DNA from: Verrucomicrobiaceae bacterium
GTDB lineage: Bacteria; Verrucomicrobiota; Verrucomicrobiia; Verrucomicrobiales; Akkermansiaceae
Length of the DNA stretch: 64,000 nucleotides
Assembly (NCBI GenBank): GCA_027491155.1
Contig: JAIXWR010000031.1
Span: forward strand, 1 to 64,000
Direction: 5' to 3'
Shown in pieces: positions 1 through 64,000 of this stretch. Position 1 is the stretch's first letter. Every line of letters begins with the position of its first letter. The position numbers and the translations under genes are program-made. Below the pieces are notes generated by a model that did not search any database, was not told the origin of the DNA, and was given only the letters and a program-made list of their open reading frames with translations.

Positions 1-362
1 AAAAACGGCGAGCGGAAAGCCGGTCAGGAAAGGTTGTTTGGTCACACTCTCTAACCGTACCCGGGCCGGCTTTCCGTCTGCTGATTTCCAACGAAATCCA
101 GCTTAATCCCGTGCCATTCATGCCAGGCATTTAGTAGAAAGTCCGATGGCCGGCAGCGGAAGGTTGCCGGGCGTTAGGATGGATAAAGCGCTGGAGATTA
201 GCGATATCCGGGATCGAGTCTGCTTGCGGAGGGGGCCTTGGATGCCCTTTCCGAACCGGGCGGAGGCGGGGCGGATTGGCACCCGGAGAGGGGTCTGGAC
301 GAAACAACTTCCGCCCCGTGAGGGGGCCGGATGCCGCGGGACGGGATCGCCCGACGGGGCCG
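1..362. other. Intergenic left edge with inverted repeat
   Basis: No gene is supported in this stretch; the open frames on both strands overlap one another and lack family resemblance. It holds one clear structure: a perfect 11-bp inverted repeat, CGGAAAGCCGG at 13-23 and CCGGCTTTCCG at 66-76, separated by 42 nt. There is no T tract, so it is not a classical terminator. It could be one intergenic palindrome of a repeat family or the remnant of an element end. Confidence 0.4.
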
Positions 363-893
363 TCAGTGCTTCCGCCGCAGCAAGATCCAGGCGGCGGCAC
401 CCAGCAGCAGGACAATCGCGGAAGGCTCCGGAATCGGGTCGGCGGGCGGGGCTTCGGTCCCGGGGAGGGCACCGGCGACGATCGCCGGTTCGGGATCGGC
501 AGCCGAACACGTCAAGACAGTCCCGCCGGCCGGGGATGGTGCCGGATCGGGCGGGGAGGGCATCGGCTCCGGGGACGGAAGGGAAAGGGCCGGCCCGGAT
601 TCGACCGTCAGCGGGAGAAGAGTTCGTGGCGCTTCGCGGGGCACAAGGGGCGCGAAGTCGCAGAACAGCAGGGCATCAGGATCCTGAAAATCCGGTGCGA
701 AGGCGGGGCGGGCATCCGGGGCGGGCTGCCAGCCGGGATGCGCCAGCAATTCCGACGCGTCCACCAGTTGGCCGATGGTCAGGTCGCGGAAGGAGCCGGA
801 GGAAGCGTCTCCTGAAATCGAGACGAGGCATTGTGCCGGCATCGCCGGAGCCAGGGCCAACAGGGCCGAGGCGAAGAAAACGGGGGGATTCAT
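363..893 (-). CDS. PEP-CTERM sorting-domain protein
   Basis: Small exported protein of 176 residues. A signal peptide (about residues 1-22) is followed by a short, acidic and proline-rich body with no recognised domain. The C-terminus is a textbook PEP-CTERM anchor: IPEPSA, a hydrophobic stretch and a final RRKH. Known for the family: exosortase recognises this tail and the protein is anchored or released at the cell surface. No exosortase gene is in this window. Upstream on the same strand, a TGGACC-18-TAATCC pair ends about 19 nt before the ATG. The body looks low in complexity, so the function is unknown; the sorting assignment is firm. Confidence 0.8.
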   Translation of the reverse strand: MNPPVFFASALLALAPAMPAQCLVSISGDASSGSFRDLTIGQLVDASELLAHPGWQPAPDARPAFAPDFQDPDALLFCDFAPLVPREAPRTLLPLTVESGPALSLPSPEPMPSPPDPAPSPAGGTVLTCSAADPEPAIVAGALPGTEAPPADPIPEPSAIVLLLGAAAWILLRRKH

Positions 894-987
894 GGGGGTA
901 GGGAACCCGTGGGGATTAGCAGGAAAAGGCCGCCCGGGTCCACCCCCGAATTCAGTGGGAGAAATTGATTATCAGGGCTTCTTGAGA

Positions 988-1641
988 TTAGCGCCGGCTC
1001 ATGCCCCACGCGCCGGTTCCCTGGCGCCGGGCGGCTTCTTCCAGTTTCCGCAGGTCGCGGAGGTGCTCGTTGGCGGAGGTTCCGTCCGGGAGGTCGGCGG
1101 GCTTGGTGTGGATCCGCACGAGGCCTTCCCGGACCAGCGACTCGTGGAGCCAGGGGCCGCCCGCAGGTTGGATCAGGGCGTGGTAGCGGCGGTCGCCGAA
1201 GGGGTCGTCCCAGCGGGTATGGACCGTGAAGGGAGCCCGTGAAAGCAGGTCGTGCGTGCGCTGTTTGGCCTGCTTGCCGATTTCGACCGCCTGCTGGGCC
1301 GTGGTCCCGAAGTCCCGGGCCTGATCGGCGATGCGGTCGTGGTTGTCCTCGCCGTTGGCATAGCTGCGGAAGGCGCTCTCGGGGGCATCGACGAAGTAGA
1401 GGCGCAGTTGCTCCACGCGGCCGTCGGGAAAGCGCACGCGGAAGCTGTCGCCATCGTTCTGCCGGTGGTCCTCGAGCCGGCAGCCGGTGAATTGCTCGTA
1501 GCGCGAAGTGGCGGAGGTCGGGCCGCTCCCGCGGGAGGAGGGGCGTGCGGGATCCCGTTGCGAGTCGGCCAGCCAAAGCACCGCGGCCACGACCAGCAGC
1601 AGCACGGCCCGCCAGGTGCCTTTCGGTCCGCGCCGCGCCAT
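988..1641 (-). CDS. Thermonuclease-family (SNase-fold) protein
   Basis: Staphylococcal-nuclease-fold protein of 217 residues. An N-terminal hydrophobic segment (about residues 11-25) is likely a signal anchor, so it acts outside the cytoplasm. The nuclease signature DGDSFRVRF starts at residue 63, followed by RLYFVDAPE (80-88), which supplies the arginine and aspartate of the active site, and a later DRRYHALI segment. The family cleaves DNA or RNA with calcium. The ATG at 1641 is chosen because it lies 4 nt after the stop of the upstream M23 peptidase gene; a longer frame would overlap that gene. The two genes are probably co-transcribed. Confidence 0.8.
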   Translation of the reverse strand: MARRGPKGTWRAVLLLVVAAVLWLADSQRDPARPSSRGSGPTSATSRYEQFTGCRLEDHRQNDGDSFRVRFPDGRVEQLRLYFVDAPESAFRSYANGEDNHDRIADQARDFGTTAQQAVEIGKQAKQRTHDLLSRAPFTVHTRWDDPFGDRRYHALIQPAGGPWLHESLVREGLVRIHTKPADLPDGTSANEHLRDLRKLEEAARRQGTGAWGMSRR

Positions 1642-1645
1642 GGCT

Positions 1646-2308
1646 TCAGAGGCCCTTGAAGCCCTGGTATTCCTGGTAGGTGCCAAGCGGCATCGCCGCC
1701 TTGCCCCAGTCGCGGTTCAGGCGGCGGTATTTCTTGATGAACGCCGTGGGATCGGCCCAGTTCGTCATGTCGCGCGCCACGCTTTCCCGGTGCATGCCGA
1801 TTGAGAGGTTGTGGCGGATTTCAAAATGGAGGTGAGCCGCATACATGCCGCGGTTGCTGCCGATGGTGCCGATCTGCTGGCCGCGCTTGACGATCTGGCC
1901 GACGCGGACGCCCATGTCGCGGAGGTGGCCGTAGAGGGCGTCGATGAAGCGGACCTGCCCGCTCGACGGGTCGCGGTAGGCATGGCGGACGATGACCACG
2001 TTGCCCCAGCCCTGGCGGACGTCGTAGGCCCAGGTGACCACCCCGTCGCCGATGCTGTAAACCGGGTCGCCGAGGTCGGTGTCGCCGCCGCCGCGGCCGT
2101 TCCAGTCCTCGCCGAAATGGACCGGGGCGCGAAGCCGCAGGCCGCGGGCGATGTAGTAGCCGGTCGCGTCGGGCTTGCCGACGGGATAGTCGAAGCCATC
2201 GGCCAAGGCGACGCGGGCCGTGCGCTGCTGGGCGGAGGCGGACGCGAGAAAAGCGACGACCAGCGCGAACAGGACGAGAAGGAAGGTTTTTCGCGGCGAT
2301 CCGCTCAC
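1646..2308 (-). CDS. M23 (LytM-type) metallopeptidase
   Basis: Exported peptidoglycan-type endopeptidase of 220 residues starting at a GTG. The signal peptide covers about residues 8-27. The M23 zinc motif is complete: HFGED (H64, D68), a further histidine in LYGHL (128) and HLHFE (159-163). Known for the family: cleavage of cross-link peptides in the wall. The DNA just downstream encodes the thermonuclease, so the pair looks like a secreted degradative operon. A candidate promoter lies directly upstream, with its -10 only 6 nt from the GTG. Confidence 0.88.
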   Translation of the reverse strand: MSGSPRKTFLLVLFALVVAFLASASAQQRTARVALADGFDYPVGKPDATGYYIARGLRLRAPVHFGEDWNGRGGGDTDLGDPVYSIGDGVVTWAYDVRQGWGNVVIVRHAYRDPSSGQVRFIDALYGHLRDMGVRVGQIVKRGQQIGTIGSNRGMYAAHLHFEIRHNLSIGMHRESVARDMTNWADPTAFIKKYRRLNRDWGKAAMPLGTYQEYQGFKGL

Positions 2309-2314
2309 CCCGCC

Positions 2315-2343
2315 AGTGCAAGGGCGGAGGCGGCCAGCGGCAA
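2315..2343 (-). promoter_or_regulatory. Candidate promoter of the M23/thermonuclease pair
   Basis: Read on the minus strand: TTGCCG (2338-2343), 17 nt, TGCACT (2315-2320). The -10 ends 6 nt before the GTG at 2308, so transcription would start at or near the start codon (leaderless). The -10 is weak, but the arrangement resembles other genes here. Confidence 0.35.
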
Positions 2344-2386
2344 GTCAAATTCGACACTTGACGGCTGCCGGGCCGGAGGGGCGGGG

Positions 2387-3022
2387 TTAGCGCCTTTTCC
2401 GGCGGGCACCGAAGAGCAGCGCCGCGATGCCGAGGGCGGCAGCTCCCGCGGGCTCGGGGACGGCAGTGGCATGGATCTGGAGTCCGGGAACGTTGGCGAT
2501 CGCGGTCCAGGGGCCGGTCAGCGAGCGGAGGTAGGCGCCGCCGAAACTCCAATCTTCCACCACGAAGGGGTCGGCAGTGCCGTCGAGCCGGTAGAATCCG
2601 GAACCGGTCGGCACCCGCAGCACGACGAAGACCTCCGCCCCCGCGGAAAGCAGGACCGTGGAGGCGGGCGAATAGGTGGCGAGGATGTTGCTGGGATTGC
2701 CAGGTCCCGTCAGCGTGGCGATGAGCGTGCCCTGGGGGCTGCCGGAGCCCGTCGTCCAGAGGCTGACTTCGGCCGGACTGGAGGTGTTGATGGCTCCTCC
2801 GAAATCGAAGGTGATCGAGTCCAGCTGGAAGTCGCTGGAGTTGTCGACCTGCAGGGTGATGCCGATTTCCTGATAGGGCAGGAATCCGCCGGTGCCTTTG
2901 AAGTTCAGGGTTCCCGAGGGCGTGGTGCCGGTGAGGTTGTCGAGGACCAGAACGGCGGAGACCGGGGCGGTCAGGAGGAGGGGGAGGACGAGGCCCAGCA
3001 GGGCGATGGGTGCGATTTTCAT
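2387..3022 (-). CDS. PEP-CTERM surface protein, choice-of-anchor type
   Basis: Exported protein of 211 residues. It has a signal peptide (1-23), a beta-rich body (about 25-185) resembling choice-of-anchor beta-sandwich domains, and a PEP-CTERM tail: VPEPAG, a hydrophobic helix, then ARRKRR. Such proteins are sorted by exosortase and found in extracellular matrix or on the surface. A good ribosome site (AAGGGGG) stands about 8 nt before the ATG. It lies 61 nt after uppP on the same strand, but with its own SD and spacing, co-expression is uncertain. The exact ligand is unknown. Confidence 0.8.
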   Translation of the reverse strand: MKIAPIALLGLVLPLLLTAPVSAVLVLDNLTGTTPSGTLNFKGTGGFLPYQEIGITLQVDNSSDFQLDSITFDFGGAINTSSPAEVSLWTTGSGSPQGTLIATLTGPGNPSNILATYSPASTVLLSAGAEVFVVLRVPTGSGFYRLDGTADPFVVEDWSFGGAYLRSLTGPWTAIANVPGLQIHATAVPEPAGAAALGIAALLFGARRKRR

Positions 3023-3083
3023 GGTGGATCCCCCTTTTCAGAAAGATCCGATCCTTAAAGTTTCCGGAAAATCAACCGGAGGC

Positions 3084-3971
3084 TCAGCCGTGACCCAGAC
3101 CGAGGAAATTGGTGGCGATCATCACGGCCGCCGCGGCCGCCGCGGCGATGCGGTACCAGCCGAAGACGCCCAGGCCGCGGCGGTTCAGGTAGCCGACCAT
3201 CCATTTCACCGCGATGGCGGCGGAGACGGTCGCGGCGATCACGCCGACGGCCAGCGGGACGAAGCCGTAGCGGTCCCACATCAGCAGCGCGCCGCCGAGG
3301 GCGGTGTCGTATTTCTCACCAAGGCCTTCGATCGGCCAGACGGCTTTCTTCGCGGTGGCCGCGCCGAGGGTGGCCAGGCCGAGCAGGAAGGAGAACTCGA
3401 CCGCGGCGCTGAGCCGCAGGCCGACCAGCACGCCGCCGATGATGGTCATCAGGCTGCGCGAGGTGCCGGGCCACATCGCGATGCACTGCATCAGGCCGAT
3501 CAACAGGGCCATCTTGAGCGTGATCCGGGCGAGCTCGGTGCCTTCGGAGCCGCCACCCTTTTTCATCCAGCGGTCGACGGCCAGGATGCCGATGCCGCCG
3601 ACGAACCAGGCCCAGGCGATCCACTTGAAGTGGAAGAGCTTTTCCTCGATCCAGTCGTTCGCCAGCAGGCCGATGACCGCGGCGGGGAGGAAGGCGGCGA
3701 GGATGGCGAGCACCAGGTGGAGGCCTTCCTTGTCCTTGCCGAGCAGCCCGAGGATCATCTGGCGGACGCGGGGCCAGTAGAGGCCGAGCACCGCGGCGAT
3801 CGCCCCGCCCTGGATGCAGATCGCGAAGCAATCCGCGGCGGCCTTGTCTTCCGGGGCGGTGCCGATGCCCATCATGCGCTGGGCGACGATCAGGTGCCCG
3901 GTGGAGCTGACCGGGAGGTATTCGGTGATCCCTTCGATCACGCCGAGGACGAGCGCTTGCCACCAGTTCAT
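3084..3971 (-). CDS. uppP: Undecaprenyl-diphosphate phosphatase UppP
   Basis: Integral membrane phosphatase of 295 residues (BacA/UppP family). It converts undecaprenyl diphosphate to the monophosphate so that the lipid carrier can be reused in cell-wall synthesis; overexpression of the family gives bacitracin resistance. Both family motifs are present: EGITEYLPVSSTGH at 13-26 and PGTSRS near residue 167. Hydrophobic segments run throughout. The length is slightly above the usual 265-280. The gene diverges from the DUF2062 gene at 4075. Confidence 0.95.
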   Translation of the reverse strand: MNWWQALVLGVIEGITEYLPVSSTGHLIVAQRMMGIGTAPEDKAAADCFAICIQGGAIAAVLGLYWPRVRQMILGLLGKDKEGLHLVLAILAAFLPAAVIGLLANDWIEEKLFHFKWIAWAWFVGGIGILAVDRWMKKGGGSEGTELARITLKMALLIGLMQCIAMWPGTSRSLMTIIGGVLVGLRLSAAVEFSFLLGLATLGAATAKKAVWPIEGLGEKYDTALGGALLMWDRYGFVPLAVGVIAATVSAAIAVKWMVGYLNRRGLGVFGWYRIAAAAAAAVMIATNFLGLGHG

Positions 3972-4074
3972 GGGAGGCCCGGACCATGCGGGTCAATATC
4001 GCGCGGGGCAAGGGATTTGCGGTTGCTTCGGGGGGCCATGCGAAGGAAGTTCCGCCCGTCCTGTCACCCGCAGC

Positions 4075-4731
4075 ATGAAGCGACGCTACCTATGGCTCGT
4101 CCGGCGCGCGTACCGCGCGTTGCGGCACCCGCGGCTGCGCCATCGCGACTGGTGGCAGGCGTTGACCCACGCCTTGTTCGAGCGCCACCTGTGGATGCCC
4201 TGCCGGGACACGGTGGCCACCGGCCTGACGATCGGGGTTTTCTTCGCGCTCATTCCCCTGCCGATGCAGATGATCTTCGCGGGAATCGCGGCGATGCGTT
4301 TCAAGGCGAACGTGCCGGTCGCGATGGCGGTCTGCTGGCTGAGCAACCCGGTGACGAACGTCCCGCTCTTCCTCGCCCAACTCTGGTTCGGCAACCGGAT
4401 CGCGGGACTCGCCGGCCTCGACCTGCCGGAAGCCGGGTGGTTCAAGGATTTCCTGCTGTGGCTGAGGGAGTCGCACTGGTTCACGGTTCCGGTGCCCGAT
4501 TTCATCCTGAACGCCAACTCGAGCAACTTCATCCTGGGCATCCTGGCGTCGGCGGTTCTGGCCGCGGCGGTGACCTTCCCGCTGGTCCACCTCTTTTCCG
4601 CCATCATGCCCCATCACCTGCCAGCCCGGCCGCTGCGCAACGCGAAGGTTTCGTCGTTCATGCGGAAGATCCGGGCGCAGCGCGAGGCGCGGAAGAAGGC
4701 GAAGCTGGAGAAGCTCGAGAAGCCGCTGTGA
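4075..4731 (+). CDS. DUF2062 membrane protein
   Basis: Membrane protein of 218 residues with the DUF2062 signature: an RHLWMPCRDTVA-type lead-in, then a TIGVFFALIPLPMQM helix and a SNPVTNVPLF segment. At least two long hydrophobic helices are seen (about 45-70 and 160-185), and the C-terminus is a lysine/arginine-rich tail. Function is unknown; the domain sometimes accompanies cell-envelope glycosyltransferases. The ATG at 4075 is preferred to an upstream one because family similarity begins shortly after it and the longer frame runs into uppP. It converges on the TPM-domain gene with a 13-nt gap. Confidence 0.82.
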   Translation: MKRRYLWLVRRAYRALRHPRLRHRDWWQALTHALFERHLWMPCRDTVATGLTIGVFFALIPLPMQMIFAGIAAMRFKANVPVAMAVCWLSNPVTNVPLFLAQLWFGNRIAGLAGLDLPEAGWFKDFLLWLRESHWFTVPVPDFILNANSSNFILGILASAVLAAAVTFPLVHLFSAIMPHHLPARPLRNAKVSSFMRKIRAQREARKKAKLEKLEKPL

Positions 4732-4744
4732 GCCCGCGGGCCGC

Positions 4745-5524
4745 TCAGCCTTTCTTGCCGGCCCCGAAGTTCCGCGAGCTGATCTTGCCCCCGCCGTAAG
4801 GAGCGCCGAGCCGCATCCCCACGGAGATCTTCGGGAAGACGTAGCGCTCCAGCGACCGGGCCTCGGCGCGCTTCAGCCCGGCCACCACCAGCAGCGCGAC
4901 GAGCCCGGCGACGGCGAACAGGCCGATCGCCAGCAGGATCAGGCGCCCTTTGTCCACCGAGTCGGGACGGGCTGCCTGTTCCTCGAACACAGTGGCAACA
5001 CCGCCGGCCACGCCGGTTCCGAGCCGGAGCGCGAATTCCCCGCCGTCGCCCGCGGTCTTGAGCGATCCTTCCAGCCCGCGGATCACGCCCGAAAGGTCGA
5101 ACTGCGAGAGATCGGTGGCCTCCGGGACTTCCAGCTTGGTCCCCGGTTCGATTTCCCGCTGCGGCGGGGGCGGCAGGCCGAAGCGGAAGTCCCGGCTGTC
5201 GGTCTCCAGCAGCATGACCATGCCCGCCTGGTCGCGCAGCCAGGCTTCCTGGAGTTCGCGCGCCCGCTCGTTCAGATCCCGGCCGTAGAGCGAATCGTAG
5301 AGGACGAAATACAGGCGGAAGCCGTGTTTCGCCTCGAGATCGGCGAGGGCGTCGACGATGGCCCGGCGGCGTTCCTCGTCGCGTGCCAGCACGCGGGATT
5401 CGTCGTGCAGCCGGTCCGCCGGGGCCGGGGGGGGCGTGAATGCCTCCTCCTCCGCCCGGCCGGGCATGGCGAACCCTGCCAGCAGGAGCAGCGCGACGAA
5501 AATCCCCCTCACGCGGACCATCAT
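4745..5524 (-). CDS. TPM-domain (YgcG-like) exported membrane protein
   Basis: Protein of about 259 residues. A signal peptide is followed by a TPM-like domain (about 35-165) with LHDESRVLARDEERRR and a later GVIRGLEG region, then a transmembrane helix near residue 195-220 and a short basic/glycine-rich tail. TPM proteins are associated with membrane-protein or photosystem maintenance; the role here is unknown. The ATG at 5524 is chosen over a TTG two codons upstream. It follows lspA by about 30 nt and is probably the third gene of the ileS-lspA operon. Confidence 0.7.
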   Translation of the reverse strand: MMVRVRGIFVALLLLAGFAMPGRAEEEAFTPPPAPADRLHDESRVLARDEERRRAIVDALADLEAKHGFRLYFVLYDSLYGRDLNERARELQEAWLRDQAGMVMLLETDSRDFRFGLPPPPQREIEPGTKLEVPEATDLSQFDLSGVIRGLEGSLKTAGDGGEFALRLGTGVAGGVATVFEEQAARPDSVDKGRLILLAIGLFAVAGLVALLVVAGLKRAEARSLERYVFPKISVGMRLGAPYGGGKISSRNFGAGKKG

Positions 5525-5554
5525 TTCCAAGCCGGCGGGGCTGGCAAGACCGGG

Positions 5555-6145
5555 CTACTTGCCGGCGGTCTTCAAATCCGCCTTCAAGCCGGTGAAGAAG
5601 AGCACGAAGGCGGCGACGAAAATGCAGGAGTCCGCGACGTTGAAACAGGGCCAGCGGTAGTTGACGATGGGGATGGTGAAGTCGAGGAAATCGACCACGT
5701 AGCCGGCCTTGAGGCGGGTCCAGAACGGCTCGCCCTGAAGTTCCGCCAACAGCGAACCCTGGATCAGCCGGTCGGTCAGGTTGCCGAAGATCCCGCACAG
5801 CAGCAGGCCGACGGCGACCTTGCCCCAGTTGCCGACGAAGAAGTCCTTCTTCACGCCGAGGGTGATCAGCGTGAGCGCGATGATCGGCACGATCAGGAAG
5901 ACCACCGGCGCCCAATCGCTGCCGTTGCCGAAGCCGAAGGCGACGCCCTGGTTGTGAACCCGGCGGAGGTTGAAGAAGCCCTCGATCACCGCGATGTGCG
6001 ATTCGCCGTTGTCCACCCACGGCGCGGGGAAGGTCCGGATGGTCCAGAACTTCGTCCACTGGTCGACCACGTAGAGCGGCAACGTCAGGAAGAGCAGGAT
6101 CCACCCGAGCTTCCATTCTTTCTTCGTCTCCGCCTCAGGCGACAT
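5555..6145 (-). CDS. lspA: Lipoprotein signal peptidase LspA
   Basis: Signal peptidase II of 196 residues, which cleaves the signal peptides of prolipoproteins in the inner membrane. Hydrophobic segments are seen, together with the conserved VDQWTK near residue 26, the catalytic NLTDR block (about 121-125) and FNVADS (about 166-171); the aspartates of the last two form the active site. The ATG at 6145 is used because the upstream extension overlaps ileS and has no family similarity. It lies 38 nt after ileS, an association common in bacteria. Confidence 0.95.
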   Translation of the reverse strand: MSPEAETKKEWKLGWILLFLTLPLYVVDQWTKFWTIRTFPAPWVDNGESHIAVIEGFFNLRRVHNQGVAFGFGNGSDWAPVVFLIVPIIALTLITLGVKKDFFVGNWGKVAVGLLLCGIFGNLTDRLIQGSLLAELQGEPFWTRLKAGYVVDFLDFTIPIVNYRWPCFNVADSCIFVAAFVLFFTGLKADLKTAGK

Positions 6146-6183
6146 CCCGGTTGATGATTGAAGGATTGGTGATTTGCCTTCGA

Positions 6184-8931
6184 TCAGGCCCGGGACACGG
6201 CTTGCACCACCGATTCGCAACGCTTGCAAACGCCGGCCTTGCCGAGCGGCTCGTAGCGGCGGCAGCGCGGGCACATCTTGTGTTTCGTCTTCGCCGCCTT
6301 CGCAGACAAGGCCGGTCCGGCGGAGACGTCGAGGTCGGCGATGATGAAGAACTCGGTGGCGAACTGGCGGTCGCGGAGGAGGTCGTAAACCGGCTCCTTC
6401 TCCGGAACGACCAGCGTGACCGCGGCTTCGTTGTTCTTGGTGAATTCCTTGGCCTGGATCCGTTCCTCGATGGCCGTCTGGACGCTGCGGCGGATCTCCA
6501 AGAGGCGGTTGACCTTGGCCGTCGCCTTGCCGGACGCGAAGGCGGGATCGGCTTCCGGGAAGTCCTGCTCGTGGACGCTGCCTTCGGTGAAGGGCGCGTG
6601 CTCCCAGGCTTCGTCGGCGGTGTAAACGAGGATCGGCGCGAGCAGCTTGGCCAGCGCGGTGAAGACGTCGTACATCGCGGTCTGGCTGGCGCGGCGGCGG
6701 ACGGAGTTCTTCGCGTCGCAGTACATCCGGTCCTTGGTCGCATCGACGTAGATCGCGGACAGGTCGGTGGCGCAGAACTGGTTCACCGCGTTGAAGACCT
6801 TGCGGAATTCATACTGCTCGTAGGCCTTGCGGCACTCGGCGACGACGGCGTGGAGGCGTTCGAGGATCCACTGGTCGAGCAGCGGCAGGTGGCTCGGCGC
6901 GACGCGGTCCATGTCCGGATCGAAGCCGTCGAGGTTGCCCAACAGGATGCGCAGCGTGTTGCGCAGGCGGCGGTAGGGCTCGGCGACCTGTTTGAAGAGG
7001 TCCTCGCTGAAGGGGACCTCGCTCTGCCAGTCGACGGACGACACCCACAAGCGCAGGATGTCGGCACCGTACTTGTTGTAGAAGAAGGCGGCGTCGGTCG
7101 GCTTGCCGGCCTTCGCGGCGTCGGACTTGGAGATCTTCTTCTTGTCCTTGTCGACCACGAAGCCGTGGGTCAGCACCGCCTTGTAGGGAGCGGTGCCGCG
7201 CCAGGCGACGCTCATCATCAGCGAGCTCTGGAACCAGCCGCGGTGCTGGTCGGTGGCCTCGAGGTAAAGGTCGGCGGGTGCGTGGAGTTCGGGATGCTTC
7301 TCCAGCACGGCGACGTGGGAGCAGCCGGAGTCGATCCACACGTCGAGCGTGTCGCGGCACTTCTTCACGCCGGCGGGCAGACCGAGCTTCGACGCGAGTT
7401 CCTCGTCGGAAAGTTCGAACCACAGGTTGGTGCCTTCCTTTTCGACCAGTTCGGCGACCTTGCGGGCGATGTCGGCGGAGAGGATGGCCTGGTTGTCGGC
7501 ATCGAAGAACACCGGCAGCGGGACGCCCCAGGTCCGTTGGCGCGAGATGCACCAGTCGGGCCGCGCTTCGACGGTGCCGTAGATCCGGTTGCGGCCCCAG
7601 GAGGGCAGCCACTCGACCTGGTCGATGGCCGTCAGCGCCTGGCCGCGCAGGTTTTCCAGCGAGATGAAGAACTGCTCCACCGCGCGGAAGATGATCGGCG
7701 TCTTGGAGCGCCAGCAGTGCGGGTAGCTGTGGCGGTAGACTTCCTTCGCCAGCAGCACACCCTTGTCCTCGAGCAGCTCGACGATCGGCTCGTTCGACTT
7801 GAAGACGTGCTTGCCGACGAGATGCGACAGGCCGACCTCGGCGGTGAAATTGCCATCGTCATCGACCGGCGAAAGCACGCCGAGCCCGTACTGCTGGCCG
7901 GCCACGTAGTCGTCCGCGCCGTGGCCCGGGGCGATGTGGACCGCGCCGGTACCGGTGTCGGTGGTGACGAAGGTGGCGAGGATCAACTTCGAGGTGCGGT
8001 CGAGGAAAGGATGGCGCGCCTCCAGGTGCTCCAGATCGCGGCCCTTCAGCGTCTTCATCACCGAAGTACGACGCATCCCGGACTTCGCCTCCAGCTCGGC
8101 GACCAGTTCCTTGACCACGATCAGAATCTCGCGGCGGCCGTTGCCTTCGAACTGGCAGACCTCGTAGGTGAAGTCCGGATGCACCGCCACGCCGAGGTTG
8201 GCGGGGAGGGTCCACGGGGTGGTGGTCCAGATGGCGATCGACGCGTTGCCGATGCCGATCTTCGACGACGACTCCGGGGTCAGCGGGAACTTGACGAAGA
8301 TCGCGGTGCTTTCCTTGTCCTGGTATTCCACCTCGGCCTCGGCCAGCGCGGTGTGCGCGCCGTAGGACCACTGGACGGGCTTCTTCGACTGATAGACCGC
8401 GCCGTCCTCCACCAGCTTGGCGAAGACGCGCAGGATCTCGGCCTCGTAGCCGGGAGCCATGGTGAGGTAGGGATTTTCCCAATCGCCGAACACCCCGAGG
8501 CGGCGGAACGAGCCGCGCTGGACATCGATCCAGCCGGTCGCGAACTCCGTGCAGCGGCGGCGGATCTCGGCGGGCTCCAAGCCGGCGGCCTGCTTGACGA
8601 CCTTGAACTCGATCGGCAGCCCGTGGCAGTCCCAGCCGGGAATGAAGGGCGTCTCGAAGCCGGCCATCGTCTTCGACTTCACCACCAGGTCCTTGAGCAC
8701 CTTGTTGAGGGCGGTGCCCATGTGGACGTCGCCGTTCGCGAAGGGCGGGCCGTCGTGGAGGATGAAGGTCGGCGCCTTCTGGGCGCGGCGGCGCCCGATG
8801 ATTTTCTGGTAAAGTCCGGACTCCTCCCAAATCGCGAGACGCTTCGGCTCGTTCTCCACGAGGTCCCCGCGCATCGGGAACGTCGTCTGCGGCAGCAGCA
8901 GCGTGTCTTTGTATTGGGATTCGGAACTCAT
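6184..8931 (-). CDS. ileS: Isoleucyl-tRNA synthetase
   Basis: Class I synthetase of 915 residues that charges tRNA-Ile, with an editing domain inserted in the Rossmann fold. The HIGH motif is the variant HMGT at 70-73 after GPPFANGDV, and the KMSKS loop is KISKS near residue 600. The C-terminal zinc binder is present: CPRC near 885 and CKRC near 902, so this is the bacterial type with the zinc finger. It heads the ileS-lspA-TPM operon. Its promoter ends 12 nt before the ATG, leaving almost no leader, so a T-box-type leader is excluded. Confidence 0.97.
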   Translation of the reverse strand: MSSESQYKDTLLLPQTTFPMRGDLVENEPKRLAIWEESGLYQKIIGRRRAQKAPTFILHDGPPFANGDVHMGTALNKVLKDLVVKSKTMAGFETPFIPGWDCHGLPIEFKVVKQAAGLEPAEIRRRCTEFATGWIDVQRGSFRRLGVFGDWENPYLTMAPGYEAEILRVFAKLVEDGAVYQSKKPVQWSYGAHTALAEAEVEYQDKESTAIFVKFPLTPESSSKIGIGNASIAIWTTTPWTLPANLGVAVHPDFTYEVCQFEGNGRREILIVVKELVAELEAKSGMRRTSVMKTLKGRDLEHLEARHPFLDRTSKLILATFVTTDTGTGAVHIAPGHGADDYVAGQQYGLGVLSPVDDDGNFTAEVGLSHLVGKHVFKSNEPIVELLEDKGVLLAKEVYRHSYPHCWRSKTPIIFRAVEQFFISLENLRGQALTAIDQVEWLPSWGRNRIYGTVEARPDWCISRQRTWGVPLPVFFDADNQAILSADIARKVAELVEKEGTNLWFELSDEELASKLGLPAGVKKCRDTLDVWIDSGCSHVAVLEKHPELHAPADLYLEATDQHRGWFQSSLMMSVAWRGTAPYKAVLTHGFVVDKDKKKISKSDAAKAGKPTDAAFFYNKYGADILRLWVSSVDWQSEVPFSEDLFKQVAEPYRRLRNTLRILLGNLDGFDPDMDRVAPSHLPLLDQWILERLHAVVAECRKAYEQYEFRKVFNAVNQFCATDLSAIYVDATKDRMYCDAKNSVRRRASQTAMYDVFTALAKLLAPILVYTADEAWEHAPFTEGSVHEQDFPEADPAFASGKATAKVNRLLEIRRSVQTAIEERIQAKEFTKNNEAAVTLVVPEKEPVYDLLRDRQFATEFFIIADLDVSAGPALSAKAAKTKHKMCPRCRRYEPLGKAGVCKRCESVVQAVSRA

Positions 8932-8943
8932 CGGCGGGCGCGG

Positions 8944-8972
8944 AAGCTAGCAACGGGTCCGCAGGGGGTCAA
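8944..8972 (-). promoter_or_regulatory. ileS promoter
   Basis: On the minus strand: TTGACC (8967-8972), exactly 17 nt, then TAGCTT (8944-8949). The -10 ends 12 nt before the ileS ATG, which predicts a leader of only about five nucleotides. Confidence 0.6.
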
Positions 8973-9113
8973 CCACCGGGGCGGGGTGTCGGAAATGAAG
9001 GAAAAACGGTGATGAAAGGGCTTCCTGGCGTGGATCGATCAAAGGGTGCCTCCGCCGGTCCGCAGGTCCGGCCTCTCTTCCGCCGGGAGTTTCTCCCACC
9101 CGCGATCGCGTAG

Positions 9114-9142
9114 TTGATCTCTCGGGGAGACTTGCCTAGCCT
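9114..9142 (+). promoter_or_regulatory. Candidate promoter of the 61-residue gene
   Basis: TTGATC (9114-9119), 17 nt, TAGCCT (9137-9142), ending 15 nt before the ATG at 9158. It resembles the ileS promoter in spacing and in its TAGNNT -10. Confidence 0.45.
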
Positions 9143-9157
9143 GCCGACCCTCCCCCC

Positions 9158-9343
9158 ATGAAAAACCGCATTTGTCTCGCCTGGTTCTGCGACCTCGACA
9201 CCCCGGAGCGTTCCTCCGGCCACGGCCGCAAGAAGTTCCGCCCCGCGCCCCTGAACATCGCGCCGCCGCAGGAAGTGCCGGTGCCGCGGCAGCGGCCGAA
9301 GGTCAAGAAGGCCTCCGAACTCCGCCGGATGTTCGGCCGCTAA
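9158..9343 (+). CDS. Small basic protein, 61 residues, unknown
   Basis: I do not recognise this protein. It starts MKNRICLAWFC and becomes rich in proline, arginine and lysine, ending ASELRRMFGR. No signal peptide or membrane helix is convincing. It is supported by a plausible promoter just upstream, by its position alone between two divergent-to-convergent genes, and by the absence of a better frame. It could be a small nucleic-acid-binding protein, but that is only composition-based inference. Confidence 0.4.
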   Translation: MKNRICLAWFCDLDTPERSSGHGRKKFRPAPLNIAPPQEVPVPRQRPKVKKASELRRMFGR

Positions 9344-9356
9344 AAGGCCGCAAGGG

Positions 9357-10724
9357 TCAGCTCAGCACGTAGTCGTGGCCGGGTTCCGGCACGATGGCAC
9401 GGGTCGAGGGCAACTTCGCCTTGAGCTGCTCCTTGAACCACTCCGTGGCCCGCGGATCGCCGTGGACGAGGAAAGTCGTGCTGGGCTTCACCTTGAGGAT
9501 GTAGTCGAGCAGCGTCTCGCGCGTGGCGTGGCCGCTGAAGTCGAACACTTTCATCTCGCAGCGCCGCGCCACGGCCGGATGGCGGCGGTCGAGCACGATC
9601 TTTTCGCCTTCCGATGCCGCGCGGATGTGGCCGGCCGGTGAGTCGGGATCGGCGTAGCCGACGAAGAACAGCGAGTTCTTCGGGTTCTCCAGGAAGCCGA
9701 TCCGCGCGAACTGGTTGGACACCGTGTTCTCGCTCATCATGCCGCTCGACAGGCAGTAGATCGCCCCGGCGTGGAGCGGCAGCGGCCCCTTGCGCTTCTT
9801 GTTGCCGGCCTCGAGCTGCATGTCCTCGAGGATGTGGAAATTGTCGTCGCTGCGGCGGGTTTTGCCCTTGGCGAAGCGGTCGTAGATGACGGTCATCTTG
9901 GTGCTGAGGCCGCCGATGAAGACCGGGGTCTTTTTCGGGATCAGGCCGCGCTTCTTGAAGCGGTGGATCATGGTCAGCACCTCCTGCGTCTTGCCCATCG
10001 CGAAGACCGGGATCAGCACGGTGCCGCGGCGCTGCAGGGTGGCGGCGATGCTTTCGGCGAAGGACAGCTCTTCCGCCTCCCGGGTGTAGCCCGGCGCCCG
10101 GACGCTGTCGCCGCGGGTGGTCTCGATGATCAGCGTGTCGACCTTTTCCTCGGGGAAGACCGCGCCCTTGATCAGGGTGGAGTCCTCGAAATTCACGTCG
10201 CCGGTGTACATCAGCCGGTGCCCGTTGTGGTTCATCGTGATCGCCGTCGAGCCGAGCACGTGGCCGGCATCGTGGAAGGTCCCGCGCAGGGTGCCTTCCG
10301 GGTCGAGGTCGAACAGGCGCTCCAGCGGGCGGGGCTCGAAGCTTTTCTCCAGCTCGTCGAGGTCGCGGTGGGTGAAGAGCGGGTATTCGGTGATGCCGAG
10401 TTCGGTCCGCTTCGATTGCATCACGTTGACCGAGTTGTGGAGCATCGCCTTGCCCAGCTCCGCCACCGCGGGGGAAAGGAAGGCCTTGGCCTGCGGCTGG
10501 GCGGCCATCAGGACCGGCAGCGAGCCGACGTGGTCGAGGTGGGCATGGGTGACCACCACGGAATCGATCGATCCGTCCTTCAGCAGGTCGTAGCGGGGCA
10601 GGGCTTCCAGGCCGTCGTGCTTCGGGTGAAGTCCCGCATCGAGAACCACGCGGGCCTTTCCGGTGTCGATGAGGTAGGAGTTGGAGCCGATTTCGGCGTG
10701 GCGGCAGAGACTGCGGAAAAGCAT
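9357..10724 (-). CDS. MBL-fold RNA hydrolase, beta-CASP type
   Basis: Metallo-beta-lactamase-fold protein of 455 residues in the beta-CASP/CPSF73-like group, probably an endo- or exoribonuclease. The zinc motif HAHLDH is at 60-65. A later GHVLGST supplies another metal histidine, followed by MYTGDVNF, then the beta-CASP insertion (about 240-350) and a C-terminal FSGHA and FLVHGDP. Start chosen at ATG 10724 (MLFRSLCRH), where family similarity begins, rather than 14 codons upstream. No signal peptide, so it is cytoplasmic. It stands alone, 13 nt from the convergent small gene. Confidence 0.87.
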   Translation of the reverse strand: MLFRSLCRHAEIGSNSYLIDTGKARVVLDAGLHPKHDGLEALPRYDLLKDGSIDSVVVTHAHLDHVGSLPVLMAAQPQAKAFLSPAVAELGKAMLHNSVNVMQSKRTELGITEYPLFTHRDLDELEKSFEPRPLERLFDLDPEGTLRGTFHDAGHVLGSTAITMNHNGHRLMYTGDVNFEDSTLIKGAVFPEEKVDTLIIETTRGDSVRAPGYTREAEELSFAESIAATLQRRGTVLIPVFAMGKTQEVLTMIHRFKKRGLIPKKTPVFIGGLSTKMTVIYDRFAKGKTRRSDDNFHILEDMQLEAGNKKRKGPLPLHAGAIYCLSSGMMSENTVSNQFARIGFLENPKNSLFFVGYADPDSPAGHIRAASEGEKIVLDRRHPAVARRCEMKVFDFSGHATRETLLDYILKVKPSTTFLVHGDPRATEWFKEQLKAKLPSTRAIVPEPGHDYVLS

Positions 10725-11022
10725 GGGCAAAAGTGAACGGCCGGGACCATGGGGATGGATCGGCAAATGTCGAACGCTGATTTTCAGGGAGATTCGGGGA
10801 TCACTTGCCTTTGGGCGGAGCGGGAGCCCCGGTGATCGGGTCCATCCAGGCCGGGCGCGCGACCTTCTCGGACTCGGAATTCCATTCGGCGCGGGTGGGA
10901 GTGCGGTCGCGTTCGATAGTTTTGGACGGCCATCGCATCAAGTGAGCGCACCGGGGGCAAGGCGATCTTCTATGGCGGTAATGGTGACGGAATTCGGGCT
11001 GCTTGACACCCGGAAGGGGACG

Positions 11023-11694
11023 ATGAAACAAAGAATGATGATTCCCAGACGCTTGGCTCTGCTGATTGCCGCGGTCCCATGTCTGTTACAAGCCAGTCCG
11101 CTCGACCTTCCGGTGAAGGAGCAGAGGAAGTTGTTGGAACAGAAACTGTTTCCTTTGCTCGCCGAAGCGGATCGGGTGGTCATCTATTCGCTCTACCCGG
11201 TGAAGCGGGAGAGGCTGAAAGCGGATCCCGACCGTCTGGAACTGGTCGTAGCGTTTCAGGTTCAAGATGAGAAGGCCGCCGCTGCCCTGACCGATGCAGA
11301 TCGGCAGGTGATGGCCTTCGCGAGAAAGGCTCCAACGTTTGAAGGCTTCCCGATTCTGGGCAAGGCAGTGATGAAGCAGCCCGATGAGATTCGCGGATTT
11401 CTTACGTCGGTTTGCGGGGCGATGCTCGCTTCGGCGGAGAATGAAGGAGAAGCAGACTGCCACGACCCGCGACACGCGATTTTGGTGGTAAAAGGCGAGC
11501 AGCGACTTCGATTTTCGGTCTGCTTTGCCTGCGGGAATTCGTATCTCCGGGGGGCGCCGGAGTCGGCGGCGGATGCCGTGAAGGTCTTCCACCACTTCAA
11601 GTCCTCGTTACGGGATGCGTTCGAAGCCAAGTTCGTCGAGCAGGGAGTGCCTCATGCCCCTTACGCCAAGAACCCTCTGAAAGCGCCGAAATGA
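11023..11694 (+). CDS. Exported protein of unknown function
   Basis: Protein of 223 residues that I cannot assign to a family. The start at 11023 is set by a purine-rich ribosome site (GGAAGGGGA) and gives a clear signal peptide (about 1-24, MKQRMMIPRRLALLIAAVPC). The mature part is charged and mixed alpha/beta, with one CFACGN pair of cysteines near residue 170 and no metal motif. The 298-nt region before it (10725-11022) holds no well-supported gene. Its codon use and cleaner SD differ a little from the neighbours. Confidence 0.6.
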   Translation: MKQRMMIPRRLALLIAAVPCLLQASPLDLPVKEQRKLLEQKLFPLLAEADRVVIYSLYPVKRERLKADPDRLELVVAFQVQDEKAAAALTDADRQVMAFARKAPTFEGFPILGKAVMKQPDEIRGFLTSVCGAMLASAENEGEADCHDPRHAILVVKGEQRLRFSVCFACGNSYLRGAPESAADAVKVFHHFKSSLRDAFEAKFVEQGVPHAPYAKNPLKAPK

Positions 11695-11703
11695 AAAGTG
11701 GCT

Positions 11704-12270
11704 TCAATCAAAAAGGTCGCCGAGCCGGACCTCGATTTCGGAGATGGCTGACGACTTGAGGACTACTCCGTCGGCAACGCTGAACCGTTTCAAGTAACTT
11801 CCGCCCAGCGGCCGGCGGTGGACTTCGACCCTGCGCTCTGCCGGCAGGACGATCCAATACTCCTCCACACCCGTCTCGCCGTAAACGGCCGCCTTTTCCC
11901 GATCCATCGCAACGCTGCTGATGGCGATCTCGATGACGAGGGTCGCGGTCGTCGGATGTTGCGTCCGGAAATCCCGGTCCGATCCCGCAACGATCGCGAT
12001 GTCGGGCTCCGGTTCCGAGTCGTGGAGAGTCAGCGGCTGATCCTGCCGCACGGAAAACCCCGGCGGGGCCAACGCATGGAGAAGATCGTAGAGAAATTTG
12101 GCGACGCTGCTGTGGAGCGGGGACTTGGACGTTTTCTCGTAGACGATTCCCCGGATCAGTTCCGTGCGCTTTCCGTTCTCGTTGAATTCGGGAAACGCAT
12201 GATACTGCGCGACCGTGATCGGCGAAACCCGGGCCTCGGGGATGTCGAGGATCGATCTCGCTGCGGCCAT
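11704..12270 (-). CDS. Uma2-family (DUF820) endonuclease-like protein
   Basis: 188-residue protein of the Uma2 family, a PD-(D/E)XK nuclease fold that is very frequent in Verrucomicrobia, Planctomycetes and cyanobacteria. The fold elements are visible: ELIRG after the N-terminal helix, EPDIAIV for the catalytic acid, LVIEIA as the core strand with its acidic residue, then a lysine and EEYWIV. No biochemical role is settled for the family, and a restriction or repair role is only inferred from the fold. It converges with the exported protein gene, leaving 9 nt. Confidence 0.85.
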   Translation of the reverse strand: MAAARSILDIPEARVSPITVAQYHAFPEFNENGKRTELIRGIVYEKTSKSPLHSSVAKFLYDLLHALAPPGFSVRQDQPLTLHDSEPEPDIAIVAGSDRDFRTQHPTTATLVIEIAISSVAMDREKAAVYGETGVEEYWIVLPAERRVEVHRRPLGGSYLKRFSVADGVVLKSSAISEIEVRLGDLFD

Positions 12271-12346
12271 GTCAGGGAATCTGCCTGAACGGTCATCAGG
12301 GTCAAGGAGGCCGGATGCGCGGGAAGAATCCGGATTCCCCCGTGGA

Positions 12347-12847
12347 TCACTCCCCGATCTCCTTCAGCACATCCGCCGCCTGCTGGTCGGTCGATGCGGA
12401 AAGATCGCGCCACACCAGCTTGCCGTCCTTGAACAGGAAGGCCTGCCGTTTCGCGAAGCCCATGCTGTGCGGCACGCCGAAGGCGTCGGCGACCTTGCCG
12501 TCCTTGTCGGCCAGCAGGGTGAAGGGGAGCTTGTATTTCTCCTGGAAGGCCTTCTGCGCGGCGACGTCGTCCAGGCTGACGCCGAAAACCCGCACCTTCT
12601 TTTCAGTCAGGGTGGCGAAGGAGTCCCGCAGCGAGCAGGACTGCTTGGTGCAGCCGGGGGTGTCGGCCTTCGGGTAGAAGTAAACGAGGGTCCAGCCGCT
12701 GGCCGCCTCCGCCAGTTTCACGTCCTTGCCGTCCTGATCTTTCGCGGTCACGGCGGGCAGCGCTGCCCCCGTGTCGATGGGGGCGGCGGAGGAAAGGGCG
12801 ATGCCGAAGGGTGCGGCAACGGCGGCAAGGGCGCGGAGAGGATTCAT
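12347..12847 (-). CDS. Exported peroxiredoxin, BCP/PrxQ type
   Basis: Thiol peroxidase of 166 residues with a predicted signal peptide (MNPLRALAAVAAP...). The catalytic segment is ADTPGCTKQSC: the peroxidatic cysteine follows TPG and a second cysteine five residues later is the usual resolving cysteine of BCP/PrxQ. It reduces hydrogen peroxide and alkyl peroxides, here outside the cytoplasm, with an unknown electron donor. The start at 12847 is preferred to an upstream in-frame ATG because only it gives a signal peptide. Confidence 0.85.
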   Translation of the reverse strand: MNPLRALAAVAAPFGIALSSAAPIDTGAALPAVTAKDQDGKDVKLAEAASGWTLVYFYPKADTPGCTKQSCSLRDSFATLTEKKVRVFGVSLDDVAAQKAFQEKYKLPFTLLADKDGKVADAFGVPHSMGFAKRQAFLFKDGKLVWRDLSASTDQQAADVLKEIGE

Positions 12848-12899
12848 CGGGCAGGAGGGTGCCACGGAACGGGGATGGCGCAAGCGGGCGATTTTTCGG

Positions 12900-12928
12900 T
12901 GGACAGTCCGCCGCCGCAAAGCTAGAGC
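12900..12928 (+). promoter_or_regulatory. Candidate tRNA promoter
   Basis: TGGACA (12900-12905), 17 nt, TAGAGC (12923-12928), ending 32 nt before the mature tRNA. It diverges from the peroxiredoxin gene. Confidence 0.4.
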
Positions 12929-12960
12929 CTCCGCCCGCCCGCGAGGGAACTTCTTGGAAC

Positions 12961-13035
<75 letters not shown>

Positions 13036-13429
13036 GAAGTTCCCGTGAGCGGTGCCGCCGCCGCCGGGTGGCCTCCCGGGTCCGCGCCTCCTTGCCGGAC
13101 GGCAAAAGTTTGAGGGCTTTTCACGTCTGTAGGGGCCTCGCACGGCCTGGAAGCAAGCCCGCCGGGCGACCTAAAAGCCTTAAAAATAAAGGGTTCCGAA
13201 CCAAAATCCAGCCCGGAAATTTTTTCTAAATAGGTCTTGCCACGTGGGTCGCGATGCCTAGATTCGCCGCCCCACATCGCCCCCTGACCGACGGCCCAAG
13301 GCCAATCGGGTGGCTTCATTCTCCAAACACTATCGGGTGCAGCTCCGGATAACAGGCTCTTGCGAGGGATTTTCCTCGCCTCCTGCCCGGCGTCGCATCC
13401 CAGCGAAAACCGAAACACGCAGGAATCCT
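13036..13429 (+). promoter_or_regulatory. Promoter and leader of the str-S10-spc superoperon
   Basis: This 394-nt stretch has no gene. It carries the best promoter of the window: TTGCCA at 13237-13242, 16 nt, TAGATT at 13259-13264. The predicted leader to rpsL is about 160 nt and contains a hairpin, GCGAGG (13362-13367) with CCTCGC (13374-13379), about 50 nt before the start codon. This could be a site for ribosomal-protein feedback; that role is inference. An AGGA stands about 8 nt before the rpsL ATG. Confidence 0.7.
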
Positions 13430-13843
13430 ATGCCGACCATCAATCAGCTCGTCCGTAAGGGACGACAGACTCCGATCGAGAAATCGAAGTCTCCGGCGAT
13501 GAGCAATTGCCCGCAGCGCCGCGGCGTCTGCCTCCAGGTGATGACCCGCACGCCGAAGAAGCCGAACTCGGCGCTCCGGAAAGTCGCCAAGGTCCGCCTG
13601 ACCAACGGTTACGAAGTCATCGCCTACATCGGCGGCGAAGGCCACAACCTCCAGGAGCACTCCATCGTGCTCGTCCGCGGCGGCCGTGTGAAAGACCTTC
13701 CCGGTGTCCGCTACCACATCGTCCGTGGTTCGCTCGACACCCTCGGCGTCGACAAGCGCCGCCAGAGCCGTTCGAAGTACGGCGCCAAGCGTCCGAAGCC
13801 CGGCCAGCCGGCCGCTCCTGCCAAGGGTGGCAAGAAGAAGTAA
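13430..13843 (+). CDS. rpsL: 30S ribosomal protein S12
   Basis: Decoding-centre protein of 137 residues, about 13 longer than E. coli S12 because of a C-terminal proline/lysine tail ([15 protein letters not shown]). The invariant [14 protein letters not shown] and [15 protein letters not shown] segments are intact, including the lysines whose mutation gives streptomycin resistance. First gene of the superoperon. Start set by [11 protein letters not shown]. Confidence 0.98.
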
Positions 13844-13876
13844 GCCCCGCGCCGTCACCCCTAATCCTTCACGATC

Positions 13877-14350
13877 ATGTCACGCCGCAAGCGCACTTTC
13901 CACAAGCCCGACCGCCGGGATTCTCGCTACGACAGCTCCCTCGTCGGCCACCTTATTTCCAAGGTGATGCTCGACGGCAAGCGCTCCCTCGCCGAACGCA
14001 TCGTCTACGCCGCCATCGACAAGGCGAGCGAAGGCGTTGAAACCGTCGATCCCCTCGAAGTCGTCACCCGCGCCATCGAGAACGCCAAGCCCCGCGTCGA
14101 GGTCAAGAGCCGCCGCGTCGGTGGTGCCACCTACCAGGTCCCGCTCGAAGTCGATCCCGCCCGTTCCGAGTCCCTCGCCCTGCGCTGGATCGTCGGTTAC
14201 GCCCGCGGCCGCAAGGGCACCCCGATGCACGTCGCCCTCGCCAACGAGCTGAAGGACGCCGCCAACAACCAGGGCTCCTCGGTCCGCAAGCGCGACGACG
14301 TCCACAAGATGGCCCAGGCCAACCGCGCCTTCGCCCACTTCCGCTGGTAA
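13877..14350 (+). CDS. rpsG: 30S ribosomal protein S7
   Basis: 16S head-assembly protein of 157 residues, normal length. It begins MSRRKRTFHKPDRRDSRY and contains the conserved KPRVEVKSRRVGGATYQVP and LANELKDA segments. It contacts the E-site tRNA and, in E. coli, represses the str operon. No Shine-Dalgarno sequence is visible; the leader is CTTCACGATC before the ATG. Confidence 0.98.
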   Translation: MSRRKRTFHKPDRRDSRYDSSLVGHLISKVMLDGKRSLAERIVYAAIDKASEGVETVDPLEVVTRAIENAKPRVEVKSRRVGGATYQVPLEVDPARSESLALRWIVGYARGRKGTPMHVALANELKDAANNQGSSVRKRDDVHKMAQANRAFAHFRW

Positions 14351-14384
14351 TCCATTGACCGGGGTCGCCCGACCCCATCCCGCC

Positions 14385-16532
14385 ATGTCTTCCAACCACA
14401 ACAATCCCGATCGCCCGTATCCGCTTGAGCGGACGCGGAACATCGGGATTGCGGCGCACATCGACGCCGGGAAGACCACGCTCACCGAGCGCATCCTCTT
14501 CTACACGGGGATGATCCACAAGATCGGGGAAGTGCACGACGGTGCCGCCACGACCGACTGGATGGAGCAGGAGCGCGAACGCGGCATCACCATCACCTCC
14601 GCCGCCGTCACCACCGAGTGGTGGCAGCGCGAGGAAGCCGGGATCACCAAGTCGTTCACCGGCCAGAAGCAGCGGATCAACATCATCGACACCCCCGGCC
14701 ACGTGGATTTCACGGCCGAGGTGGAGCGCTCGCTGCGGGTGCTCGACGGCGCGATCGTCGTCTTCTGCGGCGTCGCCGGTGTCCAGCCCCAGACCGAAAC
14801 CGTCTGGCGCCAGGCCACCAAATACCACGTCCCGCGCATCGTGTTCGTCAACAAGATGGACCGTGTGGGCGCCAACTTCGACAACGTCTTCCACGAGGTG
14901 AAGGAAAAGCTCGGCGCCAACGCCGTGCGCATCCTGATCCCGATCGGTGCCGAGGACACCCTGCGCGGCCAGATCGACGTGGTGAACCAGAAGGCCGTCA
15001 TCTACAACGACGACGCCACCTTCGGCTCGACCTACGAGATCGTCGAACTCGACGCCGACCAGAAGGCCCTCGCCGAAGCCGCCTACTCCGAACTGCTCGA
15101 CACCGTCGCCAGCGTCGACGACCAGCTTGGCGAGAAGTTCCTGATGGAGGAGCCGATCACCCGCGAGGACCTCAAGGCCGCCATCCGCCGAGCCACCATC
15201 GCCAACAAGCTGGTCCCCGTCGCCGGCGGTTCCGCTTTCAAGAACAAGGGCGTCCAGTACCTCCTCGACGCCGTCGTCGACTACCTCCCGAGCCCGCTGG
15301 AACTCCCCGCGATGGTCGGCATGGATCCCGACAACGAGGATCACAAGATCGAGGTCCACACCAGCGACAACGAGAAGTTCTGCTCGCTGGCTTTCAAACT
15401 CTGGGCCGACAAGTTCGTCGGCAAACTCGTCTTCTTCCGTGTTTACTCCGGCGTCATCCGCAAGGGCGACACGGTCTACAACCCCCGCACCCGCCGCTCC
15501 GAGCGCGTCGGCCGCCTGATCCAGATCCAGGCCAACGAGCACAAGGACATCAACGCCTGCTACGCCGGCGACATCGCGGCCATGGTCGGCCTCAAGAACG
15601 TCACCACCGGTGACACGCTCGCCAAGGAAGGCTACGACGTCGTCCTCGAGCCCCCGACTTTCCCGGAACCCGTCATCTCGATGGCGGTCGAACCGAAAAC
15701 CAAGGCCGACCAGGAAAAGCTCGCCAACGCGCTGGGCCGCCTGTCGGAAGAGGATCCCACTTTCCAGGTCAAGACCGACGAGGAAACCGGCCAGACCATC
15801 ATCTCGGGCATGGGCGAGCTCCACCTCGAGATCATCGTCGACCGCCTGCGCCGCGAATTCAAGGTCGAGGCCAACACCGGCGCCCCGCAGATCGCCTACC
15901 GCGAGACCATCACCGCCGAGGCCCCGGGCGAAGGCAAGCTGGTCAAGCAGTCGGGCGGCCGCGGCCAATACGGGCACGTCCGCCTCGCCGTCCGCCCGAA
16001 CGAAAAGGGCAAGGGCCTCACCATCGACAACAAGATCGTCGGCGGCGAAATCCCCAAGGACTACCACAACGCGGTCTTCAAGGGCGTCAACGAGGCCATG
16101 ACCAACGGCATCATCGCCGGCTACCCGGTGATCGACGTCCACGTCGACGTCCTCGGCGGCTCCTTCCACGAGGTCGATTCCAACGAGAACGCTTTCACGA
16201 TGGCCGCCATCTTCGCGATGAAGGACGCCTTCAAGAAGGCCAAGGCCATCCTCCTCGAGCCCATCATGGCCGTGGAAGTCTCCACCCCGGACGACTACCA
16301 GGGCGACGTGATGGGCGATCTGAACCGCCGCCGCGGCCAGATCCAGAACATGGAAAGCAAGGGCAAGCTCGCCGTCATCCGCGCGAACGTCCCCCTGAAG
16401 GAAATGTTCGGCTATTCCACCGCCGTCCGGACCCTCTCGTCCGGCCGCGCTTCCTACTCGATGACCCCGTCCCACTTCGAACAGGTGCCGGGTAACATCG
16501 TCTCCGAAATCGTCACCGACCGCGGCCACTAG
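14385..16532 (+). CDS. fusA: Elongation factor G
   Basis: GTPase of 715 residues that drives translocation. The P loop AHIDAGKTT, the switch II segment DTPGHVDF and the NKMD guanine motif are all present. Domains II-V follow, with GMGELHLE in domain III and the C-terminal ASYSM block. A somewhat longer loop separates the switch region strand from DTPG. The ATG at 14385 follows a CC-rich leader without SD. tuf does not follow, unlike in most str operons; rpsJ comes 32 nt later. Confidence 0.98.
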
Positions 16533-16564
16533 GCCCTACCCACTCTCAAACCACATCCACCGCC

Positions 16565-16873
16565 ATGGAAAACCAAAAGATCCGCATCCGCCTGCGCGCC
16601 TTCGATCACCGCGCCATCGACCGCTCTGCCGCGGAGATCGTCGAGACCGCAAAGCGCACCGGCGCCAAGGTGGCCGGCCCGATCCCGCTTCCGACCCGCA
16701 TCGAGAAGTTCAGCGTGAACCGCTCCGTGCACGTCAACAAGAAGTCCGCCGAACAGTTCGAGATCCGCACCCACAAGCGCGTGCTCGACATCGTCGACCC
16801 GACCGCCCGCACCGTCGACGAGCTCAAGAAGCTCAACCTGCCCGCCGGCGTCGATATCGCCATCCGCATCTGA
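16565..16873 (+). CDS. rpsJ: 30S ribosomal protein S10
   Basis: 102 residues, normal length. It holds the conserved [13 protein letters not shown] and [17 protein letters not shown] blocks and ends in AGVDIAIRI. It joins the 30S head and, with NusB, takes part in transcription antitermination. It starts the S10 part of the operon only 32 nt after fusA, so the two operons are fused here. Confidence 0.98.
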
Positions 16874-16923
16874 GCCCGGCTTTCCCGGCCTCTGCCATCC
16901 TCAATCTCCATTCCCTTCTTCCC

Positions 16924-17565
16924 ATGTCACTCGGACTTCTCGGCAAGAAACTCGGCATGACCCGTCTCTTCGACGCGGCCACCCAGTCCAGCATCCCCGT
17001 CACCGTCATCGACGTCAGCGGCAACACCCTGCTGCAGGTCAAGACCCCTGAAAAGGACGGCTACTCCGCCGTCCAGGTCGGCTTCGGCGACAAGAAGGAA
17101 TCCCGCGCCGACAAGCCGTCGCTGGGTCACTTCAAGAAGCACGGGTCCACCCCGAAATACCTCGTCCAGGAGTTCCGCTTCGAGACCGGTGCCAGCATTC
17201 CTGAAACCCATCCGGGCATGGAAACCTTCACCGCCGGCCAGTGGGTCGACGTGATCGGCACCACCAAGGGCCGCGGCTTCCAGGGCGCCGTCAAGCGCCA
17301 CGGCTTCGGCGGTCTCAAGATGACCCACGGCTCCATGATGCACCGCCGGACCGGTGCCATCGGCTGCCGCTCCACTCCGGGCCGCGTCTGGAAGAACCAG
17401 AAGATGCCCGGACACATGGGCGACGTCCCCCGCACCGTCCAGAACCTCAAGATCGTGGCCGTGCGCCCCGAGGACGGCGTGATCCTCGTCTCCGGTGCCG
17501 TCCCCGGCGCCAAGGGAGGTTACGTCACCATCCGCCCCGCCAAGAAGAAGACCGCCGCCGCCTGA
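16924..17565 (+). CDS. rplC: 50S ribosomal protein L3
   Basis: 213 residues. Starts [17 protein letters not shown]; the conserved [15 protein letters not shown] loop that reaches the peptidyl-transferase centre and the [12 protein letters not shown] segment are intact. The pyrimidine-rich leader has no SD. Confidence 0.98.
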
Positions 17566-17605
17566 GGCCGGGGTTTGAACCGAAACTCTCACTCGCATCC
17601 CAGTC

Positions 17606-18214
17606 ATGCCCGCGAAAACTTTCACCGCTGACGACGCCTCCGGCGCGAACATCCTGCTCGCCGAGCCCGACAAGGGCGCCCAGGCCGTGCACGACCTCGT
17701 GACCGCCTACCGCGCCAACCGCCGCACCGGCTCCGCCTGCACCAAGACCCGTGGCGAAGTCCGCGGCAACAACAAGAAGATCTACAAGCAGAAGGGCACC
17801 GGTAACGCCCGCCACGGCGACAAGCGCGCCCCGATCTTCGTCGGCGGCGGCGTGGTCTTCGGCCCCCGCCCGCGCGATTACTCCAAGCACGTGCCCAAGA
17901 ACGTCCGCAAGCTCGCCTTGCGCCGCGTCCTCGGCGACCTCGTCCGCGAGGAGTCGATCAAGGTGCTGCCTTCCTTCTCCATCGCCGATGGCAAGACCAA
18001 GTCCTTCATCGCCGCCGTGACCGCCGAGGTCGCCCCGAAGAAGGTGCTGATCGTCGCCAAGGGCTTCGACGACAAGACCTACCTCGCCGCCCGCAACGTC
18101 GGCTGGGCCCAGCTCGTCACCGCCGAGAGCCTCAACGTCGAGGAACTCCTCCACGCCGATTCCGTCCTGGTGGTGGAAGACGCCCTCGAAACCCTCGCCA
18201 AGCGCACCGCTTAA
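17606..18214 (+). CDS. rplD: 50S ribosomal protein L4
   Basis: 202 residues. The extended loop [19 protein letters not shown], which lines the exit tunnel, and the [10 protein letters not shown] block identify it. In E. coli L4 represses the S10 operon by acting on the leader; no such leader is seen ahead of rpsJ here. The N-terminal 20 residues are poorly conserved. Confidence 0.98.
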
Positions 18215-18232
18215 TTTCCGCTGACCCGCGCC

Positions 18233-18517
18233 ATGAAAGACATCTACCAAGTCATCAAGAACGTCCGCCTCAGCGAAAAGGCCGCCATGCTGCAGGAGAC
18301 CAACAACGAGATCACCCTCGAGGTCGACCGCAAGGCCAACAAGCTGGAGATCAAGCGCGCCGTCGAGACCCTCCTCGGCAAGAAGGTCTCCGCCGTCCGC
18401 ACCGCCAACTACCTCGGCAAGGCCCGGCGCAAGCGCCGTGCCGACGAGGGCCGCACCAACCACTGGAAGAAGGCCGTTGTCCGCCTCAAGGAAGGCGAAA
18501 CCTTCGACCTCGTCTGA
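18233..18517 (+). CDS. rplW: 50S ribosomal protein L23
   Basis: 94 residues, normal length. It binds at the tunnel exit and docks trigger factor and SRP. It contains VIKNVRLSEKA and the basic KARRKRRADEG loop. It follows rplD by 18 nt with no SD. Confidence 0.97.
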   Translation: MKDIYQVIKNVRLSEKAAMLQETNNEITLEVDRKANKLEIKRAVETLLGKKVSAVRTANYLGKARRKRRADEGRTNHWKKAVVRLKEGETFDLV

Positions 18518-18558
18518 TTTTCAACCCCGGCTAACCCCGAACAACCCTCACGCGAGCC

Positions 18559-19401
18559 ATGTCTCTCAAGGAGTTCACACCCAATACCCCGTCCGAACGC
18601 TACAAGGTGCTCCCGTCCTTCGACGAGATCACCAAGCACAAGCCGGAGAAGAGCCTTCTCACCCCGCTCAAGCGCAGCGGCGGCCGCAACAACACCGGCC
18701 GGATCACCTGCCGCCACATCGGCGGCGGACACAAGCGCCACTACCGCCTGATCGACTTCAAGCGCGGCAAGCACGACGTGCCCGCCACCGTGGTCGGCAT
18801 CGAGTACGATCCGAACCGCACCTGCCGCATCGCCCTGATCCAGTACAAGGACGGCCAGAAGAGCTACATCCTGGCCCCCGCCGGCCTTGAAACCGGCGCC
18901 ACCGTGGTGTCCGGCGAAAAGGTCGCCCCGAAGGTCGGCAACGCGATGCCCCTCAAGAGCGTCCCGCTCGGCACGGCCATCCACAACATCGAGCTCCTCC
19001 CCGGCAACGGCGGCAAGGTCGCCCGCTCCGCCGGCCAGCAGGCCATTCTTTCCAACCGCGAAGGCGGCTGGGCGCTGGTCAAGATGCCCTCCGGCGAAAT
19101 CCGCCGCTTCAACGAACTTTGCTTCTGCACCATCGGTGCCGTCGGCAACCGCGACCACATGAACGAGGTGTCCGGCAAGGCCGGCCGCACCCGCTGGCAG
19201 GGCGTCCGCCCGACCGTCCGCGGCATGTGCATGAACCCCGTCGACCACCCGAACGGCGGTGGCGAAGGCAAGTCGAAGTCCGGTGGCGGCCGCCAGCACC
19301 TGACCAGCCCCTGGGGCCACGCCAAGGGCCAGAAGACCCGCAAGCCGAAGAAGGTCACCAGCACCTTCATCGTCGAAAGCCGCCACGCCAAGAAGCGCTA
19401 A
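18559..19401 (+). CDS. rplB: 50S ribosomal protein L2
   Basis: 280 residues, close to the usual 275. It contains [19 protein letters not shown] and, near the C-terminus, the [20 protein letters not shown] segment whose histidine sits near the peptidyl-transferase centre. Ends in HAKKR. No SD. Confidence 0.98.
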
Positions 19402-19419
19402 TCCTTACCTCACGAACCT

Positions 19420-19689
19420 ATGCCTCGCTCTCTCAAGAAGGGTCCGTTCATCGACCAGAAGCTGCTGGCCAAGATCGACGCCGCGATCGCCTCCGGCGAC
19501 AAGAAGCCGATCAAGACCTGGAGCCGCGCCTCGATGGTCACCCCCGACTTCGTCGGCCTCAACTTCGCCGTCCACAACGGCAAGACCTTCGTCCCGGTGC
19601 ATGTCTCCGAGAACATGGTCGGCCACAAGCTCGGCGAATTCGCCCCGACCCGCCTGTTCCGCCAGCACGGCGGCATCGGCAAGAAGTAA
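19420..19689 (+). CDS. rpsS: 30S ribosomal protein S19
   Basis: 89 residues with [12 protein letters not shown] at the start and [14 protein letters not shown] near the end, as usual for the family. Binds the 30S head with S13. It is followed not by rplV directly but by an unrelated exported-protein gene 22 nt downstream. Confidence 0.98.
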
Positions 19690-19711
19690 ACCGCTCCCGC
19701 CGCCCGTTGCC

Positions 19712-20422
19712 ATGCACCGCTCCCGTCCATTCACCCTCGCCGCCGCAGTCCTCGGACTGTCCGCGGGGGCGTGGACCTGTGCGGCGCAGGAAACGGACGT
19801 CGCCGCCCTCCAAGCGACCGTCGAAGCCCTCCGCGTCCGCAACGAGCAGCTCGAAAAAGCCATCGTCCAGGCCAACCGCGCCGAGAAGGAGGCTTCCGGC
19901 CAGCTCGCCGCCGTGCGCCTCCGCCTCGAAGCGCTTGGCCGCGACCTGCTCGACGGCGGCGACGACCGCCTCGTCCAGGCCAATGCGAACCTCGAGGTGC
20001 TCGCCACCCGGGTCAGCAACCTCGAGGGCGCTTCCAGCCGGCTCGTTTCTTCAGTGACCGAATACATCCGCCAGGCGGTCGCCGCCGACCCGGATGCCCG
20101 GCTCCGTGTCGAAACCGCCATCAGGGAGCTTGACGAAGTCCTCGGACTCGTCCAGAAGCCCGCCCCCGCAGCCACCGGTTCCGCCGGCCAGGCCAAGGTG
20201 GTGAGCATCGATCCGGAAAGCGGCCTGCTGGTGCTCAACATCGGGGAAACCCAGGGTGCCAGGATCGGCACCACCTACCGCCTCACCCGCGGGGATCAAC
20301 CTTTCGGCCTCGCCATCGTGGCCGACGTCCGCCGCAACGTCTGCGGTGCCTTCGTCGAGGAACTCGAGCCGGGCCAGGGCCCGGTCCGCCTCGGCGACTC
20401 CGTCCTTCTCATCACCGAATAA
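19712..20422 (+). CDS. Exported coiled-coil protein inserted in the S10 operon
   Basis: Protein of 236 residues lying between rpsS and rplV on the same strand, so it must be transcribed with the ribosomal genes unless it has hidden signals. It has a signal peptide (about 1-24, ending WTCAAQE), a coiled coil (about 27-115, with ALRVRNEQLEKA heptads) and a C-terminal beta domain (about 160-236) with GETQGARIGTTYRLTRG, resembling small beta-barrel modules at the ends of envelope proteins. No ribosomal similarity is seen. Its base and codon use match the operon, so the insertion is old rather than recent. Function unknown. Confidence 0.8.
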   Translation: MHRSRPFTLAAAVLGLSAGAWTCAAQETDVAALQATVEALRVRNEQLEKAIVQANRAEKEASGQLAAVRLRLEALGRDLLDGGDDRLVQANANLEVLATRVSNLEGASSRLVSSVTEYIRQAVAADPDARLRVETAIRELDEVLGLVQKPAPAATGSAGQAKVVSIDPESGLLVLNIGETQGARIGTTYRLTRGDQPFGLAIVADVRRNVCGAFVEELEPGQGPVRLGDSVLLITE

Positions 20423-20472
20423 CAGCGGCCTCCGGCCACCCATTCTCCAAAACGCCTCACCGACCCGATTCC

Positions 20473-20868
20473 ATGGAAGTCAAGAGCACCACCAAATACG
20501 TCCGCTTGTCCCCCAAGAAGGCGCGCGACGTCGCCCGTGAAATCCAGGGGCTGCCCGTGTCGAGCGCGCTCGACATCCTCACCTTCACCCCGAAGAAGGC
20601 CGCCTTTCACATCAACAAGACCCTCAAGGCCGCCATGGCCGACGCCGAGAACAATTTCTCGCTCAGCGCCGACTCGCTCGTGGTGAAGGAAGCCGTCATC
20701 GGCGCCGGTCCGGTTCTCAAGCGCTTCATGCCCCGCGCCAAGGGTTCGGCCGGCGGCATCCGCAAGCGCACCAGCCACATCTCGATCACCCTCGCCGAAG
20801 CTCCCGAGAGCGAGGCGAAGCCGAAGCGAGTCCACGTCTCCACCAAGGCCGCCACCGCGCAAGCCTGA
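20473..20868 (+). CDS. rplV: 50S ribosomal protein L22
   Basis: 131 residues, about 20 longer than E. coli L22 because of a C-terminal tail. It contains [19 protein letters not shown] and the tunnel hairpin [13 protein letters not shown] followed by KRTSHISI. The hairpin is the site of macrolide-resistance mutations in the family. Confidence 0.97.
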
Positions 20869-20893
20869 CCCCAATCACTCACCGCACTTCATC

Positions 20894-21613
20894 ATGGGCC
20901 AAAAAGTCAACCCCATCGGTTTCCGCCTCGCCGTCTCCAAGGACTGGCGCTCCAAGTGGTTCGCCGCCGGCAAGGATTACGCCGAAAAGCTCCACGAGGA
21001 CCTCAAGATCCGCGCCTACATGCGCGAGCGCCTCCAGTTCGCCGCCCTCGCCCGCGTGGTGATCGAGCGCGCTTGGAACAGCGTCCGCGTGACCCTCCAC
21101 ACCTCCCGCCCCGGCCTGATCATCGGCCGCAAGGGATCGGAGATCGAGCGGATGACCAAGGAACTCTCCGACATCTGCAAGGGTGCCCAGGTGAAGATCG
21201 ACATCGTCGAAATCCGCAAGCCGGAGCTCGATGCCCAGCTCATCTGCGAGCAGGTCGCCGTCCAGCTCGAGCGCCGTATCTCTTTCCGCCGCGCCATGAA
21301 GCGTGCCGTGCAGACCGCCATGGACTTCGGTGCCGAAGGCATCCGGATCCGCTGCGCCGGCCGTCTCGGCGGTGCCGACATCGCCCGCTCCGAGTGGTAC
21401 CGCGAAGGCAAGGTGCCGCTCCAGACCCTCCGCGTCCCCCTTGACTACGGCTTCGCCGAAGCCCGCACCGTTTACGGCGTGATCGGCATTAAGTGCTGGG
21501 TCAACAAGAAGGACGACGACGGCAGCTCCCCGCGCCCCGAGCGCGGTGGCGACCGCCGCGATCGCGACAACCGCGGCCCCCGCGGTCCCCGCCCGCCGCG
21601 CGGCAACCAGTAA
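20894..21613 (+). CDS. rpsC: 30S ribosomal protein S3
   Basis: 239 residues with the KH domain [14 protein letters not shown] at about 76-89 and the conserved C-terminal domain through [15 protein letters not shown]. The end is an arginine/glycine tail of about 30 residues ([14 protein letters not shown]...) not found in E. coli S3. S3 forms part of the mRNA entry channel and its helicase activity. Start [11 protein letters not shown]. Confidence 0.98.
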
Positions 21614-21660
21614 CACGCATTTTTCCCAACACCGAAACCATTTCCCAGGAGGACTGAGCC

Positions 21661-22080
21661 ATGCCCTTGATGCCCAAACGCACGAAGTTCCGGAAGTCGC
21701 ACCGCGGCAGCCGGGCCGGCAACGCACAACGCGGAACCACCGTCGCCTTCGGCGACTTCGGTCTCCAGGCCCTCGACCGCGGCTGGATGACCAACCGCCA
21801 GATCGAAGCCTGCCGTGTCGCGATCAACCGCTTCCTCAAGCGCAAAGGAAAGGTCTGGATCCGGATCTTCCCGCACAAGTCGATCACCGCCCGTCCGCCG
21901 GAAACCCGTATGGGTAAGGGCAAGGGCGCCGTCGAGGCATGGGTCGCCGTGATCCGCCCCGGCAACATGCTGTTCGAAGTCGCCGGCGTGCCGGAATCGC
22001 AGGCCAAGGAAGCCATGCGCCTCGCCTCCTACAAACTCGGCCTTCCCACCCGCTTCGTCGTCCGCAACCCGCACGCCTGA
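21661..22080 (+). CDS. rplP: 50S ribosomal protein L16
   Basis: 139 residues. [13 protein letters not shown] and [18 protein letters not shown] mark the family; it organises the A-site region of 23S. It is one of the few genes here with a perfect ribosome site: AGGAGG at 21647-21652, 8 nt before the ATG at 21661, which decides that start over the ATG three codons later. Confidence 0.98.
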
Positions 22081-22109
22081 GGCAACCCACCTTTAAACGA
22101 TCCCCAGAC

Positions 22110-22313
22110 ATGGCCACGACCAAGACCAAGGACATCCGCGAGCTCTCCGTGAAGGAACTCGAGTCCAAGCTCCGCGACCTGAAGGACGAGACCTTCGCCC
22201 TCCGCCTGCAGAAGGCGACCGGGCAGCTTGAAAACTCCGCCCGCATCCGCGTGGTCCGCCGCGAGGCCGCCCGCGTCCACACCGTGCTCACCGAACGCCG
22301 CAACAAGGCTTGA
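22110..22313 (+). CDS. rpmC: 50S ribosomal protein L29
   Basis: 67 residues, two helices, with [19 protein letters not shown] and [11 protein letters not shown]. Sits at the tunnel exit beside L23. No SD precedes the ATG at 22110. Confidence 0.96.
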
Positions 22314-22351
22314 GCTCCCCGCCACCCGCAACCACCAGCGACTCCATTTCC

Positions 22352-22624
22352 ATGAGCGAATCCACCAACCCGGAAGCCGCCAAGCAGGTCCGCAAGACCC
22401 GCGTCGGCGTGGTCACTTCCAACAAGATGAGCAAGACCCTGGTGGTCGAGCACGTCGCCCGCGTCCCGCACCCGCGCTTCAACAAGATCGTCAAGCGCTC
22501 CAAGAAGTACTACGTCCACGACGAGAACGGCGAAGCCCAGATCGGCGACAAGGTCCGCATCGTCGAAACCCGCCCCCTTTCCAAGCTCAAGCGCTGGTCG
22601 CTCGAGAAGGTGCTCTCCCACTGA
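22352..22624 (+). CDS. rpsQ: 30S ribosomal protein S17
   Basis: 90 residues. [19 protein letters not shown] and [18 protein letters not shown] are typical. A TTG 42 nt upstream overlapping the rpmC stop could extend it, but the ATG at 22352 gives the normal length and is preferred. Confidence 0.97.
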
Positions 22625-22673
22625 GAGCCCCGCCGGTCCGCCCGATTATCCCACACCACAAGCCTTTTCTGCC

Positions 22674-23039
22674 ATGATCCAGATGGAATCCCTCGTGTCG
22701 GTCGCCGACAACACCGGCGCCCGCTCCGCCAAGATGATCGGTGTCCTCGGCAAGCGCTCCCGCACCGCCCAGGTCGGCGACATCATCACCGCCCACATCC
22801 GCGACTCGATCCCGACCGCCTCGGTCAAGAAGGGCTCCGTCGTCAAGGCGGTGGTCGTCCGCACCGCCTTCCCGATCCGCCGCTCCGACGGCTCCGTGCT
22901 CCGCTTCGACGGCAACGCGATCGTCATCATCGACAAGGACAACAACCCGAAGGGCACCCGCATCTTCGGCCCCGTCGCCCGCGAACTGCGCGAAAAGCAG
23001 TTCATGAAGATCGTCTCGCTTGCGCCCGAGGTCCTCTGA
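22674..23039 (+). CDS. rplN: 50S ribosomal protein L14
   Basis: 121 residues, normal length. Begins [18 protein letters not shown] and ends [15 protein letters not shown]. It bridges to the 30S subunit. First gene of the spc part; no SD. Confidence 0.98.
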
Positions 23040-23074
23040 GGATACGGGCACTCCCCTAAACCGAACCATTTCCC

Positions 23075-23299
23075 ATGAAGACTCACGTCAAGAAAGGCGA
23101 CCAGGTCGAAATCATCGCCGGCAACCACAAGGGCAAGCGCGGCACCGTGCTTTCCGTCGACGGTGCCAAAGGCAAGGTCGTCGTCGAAGGCGGCCGCTCC
23201 GTGATGAAGGCCGTCAAGCGGTCCGAGAAGAATCCCGACGGCGGGATCATCGCCCAGGACGCGCCCGTCCACATTTCCAACGTCAAGAAACTGGGCTGA
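23075..23299 (+). CDS. rplX: 50S ribosomal protein L24
   Basis: 74 residues with the KOW motif [20 protein letters not shown]. It is shorter than E. coli L24 (about 103), lacking the C-terminal third, as in some other lineages. It starts assembly of the 50S subunit. Confidence 0.95.
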
Positions 23300-23361
23300 A
23301 GCCGCAAGGCTCCCGCCCGCGCTTAAGCGCAACCAACCAAGCGCTGACCCGCTAAACCAAA

Positions 23362-23946
23362 ATGAGCACACCCGTCCTGTTGACCAAATACAAGGAGAAG
23401 GTCGTGCCGGCTCTCAAGCAGAAGCTCGGCTACGCCAATCCCCACCAAGTCCCGCGCCTCGAAAAGATCGTGGTGACTTCCTGCATGGGCAAGTCCCCCG
23501 ACCGCAAGGTCGCCGTGGACGACGCCGTCGTCGAAATCGGCAAGATCACCGGCCAAAAGCCTTCCATCACGTTCTCGAAGAAGGCCGTCGCCAACTTCAA
23601 GCTGCGCGAAGGGGAACCGCTCGGTGCCCGCGTGACCCTCCGCGGCGCCCGCATGTGGGAATTCCTGCACCGCTTCATCAACATCACCGCGCCCAACATC
23701 CGCGACTTCCGCGGGATCTCGCCGAAGAACTTCGACGGCCGCGGCAACTACGCCGTCGGCTTCGCCGACCAGTCGATCTTCCCTGAAATCGAGCTCGACC
23801 AGATCAAGCGCACCATCGGTTTCGACCTCATCTTCGTCACCTCGGCCAAGACCGACGACGAAGGCCGCGCCCTGCTCGCCGAGCTGGGATTGCCGTTCCG
23901 CGACCTCAAGAAGGCCGAGGAATCCACCGAAGGCGCCGCCGCCTGA
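23362..23946 (+). CDS. rplE: 50S ribosomal protein L5
   Basis: 194 residues. Typical blocks are VPRLEKIVVTSCMG, the GQKPSITFSKKAVANFKLREG segment and NYAVGFADQSIFPEIE. It binds 5S rRNA. In most bacteria rpsN follows; here only 30 nt separate it from rpsH and S14 is absent. Confidence 0.98.
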   Translation: MSTPVLLTKYKEKVVPALKQKLGYANPHQVPRLEKIVVTSCMGKSPDRKVAVDDAVVEIGKITGQKPSITFSKKAVANFKLREGEPLGARVTLRGARMWEFLHRFINITAPNIRDFRGISPKNFDGRGNYAVGFADQSIFPEIELDQIKRTIGFDLIFVTSAKTDDEGRALLAELGLPFRDLKKAEESTEGAAA

Positions 23947-23976
23947 GACCCCTGACACTCTCAAGGAACCACCATC

Positions 23977-24375
23977 ATGGCCGTTCTCTCCGATCCCATC
24001 TCCGACTTCCTCACCCGCTTCAAGAACTGCTGCCGCGCCGGCAACGAGCAGTTCCTCGCCCCTTACTCCCGCATCAAGGCCGACATCGCCAAGGTGCTCC
24101 AGGAAGAGGGCTACATCTGGGGCTATGAAGTCGTCACCGATTCCAGCCACCCGCAGATCAAGGTCAAGGCCCGCTACGTCGACGGCCGCCCCGTGCTGAC
24201 CGATCTCAAGCGCGTGTCCAAGCCCGGCCGCCGCGTCTATTGCGGCGGCAACGAAATGCCCCGCGTCCTCAACGGCCTCGGCATCGCCATCGTCTCCACT
24301 TCCAAGGGCGTCATGACCGGCGCCAAGGCCAAGCGCAGCCAGCTCGGCGGCGAAGTCATCGGCCACGTCTGGTAA
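23977..24375 (+). CDS. rpsH: 30S ribosomal protein S8
   Basis: 132 residues. It has MAVLSDPISDFLTRFKN and GIAIVSTSKGVMTGAKAK, with the usual terminal GGEVIGHVW. In E. coli it represses the spc operon by binding the rplE leader. A moderate SD (AAGGA) precedes the start. Confidence 0.98.
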   Translation: MAVLSDPISDFLTRFKNCCRAGNEQFLAPYSRIKADIAKVLQEEGYIWGYEVVTDSSHPQIKVKARYVDGRPVLTDLKRVSKPGRRVYCGGNEMPRVLNGLGIAIVSTSKGVMTGAKAKRSQLGGEVIGHVW

Positions 24376-24404
24376 ACCCCAACACGCGAAAGGAACAAAC
24401 CACC

Positions 24405-24944
24405 ATGTCACGAGTTGGTCTCAAACCGATTTCCCTGCCCGCCAAGGTCAGCGTGAAGGTCGATGCCGGCAAGGTTCTCGTCGAAGGCCCCAAGGGCAAG
24501 CTCGACCTCACCCTGCCCGACGGCATCACCCTGAAGAGCGAGGACACCACGGTCGTGGTCAGCCGCGCCACCGAAGGCCGCGCCCACCGCGCCCTGCACG
24601 GCACCGTCCGCAGCCTGGTCAACAACATGATCACCGGGGTCTCCCAAGGCTTCGTCAAGGACCTTGAAATCCAGGGCGTCGGCCTCCGTGCCGCCGTCAA
24701 GGGCAAGGACCTCGACCTCGCCCTCGGCAAGTCCCACCCGATCCTTCACCCGATCCCGGCCGGCCTGACCGTCACCGTGAACGAAAACACCAAGATCAAG
24801 GTGGAAGGCATCGACAAACAGCTCGTCGGCCAGTTCGCCGCCGATGTCCGCGCCTACTACCCGCCGGAACCCTACAAGGGCAAGGGCGTGCGCTACGCAG
24901 GCGAACATGTCCGCCGCAAGGAAGGCAAGAGCGTCGGCAAGTAA
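24405..24944 (+). CDS. rplF: 50S ribosomal protein L6
   Basis: 179 residues, made of two related alpha/beta domains. Starts [15 protein letters not shown]; the C-terminal block [21 protein letters not shown] is intact. AAAGGA lies about 12 nt before the ATG at 24405, which fixes the start against a longer frame overlapping rpsH. Confidence 0.98.
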
Positions 24945-24964
24945 CCCACCTATCTCTCCCGAAC

Positions 24965-25321
24965 ATGAGCAAGATCAATCGCAAGACCGGCCGCGAGCGC
25001 ATCCATGCGCGCATCCGCAAGAAGGTCTCCGGCACCGCCGCCCGCCCGCGCCTCGCCGTGCACTACTCGAACCAGCACGTTTACGCCCAGGTGATCGACG
25101 ACGTCGCCGGCCGCACCCTCGCCGCCGCCTCGACCCTCGACAAGACGATCGATAACGCCAATTCAAACATCGCCTGTGCCGCACAGGTGGGAGCCCTGGT
25201 CGCCGAGCGCGCCAAGGCCGCCAACATCAGCGCCGTGGTCTTCGACCGCGGCGGCCACCTCTACCACGGCAAGATCAAGGCGCTGGCGGATGCCGCCCGC
25301 GAAGCCGGCCTCCAATTCTAA
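24965..25321 (+). CDS. rplR: 50S ribosomal protein L18
   Basis: 118 residues, normal length. [20 protein letters not shown] and [19 protein letters not shown] are typical. Binds 5S rRNA. No SD precedes the ATG. Confidence 0.97.
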
Positions 25322-25336
25322 TCCAGCGCTATTGTC

Positions 25337-25981
25337 ATGGTGACCACTCAAGATTCCACTCCCACGCCTCCGGCTCCCGATTCCCAGCCGCAGCGCCAAT
25401 CCTACGGCCAGCGCAACCAGGGCGGCTACGGCGGCGGCCAGGGCGGCCAGAACCGCGGCCCCCGCGGCCCGCGCCGCGACGACCGCCAGCCGCAGGAGTC
25501 CGACGGACCCCAGCTCGCCGAAAAGGTCGTCTTCATCAACCGCTGCGCCAAGGTCGTCAAGGGCGGCCGCCGCTTCAGCTTCTCCGCGCTCGTCGTCGCC
25601 GGCGACCGCGAGGGCAAGGTGGGCCTCGGTTTCGGCAAGGCCAACGAAGTGGCCGACGCCATCAAGAAGGCCGGTGAATCCGCCAAGAAGGTCCTCAAGC
25701 CGATGAACATCGTGGACGGCACAATCCCCCACGAGATCTACGCAGAGTTCGGCGGCGGCAAGGTGCTCCTCAAGCCCGCCTCCCCCGGTACCGGAATCAT
25801 CGCCGGTGGCGGTGTCCGCGCCGTGTGCGAGGCCGTCGGCATCCGCGACATCCTCGCGAAGTCGCTCGGCTCGTCCAACCACTCCAACGTCGTCAAGGCC
25901 ACCCTCAAGGCCCTCTCCCAGCTCCGCACCCGCGACCAGATCCTGAGCGGCCGGGGGAAGAAGAAGGAGAAGGCGATCTGA
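25337..25981 (+). CDS. rpsE: 30S ribosomal protein S5 with long N-terminal extension
   Basis: 214 residues against about 167 in E. coli. The extra length is an N-terminal extension of about 55 residues rich in glutamine, glycine, arginine and proline ([19 protein letters not shown]), likely disordered. From [20 protein letters not shown] on, the protein is a normal S5 with [19 protein letters not shown]5 lines the mRNA entry channel with S3 and S4. rpmD (L30), its usual neighbour, is missing after it. Confidence 0.96.
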
Positions 25982-26069
25982 GTTGCCGGTTATTGGTTGG
26001 AGGCGACCGGGTCCGCCCTTTGCCTCTCACCCCGTAACCCATAACGATTAACCAACAACGCTTCAAAAA
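25982..26069 (+). promoter_or_regulatory. rpsE-rplO spacer with candidate promoter
   Basis: An 88-nt gap where rpmD usually lies. It contains TTGCCT (26020-26025), 16 nt, TAACGA (26042-26047), ending 22 nt before the rplO GTG, and short repeated GGTTATTGGTT/TTAACCAAC-like segments. An internal promoter for rplO-secY-adk-map is possible. Confidence 0.35.
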
Positions 26070-26525
26070 GTGAAACTTCACACACTCGCCCCGAACAAGG
26101 GTGCCAAGCACCGGGTCAAGCGCCTGGGCTGCGGCGAAAGCTCCGGCCACGGCAAGACCTCCTGCAAGGGCAACAAGGGCCAGAAGGCCCGCTCCGGCAG
26201 CGGCACCCGCGTCGGCTTCGAAGGCGGTCAGATGCCCCTTCACCGCCGCCTGCCCAAGCGCGGCTTCAACAACATCAACTTCAAGACCAAGGTCGAGGTG
26301 GTGAACCTCGCCCAGATCGAGAAGGCCTTCAACGACGGCGACACCGTCAACGAGGAAAGCCTCCGCAAGGCCGGGCTCATCAACCGCGCCTGCGAGCAGG
26401 TCAAGGTCCTGGGCCAGGGCGAGCTCACCAAGAAGCTGACCCTCGTGGTGGACACCATCAGCGCCTCCGCCAAGGAAAAGGTCGAGAAGGCCGGCGGCAG
26501 CGTCGAAGTCCCGGCCGAAGCCTGA
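26070..26525 (+). CDS. rplO: 50S ribosomal protein L15
   Basis: 151 residues from a GTG start (MKLHTLAPNKGAKHRVKRLG). The N-terminal basic GKTSCKGNKGQKARSG and the GGQMPLHRRLPKRGF block identify the family. It assembles late on the 50S subunit. The GTG is the only start that keeps the conserved beginning. Confidence 0.97.
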   Translation: MKLHTLAPNKGAKHRVKRLGCGESSGHGKTSCKGNKGQKARSGSGTRVGFEGGQMPLHRRLPKRGFNNINFKTKVEVVNLAQIEKAFNDGDTVNEESLRKAGLINRACEQVKVLGQGELTKKLTLVVDTISASAKEKVEKAGGSVEVPAEA

Positions 26526-26560
26526 TGTCCCGCTCCTGTCCGACATGACGGGTCTCCGGT

Positions 26561-26598
26561 GAGGAAGCGCTTGATCGCTTCCTCTCCGCGTTTAAAAA
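26561..26598 (+). promoter_or_regulatory. Hairpin and candidate promoter ahead of secY
   Basis: A perfect 9-bp stem, GAGGAAGCG (26561-26569) with CGCTTCCTC (26576-26584), has a 6-nt loop and no immediate T tract. A possible -35, TTGATC (26571-26576), lies in the loop and is followed after 16 nt by TAAAAA (26593-26598). The structure could act as an RNA hairpin on read-through transcripts and as a promoter on DNA. Confidence 0.4.
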
Positions 26599-26626
26599 CC
26601 CGCCGCTTTTTGCACCCCGCTCACTC

Positions 26627-28111
26627 ATGATCTCCGCTTTCGCGAACACCTGGAAAGTCCCGGAACTCCGGGATCGCATCCTCTTCACCCTCGCCCTGAT
26701 CGTCATCGTGCGCCTGGGCGTGCACATCACCCTGCCGGGGGTGGATGCGACCGTCATCGAACGCTGGATGGAGCACGCCCAGAACGACGACGGCAACGCG
26801 TTCAGCGCGATGCTCACGATCTTCGCCGGCGGCGGCCTCCAGCAGGCGGGCATCTTCGCGCTCGGGATCATGCCGTACATCTCGGCCTCGATCATGGTGC
26901 AGCTCATGACCGCGGTGGTGCCGAAGCTTTCCCGCCTCTCCCGCGAGGACGGCGGCCGGGCCAAGATCACGCAGTACACCCGTTACATCACCATCGCCAT
27001 CGCGCTGGTGCAGGGCTTCTTCGTGACCCGCACCCTGGCGAATCCCGAGACCATGTTCTACATGCAGGGGATCGAGAAATACGGCACCCTGGTGCCGAAT
27101 GTCACCGTGACGTGGCAGATCCTCACCGTGATCACCCTGGTCGCGGGCACGCTGCTCCTGATGTGGATCGGCGACCAGATGACCGAGCGCGGCATCGGCA
27201 ACGGCACCTCGATCATCATTTCGGTCAACATCATCTCCGCCCTGCCGGGCGCCCTCGTCCAGACCTGGGATCACTTCCTTTCGGCGGAGAACGTTTCGCC
27301 GTTCCGCTCGATGATGATGGTGGTCCTGATCCTCCTGCTGGTCCTCGTGATCGCCGGCACCATCGCCATCACCCAGGCCCAGCGCCGGATCGCGGTGCAG
27401 TACGCCAAGCGCGTCGTCGGCCGCAAGCAGTTCGGCGGTCAGACCCAGTACCTGCCGCTCAAGGTCAACTACGCCGGCGTGATGCCGATCATCTTCGCCA
27501 CCGCGATCCTCTCGCTGCCGACCATGATGATCTCGTGGATCGCCCAGGGCGCGCCGTGGGCGGTCAAGCTCCAGACCGAGTTGCAGACCGGCGGCACCTG
27601 GTACTACATCCTCGGCTCCCTGTTCATCTTCTTCTTCTCCTACTTCTGGGTGGCGACGATGTTCCAGCCCTCGCAAATCTCGGAGGACCTGAAGCGCAAC
27701 GGCGGCTACATCCCGGGCGTCCGCCCCGGCAAGCCGACCGCCGAGTTCCTCGACTTCACGATGACCCGGCTGACCTTCGCCGGCGCCATCTTCCTCACCA
27801 TCATCTTCATCCTGCCTGCCGTGGTTGGCAAGGCGGCCCAGCTTCCGCCGGGCTCGATGGTCACCCAGTTCTTCGGCGGCACCAGCCTGCTGATCCTGGT
27901 CGGCGTGGTGCTCGACATCATGCGCCAGGTGGAAACCCACCTCCTGCAGCGGCACTACGACGGCTTCCTCCGCAAGGGCAAGCTGAAGGGTCGCTACGAC
28001 CGCCTCGCCCAGACCGGCAACGCGGCTTCCAGCACCGCGCTCGTTTACCTCTGGGCCATCATCGGCCTGATCGTGGTGGTGGCGGCGGCGGCGTGGATCG
28101 CCCGGCAGTGA
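26627..28111 (+). CDS. secY: Protein translocase subunit SecY
   Basis: Channel protein of 494 residues, longer than E. coli SecY (443), with about ten membrane helices. Conserved blocks are MPYISASIMVQLM, the GIGNGTSIIISVNIISALPG loop, and LKRNGGYIPGVRPGKPT in a cytoplasmic loop. It forms the Sec channel for all the exported proteins of this window. The loop after the eighth helix is somewhat longer than usual. It is followed by adk and map, the classical order. Confidence 0.98.
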   Translation: MISAFANTWKVPELRDRILFTLALIVIVRLGVHITLPGVDATVIERWMEHAQNDDGNAFSAMLTIFAGGGLQQAGIFALGIMPYISASIMVQLMTAVVPKLSRLSREDGGRAKITQYTRYITIAIALVQGFFVTRTLANPETMFYMQGIEKYGTLVPNVTVTWQILTVITLVAGTLLLMWIGDQMTERGIGNGTSIIISVNIISALPGALVQTWDHFLSAENVSPFRSMMMVVLILLLVLVIAGTIAITQAQRRIAVQYAKRVVGRKQFGGQTQYLPLKVNYAGVMPIIFATAILSLPTMMISWIAQGAPWAVKLQTELQTGGTWYYILGSLFIFFFSYFWVATMFQPSQISEDLKRNGGYIPGVRPGKPTAEFLDFTMTRLTFAGAIFLTIIFILPAVVGKAAQLPPGSMVTQFFGGTSLLILVGVVLDIMRQVETHLLQRHYDGFLRKGKLKGRYDRLAQTGNAASSTALVYLWAIIGLIVVVAAAAWIARQ

Positions 28112-28136
28112 GCCCTGCCGCTTTCCGTCCCGCGCA

Positions 28137-28790
28137 ATGTCCCAGCGACTCGTGCTCCTCGGGCCCCCGGCATCCGGCAAGGGGACCCAGGGGCGGCGGC
28201 TCGCCGAAAAGCTCGGGCTGGCCTACCTCAGCACCGGCGCCCTGCTCCGCTCCGCGGTGGAGGAAGGATCGCCCCTCGGACTCGAAGCCGCGCCGATCCT
28301 GGCCCGTCACGAGTACCTGCCGGACCGCCTGATGTGCCCGATCATGGCGGACTGGCTCGAACGCCAGCCCGGGGGCTGGGTGCTCGACGGCTTTCCCCGC
28401 AGCCTGGCCCAGCAGGACTTCCTTTCCCGCTGGCTGGCCGACCGCGGGCTCGCGCTCGACGCGGCCATCCTGCTGGAGGTTCCCGAAAGCGAGCTCTTGC
28501 GGCGGATCCGCAACCGGGTGGAATGCCCGGATTGCCGGTGGTCGGGCCGCCGGGAGCAGCTTGACGACGGCCGTTGTCCCCGCTGCGGCGGCGAGGCGGC
28601 CGCGCGCGAGGACGACACCGAAGCCGGATTTCGATCTCGCCTCGCCGAGTACCGCGAACACACCCTGCCCGTGGTCGACCGCTATGAAGCGGCCGGCCTG
28701 CTCCGCCGCTTCGAAGCGGCCAGCGACTCCGATGGCGCCGAGGCGCGCCTGCTCGAACTCATCCGCACACCCCATGGCCCGCCGGCATAA
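28137..28790 (+). CDS. adk: Adenylate kinase
   Basis: 217 residues, the long form with a zinc-type lid. P loop GPPASGKGTQ (9-18), DGFPRSLAQQ for the AMP site, and a four-cysteine lid CPDC ... CPRC. It equilibrates ATP, AMP and ADP. Its stop overlaps the map start by 17 nt, so the two are likely translationally coupled. Confidence 0.96.
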   Translation: MSQRLVLLGPPASGKGTQGRRLAEKLGLAYLSTGALLRSAVEEGSPLGLEAAPILARHEYLPDRLMCPIMADWLERQPGGWVLDGFPRSLAQQDFLSRWLADRGLALDAAILLEVPESELLRRIRNRVECPDCRWSGRREQLDDGRCPRCGGEAAAREDDTEAGFRSRLAEYREHTLPVVDRYEAAGLLRRFEAASDSDGAEARLLELIRTPHGPPA

Positions 28791-29556
28791 GATCAAGATC
28801 AAGACCCCGCACGAAATCGCCCGCATGCGGGTGGCGGGGGAAACCGCGAGCGCCATCCTGATGGATCTCGCCGCGGCGGTGAAGCCCGGCTGCACCACCT
28901 ACGAGATCGACCAGCTCGCGCTCGAACTCATGCGCCAGCGGGATTGCAAGAGCGCCTTCCTCGGCTACCGCGGCTTCCGGGGGCAGATCTGCATTTCGGT
29001 CAACGAGGAGGTGGTCCACGGCATCGGCGGCCCGCGCAAGATCCAGCCGGGAGACGTGGTGAAGATCGATGTCGGCATCGTCAAGGGCGGCTGGATCGGC
29101 GACAACGCGGTGACCGTGGCGGTCGGCGATGTTTCCGACGAGACCCGCCGCCTGCTGGTTGCCACCGAGGAGTCGCTCTTCGCCGCCATCGATCACGCCC
29201 GCGCCGGCGAACGGCTTGCCGAGCTTTGCGGCGCTGTGGAGGAATACGTGAAGCCGAAAGGGTTCACGGTGGTCCGGGAATTCGTCGGCCACGGCGTCGG
29301 CCGCGACCTCCACGAGGAACCGCAGGTGCCGAACTACCGGCCGCAGGGCAAGAGCCCGATCCTCGAGCCCGGCATGGTGCTGGCGATCGAGCCGATGGTG
29401 AACGCCGGTGCGCCCTCGGTGCGGATCCTCGACGACGGGTGGACGGTCATCACCACCGACGGCAAGGCTTCCGCGCATTTCGAGCACACCGTGCTGATCA
29501 CTTCCGGCGAACCCGAGCTGCTGACCTGGCGTCCGCGCGGGGTGCCGGGGCTGTGA
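28774..29556 (+). CDS. map: Methionine aminopeptidase, type I
   Basis: 260 residues. It removes the initiator methionine. The metal ligands are visible: DVGIVKGGWIGDNAVT (two aspartates), GHGVGRDLHEEPQVPNY (histidine), EPMVNAG (glutamate) and FEHTVLI (glutamate). The ATG at 28774 overlaps adk and gives the normal start IKIKTPHEIARMRVAG. It is the last gene of the superoperon; infA, rpmJ and the alpha-operon genes do not follow. Confidence 0.97.
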   Translation: MARRHKIKIKTPHEIARMRVAGETASAILMDLAAAVKPGCTTYEIDQLALELMRQRDCKSAFLGYRGFRGQICISVNEEVVHGIGGPRKIQPGDVVKIDVGIVKGGWIGDNAVTVAVGDVSDETRRLLVATEESLFAAIDHARAGERLAELCGAVEEYVKPKGFTVVREFVGHGVGRDLHEEPQVPNYRPQGKSPILEPGMVLAIEPMVNAGAPSVRILDDGWTVITTDGKASAHFEHTVLITSGEPELLTWRPRGVPGL

Positions 29557-29558
29557 TT

Positions 29559-29622
29559 CCCCGGGACCGGCGGTCTTTTGACCGGCTCGAAGCCAGCTGC
29601 CGGTCGCAGACCGGCGCTCCCG
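29559..29622. repeat. Dispersed GCCGGTC/GACCGGC palindromic repeat, copy 1
   Basis: A 64-nt intergenic palindromic element between the convergent map and amidase genes. It has the stem GCCGGTC (29599-29605), loop GCA, GACCGGC (29609-29615), and a second GACCGGC. Core segments recur in inverted orientation at 41477-41570. It may act as a bidirectional terminator or be a REP-like mobile repeat. Confidence 0.55.
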
Positions 29623-29625
29623 GAC

Positions 29626-30645
29626 TCAGGGATTGGCACCGGGTTTCTTCGTCACCGCGCCGCGGTATTTGAGCACCGCCAGCGCGATGCCGTTCGCCAC
29701 CGTGTTGCGGTAGGATTCGGTGTGGACCAACCGCGCTTCGTAGGGGTGGCTGAGGAATCCGCACTCGACGAGGATCGACGGGTGCTTGACGCCGGTCAGC
29801 ACGCTGAACCGGGCGCGCTTGATGCCGCGGTCCAGGGTGTAGCAGGGCTTTCCTTTCGGCGTCAGGGTCCGGAGGATGGTGCCGTGGGTGGCGGTGGCCA
29901 GCGCGACGTTGGCGGAGTCGTGGCTGTTGCCGGTCCGCATCTGGAAATCGCTCGAATTCAGCCCGCGGCCGTAGTGCGCGACGCCGATGGGGGAAAGGGT
30001 GAAGGTTTCCAGCCCGCGCGCGGCGCTGCCGCCGGAGTTGTGGTGGATGGAGATGAAGATGGCGTTCTCCTTCACGCGGTTGGCGAAATCGACGCGCTCC
30101 TGGAGCGTCAGGTAGCGGTTGCTTTCGCGAGTCATCAGCACCTTGAAGCCGCGCTCGGTGAGCATTTTCTTGAGCCGCTGGGAGACGTCCAGGTTGTAGA
30201 AGGCCTCGGTGCCCAGCGAATTGGTGGCGCCCGGATCCTTCCCGCCGTGGCCGGGATCGATGATCACGGTGCGGAAGTCGCCGGCGTTCGCGATGTAGTT
30301 CGGGCGCAGCACCGGGTCCACCAGCTTGGAAAGGTCGATCCGCGACACCCAAGCCCGGCCGCCGTGTTCCTCGACCTTGTAGCTGAAGACGAACTTGACC
30401 CCGTTCATCAGGCATTCCTGGCTGCCGATGCGGAGCTTCATGATCACCTTCTTGTTCTCGAGGATCAGCTCGTTGCCGCTGCGGCGCATGGCGGCAAAGC
30501 CGTAGAACTTCTTCATGCCGTCCACGTTCACGTAGTCGCGGCCGCTGATCTGCTTGACCTCCCATTGCGCGGAGGCGGCCGGGCTGAGCCCGAGCCAGCA
30601 GAGGAAGGCGGCGACAAGGATCGGAATGGCTTGGCGGGAAAGCAT
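29626..30645 (-). CDS. N-acetylmuramoyl-L-alanine amidase (Amidase_3)
   Basis: Exported cell-wall hydrolase of 339 residues that cleaves the bond between muramic acid and L-alanine. Signal peptide 1-26; then a beta-rich N-terminal domain (about 30-115) and the zinc amidase domain. The metal ligands are H133 in IIDPGHGG, E147 in TEAF and H201 or H202 in SIHHNS; the catalytic glutamate is E294 in ILVECGF. It is AmiC-like in its catalytic part. It is probably monocistronic, with a convincing promoter upstream. Confidence 0.93.
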   Translation of the reverse strand: MLSRQAIPILVAAFLCWLGLSPAASAQWEVKQISGRDYVNVDGMKKFYGFAAMRRSGNELILENKKVIMKLRIGSQECLMNGVKFVFSYKVEEHGGRAWVSRIDLSKLVDPVLRPNYIANAGDFRTVIIDPGHGGKDPGATNSLGTEAFYNLDVSQRLKKMLTERGFKVLMTRESNRYLTLQERVDFANRVKENAIFISIHHNSGGSAARGLETFTLSPIGVAHYGRGLNSSDFQMRTGNSHDSANVALATATHGTILRTLTPKGKPCYTLDRGIKRARFSVLTGVKHPSILVECGFLSHPYEARLVHTESYRNTVANGIALAVLKYRGAVTKKPGANP

Positions 30646-30702
30646 GGGTTTCCGGACGGGAAATCACTGGTCGGACCTCATCGGGTGCCGATGCAGGCCT
30701 CC

Positions 30703-30731
30703 TTACTAGCCGCTTCGGCCCGCCATGACAA
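30703..30731 (-). promoter_or_regulatory. Amidase promoter
   Basis: On the minus strand: TTGTCA (30726-30731), 17 nt, TAGTAA (30703-30708), leaving a leader of about 50 nt to the amidase ATG. One of the clearest promoters of the window. Confidence 0.6.
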
Positions 30732-30810
30732 ACCGGATTTCCACGAAAGCGCGAGGCGCCCGGGACCGGTCCGGAGCGACCTTTCTGCTTTTCCCGCCGG
30801 ACCCGGGACC

Positions 30811-30816
30811 TAAGGT
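30811..30816 (+). promoter_or_regulatory. Candidate -10 of the SMP-30 gene
   Basis: TAAGGT ends 6 nt before the GTG start, with only a weak TTTTCC at -35 (30789-30794). If used, the transcript would be leaderless. Confidence 0.35.
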
Positions 30817-30822
30817 CGCGCC

Positions 30823-31668
30823 GTGATCATCGAGACCGTCGGCAACTACCGCGCCCGCTGGGGCGAAGGCCCCCTATGGTGGAAGGATTCGCTCCTCTAC
30901 GTGGACATCGAGGGCCATCGGGTGATCCGCTTCAACCCCGCGACCGGCCGCGAGGAAAGCTGGGACGCCGGGGAGCGGGTCGGCACCGTGGTCCCGCGCG
31001 AGGCGGGCGGCTTCGTGATCGCGGGCGACCGCGGCTTTCACTTTCTCGACGAGGACGGGAAGGTCACACCGCTCGGCGACCCGGAGCCGGACAAGCCCGA
31101 CAACCGCTTCAACGACGGCAAGTGCTCGCCCGACGGCCGCTTCTTCGCCGGCACCATCAGCCTGGTGAAAAAGACCGGCGACGCGCGGCTTTACCGGCTC
31201 GACCCCGACCTCGCCATCCACGAGGTCTTCGGCCCGGTGACCAATTCGAACGGCATCGTTTGGAGCGCCGACGGAGGCACCGTTTTTTACATCGATACCC
31301 CGCGCAAGGAGGTGCTGGCCTTCGACTACGAGGCCGGGCACTTGACCAACCTGCGCAGCGTGATTTCGACGGCGCATCACGACGCCTCGCCCGACGGGAT
31401 GACCATCGACGCCGATGGCAACCTGTGGATCGCCTTCTGCCACGGGGCCTGCGTCGCCTGCTTCAGCCCGGTGACCGGGGAGGAGCTGCGGAAAATCGAC
31501 CTGCCTTGCCTGGAGACCACCGCCTGTGCCTTCGGGGGGCCGGAGCTGGCCGACCTCTATGTCACGACCGGGATCCACAAGAGCGTCGAGGAAGCCGACG
31601 CCGGGCGGCTGTTCGTCATCCGCGGGCTGGGCGTGAAGGGCCTGCCGGCGCACGGCTTCGCGGGGTAG
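30823..31668 (+). CDS. SMP-30/gluconolactonase-family protein
   Basis: 281-residue six-bladed beta-propeller of the SMP-30/gluconolaconase/LRE-like group. Typical metal-binding blocks are present: WGEGPLW at 13-19, [16 protein letters not shown] near 90-105, SNGIVWSAD near 140 and ASPDGMTID near 185. Members hydrolyse sugar lactones such as gluconolactone; the substrate here is not known. The frame starts at a GTG. No signal peptide, so it is cytoplasmic. It stands alone between the divergent amidase and asd. Confidence 0.9.
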
Positions 31669-31705
31669 GGCTGCCGCTCGTCCGGCGGGCAGCCACACGA
31701 TTCGA

Positions 31706-31733
31706 TTGCCAGCCCGGGCTGCGGCTCTAAAGT
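31706..31733 (+). promoter_or_regulatory. asd promoter
   Basis: TTGCCA (31706-31711), 16 nt, TAAAGT (31728-31733), ending 15 nt before the ATG. The predicted leader is about 8 nt, so no riboswitch can stand here. Confidence 0.65.
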
Positions 31734-31748
31734 CCCGCCCTCCAAACC

Positions 31749-32750
31749 ATGAGCGAAGCCAAGCACGTAGCAATCGTCGGCGCGACCGGCGCGGTGGGAG
31801 AGGAAATGCTCCTCTGCCTCGAACAGCGGAATTTCCCCGTCGGCAAGCTGACCTTGCTGGCCTCCGCCCGCTCGGCCGGCAAACGGATCCCGTTCCGCGG
31901 CCAGGACATCGTCGTGCAGGAACTCACCCACGACAGCTTCGCCGGCGTCGACATCGCCCTCTTCTCCGCGGGCGGCGGGATCTCGCTCGAGTTCGGCCCC
32001 TCCGCGGCGGCCGCCGGCGCGGTGGTGATCGACAATTCCTCCGCCTTCCGGATGGACGAGGGCGTGCCGCTGGTGGTGCCCGAGATCAACCCGGAGGCCG
32101 CGAAAAACCACCCGAAGGGGATCATCGCCAATCCGAACTGCACGACCATCATCTCGCTGATGGCGCTCGCGCCGCTGCACGAGAAGTTCGGGCTGAAGTC
32201 GATCATCGCCTCGTCCTACCAGGCCGTCTCCGGCTCGGGCGCGCAGGGGATCGTCGAGCTGGAGGAGCAGGTCAAGGCGATCGCCAACAACCTGCCCTTC
32301 ACCCCGAAGGTCTATCCGCGCCAGATCGCCTTCAACGTGATCCCGCAGGTCGATGCCTTCACCGACAACGGCTACACCAAGGAGGAGCTCAAGATGCTGA
32401 ACGAGGGCCGCAAGATCCTCGGCCACCCGGCGCTGAAGGTTTCCTGCACCTGCGTCCGCGTCCCGGTCTATCGCTCGCACTCGGTCTCGATCACCGCGCA
32501 GTTCGAAAAGCCGGTCGATGTCGAAAGCGCCCGCGCCGCCTTCGCCGGCAAGCCGGGTGTCCAGGTCGTCGACGATCCGGCGAACAAGCTCTTCCCGGTC
32601 CCGCTCGACACCACCGGCAAGGATGACTGCCTGGTCGGCCGCATCCGTAAGAACCTGGTCCTCGACAACGCCCTCGATCTCTGGGTCGTCGGCGATCAGG
32701 TCCGCAAGGGTGCCGCGCTGAACGCGGTGCAGATCGCCGAGTTGCTCTGA
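31749..32750 (+). CDS. asd: Aspartate-semialdehyde dehydrogenase
   Basis: NADP-dependent enzyme of 333 residues that reduces aspartyl phosphate to aspartate semialdehyde, the branch point to lysine/diaminopimelate, methionine and threonine. [11 protein letters not shown] is the nucleotide loop, and the catalytic cysteine is C131 in [17 protein letters not shown] and the RVPVYRSHS histidine segment complete the active site. lysC, the preceding step, is 2.7 kb away on the other strand, so the pathway is not an operon here. Confidence 0.96.
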
Positions 32751-32755
32751 AGAGA

Positions 32756-32837
32756 GATGGTGGATGGCAGATGGTAGATGGCAGATTCTGGATCCCTGCC
32801 TTTCCATCCGCGATCTACCATCCACCATCTGCCATCC

Positions 32838-32838
<1 letters not shown>
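32756..32838. repeat. Palindromic GATGGCAGATGG repeat before the prenyl synthase
   Basis: Left arm 32756-32784 contains tandem GATGG units (GATGGTGGATGGCAGATGG...), and right arm 32806-32837 contains the complementary CCATC units. ATCTACCATC in the right arm is matched exactly and the rest imperfectly. The right arm runs up to the ATG of the next gene at 32838. Similar short-period repeats are common in verrucomicrobial and planctomycete intergenic DNA and produce spurious small frames. Confidence 0.6.
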
Positions 32839-33719
<881 letters not shown>

Positions 33720-33723
33720 TCGC

Positions 33724-33751
33724 GCCTTACTTGATCTTTGACGGGTAAGGC
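33724..33751. promoter_or_regulatory. Inverted repeat upstream of vapB-like gene
   Basis: GCCTTAC (33724-33730) and GTAAGGC (33745-33751) form a perfect 7-bp inverted repeat with centres 21 bp apart, about two helical turns. It lies 22 nt before the antitoxin start and resembles an operator for an autoregulated TA pair; it could also serve as a weak terminator of the prenyl synthase gene. A possible -35, TTGACG (33738-33743), lies between the arms. Confidence 0.4.
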
Positions 33752-33772
33752 AAGTCGTGGCACCCTGTCTCC

Positions 33773-34033
33773 ATGCCCAGCCTTAAAATCACCGCGAAGC
33801 GTCAGGCGACGTTTCCGTTGGAGACCTGCCAAGCCTTGAGAATCGGCCCTGGCGACATCGTCGATGTCGAGCCGCGGATCATCGATGGCGAGCGGGTTTG
33901 GGTGCTCCTTCCCAGGCCGGCTCCGGATCGTTCCTGGGTCGGTTGCCTGAAGGAGCAGATCCGGAGTGAGGATCACTCGATGGATAGCATCCGCCGCAGC
34001 ATCGCCGTCGGCCGTCATAAGGAGGGAAGATGA
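33773..34033 (+). CDS. AbrB-family antitoxin
   Basis: 86-residue DNA-binding antitoxin with an AbrB/MazE swapped-hairpin N-terminus (LKITAKRQATFPLETCQALRIGPGD). The C-terminal tail (about 60-86) should occupy the toxin active site. Its stop overlaps the PIN gene start (ATGA), so the pair is translationally coupled. Known for such pairs: the complex represses its own promoter, consistent with the inverted repeat upstream. Confidence 0.8.
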   Translation: MPSLKITAKRQATFPLETCQALRIGPGDIVDVEPRIIDGERVWVLLPRPAPDRSWVGCLKEQIRSEDHSMDSIRRSIAVGRHKEGR

Positions 34034-34428
34034 AAGTCGGCCTCGATACTTCGGTGGTTCTCCGCCTGATCGTCGGCCAGCCGGAAGATCAAACCCGGGG
34101 TGCGATTGCTTTTCTCGATGATATCCGGCGGTCGGGTCATCAGGCGGTGATCGATGATCTGGTGGTGGCCGAAGCCTATTTCGCGGCCCAATATCATTAC
34201 GGCGTGCCGAAGGCAGACGCCCTGGCCGCGCTTCACCGGATGTTCCTGGCCGGCGAGATCCTCTCCACCGGCCAGGCGGCCCGGATCCTTGCGATGTCCG
34301 GGCTTGCCTCGGCCAAGCCGGGATTCGTGGACCGTCTCATCCACGCTTCCTACACGAACTCCGGTGAGTCCATGGCTACCTTCGAGAAATCGGCGGGCAA
34401 GCTGGAGCGGGTGCGGGTGCTCAAATAG
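34030..34428 (+). CDS. PIN-domain toxin (VapC-like)
   Basis: 132-residue RNase toxin. The acidic residues are D6 (LDTSV), E48 (VAEAYF), D101 (GFVDRLIH) and E119 in the position usually occupied by the fourth acid (TFEKSAGK). The family cleaves tRNA or rRNA and stops growth when the antitoxin is lost. It forms an intact two-gene module with the AbrB antitoxin. Confidence 0.85.
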   Translation: MKVGLDTSVVLRLIVGQPEDQTRGAIAFLDDIRRSGHQAVIDDLVVAEAYFAAQYHYGVPKADALAALHRMFLAGEILSTGQAARILAMSGLASAKPGFVDRLIHASYTNSGESMATFEKSAGKLERVRVLK

Positions 34429-34458
34429 GTTTTGTCCGTCGCGGAGCGGCAGGGAGTT

Positions 34459-34713
34459 TCATCCCTCCTTGCGAAAACCGCCGCGGCGCATCTCCCACAC
34501 GTACCACCCTTCCACCTTCTCCCGCGCCCACGGCGTCTTGCGGAGAAAGGTCAGGCTGGATTTCAGGCTCGGGTTTTCCTGGAAGCAGCGGATGCGGATC
34601 CGGTAGCCCATTTCCTCCCAGCCGTATTTCTCCTGCAGCGTCCGCACGATGTGTTCGAGCGTGACGCCGTGCAACGGATCCTTCGGGTGTTCGCGGGGTT
34701 CTTCGTTTTCCAT
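34459..34713 (-). CDS. VF530 (DUF2132) family protein
   Basis: Small protein of 84 residues with the entire VF530 domain: DPLHGVTLEHIVRTLQEKYG, NPSLKSSLTFLRKTPWAR and VEGWYV. The family is proposed to bind DNA; no function is settled. It follows the DUF4328 gene by 22 nt and may be the last gene of a lysC-DUF4328-VF530 run. Confidence 0.88.
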   Translation of the reverse strand: MENEEPREHPKDPLHGVTLEHIVRTLQEKYGWEEMGYRIRIRCFQENPSLKSSLTFLRKTPWAREKVEGWYVWEMRRGGFRKEG

Positions 34714-34735
34714 CGGATCATGGGGTTGGAAGCGC

Positions 34736-35389
34736 TCAGGCTCCGCACTTCGCCGCCTGGCTTCGGGTGATCCGCATGAGGAGCTGGCAGGTGACCGCGA
34801 AGGTGAGCAGCGACCAGACGATGTATCCGTGCTCGAATGCCGAAGGTCTGTCGGAGCCGGCCGGCGGCACCGGCATCAGTCCGATGACCACCCCGGCGAG
34901 GACGGCTCCCACATGACCGGTCCACCAGAGCGCGACCCCGGCGAGTCCGACCTTGCTGGCGCGGGCGATCCCGGCCATCGCCTGGCAGGGGATGACGAGC
35001 TGGACGAAGGGGATGAAGTAGGAACCGACCGCCATCCCGGGCGAGACCCGGGCGGCGGAGGGATCGAGGATCCGCGCGTTCGCGGCGGCGCGGTATTTCC
35101 ACATCAGGTAGGGAACCACCGAGCCGAGGCCGGCGAGCAGCATGAGCCAGTCGAGCGGGGTCAGGCCGAGGCTCTCAACGTGGTAGGTGTCGTGGAATCC
35201 GGAACCGGAAAGGTCGGGCAGCGCGGGCGCGACGCTGCGCTGCACGTGGTCCACCGTCTCGGCCACCACGGAGATCCCGTAGAGCCACAGGCTGGTCAGC
35301 GCGAGGGTGCGCGGGTTCCGAAGATCCGCCAAGGATGGCGGCAAGACGGGCGGCTCCGCGGCGGACGGGGGCTGGTAGGGGTTGTCCAC
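34736..35389 (-). CDS. DUF4328 membrane protein
   Basis: 217 residues from a GTG start. Proline-rich N-terminus, then four hydrophobic segments (about 28-45, 78-95, 122-142, 155-175 and one near the C-terminus). The DUF4328 block WKYRAAANARIL and SPGMAVGSYFIPFVQLVIPC is clear. Function unknown. The 22-nt gaps to lysC and to the VF530 gene suggest co-transcription. Confidence 0.75.
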   Translation of the reverse strand: MDNPYQPPSAAEPPVLPPSLADLRNPRTLALTSLWLYGISVVAETVDHVQRSVAPALPDLSGSGFHDTYHVESLGLTPLDWLMLLAGLGSVVPYLMWKYRAAANARILDPSAARVSPGMAVGSYFIPFVQLVIPCQAMAGIARASKVGLAGVALWWTGHVGAVLAGVVIGLMPVPPAGSDRPSAFEHGYIVWSLLTFAVTCQLLMRITRSQAAKCGA

Positions 35390-35411
35390 GGGAGTCGCCC
35401 GGCGGGCCGGC

Positions 35412-36641
35412 TTACTTCACCGGCTCCTTGTCGAGCTGGAAGGCATCGTGCACGGCGCGGGCGGCGTCTTCGATGCGGGTCTCGTCGACGGTCACCGCGA
35501 TCTTGATCTCGGAAGTGGAGATCATGCCGATGTTGATGCCCGCGTCGCCGAGGGCCTTGAACATGGTGGCGGCGACGCCGGAGTGGGAACGCATGCCGAT
35601 GCCGACGGCGGACAATTTCGCGATGCCGCCTTCGGTCTCGATCTTGGCGTCGGGGCTGAGCGCGGCGAGCACCGGCTTGAGCGCGGCCTGGGCCTTGCCG
35701 AGGTCGTTCGAATGCATCGTGAACGAGTGCCGGGCGAGGCCGTCACTGGCGATGTTCGAGACGATCATGTCGAGGTTGATCTCCGCGTCGCCGAGCGCGC
35801 CGAGGATCTTGCCGGACATGCCGGGGACGTCGGGGATGCCGGTGATGGTGACGCGGGCTTGGGAGCGCTCGATGGAGACTCCGCGGATGACGACGTTTTC
35901 CATGGCAGGATGTTCTTCGAGCACCAGCGTGCCCGGGTTGTCATTGAGGGATGAGCGGACTTCGAAGACGACGCCGTATTTCTTGGCGAACTCGACCGAC
36001 CGCGACTGCATGACCTTCGATCCGGACGAGGCCATTTCCAGCATCTCGTCGTAGGAGATCTCGGGCAGCTTGCGGGCGTTTTTCACGATCCGCGGGTCGC
36101 AGGTGTAGACGCCGTCGACGTCGGTGAGGATCTGGCAAACGTCGGCCTTGAGCGCGGCGGAAATGGCGATCGCGGTGAGGTCGGAGCCGCCGCGGCCGAG
36201 GGTGTGGATTTTTCCTTCGGGCGTGATGCCCTGGAAGCCGGCGACCACCAGCGTGTTCCCGGCGTCGAGCTCGCGCTGCATGTAGGACGGGTCGATGTCC
36301 TCGATCCGGCCGCGGGTGTGCGAGCCCTTGGTGAAAATCCCCGCCTGGCGGCCGGTGATTGAGACGGCATCGACGCCGGCTTCGTGGAGGGCCATCGAGA
36401 CCAGGGCGATCGACTGCTGCTCTCCGGTCGCCAGCAGGACGTCCAGTTCGCGCTCGGAGGGGCTGTCGGAGAACTCCTTGGCCATCTTGATCAGGCCGTC
36501 GGTCACGCCGGACATCGCGGAAACGACGGCGACCACCTGGTTTCCGGCGTCGCGGGTGCGTTTCACCCGGGCGGCGACGTTGCGCATGCGGTCGATGGAG
36601 CCGACGGAGGTGCCGCCGTATTTTTGCACGATGAGGGCCAT
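35412..36641 (-). CDS. lysC: Aspartate kinase
   Basis: 409 residues, single-function aspartokinase with a catalytic domain starting VQKYGGTSVG and two ACT domains at the C-terminus (about 265-409), where lysine and/or threonine bind for feedback control. FQGITPEGKIHTLGRGGSDL is the active-site loop. The ATG at 36641 is where family similarity begins. An internal start (monofunctional beta subunit) is possible in this type but is not proven here. Confidence 0.95.
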   Translation of the reverse strand: MALIVQKYGGTSVGSIDRMRNVAARVKRTRDAGNQVVAVVSAMSGVTDGLIKMAKEFSDSPSERELDVLLATGEQQSIALVSMALHEAGVDAVSITGRQAGIFTKGSHTRGRIEDIDPSYMQRELDAGNTLVVAGFQGITPEGKIHTLGRGGSDLTAIAISAALKADVCQILTDVDGVYTCDPRIVKNARKLPEISYDEMLEMASSGSKVMQSRSVEFAKKYGVVFEVRSSLNDNPGTLVLEEHPAMENVVIRGVSIERSQARVTITGIPDVPGMSGKILGALGDAEINLDMIVSNIASDGLARHSFTMHSNDLGKAQAALKPVLAALSPDAKIETEGGIAKLSAVGIGMRSHSGVAATMFKALGDAGINIGMISTSEIKIAVTVDETRIEDAARAVHDAFQLDKEPVK

Positions 36642-36856
36642 GGCCTTGAAGCGGGCGGGAGTGAAGGGAAGGGCCCGGGGCTTGGCAAGCCCGGGGTGGG
36701 GCATGGGGAAATCATCAATCTCCCGTTCTCCAATCCCTGATCGGATCGGGAGTGGAGGTGGAGGGACGGCTTCCGGGGTCGCCCGCCGGAACATTGGAAA
36801 TCTCTAATCTTCCCCAACCTCGCGCTCTAATCCCGGTGTGGCAGGTTGATGTCGTT
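36642..36856. other. Divergent lysC/rubrerythrin intergenic region
   Basis: A 215-nt spacer between divergent genes. It has an imperfect hairpin, CTCCAATCCC with GGGAGTGGAG (about 36730-36759). On the lysC side a TTGCCA lies about 17 nt from TTCACT, a moderate promoter. No gene is supported. Confidence 0.35.
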
Positions 36857-37468
36857 ATGAATCCCATCCTGATCCTCATGTCGTCCGTCATTCTGAGTCT
36901 CGGAGCCAGTGCCGCGACCGCGCCGGCCGCCGCTCCGACCAAGACCCTCGCCAATCTCGCCACGGCGTGGCAGGGCGAATCGAATGCGAAGCTGCGCTAC
37001 GAGCAATTCGCCGTGAAGGCGGAGAGCGATGGCGAGAAATACGCCGCCCGCTTGTTCCGCGCCGCCGCGAAGGCCGAGGAGATCCACGCCGCGAAGCACG
37101 CGAAGGTGATCCAGGCCCTCGGCGGCACGGTGCCGCAACTGGTGCGCGAGGAAACCAAGGTCGGCAGCACCAAGGAAAACCTCGAGGCCGCCATCCAGGG
37201 CGAGACCTATGAGCAGCAGAAAATGTATCCCGCGTTCATCGACACCGCGACCGCGGAAGGCGCGGCCAAGGCGGTGAAAACCTTCGAGCGCGCGCTGCAG
37301 GTCGAGGGCGACCACGCGATGCTGTATTCCGCCGCCCTGCGGCTGATCGGCACCGGGGCCGACTCCGGGTTCGCGGTCTGTCCGGACTGCGGCCTGACGA
37401 TCGAAGGCGAGGCCTACGAGGACTGCGAAGTCTGCGAGGAAGAGGCGTCGAAGTTCATCAATTTCTAA
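36857..37468 (+). CDS. Exported rubrerythrin-like protein
   Basis: 203 residues with a signal peptide (about 1-20) not usual for rubrerythrin. Then follow a ferritin-like four-helix domain (about 30-165) with the glutamates of a di-iron site (ESNAKLRYEQF, KAEEIHAAKH, EGDHAMLY) and a rubredoxin-like C-terminus CPDC ... CEVC. The family reduces hydrogen peroxide with electrons from the rubredoxin part. Export would place it outside the cytoplasm, like the peroxiredoxin at 12.8 kb. It leads a same-strand group with DUF2231 and a two-component system. Confidence 0.85.
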   Translation: MNPILILMSSVILSLGASAATAPAAAPTKTLANLATAWQGESNAKLRYEQFAVKAESDGEKYAARLFRAAAKAEEIHAAKHAKVIQALGGTVPQLVREETKVGSTKENLEAAIQGETYEQQKMYPAFIDTATAEGAAKAVKTFERALQVEGDHAMLYSAALRLIGTGADSGFAVCPDCGLTIEGEAYEDCEVCEEEASKFINF

Positions 37469-37525
37469 CGGCCACCCGTCCTCCAGCCGGAGGCCGCGGC
37501 GGCCCGAATCCGAAACTGCACGACC

Positions 37526-38020
37526 ATGATCTCCATTCCCGATCCCTTGCACCCCGCGTTGGTGCATTTCCCGATCGTCCTGATCCTCGCCGGCACCGCC
37601 GTCGCGGTGGTGGCGGTCTTCCTCCGGCGCTGGCATTTGCCCTGGCTGGCGGCGGGGCTGCTGCTGACCGGCGCGGCGGGTGCCGCGGCGGCCGCGTGGA
37701 GCGGCGAGGAAGAGGAGGAATCGACCGGCAAGCTGTCCGCCCGCGCCGAGCACATCCTGGAAGAGCACGAGGAATGGGGCGACCGCACGCGGAACCTCGC
37801 CATCGTGGCCGGCCTGCTCGCGGCGGGTGCGGTGGTGGCGGGACGTTCGCCGAAGGTCGCGCGGGGACTCGGCATCGCCGCCGCCGTGGCGGGGCTGGCG
37901 GCCTCCTACGCGGTGGCCGAGGCCGGGCATTACGGCGGCTTGCTAGTTTACCAACACGGCGTCGGCGTCAGCGCGCCGGGTGCCGCGGCTCCGGCGGCAA
38001 ACGGAAATGCTCACGAGTGA
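37526..38020 (+). CDS. DUF2231 membrane protein
   Basis: 164 residues with four hydrophobic helices. The DUF2231 signature LHPALVHFPIVL starts at residue 8. An acidic loop EEEEES lies between helices two and three. The family is often found beside cytochromes or rubrerythrin-like genes and is of unknown function. It stands between the rubrerythrin and the response regulator, all reading the same way. Confidence 0.82.
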   Translation: MISIPDPLHPALVHFPIVLILAGTAVAVVAVFLRRWHLPWLAAGLLLTGAAGAAAAAWSGEEEEESTGKLSARAEHILEEHEEWGDRTRNLAIVAGLLAAGAVVAGRSPKVARGLGIAAAVAGLAASYAVAEAGHYGGLLVYQHGVGVSAPGAAAPAANGNAHE

Positions 38021-38064
38021 TCAGCCCGCTCGCCTCGCCGCGATCCTTGTGGGAGACTCCCGCC

Positions 38065-38742
38065 ATGCGCATCCTGGTCGCCGAAGACGACAAGAAAGTC
38101 CTCAGCCACGTCGCCGGCGCGCTGCGGGCGGCCGGGCACGCGGTGGACGCCACCGGCGACGGCGAGGAAGCTCAGTGGCTGCTGATGGAGCATCCCTACG
38201 ATGCCGCCGTGCTCGATATCACGATGCCCGGCCGCGACGGCGTGAGCGTAACCCGCGCGGTGCGGGCTGCCGGCCGCGCGGTGCTGATCTTGCTGGCGAC
38301 CGCCCGGTCCGACGTGCGCGACCGGGTGAGCGGGCTCGATGCCGGTGCGGACGACTACATCGTGAAGCCGTATTCCACCGAGGAACTGCTCGCCCGCCTG
38401 CGCGCCTTGCAGCGACGGGCCAAGCCGGACCTCGATCCGGTGCTGCGGGTGGCCGACCTGGAGATCGACCTCCGCGCGCGGGTCGCCCGCCGGGCCGGCC
38501 GGGAGATCCCGCTGACCAACCGCGAATTCGCCCTGCTGGAAGTGCTGGCCGAGGCCTCGCCGCGGCCGGTTTCCAAGGCGACTCTAGTCGAGCGCGTCTG
38601 GGACCAGCACTTCGACTCCGGCACCAACGTGCTCAACGTTTACATCAGCTATCTGCGCAAGAAGGTGGACCTGCCGGGCTGCGTGCCCTTGCTGCAAGCC
38701 CTGCGCGGGATCGGCTTCGCCCTGAGGGAGGGCGAACCATGA
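38065..38742 (+). CDS. OmpR-type response regulator
   Basis: 225 residues. Receiver domain 1-118 with phosphoacceptor D51 (AVLDITMPG) and K101 (DDYIVKP), then a winged-helix DNA-binding domain (about 127-222; LTNREFALLEVLAE). Its stop overlaps the histidine kinase start (ATGA). The likely target is unknown; its own operon and the rubrerythrin are candidates. GGGAG stands about 8 nt before the ATG. Confidence 0.93.
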   Translation: MRILVAEDDKKVLSHVAGALRAAGHAVDATGDGEEAQWLLMEHPYDAAVLDITMPGRDGVSVTRAVRAAGRAVLILLATARSDVRDRVSGLDAGADDYIVKPYSTEELLARLRALQRRAKPDLDPVLRVADLEIDLRARVARRAGREIPLTNREFALLEVLAEASPRPVSKATLVERVWDQHFDSGTNVLNVYISYLRKKVDLPGCVPLLQALRGIGFALREGEP

Positions 38743-39770
38743 ACTTCCGGCTGAAAATGGTCGCGTGGTGGGTGCTGTCGGTCGTGTTGATCGTCGGCCT
38801 GCTGTTCGCGGCGGCGCATTGGCATCTCGATGGCGAGCTGCGGAAAGACGGCCGCGACCTCAGTCATCCGCGTCATCCCGAGTGGGCGATTCACGGCAGT
38901 TACACCGATGCGGAAGTGCATGACATTCTCGGCGAACTGATGACCGTCTGGCTGTGGATCGCGGTGCCGCTGTTAGGCGTGAGCGTCGGGGTGGGCTACT
39001 TCATCGCCGCGCGCTCGCTGCGCCCGGTCCGCCGGATCAACCGCGAGCTCGCCGCGCTCGATCCGCTGTCCTGCGCCCGCGGCGTGCAGGTTCCGGAGCG
39101 CGACGCGGAGCTGGCCGCGCTGGTCAGCCACATCAACGACCTGCTGGCCCGGGTCGGGAAATCCTACCGCGAGATGGCCGACTTTTCCGCCCGGGTCGCC
39201 CATGAGTTGCGGCTGCCTTTGACCCTGCTCCGCCTTCGCCTGGAAGCCCTCGCGCCGGAACTGCCGCCGGAGGTTTCGGAGGACTTGCAGGAGGAAATCC
39301 ACCAGCTCTCCCAACTCGTCGAGCGCTCGCTGCTGATGGCCAAGGCGGAGGGCGGCACGCTTGAGCACGAGATCCAACCGGTCGATCTCTCCGCCCTGCT
39401 GGAGGACCTGCACGACGGCTACGCCATCCTCGCCGCCGAGGCCGGCCTGACCCTCGGCTGGCAGCCGGATCCCGGACTGACCGTGCGCTCGGACCCCGCC
39501 CTGCTGCGCCAGATCCTGCACAATCTCCTCGGCAACGCGATCCGCCACGGCAAGGGCGAGATCCGCCTTGAAGCCCGGCCGCTCGGTGAGGGCCGGCGCG
39601 TTCGTCTGGCGATCCGCAACCGGATCGCCGGTGGCGATACCTCCCTGCTCGGCACCGGGATGGGATTGCGGCTGGTGCGGGCGATCGTGGGGACTTTGAG
39701 CGAGACCACGTTCCAAGCGGAAGAGCGCGATGGGGTCTTCGAGGCGACGCTGGAGTTGCCGAGGGGGTGA
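38739..39770 (+). CDS. Sensor histidine kinase
   Basis: 343 residues, two membrane helices (about 9-26 and 70-90) enclosing a short 43-residue periplasmic segment with three histidines and two aspartates, so a metal or redox signal is possible. HAMP-like linker 91-140, dimerisation box with H155 (ARVAHELRLPL), N box HNLLGNAIRHG (261-271), and a G2 box GTGMGL. The G1 box is changed: AIRNR replaces the usual DxGxG. Coupled to the response regulator by a 4-nt overlap. Confidence 0.92.
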   Translation: MNFRLKMVAWWVLSVVLIVGLLFAAAHWHLDGELRKDGRDLSHPRHPEWAIHGSYTDAEVHDILGELMTVWLWIAVPLLGVSVGVGYFIAARSLRPVRRINRELAALDPLSCARGVQVPERDAELAALVSHINDLLARVGKSYREMADFSARVAHELRLPLTLLRLRLEALAPELPPEVSEDLQEEIHQLSQLVERSLLMAKAEGGTLEHEIQPVDLSALLEDLHDGYAILAAEAGLTLGWQPDPGLTVRSDPALLRQILHNLLGNAIRHGKGEIRLEARPLGEGRRVRLAIRNRIAGGDTSLLGTGMGLRLVRAIVGTLSETTFQAEERDGVFEATLELPRG

Positions 39771-39889
39771 TGGGTTGGCGGCATCGAAATCCTGCGGAGA
39801 CCGTGCAAACCGTGTTCAGGCCTTTTGCCGTGACATCAGGCTCCCGATTCCAGTTTGAATGCATTTTGCTCCCCTTCGTCGAAGCCGCG

Positions 39890-40669
39890 ATGATCCGATC
39901 CCTCCTCACCTGCCTCTGCCTCGGTTTCTCTCTCGCAACCGCCGCTCCCGAAAACTCCAATTGGGACATCACCCTGGCCCGACAGAATGATGCTGGAAAG
40001 ACTCTGGCTCGAACCAGCACCACGGTAGCCGTGATCGGCGGGGGACAAGAAGCCATCACCAATCTGCCGTTGCGGATCTCGGAGTTCCGGCAGTGGGACG
40101 TGCGGGTCGAGGTGAGTGTCCAACAGAAACTGCTCACCTTCGTAATCGATGAAGTGGGATTGGCAGCGGTTGCCGGGTCCGATCCAAAGGAGACTTCGTC
40201 GCGGCTGTCGTGGTTCGACTCACGACAGGAGTGGCAAGGGCCGGGAACCTACACCCTGTGCACCATCGGAGACGAGCGGGTGACGGTGCAGATCGGTCCG
40301 CAGGGTGAGAATGATCATCCCGAGCGAAAGCCGGCGCGCAGCCTGGTGCTTACCCGGCGTTCGGTGGATGGCAGCATCCGGACTACCTCCTCGGTGCCAT
40401 GGATTCCGCATGAAGACTCCGCGACCTTCCTGTGCCTGCCAGAGCCCGGTAGACCGGAAATCCTGCCGATGCGATGCTGGATCGACGACGTCGGCGACCG
40501 GAGGATCTTCCGCATGCGGCTCCGGCACCGGGCTTCGGCGTCCCATCCAGCGACGCCGGTGAGCCACGACCTGTGGCTGGATTTACCCGAGGGAGAGAAG
40601 CCGCTGAAGGCCTGCGAGCAGGACGGGGAGACGCTCGAGGTTCAGTTCCTGGGCGGCCTGCCGGATTAG
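39890..40669 (+). CDS. Exported protein of unknown function
   Basis: 259 residues, signal peptide 1-18 (MIRSLLTCLCLGFSLATA). The mature part is beta-rich and contains no recognised catalytic motif; two cysteines occur late. It starts at ATG 39890; a longer frame overlaps the kinase gene by 4 nt but lacks a signal peptide. Not recognised; perhaps a substrate-binding or lipoprotein-free periplasmic protein of this lineage. Confidence 0.6.
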   Translation: MIRSLLTCLCLGFSLATAAPENSNWDITLARQNDAGKTLARTSTTVAVIGGGQEAITNLPLRISEFRQWDVRVEVSVQQKLLTFVIDEVGLAAVAGSDPKETSSRLSWFDSRQEWQGPGTYTLCTIGDERVTVQIGPQGENDHPERKPARSLVLTRRSVDGSIRTTSSVPWIPHEDSATFLCLPEPGRPEILPMRCWIDDVGDRRIFRMRLRHRASASHPATPVSHDLWLDLPEGEKPLKACEQDGETLEVQFLGGLPD

Positions 40670-40754
40670 TACCAGTTTCCCTTTCCGACCTCCTGGATGG
40701 AGGGCAGCTAGAGGGAATCCAACGCGCTCCGCGAATCAGATTCGGGTCGCCAAC

Positions 40755-40786
40755 TTGACAGCCGTATTGCCGCAATGCAGCATTGC
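40755..40786 (+). promoter_or_regulatory. Promoter and palindromic operator of TA pair 2
   Basis: A consensus -35, TTGACA (40755-40760), is followed by a perfect palindrome GCAATGC-A-GCATTGC (40772-40786) where the -10 would be, ending 4 nt before the ATG at 40790. Binding of the AbrB antitoxin here would block transcription. Confidence 0.5.
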
Positions 40787-40789
40787 CGC

Positions 40790-40975
40790 ATGATCGCCAT
40801 CCCGGTTTCGAAACGCGGCACCATCACCTTGCCGCCGGACATGCGCCGCAAGCTGGGGCTGGATGCGGCGGAGCATCCGATGATGCTGGTGGAGCTCCGG
40901 GACGGCGGGGTTTTCCTGCAACCGGCCGAAGCCTTGCCGGTGCGGGACATTTCCGACGAAACGCTGCGGGGCTAG
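40790..40975 (+). CDS. AbrB-family antitoxin, truncated by in-frame TAG
   Basis: 61 residues. AbrB N-terminus IPVSKRGTITLPPDMRRKLGLD is complete. The frame stops at TAG (40973-40975) but continues open for 18 codons (IADDEKGAEDFSRKAGKA) to TGA at 41030-41032, which overlaps the PIN toxin GTG (GTGA), exactly the layout expected of an intact antitoxin. The TAG is therefore likely a nonsense change of TGG. The lost tail is the part that would cover the toxin. A start at 40775 is possible but would place the palindrome in the coding region. Confidence 0.65.
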   Translation: MIAIPVSKRGTITLPPDMRRKLGLDAAEHPMMLVELRDGGVFLQPAEALPVRDISDETLRG

Positions 40976-41032
40976 ATCGCCGATGATGAGAAGGGCGCGG
41001 AGGACTTCTCAAGAAAGGCCGGCAAGGCGTGA
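40976..41032 (+). pseudogene. Detached C-terminal tail of the antitoxin
   Basis: Open continuation of the antitoxin frame after the TAG, 18 codons, acidic then basic (ADDEKGAEDFSRK), ending in a TGA that overlaps the toxin start. It has no start codon of its own. Confidence 0.55.
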
Positions 41033-41439
41033 GGGTTTTCCTCGATAGCAGCGTGATGCTCTCGGCCCGCCGTTCGGGGAAATCCTTGTCCCGGCTGATC
41101 ACGGAGATCGCCGCGGAGAGAGGTTGGCGCTTGGTCTCCGCCAGCGACTGCCGCGCCGAAACCGGCAAGAACCTCGGCAAGCTGGGGCCTGAGGCCATCC
41201 TAAGGTGGCCGGAGTTGCAAACGCAGATCGAATGGGTGCCCAACGCCCTCACGAGCAAAAAGCCGCTGCTGCTGAGCGCCTCCAAGGACAAGCCGGTCCT
41301 GATTTCCGCCCTGGCTGCCAAGAGCGACGTGCTGCTGACGCTCGACAAAGGCGACTTCGGATTGCTGCTGGGGACGACCGTTTACGGGATGCAAGTGAGC
41401 ACGCCCCGGGATTTTTTGATCCAAGCGGGTCTAGGATAG
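41029..41439 (+). CDS. PIN-domain toxin
   Basis: 136 residues from a GTG start. All acidic positions of a PIN nuclease are intact: D6 (FLDSS), E44 (CRAETGKN), D87 (SASKDKPVL), D106 and D109 (LTLDKGDF). It resembles the PIN group with a C-terminal STPRDFL. With its antitoxin interrupted, survival would need read-through, a partly working short antitoxin, or control by another antitoxin. Confidence 0.82.
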   Translation: MRVFLDSSVMLSARRSGKSLSRLITEIAAERGWRLVSASDCRAETGKNLGKLGPEAILRWPELQTQIEWVPNALTSKKPLLLSASKDKPVLISALAAKSDVLLTLDKGDFGLLLGTTVYGMQVSTPRDFLIQAGLG

Positions 41440-41476
41440 CAGGTGAGCCGGAGAGGGCTGGCCTTGCCCCCCGGAA

Positions 41477-41570
41477 GCGCCGGTCCTCAGACCGGCTCGA
41501 ATGGTTCCGCACTGCCGGTCTGCCTACTTCGCTGAAGCTACGAAGGCCAGGAAGGACCGGCGGTCCCGGG
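41477..41570. repeat. Dispersed GCCGGTC/GACCGGC repeat, copy 2
   Basis: Intergenic element with GCCGGTC (41479-41485), loop CTCA, GACCGGC (41490-41496), then a GCCGGTC and a closing GACCGGCGGTCCCGG. The same closing segment, in the opposite sense, starts copy 1 at 29559. Between the cores is an extra segment (TTCGCTGAAGCTACGAAGG) not in copy 1. It fills most of the 175 nt before the glycosidase gene. Confidence 0.55.
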
Positions 41571-41614
41571 GGAATGGGCTTTGCCGTGACCGGGATCGCG
41601 AACCAAGCTGCGCC

Positions 41615-43768
41615 GTGCCCTTTCCCCCGGACTTCCTCTTCGGAACCGCCAATGCCGACCACCAGGTGGAGGCGCACGATCCGGCGCGGGAGGATGTCTG
41701 GGACCTGTGGGAGCGCTGCCAGGGGCTGACGCCGCGGGGGCGGGGGACGGATTTCTGGAACCGCTACGAGGAGGACATCGCGGCGGCGGCGGGAATGGGC
41801 TGCAAGTTGTTCCGCTTCTCGATCGCCTGGGCGCGGGTGGAGCCGGCGGAGGGCGAGTTCGATGCGGAAGCGCTGGCGCATTACCGGAGGTTGGCGGACT
41901 GCATCCAATCGCATGGGATGAAGGTAATGGTCACACTGCACCATTTCGTCTGGCCGGTCTGGCTGGAGCGCGATCACGGCGGGATGATCGGTGAGGGCTT
42001 TCCGGATTTCTTCGCGCGCTACGCCGACAAGGTGGCGGAGGCGCTGGGCGATCTAACAGACTACTGGATCACCTTCAACGAGCCGAGCCAACTGACCTTC
42101 GGCTACATCAAGCCGTGGTGGCACCACCGCTACTACATGCCGCCGGGCTTGCCGCGCGGGACCTCGGTCGATGCCGAGGCGGAGGCGGTGGGGAAGTTCA
42201 TCCCGAACCTGTTCCGCGCCCATGCCCGGGCCCGGCAGCGGATCCAAAAGCGCGACCCGGCGGCGAAGGTCGGGGTCAACCCGCTGGTGACGGGCTTTCC
42301 GACCTGGCTGCAGATGCTGATGGACTGGGGTGCCTGCCACCGCGGATTGTCAGAGGCGGTTTTCAAGTTCACCGCCGGCGACGCCCTGGTCCGCGAGCGG
42401 GGCAAGGTGGACCTGGTGATCGGCGGGGTGACCGGCGGCGACCAGACGCGCTTCGAGTTCAGCGATCCCTACCTGCGCACCGGCAAGGCGGTGTTGGTGG
42501 TGGCGGGTTTTGCCGGCGGGGACCTGGCGTCTTTGGCGGGCAAGACCGTCGGCGTGGTGGCGATCGGCAACCAGCCGCAGGGCTGGAAGCGCGACTTGCC
42601 GGGGTCGGTGCGCAAGAAGATGTTTTCCAACTACGATGAAGCTCGTAGTTCGCTCGCCGCGGGCAAGGTGGCGGCGGTGTATGGCGACGCGTTCTTCCTG
42701 CTGCCCTTCGAGCTGAAGGATCGCGAGCGCTTCCGTTTTCTGGTCACCGGGCTGAGCGACGAGCACTACGTGGCGGTCGCGCCGCACGGCCACGCGCCGT
42801 TGATGGAGCACGTCAACCGGGCGATCGCGGGCTTCGAGCGCGAGCTGGCGGGCTACGGCCGCGAGCCGTGGATCTCACACCCGGAGGCGGTGGTCAAGGA
42901 GGTCGCGCGGCCCTTGTCGTTGCATGAGATGTTCGCCGGCGAGGACAGCCTGCCGGAGAGCATTTCCGGCACCCGTGGGATCCGCCGGATCCTCCGCCGC
43001 GGGCGGCTGCGGGTGGGCATCCGCTGCGACGCGCCGGGGGCTTCGGCCGAATGCGCGGGCGAAGGGCTGGAAGTGCGGCTGGCGCGCTTGATCGCCCGCG
43101 AGGTGCTGGGCGATGCCGATGCGCTGGAGCTGGTGCCGCTTTCACCGGCCGGGCGGCTGGAGGTGCTGGAATCGAAGTCGAGCTGGCTCAACTGGGCCTG
43201 GCGCTTCTGGGGCACCACCAGCCTGATCGCGAACGCGAACTGGTGGTATCTCGGGACTTCGGGGCGCTTGCCGGAGGAACTCTGCCCGGCGGAAGCGGTG
43301 GGCGCGCAGGACTTTGTCGGGCTCGATTATTACTGGGGCCTGCCGACGCGGCGGCTGCACCGGTTCCGTTTGTTAGAGGAGGCCGCTCACGGCCGCTTCC
43401 TCAGGGCTCCGGTCTGGCCGCAAGGGCTGTTCCATGCCTTGCAGAGATTTCACCGCTGGTTCCCAGGCCAGGAGCTGCTGGTGGTGGAGAACGGCTGCGT
43501 GCCCCAGGCCGACGGGATGACACGCGGCGAGTATCTGAAAGCCCATGTCGCGGAGGTCGAGCGTGCGATCGGCAGGGGCGTGCCGGTGAAGGCCTACAAC
43601 TACTGGTCGATCACCTCCAACCGCGAGTGGGGTCATGCCTTCGATCCGAACACCGACTTCGGGCTGTGCTTCGTGGACCTCGACAAGGACCCGGAGCTCA
43701 AGCGGGTGAAGACGGGGGAGGTGGGGGTTTATCGCGAATTGATCCGGGAGAAGACGGCGGTGAGGTGA
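41615..43768 (+). CDS. Family-1 glycosidase split by a permuted SBP domain
   Basis: 717 residues, GTG start; a longer frame begins inside the repeat. Residues 1-235 are the first half of a GH1 barrel: FLFGTANADHQVEA, VTLHHFVWPVWL and acid/base E156 in TFNEP. Residues about 525-717 are the second half, with nucleophile E625 in VVENG and YNYWSITSNREWG. Between them, about 285 residues match an SBP_bac_3 domain in reversed order: its later part first (GKVDLVIGG, FEFSDPYLRTGKA, SDEHYVAVAP, about 245-412), then its N-terminal part (RGRLRVGIRCDAPG, GLEVRLARLIA, 453-522). No signal peptide. Possibly a ligand-gated beta-glycosidase; substrate unknown. Confidence 0.85.
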   Translation: MPFPPDFLFGTANADHQVEAHDPAREDVWDLWERCQGLTPRGRGTDFWNRYEEDIAAAAGMGCKLFRFSIAWARVEPAEGEFDAEALAHYRRLADCIQSHGMKVMVTLHHFVWPVWLERDHGGMIGEGFPDFFARYADKVAEALGDLTDYWITFNEPSQLTFGYIKPWWHHRYYMPPGLPRGTSVDAEAEAVGKFIPNLFRAHARARQRIQKRDPAAKVGVNPLVTGFPTWLQMLMDWGACHRGLSEAVFKFTAGDALVRERGKVDLVIGGVTGGDQTRFEFSDPYLRTGKAVLVVAGFAGGDLASLAGKTVGVVAIGNQPQGWKRDLPGSVRKKMFSNYDEARSSLAAGKVAAVYGDAFFLLPFELKDRERFRFLVTGLSDEHYVAVAPHGHAPLMEHVNRAIAGFERELAGYGREPWISHPEAVVKEVARPLSLHEMFAGEDSLPESISGTRGIRRILRRGRLRVGIRCDAPGASAECAGEGLEVRLARLIAREVLGDADALELVPLSPAGRLEVLESKSSWLNWAWRFWGTTSLIANANWWYLGTSGRLPEELCPAEAVGAQDFVGLDYYWGLPTRRLHRFRLLEEAAHGRFLRAPVWPQGLFHALQRFHRWFPGQELLVVENGCVPQADGMTRGEYLKAHVAEVERAIGRGVPVKAYNYWSITSNREWGHAFDPNTDFGLCFVDLDKDPELKRVKTGEVGVYRELIREKTAVR

Positions 43769-43784
43769 TCGGCGAATCGGTGTT

Positions 43785-46283
43785 TCATCCGCCATCTCGC
43801 CCCGACACGACGAAGCCCTCGTCATCGAGCTGGTAGCCTTGCGGAAGGGCGAGTCCTGCGGGAGCGGCGGGACCGCGGAGCTGGATTCGGTCGTCGCTCT
43901 TCACCACGGCGAAGCCCGGCAGCAGGATGCCGAGGGTGCCGGGCTTGCGGCCGCATTGCGGCTGGCTGGTGGCGACGGGCAGCGGGGGATCGGGCATCGA
44001 CACCGCGACGACGATGCCGTCGATGGCGAGGCAAGGGCAGTGGATCCAGTCGGTGCGTTCGAGCGGCTCCGCGGCGCGCGGGCTGAAGTCGAAAAAGACG
44101 GCCGGCTTTTCACGCGGCGGCGAGTTCTCGACGAGTCGTCGCAGGGCATCCCCGCCGAGCCAGAGGTCGCCGTCGGGCCAGGTGCCGGAGGACGGGACGA
44201 GGCCGGGGAAAGCGGCCAGGGGCGCGCGCTGCGACTTGCTGAAGACAGCGAGCGCGTGGAGCCGGCCGGGCAGGGGATCGCCGTCTAACAGATGGATCGG
44301 CCGCTTGCGCCGGAGCGCGTTGACCTGGGCGAGCTGGAGCGCGTTGGCGCGGATCGCGCGGCGGCCGGGTGCCATCTGGAAACGCCCCGTGCGGTGGTCG
44401 AGTGCCTGCGATGACGCTTCGAGCATTCCGAGCCGGACGCGCTCGAGATCCGCCTCCTTCGGCGGGATGGGTGTGCCGAAAGCGATGCTCAAGCCGTGGC
44501 GCAGCCCGTGGGGAAACTTGCGGAAGAAGCGGTTGCCTTCGAAGGAGAGGATCGATCCCCACGCGCCGTCGTTCCACACCGGGACCAGCGGGCAGCCGGC
44601 CTGGCGGGCGATCAGTTCGAAGCCGCGCTTGAGTTCGCGCAGCGTGCCGGTGCGGCTGAGCTGGCCTTCCGGGAAGATGCAGACGAGGTGGCCTTCCTTG
44701 AGCGAGTCGGCGGCGGCGCGCAGGGCCTCGCGGGGCTTGGCGGAAGAGATCGGAACCGTGTCGAAAAGCCGGCAGAAGACCCCGATGGCGCGCTTTCCCA
44801 TGAAGCCTTCTTCCATGATGAAGCGGATCGGCCGCGGGCAGGCGGCGGTGAGGAAAAACGCGTCGCCCCAGGTGATGTGGTTCGGCAGCAGCAGCGCGCC
44901 GCCGGTCGCGGGGAGATTGGATTCGCCGCGCGTGCGGATCCGGTAGAGCAGGCGCAGCAGCATCAGGCCGATGACCCGGACGAAATCGGACGGCAGCAGG
45001 CGGATGATGAACCAGGTGATTCCGCCGCAGGCGACCCCGGCGGCGGCGATTTGCACGCGCAGGGCTTCGGCCGGAGTGAAGCCGGCGGCCTTCGCCACCA
45101 CGCCGATGCCGATCAGCAGGCCGAGTGCGACGATTCCGGCCAGGCATTCCTGGAGATTGGCGGCGGCCTGGAGTCCCCCACGCTTTTCCGCCGGATAGCG
45201 GTCCTGCATCCAGGCGTTCAGCGGGGCGAGGAACAGGGCGGAGGCGAAGGCGAGGGATCCCAGCACGGCCAGGAAGCCCGCGCTCGAGGGATGAAGGAAA
45301 GCCAGCACCAGCGAGAGGAGGGTCATCACGGCACCCGCCACCGGCACCCATCCCAGCTCGATCCTGCGCCGCAGCAGGAAGGCGGCCGCGGCGAAGCCGC
45401 CGATCATCCCGAGCGAGGCGGCCGCCATGTAGAGCGACGACTTCGTGCCGAAGCCCGCCTGGCTGCCGGTCAAGTCGGCGGCGACCTTGACCGCCCACAG
45501 GTTGATGTAGGCGCCGAAGCCCCAGAAGAAGGCGGTGCCGAACGAGGCGCGGCGCAGCGGGGCGTCGGCCCACAACCCGCGGATCTGCGCGAAATGCTCG
45601 ATCAGGATCGCGCGGCCGGGTTTTCCCGCTCCATGGGCCGGAGTGCGCGGGACGATCCAAGCGAGCAGGATCGCGGGCACGGAGGCGGCGGTGAGGATGG
45701 CCAGCGGGAGGAAAGCCGCCTGCCAGGCGGTGTCCGGGCCGCCGCCGAGCGATTGCCATTGGCGGTCGTAGAGCACCCCGGCGGCGATCTGGCCGCTGAG
45801 CATCGCGATCATCGTCATCATCTGCTGGATCCCGCTGGCAAAGCCGAGATGACCCGGGCCGAGGAGCTCCTTGTTGATGCCGGTCTTGGCGGGGCTGAAG
45901 AAGGCGGACTGGACCGCCAGCGCGAAGAATCCCAGCAGGGCCATCGGCATGTTCTCCCGCCGGATCGCGAGGCAGAGGCCTGCAAGGATCAGCAACTGGG
46001 CGACCGCCGAGCCGATCATCACGTCGCGCTTGGAAAAGCGGTCGCTGAGCCAGCCGGCCATCGGGGCGAACAGGATGAAAGGCAGCGCGATCAGAACCGC
46101 GGCCAGATCCTCGACCCGGGCGCCGGCCACCGAAAACGCGAGCGCTCCGCCCAAGGGCACGAGAAGGAACTGGGCGACCTTGTCGTTGAAGGCATTCTGC
46201 GTCTGCTGGGCGATCATGCACCAGAAGCCCGCCCACTCGCGCCGGCCCGGCCTGCTCGATTCGTTCCGTTCCAGCACCTCCAT
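43785..46283 (-). CDS. MFS transporter-PlsC acyltransferase fusion, AMP-ligase remnant
   Basis: 832 residues, resembling LplT-Aas fusions that flip and re-acylate lysophospholipids. Residues about 20-420 are an MFS transporter with twelve helices (LSDRFSKRD loop). Residues about 430-640 are a PlsC domain with NHITWGD (HX4D) and FPEGQLSRTG. The last 190 residues look like a shrunken AMP-ligase: KPGTLGILLPGF and RIQLRGPA match the end of the acyl-ACP synthetase domain, and the protein ends where its catalytic hinge would come. The full ligase is about 500 residues. It converges on the glycosidase gene with a 16-nt gap. Confidence 0.85.
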   Translation of the reverse strand: MEVLERNESSRPGRREWAGFWCMIAQQTQNAFNDKVAQFLLVPLGGALAFSVAGARVEDLAAVLIALPFILFAPMAGWLSDRFSKRDVMIGSAVAQLLILAGLCLAIRRENMPMALLGFFALAVQSAFFSPAKTGINKELLGPGHLGFASGIQQMMTMIAMLSGQIAAGVLYDRQWQSLGGGPDTAWQAAFLPLAILTAASVPAILLAWIVPRTPAHGAGKPGRAILIEHFAQIRGLWADAPLRRASFGTAFFWGFGAYINLWAVKVAADLTGSQAGFGTKSSLYMAAASLGMIGGFAAAAFLLRRRIELGWVPVAGAVMTLLSLVLAFLHPSSAGFLAVLGSLAFASALFLAPLNAWMQDRYPAEKRGGLQAAANLQECLAGIVALGLLIGIGVVAKAAGFTPAEALRVQIAAAGVACGGITWFIIRLLPSDFVRVIGLMLLRLLYRIRTRGESNLPATGGALLLPNHITWGDAFFLTAACPRPIRFIMEEGFMGKRAIGVFCRLFDTVPISSAKPREALRAAADSLKEGHLVCIFPEGQLSRTGTLRELKRGFELIARQAGCPLVPVWNDGAWGSILSFEGNRFFRKFPHGLRHGLSIAFGTPIPPKEADLERVRLGMLEASSQALDHRTGRFQMAPGRRAIRANALQLAQVNALRRKRPIHLLDGDPLPGRLHALAVFSKSQRAPLAAFPGLVPSSGTWPDGDLWLGGDALRRLVENSPPREKPAVFFDFSPRAAEPLERTDWIHCPCLAIDGIVVAVSMPDPPLPVATSQPQCGRKPGTLGILLPGFAVVKSDDRIQLRGPAAPAGLALPQGYQLDDEGFVVSGRDGG

Positions 46284-46803
46284 CTCGCCCGCAGGTTAAA
46301 AAGACAACGAAGGAGAGGGAAGGGTGGAAATTCTTGTATGAAAGCGCCGCGGATGAGTAACAAAGCGAAAACTTTAAAACGCGTTTGGGAAAAAGATGCA
46401 GACCGGAAGCATCCCACAAACGTGTGATGCGCTGATTTGAAATGACCTAAAACCAGCGAGTTGCGATGATCGATCGGAGGGATTTTCCCCCGTGGTGCGG
46501 AAAAATACAAATCCTGCGCCGATTCATACAAGCAAGCGGATCATGATGCATTAGCCTCCGGATAGAGACGGCGGTTTTGCCCGACTTTTCCGGACAGGAA
46601 GAGCTCGGGCTCCGGCCGCCACTTGAAACCGAAACCCCTTCCTGTCCGAAAAACCCGCGGCACGGACCAAGCCGGCCGCCTTCAAGAAAACCCAACGCAT
46701 CGGTCCCCGCCGGGATTCTTCGTGGATTTCCGGTTTGCCCCTCCGGGTGGCAACCCTGTCCCCGGCACCGCGGGAAACGATCCCTGCCCCATCGCACGAA
46801 CCC
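46284..46803. other. 520-nt divergent intergenic region with inverted repeats
   Basis: No gene is supported. Between the divergent MFS-PlsC and giant surface-protein genes are two inverted repeats. One is long: TTTTCCGGACAGGAAG (46586-46601) with CTTCCTGTCCGAAAAA (46638-46653), one mismatch, 36-nt loop. The other is CTTGTATGAA (46333-46342) with TTCATACAAG (46523-46532), 180 nt apart. They may be regulatory, for instance a looping operator and a leader hairpin. Confidence 0.45.
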
Positions 46804-49800
46804 ATGAAAACCCCGCATCTTCACTCCCGCAGCAGCCTGTTGGAGACCGCCCTCGGCCTCGGCTGCATCCTCGCCGCATCGCTTCCGTCGACCCAGGCCG
46901 CACCGCTCTGGTGGGACGGGGTCAGCGGCGGCTGGGACTCCACCGCGAACTGGTCCACGGTGGCTTCCGCCGACAATCCCGATCCGGCCGCCGTGCCAGG
47001 GGTGGGCGATGACGTGACCTTCAACATCGACCCGGTGGACGGCGCGGCCGTCGTCAGCCTGAATGCCGCGCGGTCGGTCAATTCTCTGGTCTTCAACAAC
47101 ACCGGCACGACCCTGCTCCAGGGCGGCGGGGTGGCCAACCAGGTGCTGACCATCGGTGCCGGCGGGATCTCGGTCGATGCCGCGGCAGGAGCCGTGACCA
47201 TCGGTTCCACCACGGCATTGCAGGGCGTCACCACGACGATCGGCGCCACGCAGACCTGGCACAACGCTTCCCCGAACCCGCTGGTCGTGGCCAACCCGAT
47301 CGCCAGCGCGGGCGCGCTCGGCAGCGGGGCGGGCATCACCAAGACGGGCTCCGGCACGGTCTGGCTTTCCACCGGCACGAATCACCAGCTCAACGGCACC
47401 CTGGACATCCAGGCGGGCAAGGTCCAGGTCTCGAGCGACCTCACCATGGGCGGCCTCAGCGGGGCCGGCACGCTCGAGAACGGCGGTCCGAACTCGAAGT
47501 GGTTCTTCGTCAACACGCCGCTGAACCAGAATTTCTCCGGCACCATCCAGAACGGTCCCACGGCCGCCCGGCTCGGCTTCGTGAAGCGCGGCACCGGGGC
47601 GCTGACCCTTTCCGGCACCAGCGGCCCGGCACTCGACAACATGGGCGTGGAGAACGGGAGGATCATCCTCCCGACGGGCGGTTCGATCAGCGTGGGCGGC
47701 GTCAACTTCGGCTCCGTCAACATCGGCAACACCGGCAACGCCGCGAACAACGGCATCCTTGAAATCACCGGCGGCACGCTCAATGCCGCACGCACGACCA
47801 ACCCCGGGTTCACCGTGGGCGCGGGCAACAACGCCCGCGGCTTCGTCAAGATGACCGGCGGCACGCTGAACGTGACCGAGCAGCTCAAGATCGGCAACGG
47901 CAGCGCGACCGCCACCCCGGCCCACGCGGGCTTCACCCTGGATGCCGGCAATGTCACTTCCGGAAGCTGGCTGGTGGTCGGCCTCAATTTCGACCGCTCC
48001 CTGCTGACCCAGAACGGCGGCTCGATCACCGTGGCGGCCAACCGCATGACCATCGGTGCCGGCGGCAACGGCTCGATCGGCGTGGTCAACCTGAACGGCG
48101 GCACCTTCGACATCGCCGCGGGAGCCAACACCGGGATCTTCCTCGGGGAGAACGGGACGGGAACGATCAACGTGATGGGTAGCGCCGCGCTGTCCCTCGC
48201 CACCAACGGCGGGGCGACCAGCGGCACGATGCAGTTCGGTGGCAACGCGTCCTCGCTGGCCGGCACGCTCAACCTCCGCGGCGGCAGCCTCAGCACCTTC
48301 GCGGTGACCAAGGGCGCCTCGACCGCCACCGCGGTCTATCAGGTGAACTTCAACGGCGGCACCCTCAAGGCCGCGCAAACCAACCCGAACTTCCTGGCGG
48401 CCCTCGCCAACACCGAGGCCTACGTCCACGCGGGCGGCGGCACCATCGACAACAACGGCGGCAACATCGGCATCGCCGAACCGCTGCTCGCCCCGACCGG
48501 CAACGGCGTCAGCGCCAGCGGCCTGGTCACCTCCGGCGGCGGCTACCTTTACCCGCCGATCGTCACCATCACCGGCGGCGGCGGCACCGGGGCCTCGGCC
48601 ATCGCCAACATCGACGCCAGCGGCAACCTCACGGGGATCACCATCACCAACCCCGGGGTGAACTACACCAGCGCCCCGACCTTCGCCCTGGTCGGCGGCG
48701 GCGCCGGCAACACCGGGGCCCTCACCGGTGCCGCGAGCCTCGTCCCGAACACCAGCGGCGGGCTGACCTTCACCGGTGCGGGCACGACCAGCCTCACCGG
48801 GGCCAACACCTTCACCGGACCGATCTCCGTCAACGGCGGCAAGCTGGCGATCGGCGGGATCTATGCGAACGCCGTGACGGTGGCGGCGGGCAAGGGCATC
48901 ACCGTGGCGGATCCGGCCGGTGCGATCGGCTCCCTCAGCGTGCCTTCGCTCAACCTCGGCACCGGCGCGACGATCGACCTGGAGGCGAACGGCACGACCA
49001 GCGACAAGGTCGTGGTGACCAGCGCGGGAGGGCTTTCCCTCGGCACGCTCGGCTTCAACCTCTACGACAGCGGCACCACCAATCCGGCGCTCGCCGGCAC
49101 CTACACGGTGCTCGAATACAACACGTCCTTCAGCGGCGGCACCGCCGGGATGTCGGTGCTGAACCCGCGGCCCGGCTACGTTTACAACTTCTCCGATACC
49201 GGCAGCGCGATCACGGTGATCGCCACGGCCATCGACACCGACGGCGACGGGATGACCGACGTCTATGAAGTCGCCAACGGCCTCGATCCGAACGACGCCA
49301 CCGGCGTGAACGGTGCCTCCGGCAACCTCGACGGCGACTTCGCCACCAACCTCGAGGAATTCATCGCCGGCACCGGGGCCAACAACGCGGCTTCCGACCC
49401 GCTCAACACCGACAACGACGGCCTGCCCGACGCCTGGGAGGTCGCGAATTTCGGAAGCATCGCCGCGCAGACCGGCGCCGGCGACTTCGACGGCGACTTC
49501 GATTCCAACCTGCTGGAGTTCACCAACGGCACCGTCGCCAACAGCGCCGCGAGCCTGAGCGACACCGACGCCGACGGACTCGGGGACGGCTGGGAGACCC
49601 TGTATTTCTCGGTGCTCACCGCCAAGGATGGCACCGTCGACAGCGACGGCGACCTCTTCACCGATCTCGAGGAATACCAGTATGGGTCCGATCCCAACGA
49701 CTCCTCCTTCTCGCCCGCCTTCGGCAAGGCGGTCCACCGCTGGAGCTTCAGCGGGAACCTGAACGATTCGATCGGTACCAGCCACGCCACCATCGAGAAC

Positions 49801-52215
49801 GGCCCGACCAACGGGGCCAACGTGGCGACCGTGGGCGCGGACTCCGTGACCCTGACCGGCGGCGCGAAGGCCAACTCGCAGTGGGTCAAGCTCGGCAGCA
49901 ACCTGCTGCCGTCCCGCAACACCCCGTGCACCATCCAGCTCTGGGCCACGGCCAATGCGACACAGAACTGGTCCCGTATCTTCGACTTCCACAGCAGCAC
50001 CGCGGAGAATCTCTACATGAGCTGGTCCGTCGCTACCGGCGCGCTGACCGACCGCGTCCAGTGGAACGACGGCGGCGGTGCCAACAGCATCATCGTCGAC
50101 AACACCAACCAGTACGCGCTTTCCACGAAATATCACATCGTGATGACCGTGGAACCGGCCGCCACCCCGGGAAGCTCGCTGGTGAAGTGGTACTCCGCTC
50201 CCGAGTACAACGGCACCACCAACCTCGACCTGGGCGCGGCCCGCGGCAGCTTCACCATCCCGAACAGCCTCGCGCTGCTCAACGACTCGATCAACGCACT
50301 CGGCTTCTCGCCCTACAACGACAACACCCCGAGCGCGACCTACGACGAGGTCCGGCTGTGGGACGGCGCGCTGTCGCAGTGGGCGCTCGAGGCCTTGCAC
50401 GACCAGGGCCCGGGCGATCCCGTCCTGGCCGATTCCGATGCCGACAAGCTCCCCGACGCGTTCGAGCAGTTCTACTTCGGCAACCTCGCCGAAGGGCCCG
50501 CGAGCGACACCGACGGCGACTTCAGCTCCAACCGCGACGAGTTGCTCGCCGGTTCCGATCCCGACGACGCCTCGTCCAGCCCGAACGACTCCGATGCCGA
50601 CGGCCTGCCGGATGCCTGGGAGATGAACTTCTTCGGCGACCTCGACGAGACGGCCGGCGGCGATCCCGACGGCGACTTCGCCCTCAACAGCGACGAGCTT
50701 TCGGCGTCCAGCAATCCCTCGCTTTACACCTCGTTCCCGGATTCCGACTCCGACGGCATGTCCGACGCGTGGGAGACCTTCTACGTCGGCAATCTGAGCG
50801 ACAACGGAACCGGTGATGGCGATGGCGATGGCTTCAACACCCTTGCCGAATTCGTCGCGAAGAGCCTGCCGAACGCTCCGCTGTCTCCCGGCGTGCCCGA
50901 CGGCGATGCCGACAACGACGGATTGCCCGACCGATGGGAAACCACCTGGTTCAGTGCCACCACCCTGGCCACCGCGAACGGTGCCGGCGATGCCGATGGC
51001 GACGGCGCGACCAACCTGGCCGAGTATGAGGCCACCTCCGATCCCCAGGCGGCCACCTCGACACCGGCCGACGTGAACGGCGACGGAACCCCGGACCAGC
51101 GCGTCTTCCACGGCCTCAATGCCGCGGGCACCGGCTTGCAGGACAAGGATGGTGAAGCGACCCCGTTCACCGTCAGGCTCGGCAACACCGGCACGGCCAT
51201 CCCCAGCGTCGATCCCAGGCTCGACCTCGACACCACGGCCGGCACGCTGGCGATGACCACGTCTTCCTCGGACATCAACGGTCAGGTGAACATGGCGCAG
51301 CTCGAGGCCATCGGCATCCCGCTGTCCTCGCTCGGCTTCACCGGTAACCAGGACTTCCGGATCCGGGCGCACTACGTGAACATGCCGGCACTCGGCGGCT
51401 ACGATCAGGTCGGCGCCTACGTCGGCACTTCAAGCACCGCGATGACCCGCGCGGCCGCGATTGGCGCGAACCATCTCGCGCTGGGCGTCAACACGAACGG
51501 TGCTGCCGACTCCGCCGCTACCTTCGGGGCGGTGGGATCGGGGGGCGCCGCACTGCGCGACCTGACGGTGGTCATCGAGCGGATCGGCGGCGTGTGGTCC
51601 ATGAGCTGCAATGGAAATCCCAGCAACCCGGGAGCCCAACCGGCCTTCCTCGACGGGAACGCGGCGCTGCAGGCCGGGGTCTTCGTGCTCGACCAGAACG
51701 TCAACAAGACGGCCATCCTGGAAAGCTTCACCGCGGTCAGCTTCGGGGCCTCCTCGCCGGATGCGGACGACGACGGCATGGACGACGCCTGGGAAACCGC
51801 CAACTTCGGCAACACGGGCCGCGACGGCACGCTCGACTTCGATTCCGACGGCGTGAACGACCTGACCGAGTTCGCCTTCGACGGCGATCCCGGAAGCGGG
51901 TCTTCGACCGGGACCCTGAGCAGCGCCCTGGCGGACACCAACGGCAATTTGCAGAAGGAGCTGACGCTGACCGTGGCGGTCCGCAGCGGTGCCACCTTCG
52001 GAGCCGGTGCCGGCGGGACCCAGGTGGCCACCGTCGGCGGGGTGACCTACACCATCCGCGGGTCGCTGGATCTGACCACCTTCACCAGCGCGGTCAGCCA
52101 CGTGGGCAGCACGGCGTCGGGCAATCCCGACTACGAACTGCACACCTTCCGCCTGAACGCGTCCGAAGGACTCGCGGGCAAGGGCTTCCTGCAGGCGGTT
52201 GCCACGCACCCCTGA
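46804..52215 (+). CDS. Giant beta-strand/LamG/calcium-repeat surface protein
   Basis: 1803 residues. Signal peptide 1-35. Residues about 40-800 are glycine/threonine-rich beta-helix repeats of the autotransporter-associated type, the clearest being TSLTGANTFTGPISVNGGKL near 660. Then come eight calcium-type cassettes of the form DxDxDGxxDxWE, starting near 812, 868, 920, 1210, 1262, 1313, 1367 and 1652; a LamG-like domain (about 976-1200; VHRWSFSGNLNDS) lies between the third and fourth. No autotransporter barrel and no PEP-CTERM tail is present, so anchoring is unclear. Probably adhesion or polysaccharide binding. Confidence 0.82.
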   Translation: MKTPHLHSRSSLLETALGLGCILAASLPSTQAAPLWWDGVSGGWDSTANWSTVASADNPDPAAVPGVGDDVTFNIDPVDGAAVVSLNAARSVNSLVFNNTGTTLLQGGGVANQVLTIGAGGISVDAAAGAVTIGSTTALQGVTTTIGATQTWHNASPNPLVVANPIASAGALGSGAGITKTGSGTVWLSTGTNHQLNGTLDIQAGKVQVSSDLTMGGLSGAGTLENGGPNSKWFFVNTPLNQNFSGTIQNGPTAARLGFVKRGTGALTLSGTSGPALDNMGVENGRIILPTGGSISVGGVNFGSVNIGNTGNAANNGILEITGGTLNAARTTNPGFTVGAGNNARGFVKMTGGTLNVTEQLKIGNGSATATPAHAGFTLDAGNVTSGSWLVVGLNFDRSLLTQNGGSITVAANRMTIGAGGNGSIGVVNLNGGTFDIAAGANTGIFLGENGTGTINVMGSAALSLATNGGATSGTMQFGGNASSLAGTLNLRGGSLSTFAVTKGASTATAVYQVNFNGGTLKAAQTNPNFLAALANTEAYVHAGGGTIDNNGGNIGIAEPLLAPTGNGVSASGLVTSGGGYLYPPIVTITGGGGTGASAIANIDASGNLTGITITNPGVNYTSAPTFALVGGGAGNTGALTGAASLVPNTSGGLTFTGAGTTSLTGANTFTGPISVNGGKLAIGGIYANAVTVAAGKGITVADPAGAIGSLSVPSLNLGTGATIDLEANGTTSDKVVVTSAGGLSLGTLGFNLYDSGTTNPALAGTYTVLEYNTSFSGGTAGMSVLNPRPGYVYNFSDTGSAITVIATAIDTDGDGMTDVYEVANGLDPNDATGVNGASGNLDGDFATNLEEFIAGTGANNAASDPLNTDNDGLPDAWEVANFGSIAAQTGAGDFDGDFDSNLLEFTNGTVANSAASLSDTDADGLGDGWETLYFSVLTAKDGTVDSDGDLFTDLEEYQYGSDPNDSSFSPAFGKAVHRWSFSGNLNDSIGTSHATIENGPTNGANVATVGADSVTLTGGAKANSQWVKLGSNLLPSRNTPCTIQLWATANATQNWSRIFDFHSSTAENLYMSWSVATGALTDRVQWNDGGGANSIIVDNTNQYALSTKYHIVMTVEPAATPGSSLVKWYSAPEYNGTTNLDLGAARGSFTIPNSLALLNDSINALGFSPYNDNTPSATYDEVRLWDGALSQWALEALHDQGPGDPVLADSDADKLPDAFEQFYFGNLAEGPASDTDGDFSSNRDELLAGSDPDDASSSPNDSDADGLPDAWEMNFFGDLDETAGGDPDGDFALNSDELSASSNPSLYTSFPDSDSDGMSDAWETFYVGNLSDNGTGDGDGDGFNTLAEFVAKSLPNAPLSPGVPDGDADNDGLPDRWETTWFSATTLATANGAGDADGDGATNLAEYEATSDPQAATSTPADVNGDGTPDQRVFHGLNAAGTGLQDKDGEATPFTVRLGNTGTAIPSVDPRLDLDTTAGTLAMTTSSSDINGQVNMAQLEAIGIPLSSLGFTGNQDFRIRAHYVNMPALGGYDQVGAYVGTSSTAMTRAAAIGANHLALGVNTNGAADSAATFGAVGSGGAALRDLTVVIERIGGVWSMSCNGNPSNPGAQPAFLDGNAALQAGVFVLDQNVNKTAILESFTAVSFGASSPDADDDGMDDAWETANFGNTGRDGTLDFDSDGVNDLTEFAFDGDPGSGSSTGTLSSALADTNGNLQKELTLTVAVRSGATFGAGAGGTQVATVGGVTYTIRGSLDLTTFTSAVSHVGSTASGNPDYELHTFRLNASEGLAGKGFLQAVATHP

Positions 52216-52234
52216 GTGGCCGGATGAGAATCAA

Positions 52235-52271
52235 GCCCCCGGCGCCGGCACCGGTTCCGGGGGCCTTTTTT
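52235..52271 (+). terminator. Rho-independent terminator
   Basis: GCCCCCGG (52235-52242) pairs with CCGGGGGC (52257-52264), then CTTTTTT to 52271. It follows the giant gene stop by 20 nt. Confidence 0.85.
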
Positions 52272-52698
52272 GTCCACCGCGAGGACCGGTGCTACCGGAG
52301 CTGCCGGAAGAGGCGTCGCTTTTCGCCTGAAAAAGCAGTTGTCCGGTAAAATCGTGCACGAACCGAAAGCAGCATCCTTCCCTTGATTCCCACGACGCGG
52401 ATCCAGCCGGTATCCCCCGAATGGGCTAGGGAGAGGAGCTTGGCCCGGACAGCCGATCGGTAGAATCCCTTCACGGACTCAACTTTTCCTCGGCAGTTGG
52501 GTGAAATCATACAAATCGATGTCCGGACGATCCTATTCTTTCAAAAACCACATGGTATGGTCATCGCACCCGAGAAACTGCGAACGGCCGCCCAAGCCGT
52601 CGGAGCGATGCGATTCCTCCAACCGCCTCCCTCCGTTCAGGAACTGCTCAAGCAAGCCCGTTTGCTGTATTTCAAAAGTAGCTACATTTTCGACCGTG
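52272..52698. other. Intergenic region before the Verru_Chthon A-like gene
   Basis: About 430 nt without a supported gene; the upstream open frame is lower in quality than the coding part. A TCATACAA at 52508-52515 resembles the repeated motif upstream of the giant gene. A weak promoter, TTGCTG (52662) with TACATT (52683-52688), lies just before the ATG at 52699. Confidence 0.35.
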
Positions 52699-55600
52699 AT
52701 GAAACCCAAGACATCCACTCGCCGCCGCGGCATGCAGGGACGCCAAGGCTTTGCGCTGGTGATCTCGCTGACCCTGATGGTGTTGCTGACCATCCTCGCG
52801 GTGGGCTTGCTGACGCTTTCGTCGGTTTCGCTGCGCGGCAGCGGGGCCGGTGAGGCGCGGGCAGAGGCCCAGGCCAATGCCCGCATGGCGCTGATGATGG
52901 CGATCGGCGAGCTGCAGACGGCGATGGGTCCCGATCGCAGCATCTCCGCCCGTGCCTCGGTGGTCGCCAAGGGTGCGGCCGAGCCGAACCTGCTGGGTGC
53001 TTGGGAAAGCTGGCGCTGGGAGCCGGGAACCAGCGGTCCGAACTACGGCGAAAAGGAGTCCCGCTTCCGCGGCTGGCTGGCATCAAACAGCGACCCGCAG
53101 GCCGCGCGGAACCTGGCATCGGCCGGCAGCGCCTTTTCCGATCCCATCTGGCTGGTCAATCCGGAGACCGTCGGCATTCCCGAGGGAAGCGGGGCCAACA
53201 GTCCGGGGCTGCGCGGGGACCGGGTGAAGCTCCAGGCCTCCGAGACACGCCTCGGGGCCTTCGCCTGGGGCGTCATGGATGAGAGCCAGAAAGCGCCGAT
53301 CCACTTGGAAGAGCGCAAGCCCGCGAACGACGGCGAGACCCTGGCCCGCCGCACCGCGCCCGCCCGCGCCCGGCCCGAAGCGGTGCTGGTCAGCCTTTCT
53401 CCCGACAAGCTGGGAGATCCCGCCAGGATCGTCTCGCTCGACACCTCGGTGGTCGCCGCCGGCGGGGCGGAGGGCCGCAAGATCCTGAGCCATCAGGCCG
53501 ACGTCACCCCGCATTCGGTCGGGCTGCTGACCGATGTGACCGATGGCGGCTTCAAGACGGACCTCACCACCTTGTTCGAATCCTCGACCGTCTCGCCGAA
53601 CGCCAACGGCCTGCCCACCGTTTACAAGAGCGAGCGCTACACGGCCAACGACGGCGCCCCGCGCTGGGACTACCTCCGCAGCCACTACCAGCTCAACCGC
53701 CGCGTGACTTCCACCGCCAGCGGCCAGCCGGTGATGGCCTTGAGCGCGAACGACCTCCGCCCCGGGAGCAACGGGGTCACCGCCGCTCCCACCAGCGAGC
53801 GCCTGCTGCCGGTCATCGCCAAGCTGCAGATCATGTTCTCGGTCGTCGCCCACTACAACCACATCGGCGACCGCGTGGAGTTCTTCAACACCAGGGCGGT
53901 GCCTCCGGGGAACGAGAACTACGGCTGTCCCCACCTCGTTTACGACCCGGTGGTGACGCTCTACAACCCCTACGACGTCGCGCTCGACCTCCAGAAGCTC
54001 CGCATCCGCATCTGGGACCCGCCGGTGGTCTTCGGCTTCAAGAAGAACAACGCCTGGCTGCGCGACGAGTTCGCCAGCGGCAAGTTCCACGGCCTCGCGC
54101 AGTTCCAGATCGCCAACGAGAGGAATCCCAACGCCCGGCGCTATTTCAGCCTGTTCCTGCGCGAGATGAACGGCACCGCGCCCGGCAGGAAAATCCGCCT
54201 CGAACCGGGCGAGGTGAAGGTGTTCTCGCCATGGGTCGAACCCAACTGGACCTGGGGCCTCGAAACCGCCGGGGGATACAACGTTCGATCGTTCTTCGAT
54301 TGGAACGCCGGCCTCGATTTCGGCAACCAGGACGGCCGGACCAAGCAGGCGATGGGCATTGAAACGGTGCCCGGCTGGGATCCGCGCGCCGGCTTGCAGA
54401 CCGACCACCTGAGCTACGCGTCCCGCCCGCAGGCGACCCGCTACCAGTTCGAGATCGACAACAACTGGAACGGCGGCTGGCTGGCCATCAAGAACACCGA
54501 CACCTTCACGGTCGAGGCCAAGCCGGGCCGCACGGTCGCCATCGCGAACCAGCCCGACTTCACCGTCGACTTGCTGGCTGGATCCGTGGCCGATACCACC
54601 CGCGACATCCTGCGCACCTACAAGTTCCGCTTCGGCGACCCGACCGCGGAGATCAGCGCCAACCCCTCCACACCGGTCATCAGCCGGACCTTCGAGGTCG
54701 GCAGCCTGCTCCAGAAGCCCGGCGACACCAAGCCCGAGGGCAAAACGCCTTTCGCGATCCTTTCGATGGCGGCCAAGACGACCGTCGACCCCCTCGACCA
54801 GTCGATGCCTTGGCTTCACAACCATCCGGTGGTGGAAGGGACCGACCAGGTCAGCACCCGCGTGGGGAACGCCCTCGACTCCTACGACATGCGCTTCGAG
54901 GAAGTGCAGGACTTCACCACCTTCCCCGGGATCGAGATCGAGCCCGTGACCAACCGCGGCTACTATGGAGCTAGTACCACCGCCAACCGCGGGGTCTCGA
55001 ACGTGCCGATGTTTCGGGTGCCGCTGGTGCCGGCCTCGAGCCTGGGCGACCTGATTCCGGCGAACCTGGTCGCCAGCGCCAGCCTGCCCCGGGTCACCCA
55101 CGCCTTCGGCAATTCCCGCGCGCATCCGCTGATTCCCAGCGGCGCGGTCGACCGGGCGGCCCCCGCCGGCGGCAGCGGCCTGATGCTCGACCACTCCTAC
55201 CTGCTCAACGACTCGCTGTGGGACAGCACCTACTTCTCGACGGTCGCGATTTACTCCAGCCCGCTGGCGTCCGGTCCCAACCGCAAGACCCTGCTGACCG
55301 AGTTCTTCAAGGGCGAGCGCAAGCTGCTCAATCCCCGCTTCATCCCGCACCTTGCGGGACAGGGCTCGGCGGAAGAACAGGCGGGAACGCTCGACGGGCT
55401 CGACGAAACCACCCTCAGCCGCCGGCTGGCCGGGGCGCTGATGGTCCAGGGACCCTTCAACGTGAACTCCGATTCGGTCGCGGCCTGGAAGGCGATGCTT
55501 TCCTCCCTGCGCGACACCGCGATCCTCGGCTGGCGGAAATCCGACATGACTCCCTCCGGCAAGACCGGCTTCCCGCGCGCCGGCATGCCGATCGCCGGGG

Positions 55601-56265
55601 ATGCCGACGACGAGGGTCGCAGGGCCGGGCTGGCCGTGGCCGGCAAGATCCGCTGGGCCGGTTTCCGCGCGCTCGACGACGCGCAGATCGAGAAATTGGC
55701 CGTCCGCATCGTCGAACAGATCCGCGCCCGCGGTGCCGAGGACGGCGCGCCCTCGCTCACGCTCGGCGAGTTCGTCAACCGCCGCCTTGGCAGCGCGTCC
55801 GAACTGCACGTGCTTTCGGGATTGCTCCAGAAGGCGATCGACGAGTCCGGGATCAACGACAAGTTCCACTCCCCGGATTACGATTCGAGGCCGCTCACCG
55901 GCGCTTCCCTCACCCACGCGTCCGCCCTGAACGGCCTGGTCAATCCGGACGCCCGCAGGGGCTACTCCGGCGAGGGTTCTCCCGCCATCCTCACCCAGGG
56001 CGACCTGCTGATGGCGCTGGCCCCGGTGATCACGGTCCGCGGCGACACCTTCCGCATCCGCGCCTACGGTGAATCTCGTACCAAGGACGGCGGGGTCAAC
56101 GCCAAGGCCTGGTGCGAGGCGGTGGTGCAGCGCACGCCGGATTACCTCGACCCGGCCGATCTTCCCGAAATCAAGGCCGCCCAACTGACCCGCGAGGCCA
56201 ACCGCCGCTTCGGCCGCCGCTTCGTGGTCACCTCCTTCCGCTGGCTGTCGCCCGAAGAAGTCTGA
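52699..56265 (+). CDS. Verru_Chthon cassette protein A-like protein
   Basis: 1188 residues. The N-terminus has a short basic stretch and one long helix GFALVISLTLMVLLTILAVG (about 17-45), as in PilX/type IV pilin-like proteins with prepilin-like N-termini. The rest is a large extracytoplasmic region. The start at 52699 is chosen because the upstream frame is not conserved in character. It resembles the large A protein of the verrucomicrobial pilin-like cassettes. In such cassettes B, C and D pilin-like genes normally follow; here only an unrelated exported protein does, so this is a solo copy. Confidence 0.72.
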   Translation: MKPKTSTRRRGMQGRQGFALVISLTLMVLLTILAVGLLTLSSVSLRGSGAGEARAEAQANARMALMMAIGELQTAMGPDRSISARASVVAKGAAEPNLLGAWESWRWEPGTSGPNYGEKESRFRGWLASNSDPQAARNLASAGSAFSDPIWLVNPETVGIPEGSGANSPGLRGDRVKLQASETRLGAFAWGVMDESQKAPIHLEERKPANDGETLARRTAPARARPEAVLVSLSPDKLGDPARIVSLDTSVVAAGGAEGRKILSHQADVTPHSVGLLTDVTDGGFKTDLTTLFESSTVSPNANGLPTVYKSERYTANDGAPRWDYLRSHYQLNRRVTSTASGQPVMALSANDLRPGSNGVTAAPTSERLLPVIAKLQIMFSVVAHYNHIGDRVEFFNTRAVPPGNENYGCPHLVYDPVVTLYNPYDVALDLQKLRIRIWDPPVVFGFKKNNAWLRDEFASGKFHGLAQFQIANERNPNARRYFSLFLREMNGTAPGRKIRLEPGEVKVFSPWVEPNWTWGLETAGGYNVRSFFDWNAGLDFGNQDGRTKQAMGIETVPGWDPRAGLQTDHLSYASRPQATRYQFEIDNNWNGGWLAIKNTDTFTVEAKPGRTVAIANQPDFTVDLLAGSVADTTRDILRTYKFRFGDPTAEISANPSTPVISRTFEVGSLLQKPGDTKPEGKTPFAILSMAAKTTVDPLDQSMPWLHNHPVVEGTDQVSTRVGNALDSYDMRFEEVQDFTTFPGIEIEPVTNRGYYGASTTANRGVSNVPMFRVPLVPASSLGDLIPANLVASASLPRVTHAFGNSRAHPLIPSGAVDRAAPAGGSGLMLDHSYLLNDSLWDSTYFSTVAIYSSPLASGPNRKTLLTEFFKGERKLLNPRFIPHLAGQGSAEEQAGTLDGLDETTLSRRLAGALMVQGPFNVNSDSVAAWKAMLSSLRDTAILGWRKSDMTPSGKTGFPRAGMPIAGDADDEGRRAGLAVAGKIRWAGFRALDDAQIEKLAVRIVEQIRARGAEDGAPSLTLGEFVNRRLGSASELHVLSGLLQKAIDESGINDKFHSPDYDSRPLTGASLTHASALNGLVNPDARRGYSGEGSPAILTQGDLLMALAPVITVRGDTFRIRAYGESRTKDGGVNAKAWCEAVVQRTPDYLDPADLPEIKAAQLTREANRRFGRRFVVTSFRWLSPEEV

Positions 56266-56284
56266 TGATTCCCCGCGTCCGTTC

Positions 56285-57013
56285 ATGAAACTCCATTTCG
56301 TCCTGCTCGCCCCGCTCCTCTTTTGCCTGCCCGTTTCCGCCCAGCAATCCCCGCCGGCCGCGCCGGCCGAGGTCGAAACGGCGGGGCTCCGCATCCGCGG
56401 CCTGGCCTTCCAGCTCGATTCGCCGCCGGCCGATGTCTTCGCCCATGATGCCGCCGGCGACGGCAGCGTGCCCGGCGTGAAGGTTGACGTGAAGAGCTAC
56501 CTCAACCACGAGTTCAGCGGCGTGCCGATCAAGGGCGACAACCTGGTGTTCACCAGGACGGCCGATCCCGCCGGCATCAAGGACAGCGCGAACCTGATTG
56601 CCAAAACCCGTCTCCCGGCCGGCTTCCGTCGGGGCATCTTCATGTTCCTGCCCGGCACCGGAAAAGCCGGCGATCCGCCGTTCCGCGTGCTGGCCGTCGA
56701 CGACAGCCCGAAGGCCTTCCCGTCCGGCTCGCTGAAGATCCTCAACCTCAGCCCGCTGGCGGTCAGCATTTCGCTGGAGAAGGAGGTCTTCAATTTCAAG
56801 AGCGGCGAGACCCGGGTGATCGAGGACCCGCCGGTGGGCCCCAGCCAGTCTTCCGGCATGGTCGCCAAGGCTTTCAAGGACGGCGAGTGGCAGAAGATCG
56901 GCTCCGGCGTTTGGCCGCATCCCGGCTCGAAGCGCATCCTGCAGGTCCTGTTCGAGAACCCGAAATCCGGCCAGGTCGAGCTGCGCGGCATCCGCGACAT
57001 CGCCAAGCCCTGA
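56285..57013 (+). CDS. Exported protein downstream of the cassette-A gene
   Basis: 242 residues, signal peptide 1-20 (CLPVSAQQ). It is beta-rich, with no catalytic motif seen; LKILNLSPLAVSISLEK near 150 and a QVLFENPKSGQ segment near the C-terminus suggest a beta-sandwich. It follows the cassette-A-like gene by 19 nt and is probably co-transcribed; a structural or accessory role with it is inferred from position only. Confidence 0.65.
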   Translation: MKLHFVLLAPLLFCLPVSAQQSPPAAPAEVETAGLRIRGLAFQLDSPPADVFAHDAAGDGSVPGVKVDVKSYLNHEFSGVPIKGDNLVFTRTADPAGIKDSANLIAKTRLPAGFRRGIFMFLPGTGKAGDPPFRVLAVDDSPKAFPSGSLKILNLSPLAVSISLEKEVFNFKSGETRVIEDPPVGPSQSSGMVAKAFKDGEWQKIGSGVWPHPGSKRILQVLFENPKSGQVELRGIRDIAKP

Positions 57014-57053
57014 TGCCGCTTGCCGCGGGCGCTGCGGCGGGCGAGAACGCGCC

Positions 57054-57308
57054 ATGCAACTCCGGGTGCTTGCCGTTCCCAACGCGCGGACCAGCGAGGT
57101 GGTCGGCTGGGAGGACGACCCGCGGGCCGGCCGCGTGCTGCGGGTGAAAGTCACGGCACCGCCGGTCGAGGGCAAGGCCAACGCCGCCCTGCGCGAGGTG
57201 CTGGCGGCGCACTTCGGGATCCCGAGATCGAAGGTCGTGCTCGAGAAGGGCGACGGCTCGCGGATCAAGGCTTTCCGCCTGCCGGACGGCATCGCGCCGC
57301 CGCCCTGA
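57054..57308 (+). CDS. DUF167/YggU family protein
   Basis: 84 residues, whole DUF167 domain: LRVKVTAPPVEGKANAALRE and SKVVLEKGDGSRIKAF. The fold is small alpha/beta; function unknown. It lies 40 nt after the exported protein gene. Confidence 0.9.
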   Translation: MQLRVLAVPNARTSEVVGWEDDPRAGRVLRVKVTAPPVEGKANAALREVLAAHFGIPRSKVVLEKGDGSRIKAFRLPDGIAPPP

Positions 57309-57361
57309 CGTGGCCGGCTTTCCCATCATCGCGAATTTTCGCAGGAAAACCCGATGCTGCA

Positions 57362-57390
57362 TTGCCAGCGGGAACGGCAGTTGCTAGGAG
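57362..57390 (+). promoter_or_regulatory. Candidate promoter/ribosome site of the SprT-like gene
   Basis: TTGCCA (57362-57367), 17 nt, TAGGAG (57385-57390). The last element can be read either as a -10 or as a ribosome site (AGGAG, 8 nt before the ATG at 57399). It cannot serve both roles fully, since transcription from it would start about at the ATG. Confidence 0.35.
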
Positions 57391-57398
57391 CCGTCCGA

Positions 57399-57986
57399 AT
57401 GGCATGGATGTTCCGGCAGATGGAGTTGGCCTGGGGGCGGAAACCCCGGGTGGTCGCTCCGTCGCCATCCCGCGGCGGCACTCCCAAGACCGACGGTGGA
57501 CTGACCGAATGGTGCCGTGAGAATGCCGAGCAACTCGGCCTGCCGGAGCTCGCCCGCCGGGTGCGGGTCGGGTGGAACTCGCGGATGCAGACGACCGCCG
57601 GCCGCGCCTGGTGGCCGGACCGGCTGATCGAGCTGAACCCGAAATTGAAGGAGGTCCCGCCCGAGGAAATGTGGCGGACCCTGCGCCACGAACTGGCGCA
57701 CCTTGTCGCCTACGAGCGCGCCGGCCGCCGGCGGATCGAGGTCCACGGCCCGGAATGGCGCGCCGCCTGCGCCGAGCTCGGCATCCCCAACGAGCAGCCT
57801 TTCCACAGCCTGCCCTTCAAGCGGAAGCGGATGAAGCGCAACTACGCCTACATCTGCCCGCAGTGCCTGACGACCATCCGCCGGGTGAAGAAGATCCACC
57901 GGATGGTCGCCTGCTACGGCTGCTGCCGCAAGTTCAGCGGCGGGGTCTTCGACCCGCGCTTCCGGCTGGTGGAGCAGAAGCTGTGA
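57399..57986 (+). CDS. SprT-like zinc metalloprotease-domain protein
   Basis: 195 residues. SprT-like domain with HELAH (97-101), third ligand H116 (VHGPEW), and a C-terminal zinc ribbon with C153, C156, C172 and C175. In eukaryotes the family repairs DNA-protein crosslinks (SPRTN); bacterial members are poorly studied. Start at 57399 is set by AGGAG 8 nt upstream. A 15-codon longer form is possible. Confidence 0.85.
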   Translation: MAWMFRQMELAWGRKPRVVAPSPSRGGTPKTDGGLTEWCRENAEQLGLPELARRVRVGWNSRMQTTAGRAWWPDRLIELNPKLKEVPPEEMWRTLRHELAHLVAYERAGRRRIEVHGPEWRAACAELGIPNEQPFHSLPFKRKRMKRNYAYICPQCLTTIRRVKKIHRMVACYGCCRKFSGGVFDPRFRLVEQKL

Positions 57987-57995
57987 GGCGCTTTC

Positions 57996-58340
57996 CTAGG
58001 GGAGTTCCGTGGGGATGGCCTTCGCGGCACCACCGCTGAGCACCGGCCGCGGCCGCAGCGGCGCGGTAACAGGAGCGGATCCGTCCGCATCGTCCGGCGG
58101 GGGCTTCCTTCGCCCGTTCTTCCGGGCCTCGCGCGCCAGGCGTTCCACAAACGACCGGCCCGATGTCGGATTCAGTGGATCGGCTTGCCGATGCAGCCAG
58201 ATGGCCGCGCCGGCCAAGGCGAAGAGCCCGGCGACCATCCCCGGCAGCCCGAACGATTTGCCGAGAGCGTGGATGATGGCCAAGGACGCCACGGCGAACA
58301 GAACCCACGGTGCGACGGGCGATGAAGAATTCCGGACCAT
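57996..58340 (-). CDS. Small membrane protein, unknown
   Basis: 114 residues with two hydrophobic segments (about 9-22 and 28-45) and a basic, proline-rich C-terminal half (KNGRRKPPPDDADG). Not recognised. It converges on the SprT-like gene with 9 nt between stops and lies after the LamG protein gene on the same strand, 76 nt from its stop. Confidence 0.5.
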   Translation of the reverse strand: MVRNSSSPVAPWVLFAVASLAIIHALGKSFGLPGMVAGLFALAGAAIWLHRQADPLNPTSGRSFVERLAREARKNGRRKPPPDDADGSAPVTAPLRPRPVLSGGAAKAIPTELP

Positions 58341-58416
58341 GGACGTTTCCACCAGAAAGGCGGGTAGCACGATGGCAGGTCCGCGCCCCTCTGGCAAATC
58401 GTCGATTAGGGGCGGG

Positions 58417-61400
58417 TCAGGGCTCGAGGTAGGCGATCCGGTAGAAGCGCTTCGGCCGCAGGAGCGGGTCGAAGGTGCTGGTGTCGGTGAAGGTCGCGGT
58501 GCCGGAGGGGCCGCCGATGACCGGGGCGCCGGTGTTCGTCCAGGTGGCGAGGTCCGTCGAGACCTTGAGCTGGTAGCTCACCCCCGTGGCGAGGCCGCCG
58601 GCAGTGATGAAGGGGAAGCCGCTGCCGTTGTTCGTGCCGGTCGCGGTGACGAAGGCGGCGTCGATGACTTCGACGGAGAAGGTCAGCGTCTGACCGTCGA
58701 CGTCGAGGGTGTAGGTCGTGTTGGCGGTCGGGTTGATCGGAATGGTGCTGGAAGCGCCGAGCGGGACGCTGCCGATGCCCTGGTCGATGGTCGCGGCGGT
58801 GGAGGAGCCGCCGGTCTTGTAGCGGAGTTCGCCGCCGATGCCGCGGACGACGCGGACGGTGCCGTCGAGTGCGAGGGCTCCGGATGAACTTGAGAGGAAG
58901 GCGGCGTGGTGCGCGGCGATCTCGGTCGCGCTCAGCGAGCGGTTGTAGATGGCGGCTTCGTCGAGCTGGCCGTCGAAGAAGTTGCCGGCCAAGCGGGTTT
59001 TGTGCGAACCGATGACCCAGCGGCCGGTCGAGGACTCGGGTGCAGTGAGTACGGCGGCGGTGGTCTGGATGACCTGTTCAGAAACGAGGGTGCCGTCGAG
59101 GTAGAAGCGCAGCGTGTAGGATCCCGCAAGGCTGTCGTGGGTGCAGGTGAGCGCCGTGTGGCACCAGTCGAGGTCGCCGGCCTTCCGGTTGGTGTTGGAG
59201 GTGGCAAGGGCGTTCGGGCTGGTCAGGTTGCCGGCGAAGCAGGTGAGACGGCCGTTGACGTCCAGATACAACATGCTGCGCCCGATGCCTCCGGCATCCT
59301 GGTTCGAGAAGATGTTCTGATTTCCTGCAAGGCGCGCCGCGACTTCGGGGCGCATCAGGATTTCCAGCGACCAGCCTTCGGTGCCATCGGGGTCGATGTC
59401 GCCAGCCGTGTCGTCGCCGTCGGGGTCCTGCGGGTTGAGGGTGACCGAGGTCGTGACGGTGCCGTTGTTGTTGAAGTCGGCACAGGTGCCGAGCGGGCCG
59501 GGGATGGCGCGGGTGACGGTGCCGATGATCGAGACGCTGTGCCTTCCGTTGCCGGACGAGTCGTAGAAGGTGGTGCTGCCGGCGTTTTCCTCGAAGCGGT
59601 AGTAGGCGAAGGGGCCGGCCGCCGTGACGACGGCGGGGTAGCTGGTGCCGGCGCCGCCGACCGTGACGGTGGCGGTGTCGATGGCGCTGGCAGTGGCCCC
59701 GGTGATCGAGGCGGTGCCGGTGAAGGTGGTGGTGGCCACGGGGCCGGGATTGACCTGGAGGGTGCCCGCGTCGATGAGCACCGGATCGGAGATCGTCGCG
59801 ATGTCGGAAGTGCCGTCGTTGATGACGATGAGATTGGTGCCGGCGCGGGTGTAGATGCGATAGCTGGACCAGGTCGCGTCGGTGGAGAAATTGTTGGCGA
59901 CCGAGAGGCTGTTGCCCGACCACGAGGTCACGGTGGTGACCGAGCCGGCGATGTTGCCGTTGGTGACTTCCATGAAATAGGTGTTGCCGGCCTGGAGGAC
60001 GGTGCCGAAGTCGGTGTTGAGGTCCACAAGGGGATCCGTCGGCAGGGTGGCGAAAGTTTCGAAGGCGCCGGTGGCGGCGTTGGTTTTCACCACGGTGGCA
60101 TTCCAGTTCAGGGTGACCGGCGTGCCGGCGCTGATGAAGGGCGGCGAGACGTGGAGGGTGAAATCGGGCGCGGGCTGGACGGTAACGGTGGCCTGCAGGG
60201 TGGCGGGGGTGCCGGTCCCCGCTTCGTCGAGCCAGGCGGAGAGGGTGTAGGTCGTGGTGGCGGTGATGGCGGGTGCGGCGAAGCTGCCGGCATCGAGCAG
60301 GGGCTGACCCTCGGCGGTGAGGGTGTAGGTGGCCAGGGTGGTCGCGCCGTTGCTGATCCGGATCCGTTTTGCGGAGCCAGTGGACCAGTTCAGGACCGGG
60401 GTTCCGGTGCCGTAGATGAAGGCGGGAGTCGCGGTGAAGGAGTTGATGTCGGGCGAGGTTTGGACGGCGACGGTGACCTGGCGGGTATCGACGACGGTCC
60501 CGCCGGAAGCCGTGGCGGTGAGAGTGTAGGTGGTGGTGACCGCGGGGCTGACGGACAGGGAGCCGAGTCCGGCGGTGGACAGCGCGGCGGCATCGATGAC
60601 GGTGGCGTCCTGGTTGTTGGTCACCGTCAGGGTTTCGTAGTCGAGTGCATAGCTGTAGAGGTCGAAGCTGCCGTTCCAGAGCGCGGCGGCGCCGTCGGCG
60701 GCGAGGAGGTCGCCGTTCTCAAGGGTGAAGGTTTTCGCGACGTCGTCGTAGGCGGTGACTTTGAAGAGCCGGCCGAGATAGGTGCCGCCGTTGGCGCGGA
60801 GGTAGTAGGTGGGGCCGGAGCTGAGCAGGGCGAAGTTGAAAGCGGAGGCACCGAGCTGGTTGGAGCCGAGCGCGAAGTTGTCGGCGGTGCCGGTGGAGAT
60901 GGAGCTGCGGCGGTGGGCGCCTTCCCAGGAGAGGGTGGCGGATTCCCCGATGATGATGGAATTGTCGTTGGTGCTGAAGCAGCGGGCGAGCCGTCCGGCA
61001 TTGAACAGGTTCTGGATGTCGGTGGCGGAGAGCGCGGTGTCGTAGACGCGGATGTCGTCGAGGTGGCCGTCGAAATCCCGGTCGGTCGATACGTTGAAGC
61101 TGTCGCCGATGCGGGTGACGCCGGTGGCGGTGGCGACGGCGGCGGTGCTGGTGCTGCCGTTGGGGACGCTGGCGCCGTCGATGTAGAACTGCATGTTCTG
61201 CATGGTGCTGGCGGAGTTCGGGAGCACCACGGCGACATGGTGCCAGCGGTTGGTGTCGACGCGCACGCTCGTGGTCTGGCCGGTGCCCTGGATTTCGACG
61301 CGGAAGAGGTTGCCGAGGACCTTGATGTCGAAGCGGGTGCCGGTGGAGTTGGTGCCGGCGCCGAACATGGTGGCGTTGGCTTCCTGGTTCGGTGTGGCCT

Positions 61401-61710
61401 TCATCCAGAAGGCGACGGTGCGGGTGTCGCCGCTGGCGAAGGCGTTCCAGTTGATGGCGTTGGTGGTGACCGCGCCGCTGTCGGTCGCGGGCGCGGTGGC
61501 GGCGTTCATGTAGAGCGAGCCGCCGCCCAGCGGGGAGCAGTCGTTTTTCAACGAGGCGTTGGAGCGCAGGACAAGGGGGTTGGCCCCGGTTCCGCTGTCG
61601 GCCAGGCCGGCGTCGAAGGTCCAGTGGTGAATCAGGGCGGCTCGGGTGGCTTCCGGAGTGCCGGCGGCCAACAACAAGGCGGCGATCGATGGGAAGAGAC
61701 GGGTTTTCAT
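58417..61710 (-). CDS. Exported protein with two LamG domains
   Basis: 1097 residues. Signal peptide 1-24. First LamG/laminin-G-like domain about 25-235 (ALIHHWTFD, GHLDDIRVYDTALS), then a long stretch with repeated beta-sandwich (Ig-like) units marked by TTTYTLTATASGG and TTTYTLSAWLDEAG, and a second LamG-like domain about 700-945 (YYRFEENAGSTTFYDSSGNG, GQLDEAAIYNRSLS). The C-terminal YQLKVSTDLATWTNTG is typical of verrucomicrobial surface proteins. No PEP-CTERM tail. It follows the FecR-LamG gene by about 100 nt and is its likely target or partner. Confidence 0.83.
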   Translation of the reverse strand: MKTRLFPSIAALLLAAGTPEATRAALIHHWTFDAGLADSGTGANPLVLRSNASLKNDCSPLGGGSLYMNAATAPATDSGAVTTNAINWNAFASGDTRTVAFWMKATPNQEANATMFGAGTNSTGTRFDIKVLGNLFRVEIQGTGQTTSVRVDTNRWHHVAVVLPNSASTMQNMQFYIDGASVPNGSTSTAAVATATGVTRIGDSFNVSTDRDFDGHLDDIRVYDTALSATDIQNLFNAGRLARCFSTNDNSIIIGESATLSWEGAHRRSSISTGTADNFALGSNQLGASAFNFALLSSGPTYYLRANGGTYLGRLFKVTAYDDVAKTFTLENGDLLAADGAAALWNGSFDLYSYALDYETLTVTNNQDATVIDAAALSTAGLGSLSVSPAVTTTYTLTATASGGTVVDTRQVTVAVQTSPDINSFTATPAFIYGTGTPVLNWSTGSAKRIRISNGATTLATYTLTAEGQPLLDAGSFAAPAITATTTYTLSAWLDEAGTGTPATLQATVTVQPAPDFTLHVSPPFISAGTPVTLNWNATVVKTNAATGAFETFATLPTDPLVDLNTDFGTVLQAGNTYFMEVTNGNIAGSVTTVTSWSGNSLSVANNFSTDATWSSYRIYTRAGTNLIVINDGTSDIATISDPVLIDAGTLQVNPGPVATTTFTGTASITGATASAIDTATVTVGGAGTSYPAVVTAAGPFAYYRFEENAGSTTFYDSSGNGRHSVSIIGTVTRAIPGPLGTCADFNNNGTVTTSVTLNPQDPDGDDTAGDIDPDGTEGWSLEILMRPEVAARLAGNQNIFSNQDAGGIGRSMLYLDVNGRLTCFAGNLTSPNALATSNTNRKAGDLDWCHTALTCTHDSLAGSYTLRFYLDGTLVSEQVIQTTAAVLTAPESSTGRWVIGSHKTRLAGNFFDGQLDEAAIYNRSLSATEIAAHHAAFLSSSSGALALDGTVRVVRGIGGELRYKTGGSSTAATIDQGIGSVPLGASSTIPINPTANTTYTLDVDGQTLTFSVEVIDAAFVTATGTNNGSGFPFITAGGLATGVSYQLKVSTDLATWTNTGAPVIGGPSGTATFTDTSTFDPLLRPKRFYRIAYLEP

Positions 61711-61809
61711 CGGATGGGATTTTTCGACAGCCCCGGCGCACGGGGCTGGCATCCGTCCAATGACCCGGGAAGGCCGGGTATTACGTGCAAAAAACGGTGG
61801 CGCTGGAAA

Positions 61810-63405
61810 TCAGCGCGTGGCCGGCGGCCGGTTCGCGTGGAAGAGCGCCTTGATCTGCTCCGGCGTGAGGGCGGTGGGCAGGATGTATAGTTCGTCGAGC
61901 TCGCCCTTGAAGGTCTTGTAATAGGCGCCGGACTCGATGCGGCGGCCGATCGAGAGGGGCAGGGCCTTGGGGCCGGCCACTTCGGTGGCGATCGCCTGGG
62001 GTTTCAGGGCGGTGGTGGATTCGAGGCTGCCGTCGACGTAGTGGCGGATGTTTCCGGTGCCGGATCCCGGGCCGCCGAGGAACACGATGGCGACGTGATG
62101 CCAGCGGCCGTCGAGCAGGTTGGTGGAGCCGATCCGGTAGCCGCCCTGGACTTCGGTGCGGATCGCACCCCGGGTGCCGGGGTTGTCATAGGCGGTGTTC
62201 CAACCGACCTGCCATTTGCTGCCGGCCTTCGAAGTGCCCCAGGAGAGGATGGAGTAGGCGAAGACTTCCGGGCAGTTGGCGGGGAGGCGGATCCAGAAGG
62301 CGAGCGAGCGCGGGGTGTTGCCGGCGATGCCGGGGAAGGCGGTGGCGAGGAAGGCGTCCTCGCCGTTGAACTGGACCGCGCTTCCGAAGCGGCCGGGAAT
62401 CAGGCCGACGGATCCTTTTTCGCCGGTGAGCCGGACTTCGGCGGGAACGGAGGGCATGCCGGGCTGCCGGACGCCGGACTCGCGGAAAGTGTCGCGGGTG
62501 GTGGCGGCGGAGTCGAAGGACCAGTGGAGGAACCACTCCGGCAGCAGTTCCGGGCCGGCGGGAGGTCGCACCGGGAACTGCTCGGGCCGGTATTTTTCGC
62601 CGGCAAGGAGGATGCCTTCGCGGTTGACGCGGACGGGCTTGTTCTTGGCGAGCATCAGGGAGGAGAGGTCGCCCCACTTGCCGTTGAGCTCGACGCGTCC
62701 CTCGAGTACGTGGACTTCGGCGCTGCCGTCGCTTTCGACCACGACTCCGAAGCGGGAGTCGTGCTCGCTGAGCAGGGTGGACGGCGTTTCGAGGACGAAG
62801 CCGCGTGCCTCCGGCGGGATTCCGACCGTTGCCTTGCCGTTCTCGAGCCGGGCCCGGGTGGCGGTGCCGAGTGCAAGCGAGGAGCGTCCTTCCAGCAGCA
62901 CGGTGGCGCCGCAATCGAAGGTGATCTCGACCGAGCCGCCGGCCAGTTCCAGGCTGCCGGGCCCGACCGGATCGCCGGCGTCGAGCGGCTGGGAAACCCA
63001 CTTCGCCCCGAGGCTGCGGGTGATGCGGCCGACAGAGTCCGCCTCGACCGGTCCGGGAACCGGGTCGGGCACGCTGCGGACGACCTCGGGATCGGGACCA
63101 TCCGGGAGGTGGCGGCCGATGAGAACGGCGAGGGTCAGCGCGGCGGCCGAAGCGAGCGGGACCAACCAGCGGGGACGGGAGAAAGAGCGTGTCCGGATCC
63201 GGGTTTCGGGTGCCTTTTCGCGGATCAGGGCTTGCGCGGGCTCGCCGAGTTCCCATTCGAGGCGGCCGTGCACTTCGGCCTGGCGGCAGTAGTGGTCGAG
63301 AGCTTCCGGGCTTTCCCGCAACTCGCGCTGGAGTTCGGCGAAGCCGGCTTCGTCGAGGGTGCCTTCCAGGCAGGCGTCGATGCGTTCGAGTGTTTCCCGT
63401 TTCAT
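61810..63405 (-). CDS. FecR-domain anti-sigma-like protein with LamG domain
   Basis: 531 residues. Cytoplasmic N-terminus (1-79) likely binds the sigma factor, single membrane helix (about 80-97), FecR domain (about 150-290; GSLELAGGSVEITFDCGATV), then a C-terminal LamG/concanavalin-like domain (about 315-531; GELDELYILPTALTPEQ). So the FecR module, which senses signals in iron-transport systems, carries a possible glycan-binding sensor. The start is decided by GGAAGGAGGTGG just upstream and by a 4-nt overlap with the sigma gene. Confidence 0.9.
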   Translation of the reverse strand: MKRETLERIDACLEGTLDEAGFAELQRELRESPEALDHYCRQAEVHGRLEWELGEPAQALIREKAPETRIRTRSFSRPRWLVPLASAAALTLAVLIGRHLPDGPDPEVVRSVPDPVPGPVEADSVGRITRSLGAKWVSQPLDAGDPVGPGSLELAGGSVEITFDCGATVLLEGRSSLALGTATRARLENGKATVGIPPEARGFVLETPSTLLSEHDSRFGVVVESDGSAEVHVLEGRVELNGKWGDLSSLMLAKNKPVRVNREGILLAGEKYRPEQFPVRPPAGPELLPEWFLHWSFDSAATTRDTFRESGVRQPGMPSVPAEVRLTGEKGSVGLIPGRFGSAVQFNGEDAFLATAFPGIAGNTPRSLAFWIRLPANCPEVFAYSILSWGTSKAGSKWQVGWNTAYDNPGTRGAIRTEVQGGYRIGSTNLLDGRWHHVAIVFLGGPGSGTGNIRHYVDGSLESTTALKPQAIATEVAGPKALPLSIGRRIESGAYYKTFKGELDELYILPTALTPEQIKALFHANRPPATR

Positions 63406-63926
63406 GCTCCACCTCCTTCCCGGGCCAGGCGGCTTTCGATACAGGTCCGCAAGGCGTTCCGCAACCGGAAGTAGAGCTGCTGGAGGGCGCCCTCGGTTCG
63501 TCCGGTCTCGCGGGCGATCTCGCGGACGGTCTTGCGTTGGGAGTAGCGCGACCGGATGAGTCCCTGCTCTTCGTCGGAGAGGGCGAGCAAGCACTGGCGA
63601 AGGGCCGCCTGCTGGCCTTCGGCAAGGTGGTCCTCGCCGGCCTGCCGGTCGGCGATCGATGCCATCAGGTCGCTGTCGAAGACCAGCCAGTGACGTCGCT
63701 TTTCGGAGCGCAGGGCTTCGAGCGTTTTGAAATGGGCGATGCGGAAGGCGAAGGCCTTGAAATTGGTGCCGGGCTGGAAGGATGCGGCCTTCTCCCAGAG
63801 GACGAGATTGGTTTCCTGGAGGATGTCCTCGATGTCCGAGCCCGGGGCGAGGCTGCGGATGTAGCCGTAGATCGCCGGCTGGTGGCGGGTCACCAGCTGC
63901 AGGTATTCGACATCGATCGAGGCCAT
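63402..63926 (-). CDS. ECF RNA polymerase sigma factor
   Basis: 174 residues. Regions 2 (DIEDILQETNLVLWEKA; FKAFAFRIAHF) and 4 (LSDEEQGLIRSRYSQRKTVREIARETG) are clear, with no region 3 or 1.1, so it is an ECF factor of the Rhodopirellula/Verrucomicrobium type. Its stop overlaps the FecR-LamG gene, the usual sigma/anti-sigma arrangement. It is expected to direct transcription of surface-protein genes, possibly its own unit. Confidence 0.92.
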   Translation of the reverse strand: MASIDVEYLQLVTRHQPAIYGYIRSLAPGSDIEDILQETNLVLWEKAASFQPGTNFKAFAFRIAHFKTLEALRSEKRRHWLVFDSDLMASIADRQAGEDHLAEGQQAALRQCLLALSDEEQGLIRSRYSQRKTVREIARETGRTEGALQQLYFRLRNALRTCIESRLAREGGGA

Positions 63927-63965
63927 CCTTGGGTCGGGGATTCAAAGGCAAATGCCGGTCGGGTG

Positions 63966-63985
63966 GAATCCATTACAACGGATTC
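63966..63985. promoter_or_regulatory. Short inverted repeat upstream of the sigma gene
   Basis: GAATCC (63966-63971) and GGATTC (63980-63985) form a perfect 6-bp inverted repeat about 40 nt before the sigma ATG, an operator or promoter-proximal site. The window ends 15 nt further on. Confidence 0.25.
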
Positions 63986-64000
63986 AGAAATCGACCCGCA

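Follow-up and report, generated by a model that had tools for sequence, protein, structure and literature searches.

The open reading frame at 41501-43768 on the forward strand of the window, the 64,000-nucleotide stretch of DNA analysed here, encodes 755 amino acids when read from the in-frame ATG at 41501. Homology begins at about a GTG codon at 41615, which is the likely start of the gene and would give a protein of 717 residues. Residue numbers in the following refer to this shorter form, as they did in the initial annotation. The predicted protein, referred to here as GH1-SBP, consists of a family 1 glycosidase (GH1) barrel that is interrupted by a domain related to solute-binding proteins (SBPs) (Table 1). 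The insert had originally been delimited as residues 240-525. The alignment narrows it to residues 263-521 (42401-43177, about 260 residues). The edges (263, 412/413, 453/454 and 521) are set by alignment, and each is good to 1-2 residues.

Table 1. Features of the GH1-SBP gene (nucleotide positions in the window, residues of the 717-residue form)
Feature	Nucleotides	Residues	Strand	Evidence
GH1 barrel, N-terminal half: strands 1-5, acid/base E156 in TFNEP	41615..42400	1-262	+	PF00232, VIA-align
Codon of E156, acid/base glutamate	42080..42082	156	+	invariant in 52/52 rows
Insert, SBP C-part: second half of lobe 1, whole lobe 2, C-terminal helix	42401..42850	263-412	+	phmmer 4zv1, profile 5eyf
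Linker from old C-terminus to old N-terminus	42851..42973	413-453	+	low pLDDT at 423-430 and 448-451; length varies among members
Insert, SBP N-part: first half of lobe 1	42974..43177	454-521	+	phmmer 2yjp, profile 5eyf
GH1 barrel, C-terminal half: helix 5, strands 6-8, nucleophile E625 in VVENG	43178..43765	522-717	+	
Codon of E625, nucleophile glutamate	43487..43489	625	+	invariant in 51/51 rows reaching E625
Stop codon	43766-43768		+	

The GH1 assignment is supported by profile and structure comparisons. PF00232 matches two stretches of the window protein with an E value of 4.1e-51 and a score of 174.3 bits, the cut-off being 22.6. Among the best 50 rows of a VIA-align search, the AlphaFold2 model of the window protein superimposes on GH1 crystal structures with Z scores of 38.9-40.3 and 348-395 aligned residues, spanning model residues 1-717; 1uyq and 6z1m are among the structures matched at Z of about 40. 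The best 50 rows for the whole model contain only GH1 proteins, both with Foldseek and with VIA, and with the whole chain as the query the absence of SBPs from these rows is uninformative. The initial annotation had pointed to a GH1 barrel with two widely spaced catalytic glutamates, and this is borne out, the spacing from E156 to E625 being 469 residues. In an alignment of 52 homologous rows (A3), residues Q17, H110, N155, E156, D571 and Y573 are invariant throughout, and E625, W664, E671 and W672 are invariant in the 51 rows that reach these positions. We take Q17, H110, N155, W664, E671 and W672 to be glycone residues, E156 to be the acid/base and E625 the nucleophile. The barrel fold, the catalytic glutamates and the glycone residues are thus common to the window protein and to GH1 beta-glycosidases such as 4r27, 1vff and 6z1h/6z1m, which lack the SBP of about 260 residues in the beta-5/alpha-5 loop. 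A further difference concerns the usual GH1 motif N-Y-Y, in which the asparagine is replaced by D571 in all 52 rows. Judged by its sequence, the window protein is a predicted retaining beta-glycosidase of family GH1 with intact catalytic residues. The 994-residue protein 8in1, the top PDB row for the relative L110, was considered as another fused GH1 and rejected, as its four stretches represent two plain GH1 copies in tandem.

The order of parts in the insert can be read directly from profile matches in three full-length relatives. In L063, L058 and L077, the SBP_bac_3 profile PF00497 matches in two stretches, with E values of 2.1e-23, 1.5e-28 and 3.7e-14 and scores of 83, 99.6 and 53 bits (cut-off 26.4). 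In the L058 genome, profile positions 53-131 lie upstream of positions 1-55 in one frame of 742 aa. When the two parts are joined in rotated order, a single stretch covers profile positions 1-131, 1-131 and 1-129 of 132, with E values of 7.6e-27, 4.5e-32 and 7e-18. The Pfam comparison proposed with the initial annotation, of the insert and of the joined halves, was thus positive for these relatives, but negative for the window protein, in which PF00497 finds no match at E<=1, whether the entire chain, the insert by itself, either half of the insert or the rotated join is queried. Since Pfam is blind to the window insert, the case for it rests on PDB and NCBIfam matches, on a rotation control and on the relatives. 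The NCBIfam model TIGR01096 matches the window protein at 1.8e-9, a score far below the NCBI cut-off. With phmmer, residues 184-258 of the insert align with residues 37-114 of the 2yjp chain and residues 2-149 with residues 116-264, and residues 2-148 align with residues 68-219 of 4zv1. A profile built from 22 inserts of the window lineage (A5) matches solved amino-acid SBPs, among them 4zv1 (8.7e-25) and 5eyf (4.2e-23). On 5eyf, profile positions 2-150 fall on chain residues 77-226 and positions 216-257 on residues 34-75, with one chain residue between them. Against 18 free-standing SBP frames, taken from several carrier genomes and their relatives (L167 and L175 left out), rotation extended partial matches to nearly full length; the E value changed from 1.0e-24 to 2.65e-44 for the L110 insert, and from 1.1e-11 to 4.6e-17 for the window insert.

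It had been proposed that the insert is SBP_bac_3-like, with the C-part ahead of the N-part and a break (RLEVLES / GKVDLVIGG) at the second helix. Both proposals hold, with a linker joining the two parts and the break lying between helix 2 and the next strand: the family is indicated by the PDB profile matches, the rotation control and the PF00497 scores above cut-off in the three relatives, and the swap by HMM and PDB matches and by the rotation. We therefore regard it as confirmed at the sequence level, and supported by structure prediction, that the insert is one type-II amino-acid solute-binding domain in circularly permuted form. Its closest SBP relatives are glutamine-, glutamate- and arginine-type binders. 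A complete tandem pair of SBPs was not found in any of the 52 rows of A3, where the longest insert has 290 residues. A tandem pair that lost half of each copy is a route to the same product, rather than a rival of the permutation.

Structure predictions agree with this reading. The AlphaFold2 models of the window protein and of L063 have pLDDT values of 85.4 and 88.8 and pTM values of 0.81 and 0.88, respectively. The window model is weak near the first junction, with block means of 61, 59, 81 and 64 over residues 241-280, and again in the linker, where they are 46-79; the L063 model is firmer near this junction (73-95 for residues 251-270). In both proteins, the predicted secondary structure of the insert runs from strand 3 to the C-terminal helix, and continues after the linker with strand 1, helix 1 and strand 2. 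For the L063 model, BFVD ranks second a protein that is annotated as an ABC amino-acid transporter protein, with a TMq of 0.18 and an rmsd of 2.2. The aligned range is not given, and the match presumably falls on the insert. In the window model, strand beta-5 (218-222) is followed by the insert, a helix (523-548) and strand beta-6 (567-571). The insert thus occupies a beta-alpha loop, between beta-5 and alpha-5, on the catalytic side of the barrel. The beta-alpha loops of TIM barrels form the catalytic face, and from this topology, rather than from a measured distance, the insert should lie at the rim of the active site.

The architecture is not confined to the window. A full-length match is present in 14 of 17 congeneric genomes (all except G001, G014 and G017); the copy in G005, a genome that is 61% complete, has an in-frame stop near its end. 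A scan of named genomes yielded 56 loci. Homologues are found in the strains Luteolibacter marinus, Haloferula luteola, Roseibacillus persicicus and R. ishigakijimensis, and in metagenome-assembled genomes (MAGs) assigned to Crocosphaera and Calothrix (Cyanobacteria), Anaerolineae, Methanosaeta, Methanosarcinales, Proteobacteria and soil Verrucomicrobiota. The named carriers outside the Verrucomicrobiota are all MAGs, so that any single assignment among them could be due to contamination. In three relatives of the Calothrix MAG, the contig that bears the gene is 6.7-8.6 Mb long. A set of 245 genomes, made up of this MAG and genomes selected as its relatives, contains 21 with a full-length copy in one frame; in G556 the gene is split within the linker into two overlapping frames, and in G483 it is present only from the middle of the insert onward. 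Carriers in this set are labelled cyanobacterial-type below, as a working label rather than a statement of kinship. In a sample of the Verrucomicrobiota, full-length matches occur in 8 of 387 genomes, the genome of the window included, and all of these belong to its family. The named soil Verrucomicrobiota MAGs carry the gene as well, which makes for a patchy spread in the phylum. A pattern-based scan of viral contigs found no viral relatives.

The initial annotation had suggested the collection of homologues with the same break, and these are plentiful: in A3, 47 of the 52 rows have an insert of 220-290 residues with this break, three have a shortened insert and two have none. Several rows are missing from A3: L048 because of an in-frame stop, L050 and L061 because they are truncated where the contig ends, L071 because its joined match contains many in-frame stops, L075, L085 and L086 because they are short, and L078-L084 because they are distant, as well as some near-copies. 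An artefact, be it two genes joined through faulty assembly or sequencing, a frameshift, or a misalignment that only suggests the order of parts, has next to no chance of being the explanation, since independent genomes (isolates and MAGs, and 14 of the 17 congeneric ones) share the architecture, the three shortened rows keep the same order, and HMM and BLAST matches reveal the swap without any multiple alignment.

Relatives without the insert also exist. L069, L070, L153 and L154 keep the GH1 core, and the distance between flanking markers in them is 53-63 residues, as against 271-342 in 45 fully inserted rows (L043 and L127 were skipped in this count, because the marker motif was not matched). 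L069 stems from a bacterial MAG and L070 from a Chloroflexi MAG; a search of 100 relatives of the L070 genome gave matches at E<=1e-60 in only two genomes, the sources of L153 and L154. In trees built from the GH1 part only, the insert occurs on both sides of a deep split. The insertless rows require two changes on these trees, but a topology that holds them together is not rejected (p-AU 0.586), and with this value and the long outgroup branch, a single gain (with the root beside the insertless rows) and a single loss both fit.

The residues that should contact a ligand divide the family in two. In amino-acid SBPs, an arginine after strand 3 presumably anchors the ligand carboxylate, and a Ser/Thr motif and an aspartate in lobe 2 are taken to be ligand residues as well. 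For this comparison, we defined the window lineage as 29 verrucomicrobial rows, a grouping of our own that includes the three rows with a shortened insert. Outside of it, all 21 rows have both the arginine and the aspartate, and the three positions of the motif are Ser/Thr in 13, 20 and 19 of these rows. Within it, the arginine is found in 1 of 29 rows and the aspartate in 27 of 29, and the Ser/Thr motif is replaced, the columns being unsure for the three shortened rows. The GH1 part and the insert have mean identities of 72.9% and 52.1% among the 26 complete window-lineage rows, as compared with 77.3% and 65.8% among 13 cyanobacterial-type rows. The dN/dS ratios are 0.07-0.38 for the insert and 0.05-0.15 for GH1 (14 computable pairs of 15, which share rows; L064/L065 gave no dS), with the insert below GH1 in 2 of the 14 pairs. 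Such values indicate that the insert is still under purifying selection.

The three shortened inserts (L062, L064 and L065) lack most of the stretch between window residues 287-291 and 379-385. In a related protein of the SBP fold, the small domain is contiguous (residues 99-194), and the large domain is built from both ends of the chain, according to PMC7683729. With offsets carried over by hand from 5eyf, the lost stretch would correspond to about lobe 2, and lobe 1 with the fusion points would stay. These findings bear on the idea that the protein is a single-chain glycan sensor, as initially proposed. A glycan is an unsuitable ligand for a member of a family that binds amino acids, so this part of the proposal does not fit. 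Amino-acid gating is in turn disfavoured for the window protein itself, as the arginine (in all but one row) and the Ser/Thr motif are gone from its lineage, the insert diverges faster than the barrel, and three rows are missing most of lobe 2.

The gene neighbourhoods give some indication of the substrate. In 15 cyanobacterial-type neighbourhoods (L058, L137-L149 and L151), a gene of the alpha/beta-hydrolase type is present in 11, a GMC (cholesterol-oxidase-like) oxidoreductase gene in 10, a 3beta-HSD/epimerase-like gene in 6, a gene for a DUF6765 protein also in 6 and a patatin-like gene in 4. Since the genomes include several closely related ones, these counts cannot be treated as independent. 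The clusters were defined by BLASTP in flanks of up to about 8 kb a side, with one member each scanned against Pfam, and the counts stand without a comparison with random places. The NCBIfam cholesterol-oxidase match is below its cut-off. The insertless L070 likewise has two GMC-cluster frames and one patatin-cluster frame nearby. The window gene is surrounded by genes for a PIN-like protein, an MFS-acyltransferase fusion and a histidine kinase, from which no functional link was gained, and no neighbour cluster was seen that would tie it to the cyanobacterial-type setting. A signal peptide was not visible by eye, the start codons being unsure, and no ABC-transporter domain was found in five frames next to the window gene or in ten cyanobacterial-type neighbours. 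Given the lipid- or terpenoid-like neighbours and the absence of a recognisable signal peptide, we infer an intracellular enzyme that probably acts on a small glycoside, or on one of the lipid/terpenoid kind, rather than on a polysaccharide.

How might the two parts of the protein work together? The linker bridges the old ends of the SBP, and the barrel is attached to the new ends, both of which lie in lobe 1. Lobe 1 would be clamped, with lobe 2 as a free jaw. Where the ligand residues are retained, as in the cyanobacterial, proteobacterial, Anaerolineae and archaeal types, a bound amino acid may close lobe 2, and the closure could change access to the glycoside pocket, so that the enzyme would be switched by the amino-acid (nitrogen) status of the cell. 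In the window lineage, the amino-acid pocket appears eroded, and the insert may now be a lid or scaffold, or bind another ligand; in three relatives within this lineage, most of lobe 2 is lost and lobe 1 remains. This composite reading, of a GH1 enzyme with a permuted amino-acid SBP in its beta-5/alpha-5 loop that is switched by amino acids where the ligand residues are kept and is eroded in the window lineage, has in our estimate about an even chance of being correct. In our view, members with intact ligand residues are most plausibly explained by control through amino acids, whereas for the window protein a lid, a scaffold or a changed ligand seems likelier than an amino-acid sensor.

The main alternative sees the insert as a ligand-free module with a structural or docking role, be it a stabiliser, a lid on the aglycone side or a binder of a partner or membrane, and the permutation as no more than a way to fit its ends to the loop. 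The loss of ligand residues and the faster divergence in the window lineage, the survival of GH1 in the 3 of 52 rows that lost most of lobe 2, and the existence of insertless relatives speak in favour of such a module, but a scaffold would not need the arginine and the aspartate that all 21 rows outside the window lineage retain, nor the largely kept Ser/Thr positions. We consider this alternative a serious one, although the probability that we assign to it is clearly below one half. It is improbable, in comparison, that the insert works in the manner of a carbohydrate-binding module, gripping the amino-acid-like end of a glycoconjugate (an aminoacylated lipid or an amino-sugar lipid, for example) from which GH1 removes the sugar. 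The location in a catalytic-face loop and the lipid- or terpenoid-like enzymes encoded nearby in cyanobacterial-type genomes are compatible with this role, but no candidate substrate emerged, and SBPs usually engulf small free ligands.

The insert shares its family, its predicted secondary structure and, outside the window lineage, its ligand residues with SBP_bac_3 proteins (5eyf, 4zv1, 2yjp, GlnH), but differs from them in its rotated order and in its location within an enzyme; moreover, no signal peptide is visible, and the scanned neighbours contain no ABC-transporter domain. BvgS and MltF, which are weak sequence matches of the A5 profile, likewise carry an SBP_bac_3-type domain on an effector. 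They are natural SBP-regulated proteins, in which the domain is fused end to end in normal order, and is neither inserted nor permuted. Closer in design are two engineered proteins. RG13 is a circularly permuted beta-lactamase placed in maltose-binding protein and activated by maltose (PMC3375305), and XynA-XBP is a GH11 xylanase placed in xylose-binding protein and stimulated by xylose (PMC4896006). Both are insertional fusions of an enzyme with a two-lobed binding protein, like GH1-SBP, both are activated by the ligand, and RG13 also involves a permutant; they show that enzyme/SBP fusions of this kind can switch. The topology is the reverse, since in the engineered proteins the enzyme lies inside the SBP, whereas in the natural GH1-SBP a permuted SBP lies inside the enzyme. 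The GH13_19 alpha-amylase MalS is a glycosidase with a natural circular permutation, but the abstract of PMC10223318 describes a permutation of the enzyme's own domains, and mentions no SBP. Judging from its excerpt, PMC5342196 is unrelated to the GH1-SBP architecture. Among the open PubMed Central papers that literature searches listed, judged by their titles and the opening lines of their abstracts, there were engineered chimeras but no natural GH1 enzyme with an inserted or permuted SBP.

GH1-SBP looks like a natural counterpart of engineered ligand-controlled fusions of enzymes and SBPs. Tentatively, and with somewhat less confidence than in the composite reading above, the members may be considered a natural family of single-chain allosteric glycosidases in bacteria and archaea, in which a permuted amino-acid receptor domain gates the active site, and from which the window lineage lost the pocket, and some of its relatives the moving lobe. 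If the gating is real, these would be amino-acid-controlled glycosidases that link nitrogen status to the turnover of glycosides, perhaps of lipids. Insertless relatives can serve as controls, and sensor loss has gone further in some lineages than in others, which makes it directly testable how a barrel accepts a permuted domain and how allostery arises or decays.

It is of interest whether the permuted domain arose once. In a tree with 14 free SBPs (L164, L167, L168, L169, L170 and L175 left out), all 27 rotated inserts fall on one side of a branch, with a support of 85/59 that is not decisive. A tree with 20 "free" rows has the same split with a support of 38; this set held L175, a wrong stretch, L167, a wrong frame, and several very long branches. 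A branch that holds all rotated inserts is compatible with a single origin, but does not demonstrate one. In a search of 59 genomes, all seven full-length matches of the permuted domain lie inside known GH1-SBP genes, and the other four matches at E<=1e-30 cover only its first part, in frames of 272-304 aa.

In the window, the GH1-SBP gene is adjoined on its upstream side by a frame for a PIN-domain-like protein, and it is convergent with a gene for a transporter-acyltransferase fusion. Elsewhere in the window, a very long frame on the plus strand overlaps another very long one on the minus strand. Of this pair, the real gene is probably the plus frame, because domain matches are found on the plus strand (the PATR-like and laminin-G-like ones slightly under the cut-off), whereas the minus frame has none at E<=0.001. 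The product of the plus frame is perhaps a large surface protein.

Neighbouring genes and overlapping long frames in the window
Feature	Position	Strand	Matches
PIN-domain-like protein	41029-41439	+	PF13470, E 5.1e-5, below cut-off
MFS transporter-acyltransferase fusion	43785-46283	-	PF07690 + PF01553
Long plus frame	46735-52215	+	TSP3, PATR-like, laminin-G-like
Long minus frame	46447-51372	-	

In homologous loci of other genomes, the insert itself can be shortened. In L062, L064 and L065, most of lobe 2 is gone, and lobe 1, which carries the fusion points to the barrel, is retained in the still permuted order. Judged by sequence, these inserts are natural half-receptors.

In some of the cyanobacterial-type genomes, a DUF6765 gene is repeatedly found close to the GMC oxidoreductase and GH1-SBP genes (loci L137, L139, L143, L146, L147 and L148). 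The GH1-SBP gene of L147 (genome G556, 6980-9186) consists of two overlapping frames, with the split point in the linker, so that each frame comprises one half of the barrel together with one half of the SBP. This state may reflect a natural split protein or a frame error, and is equally compatible with both.
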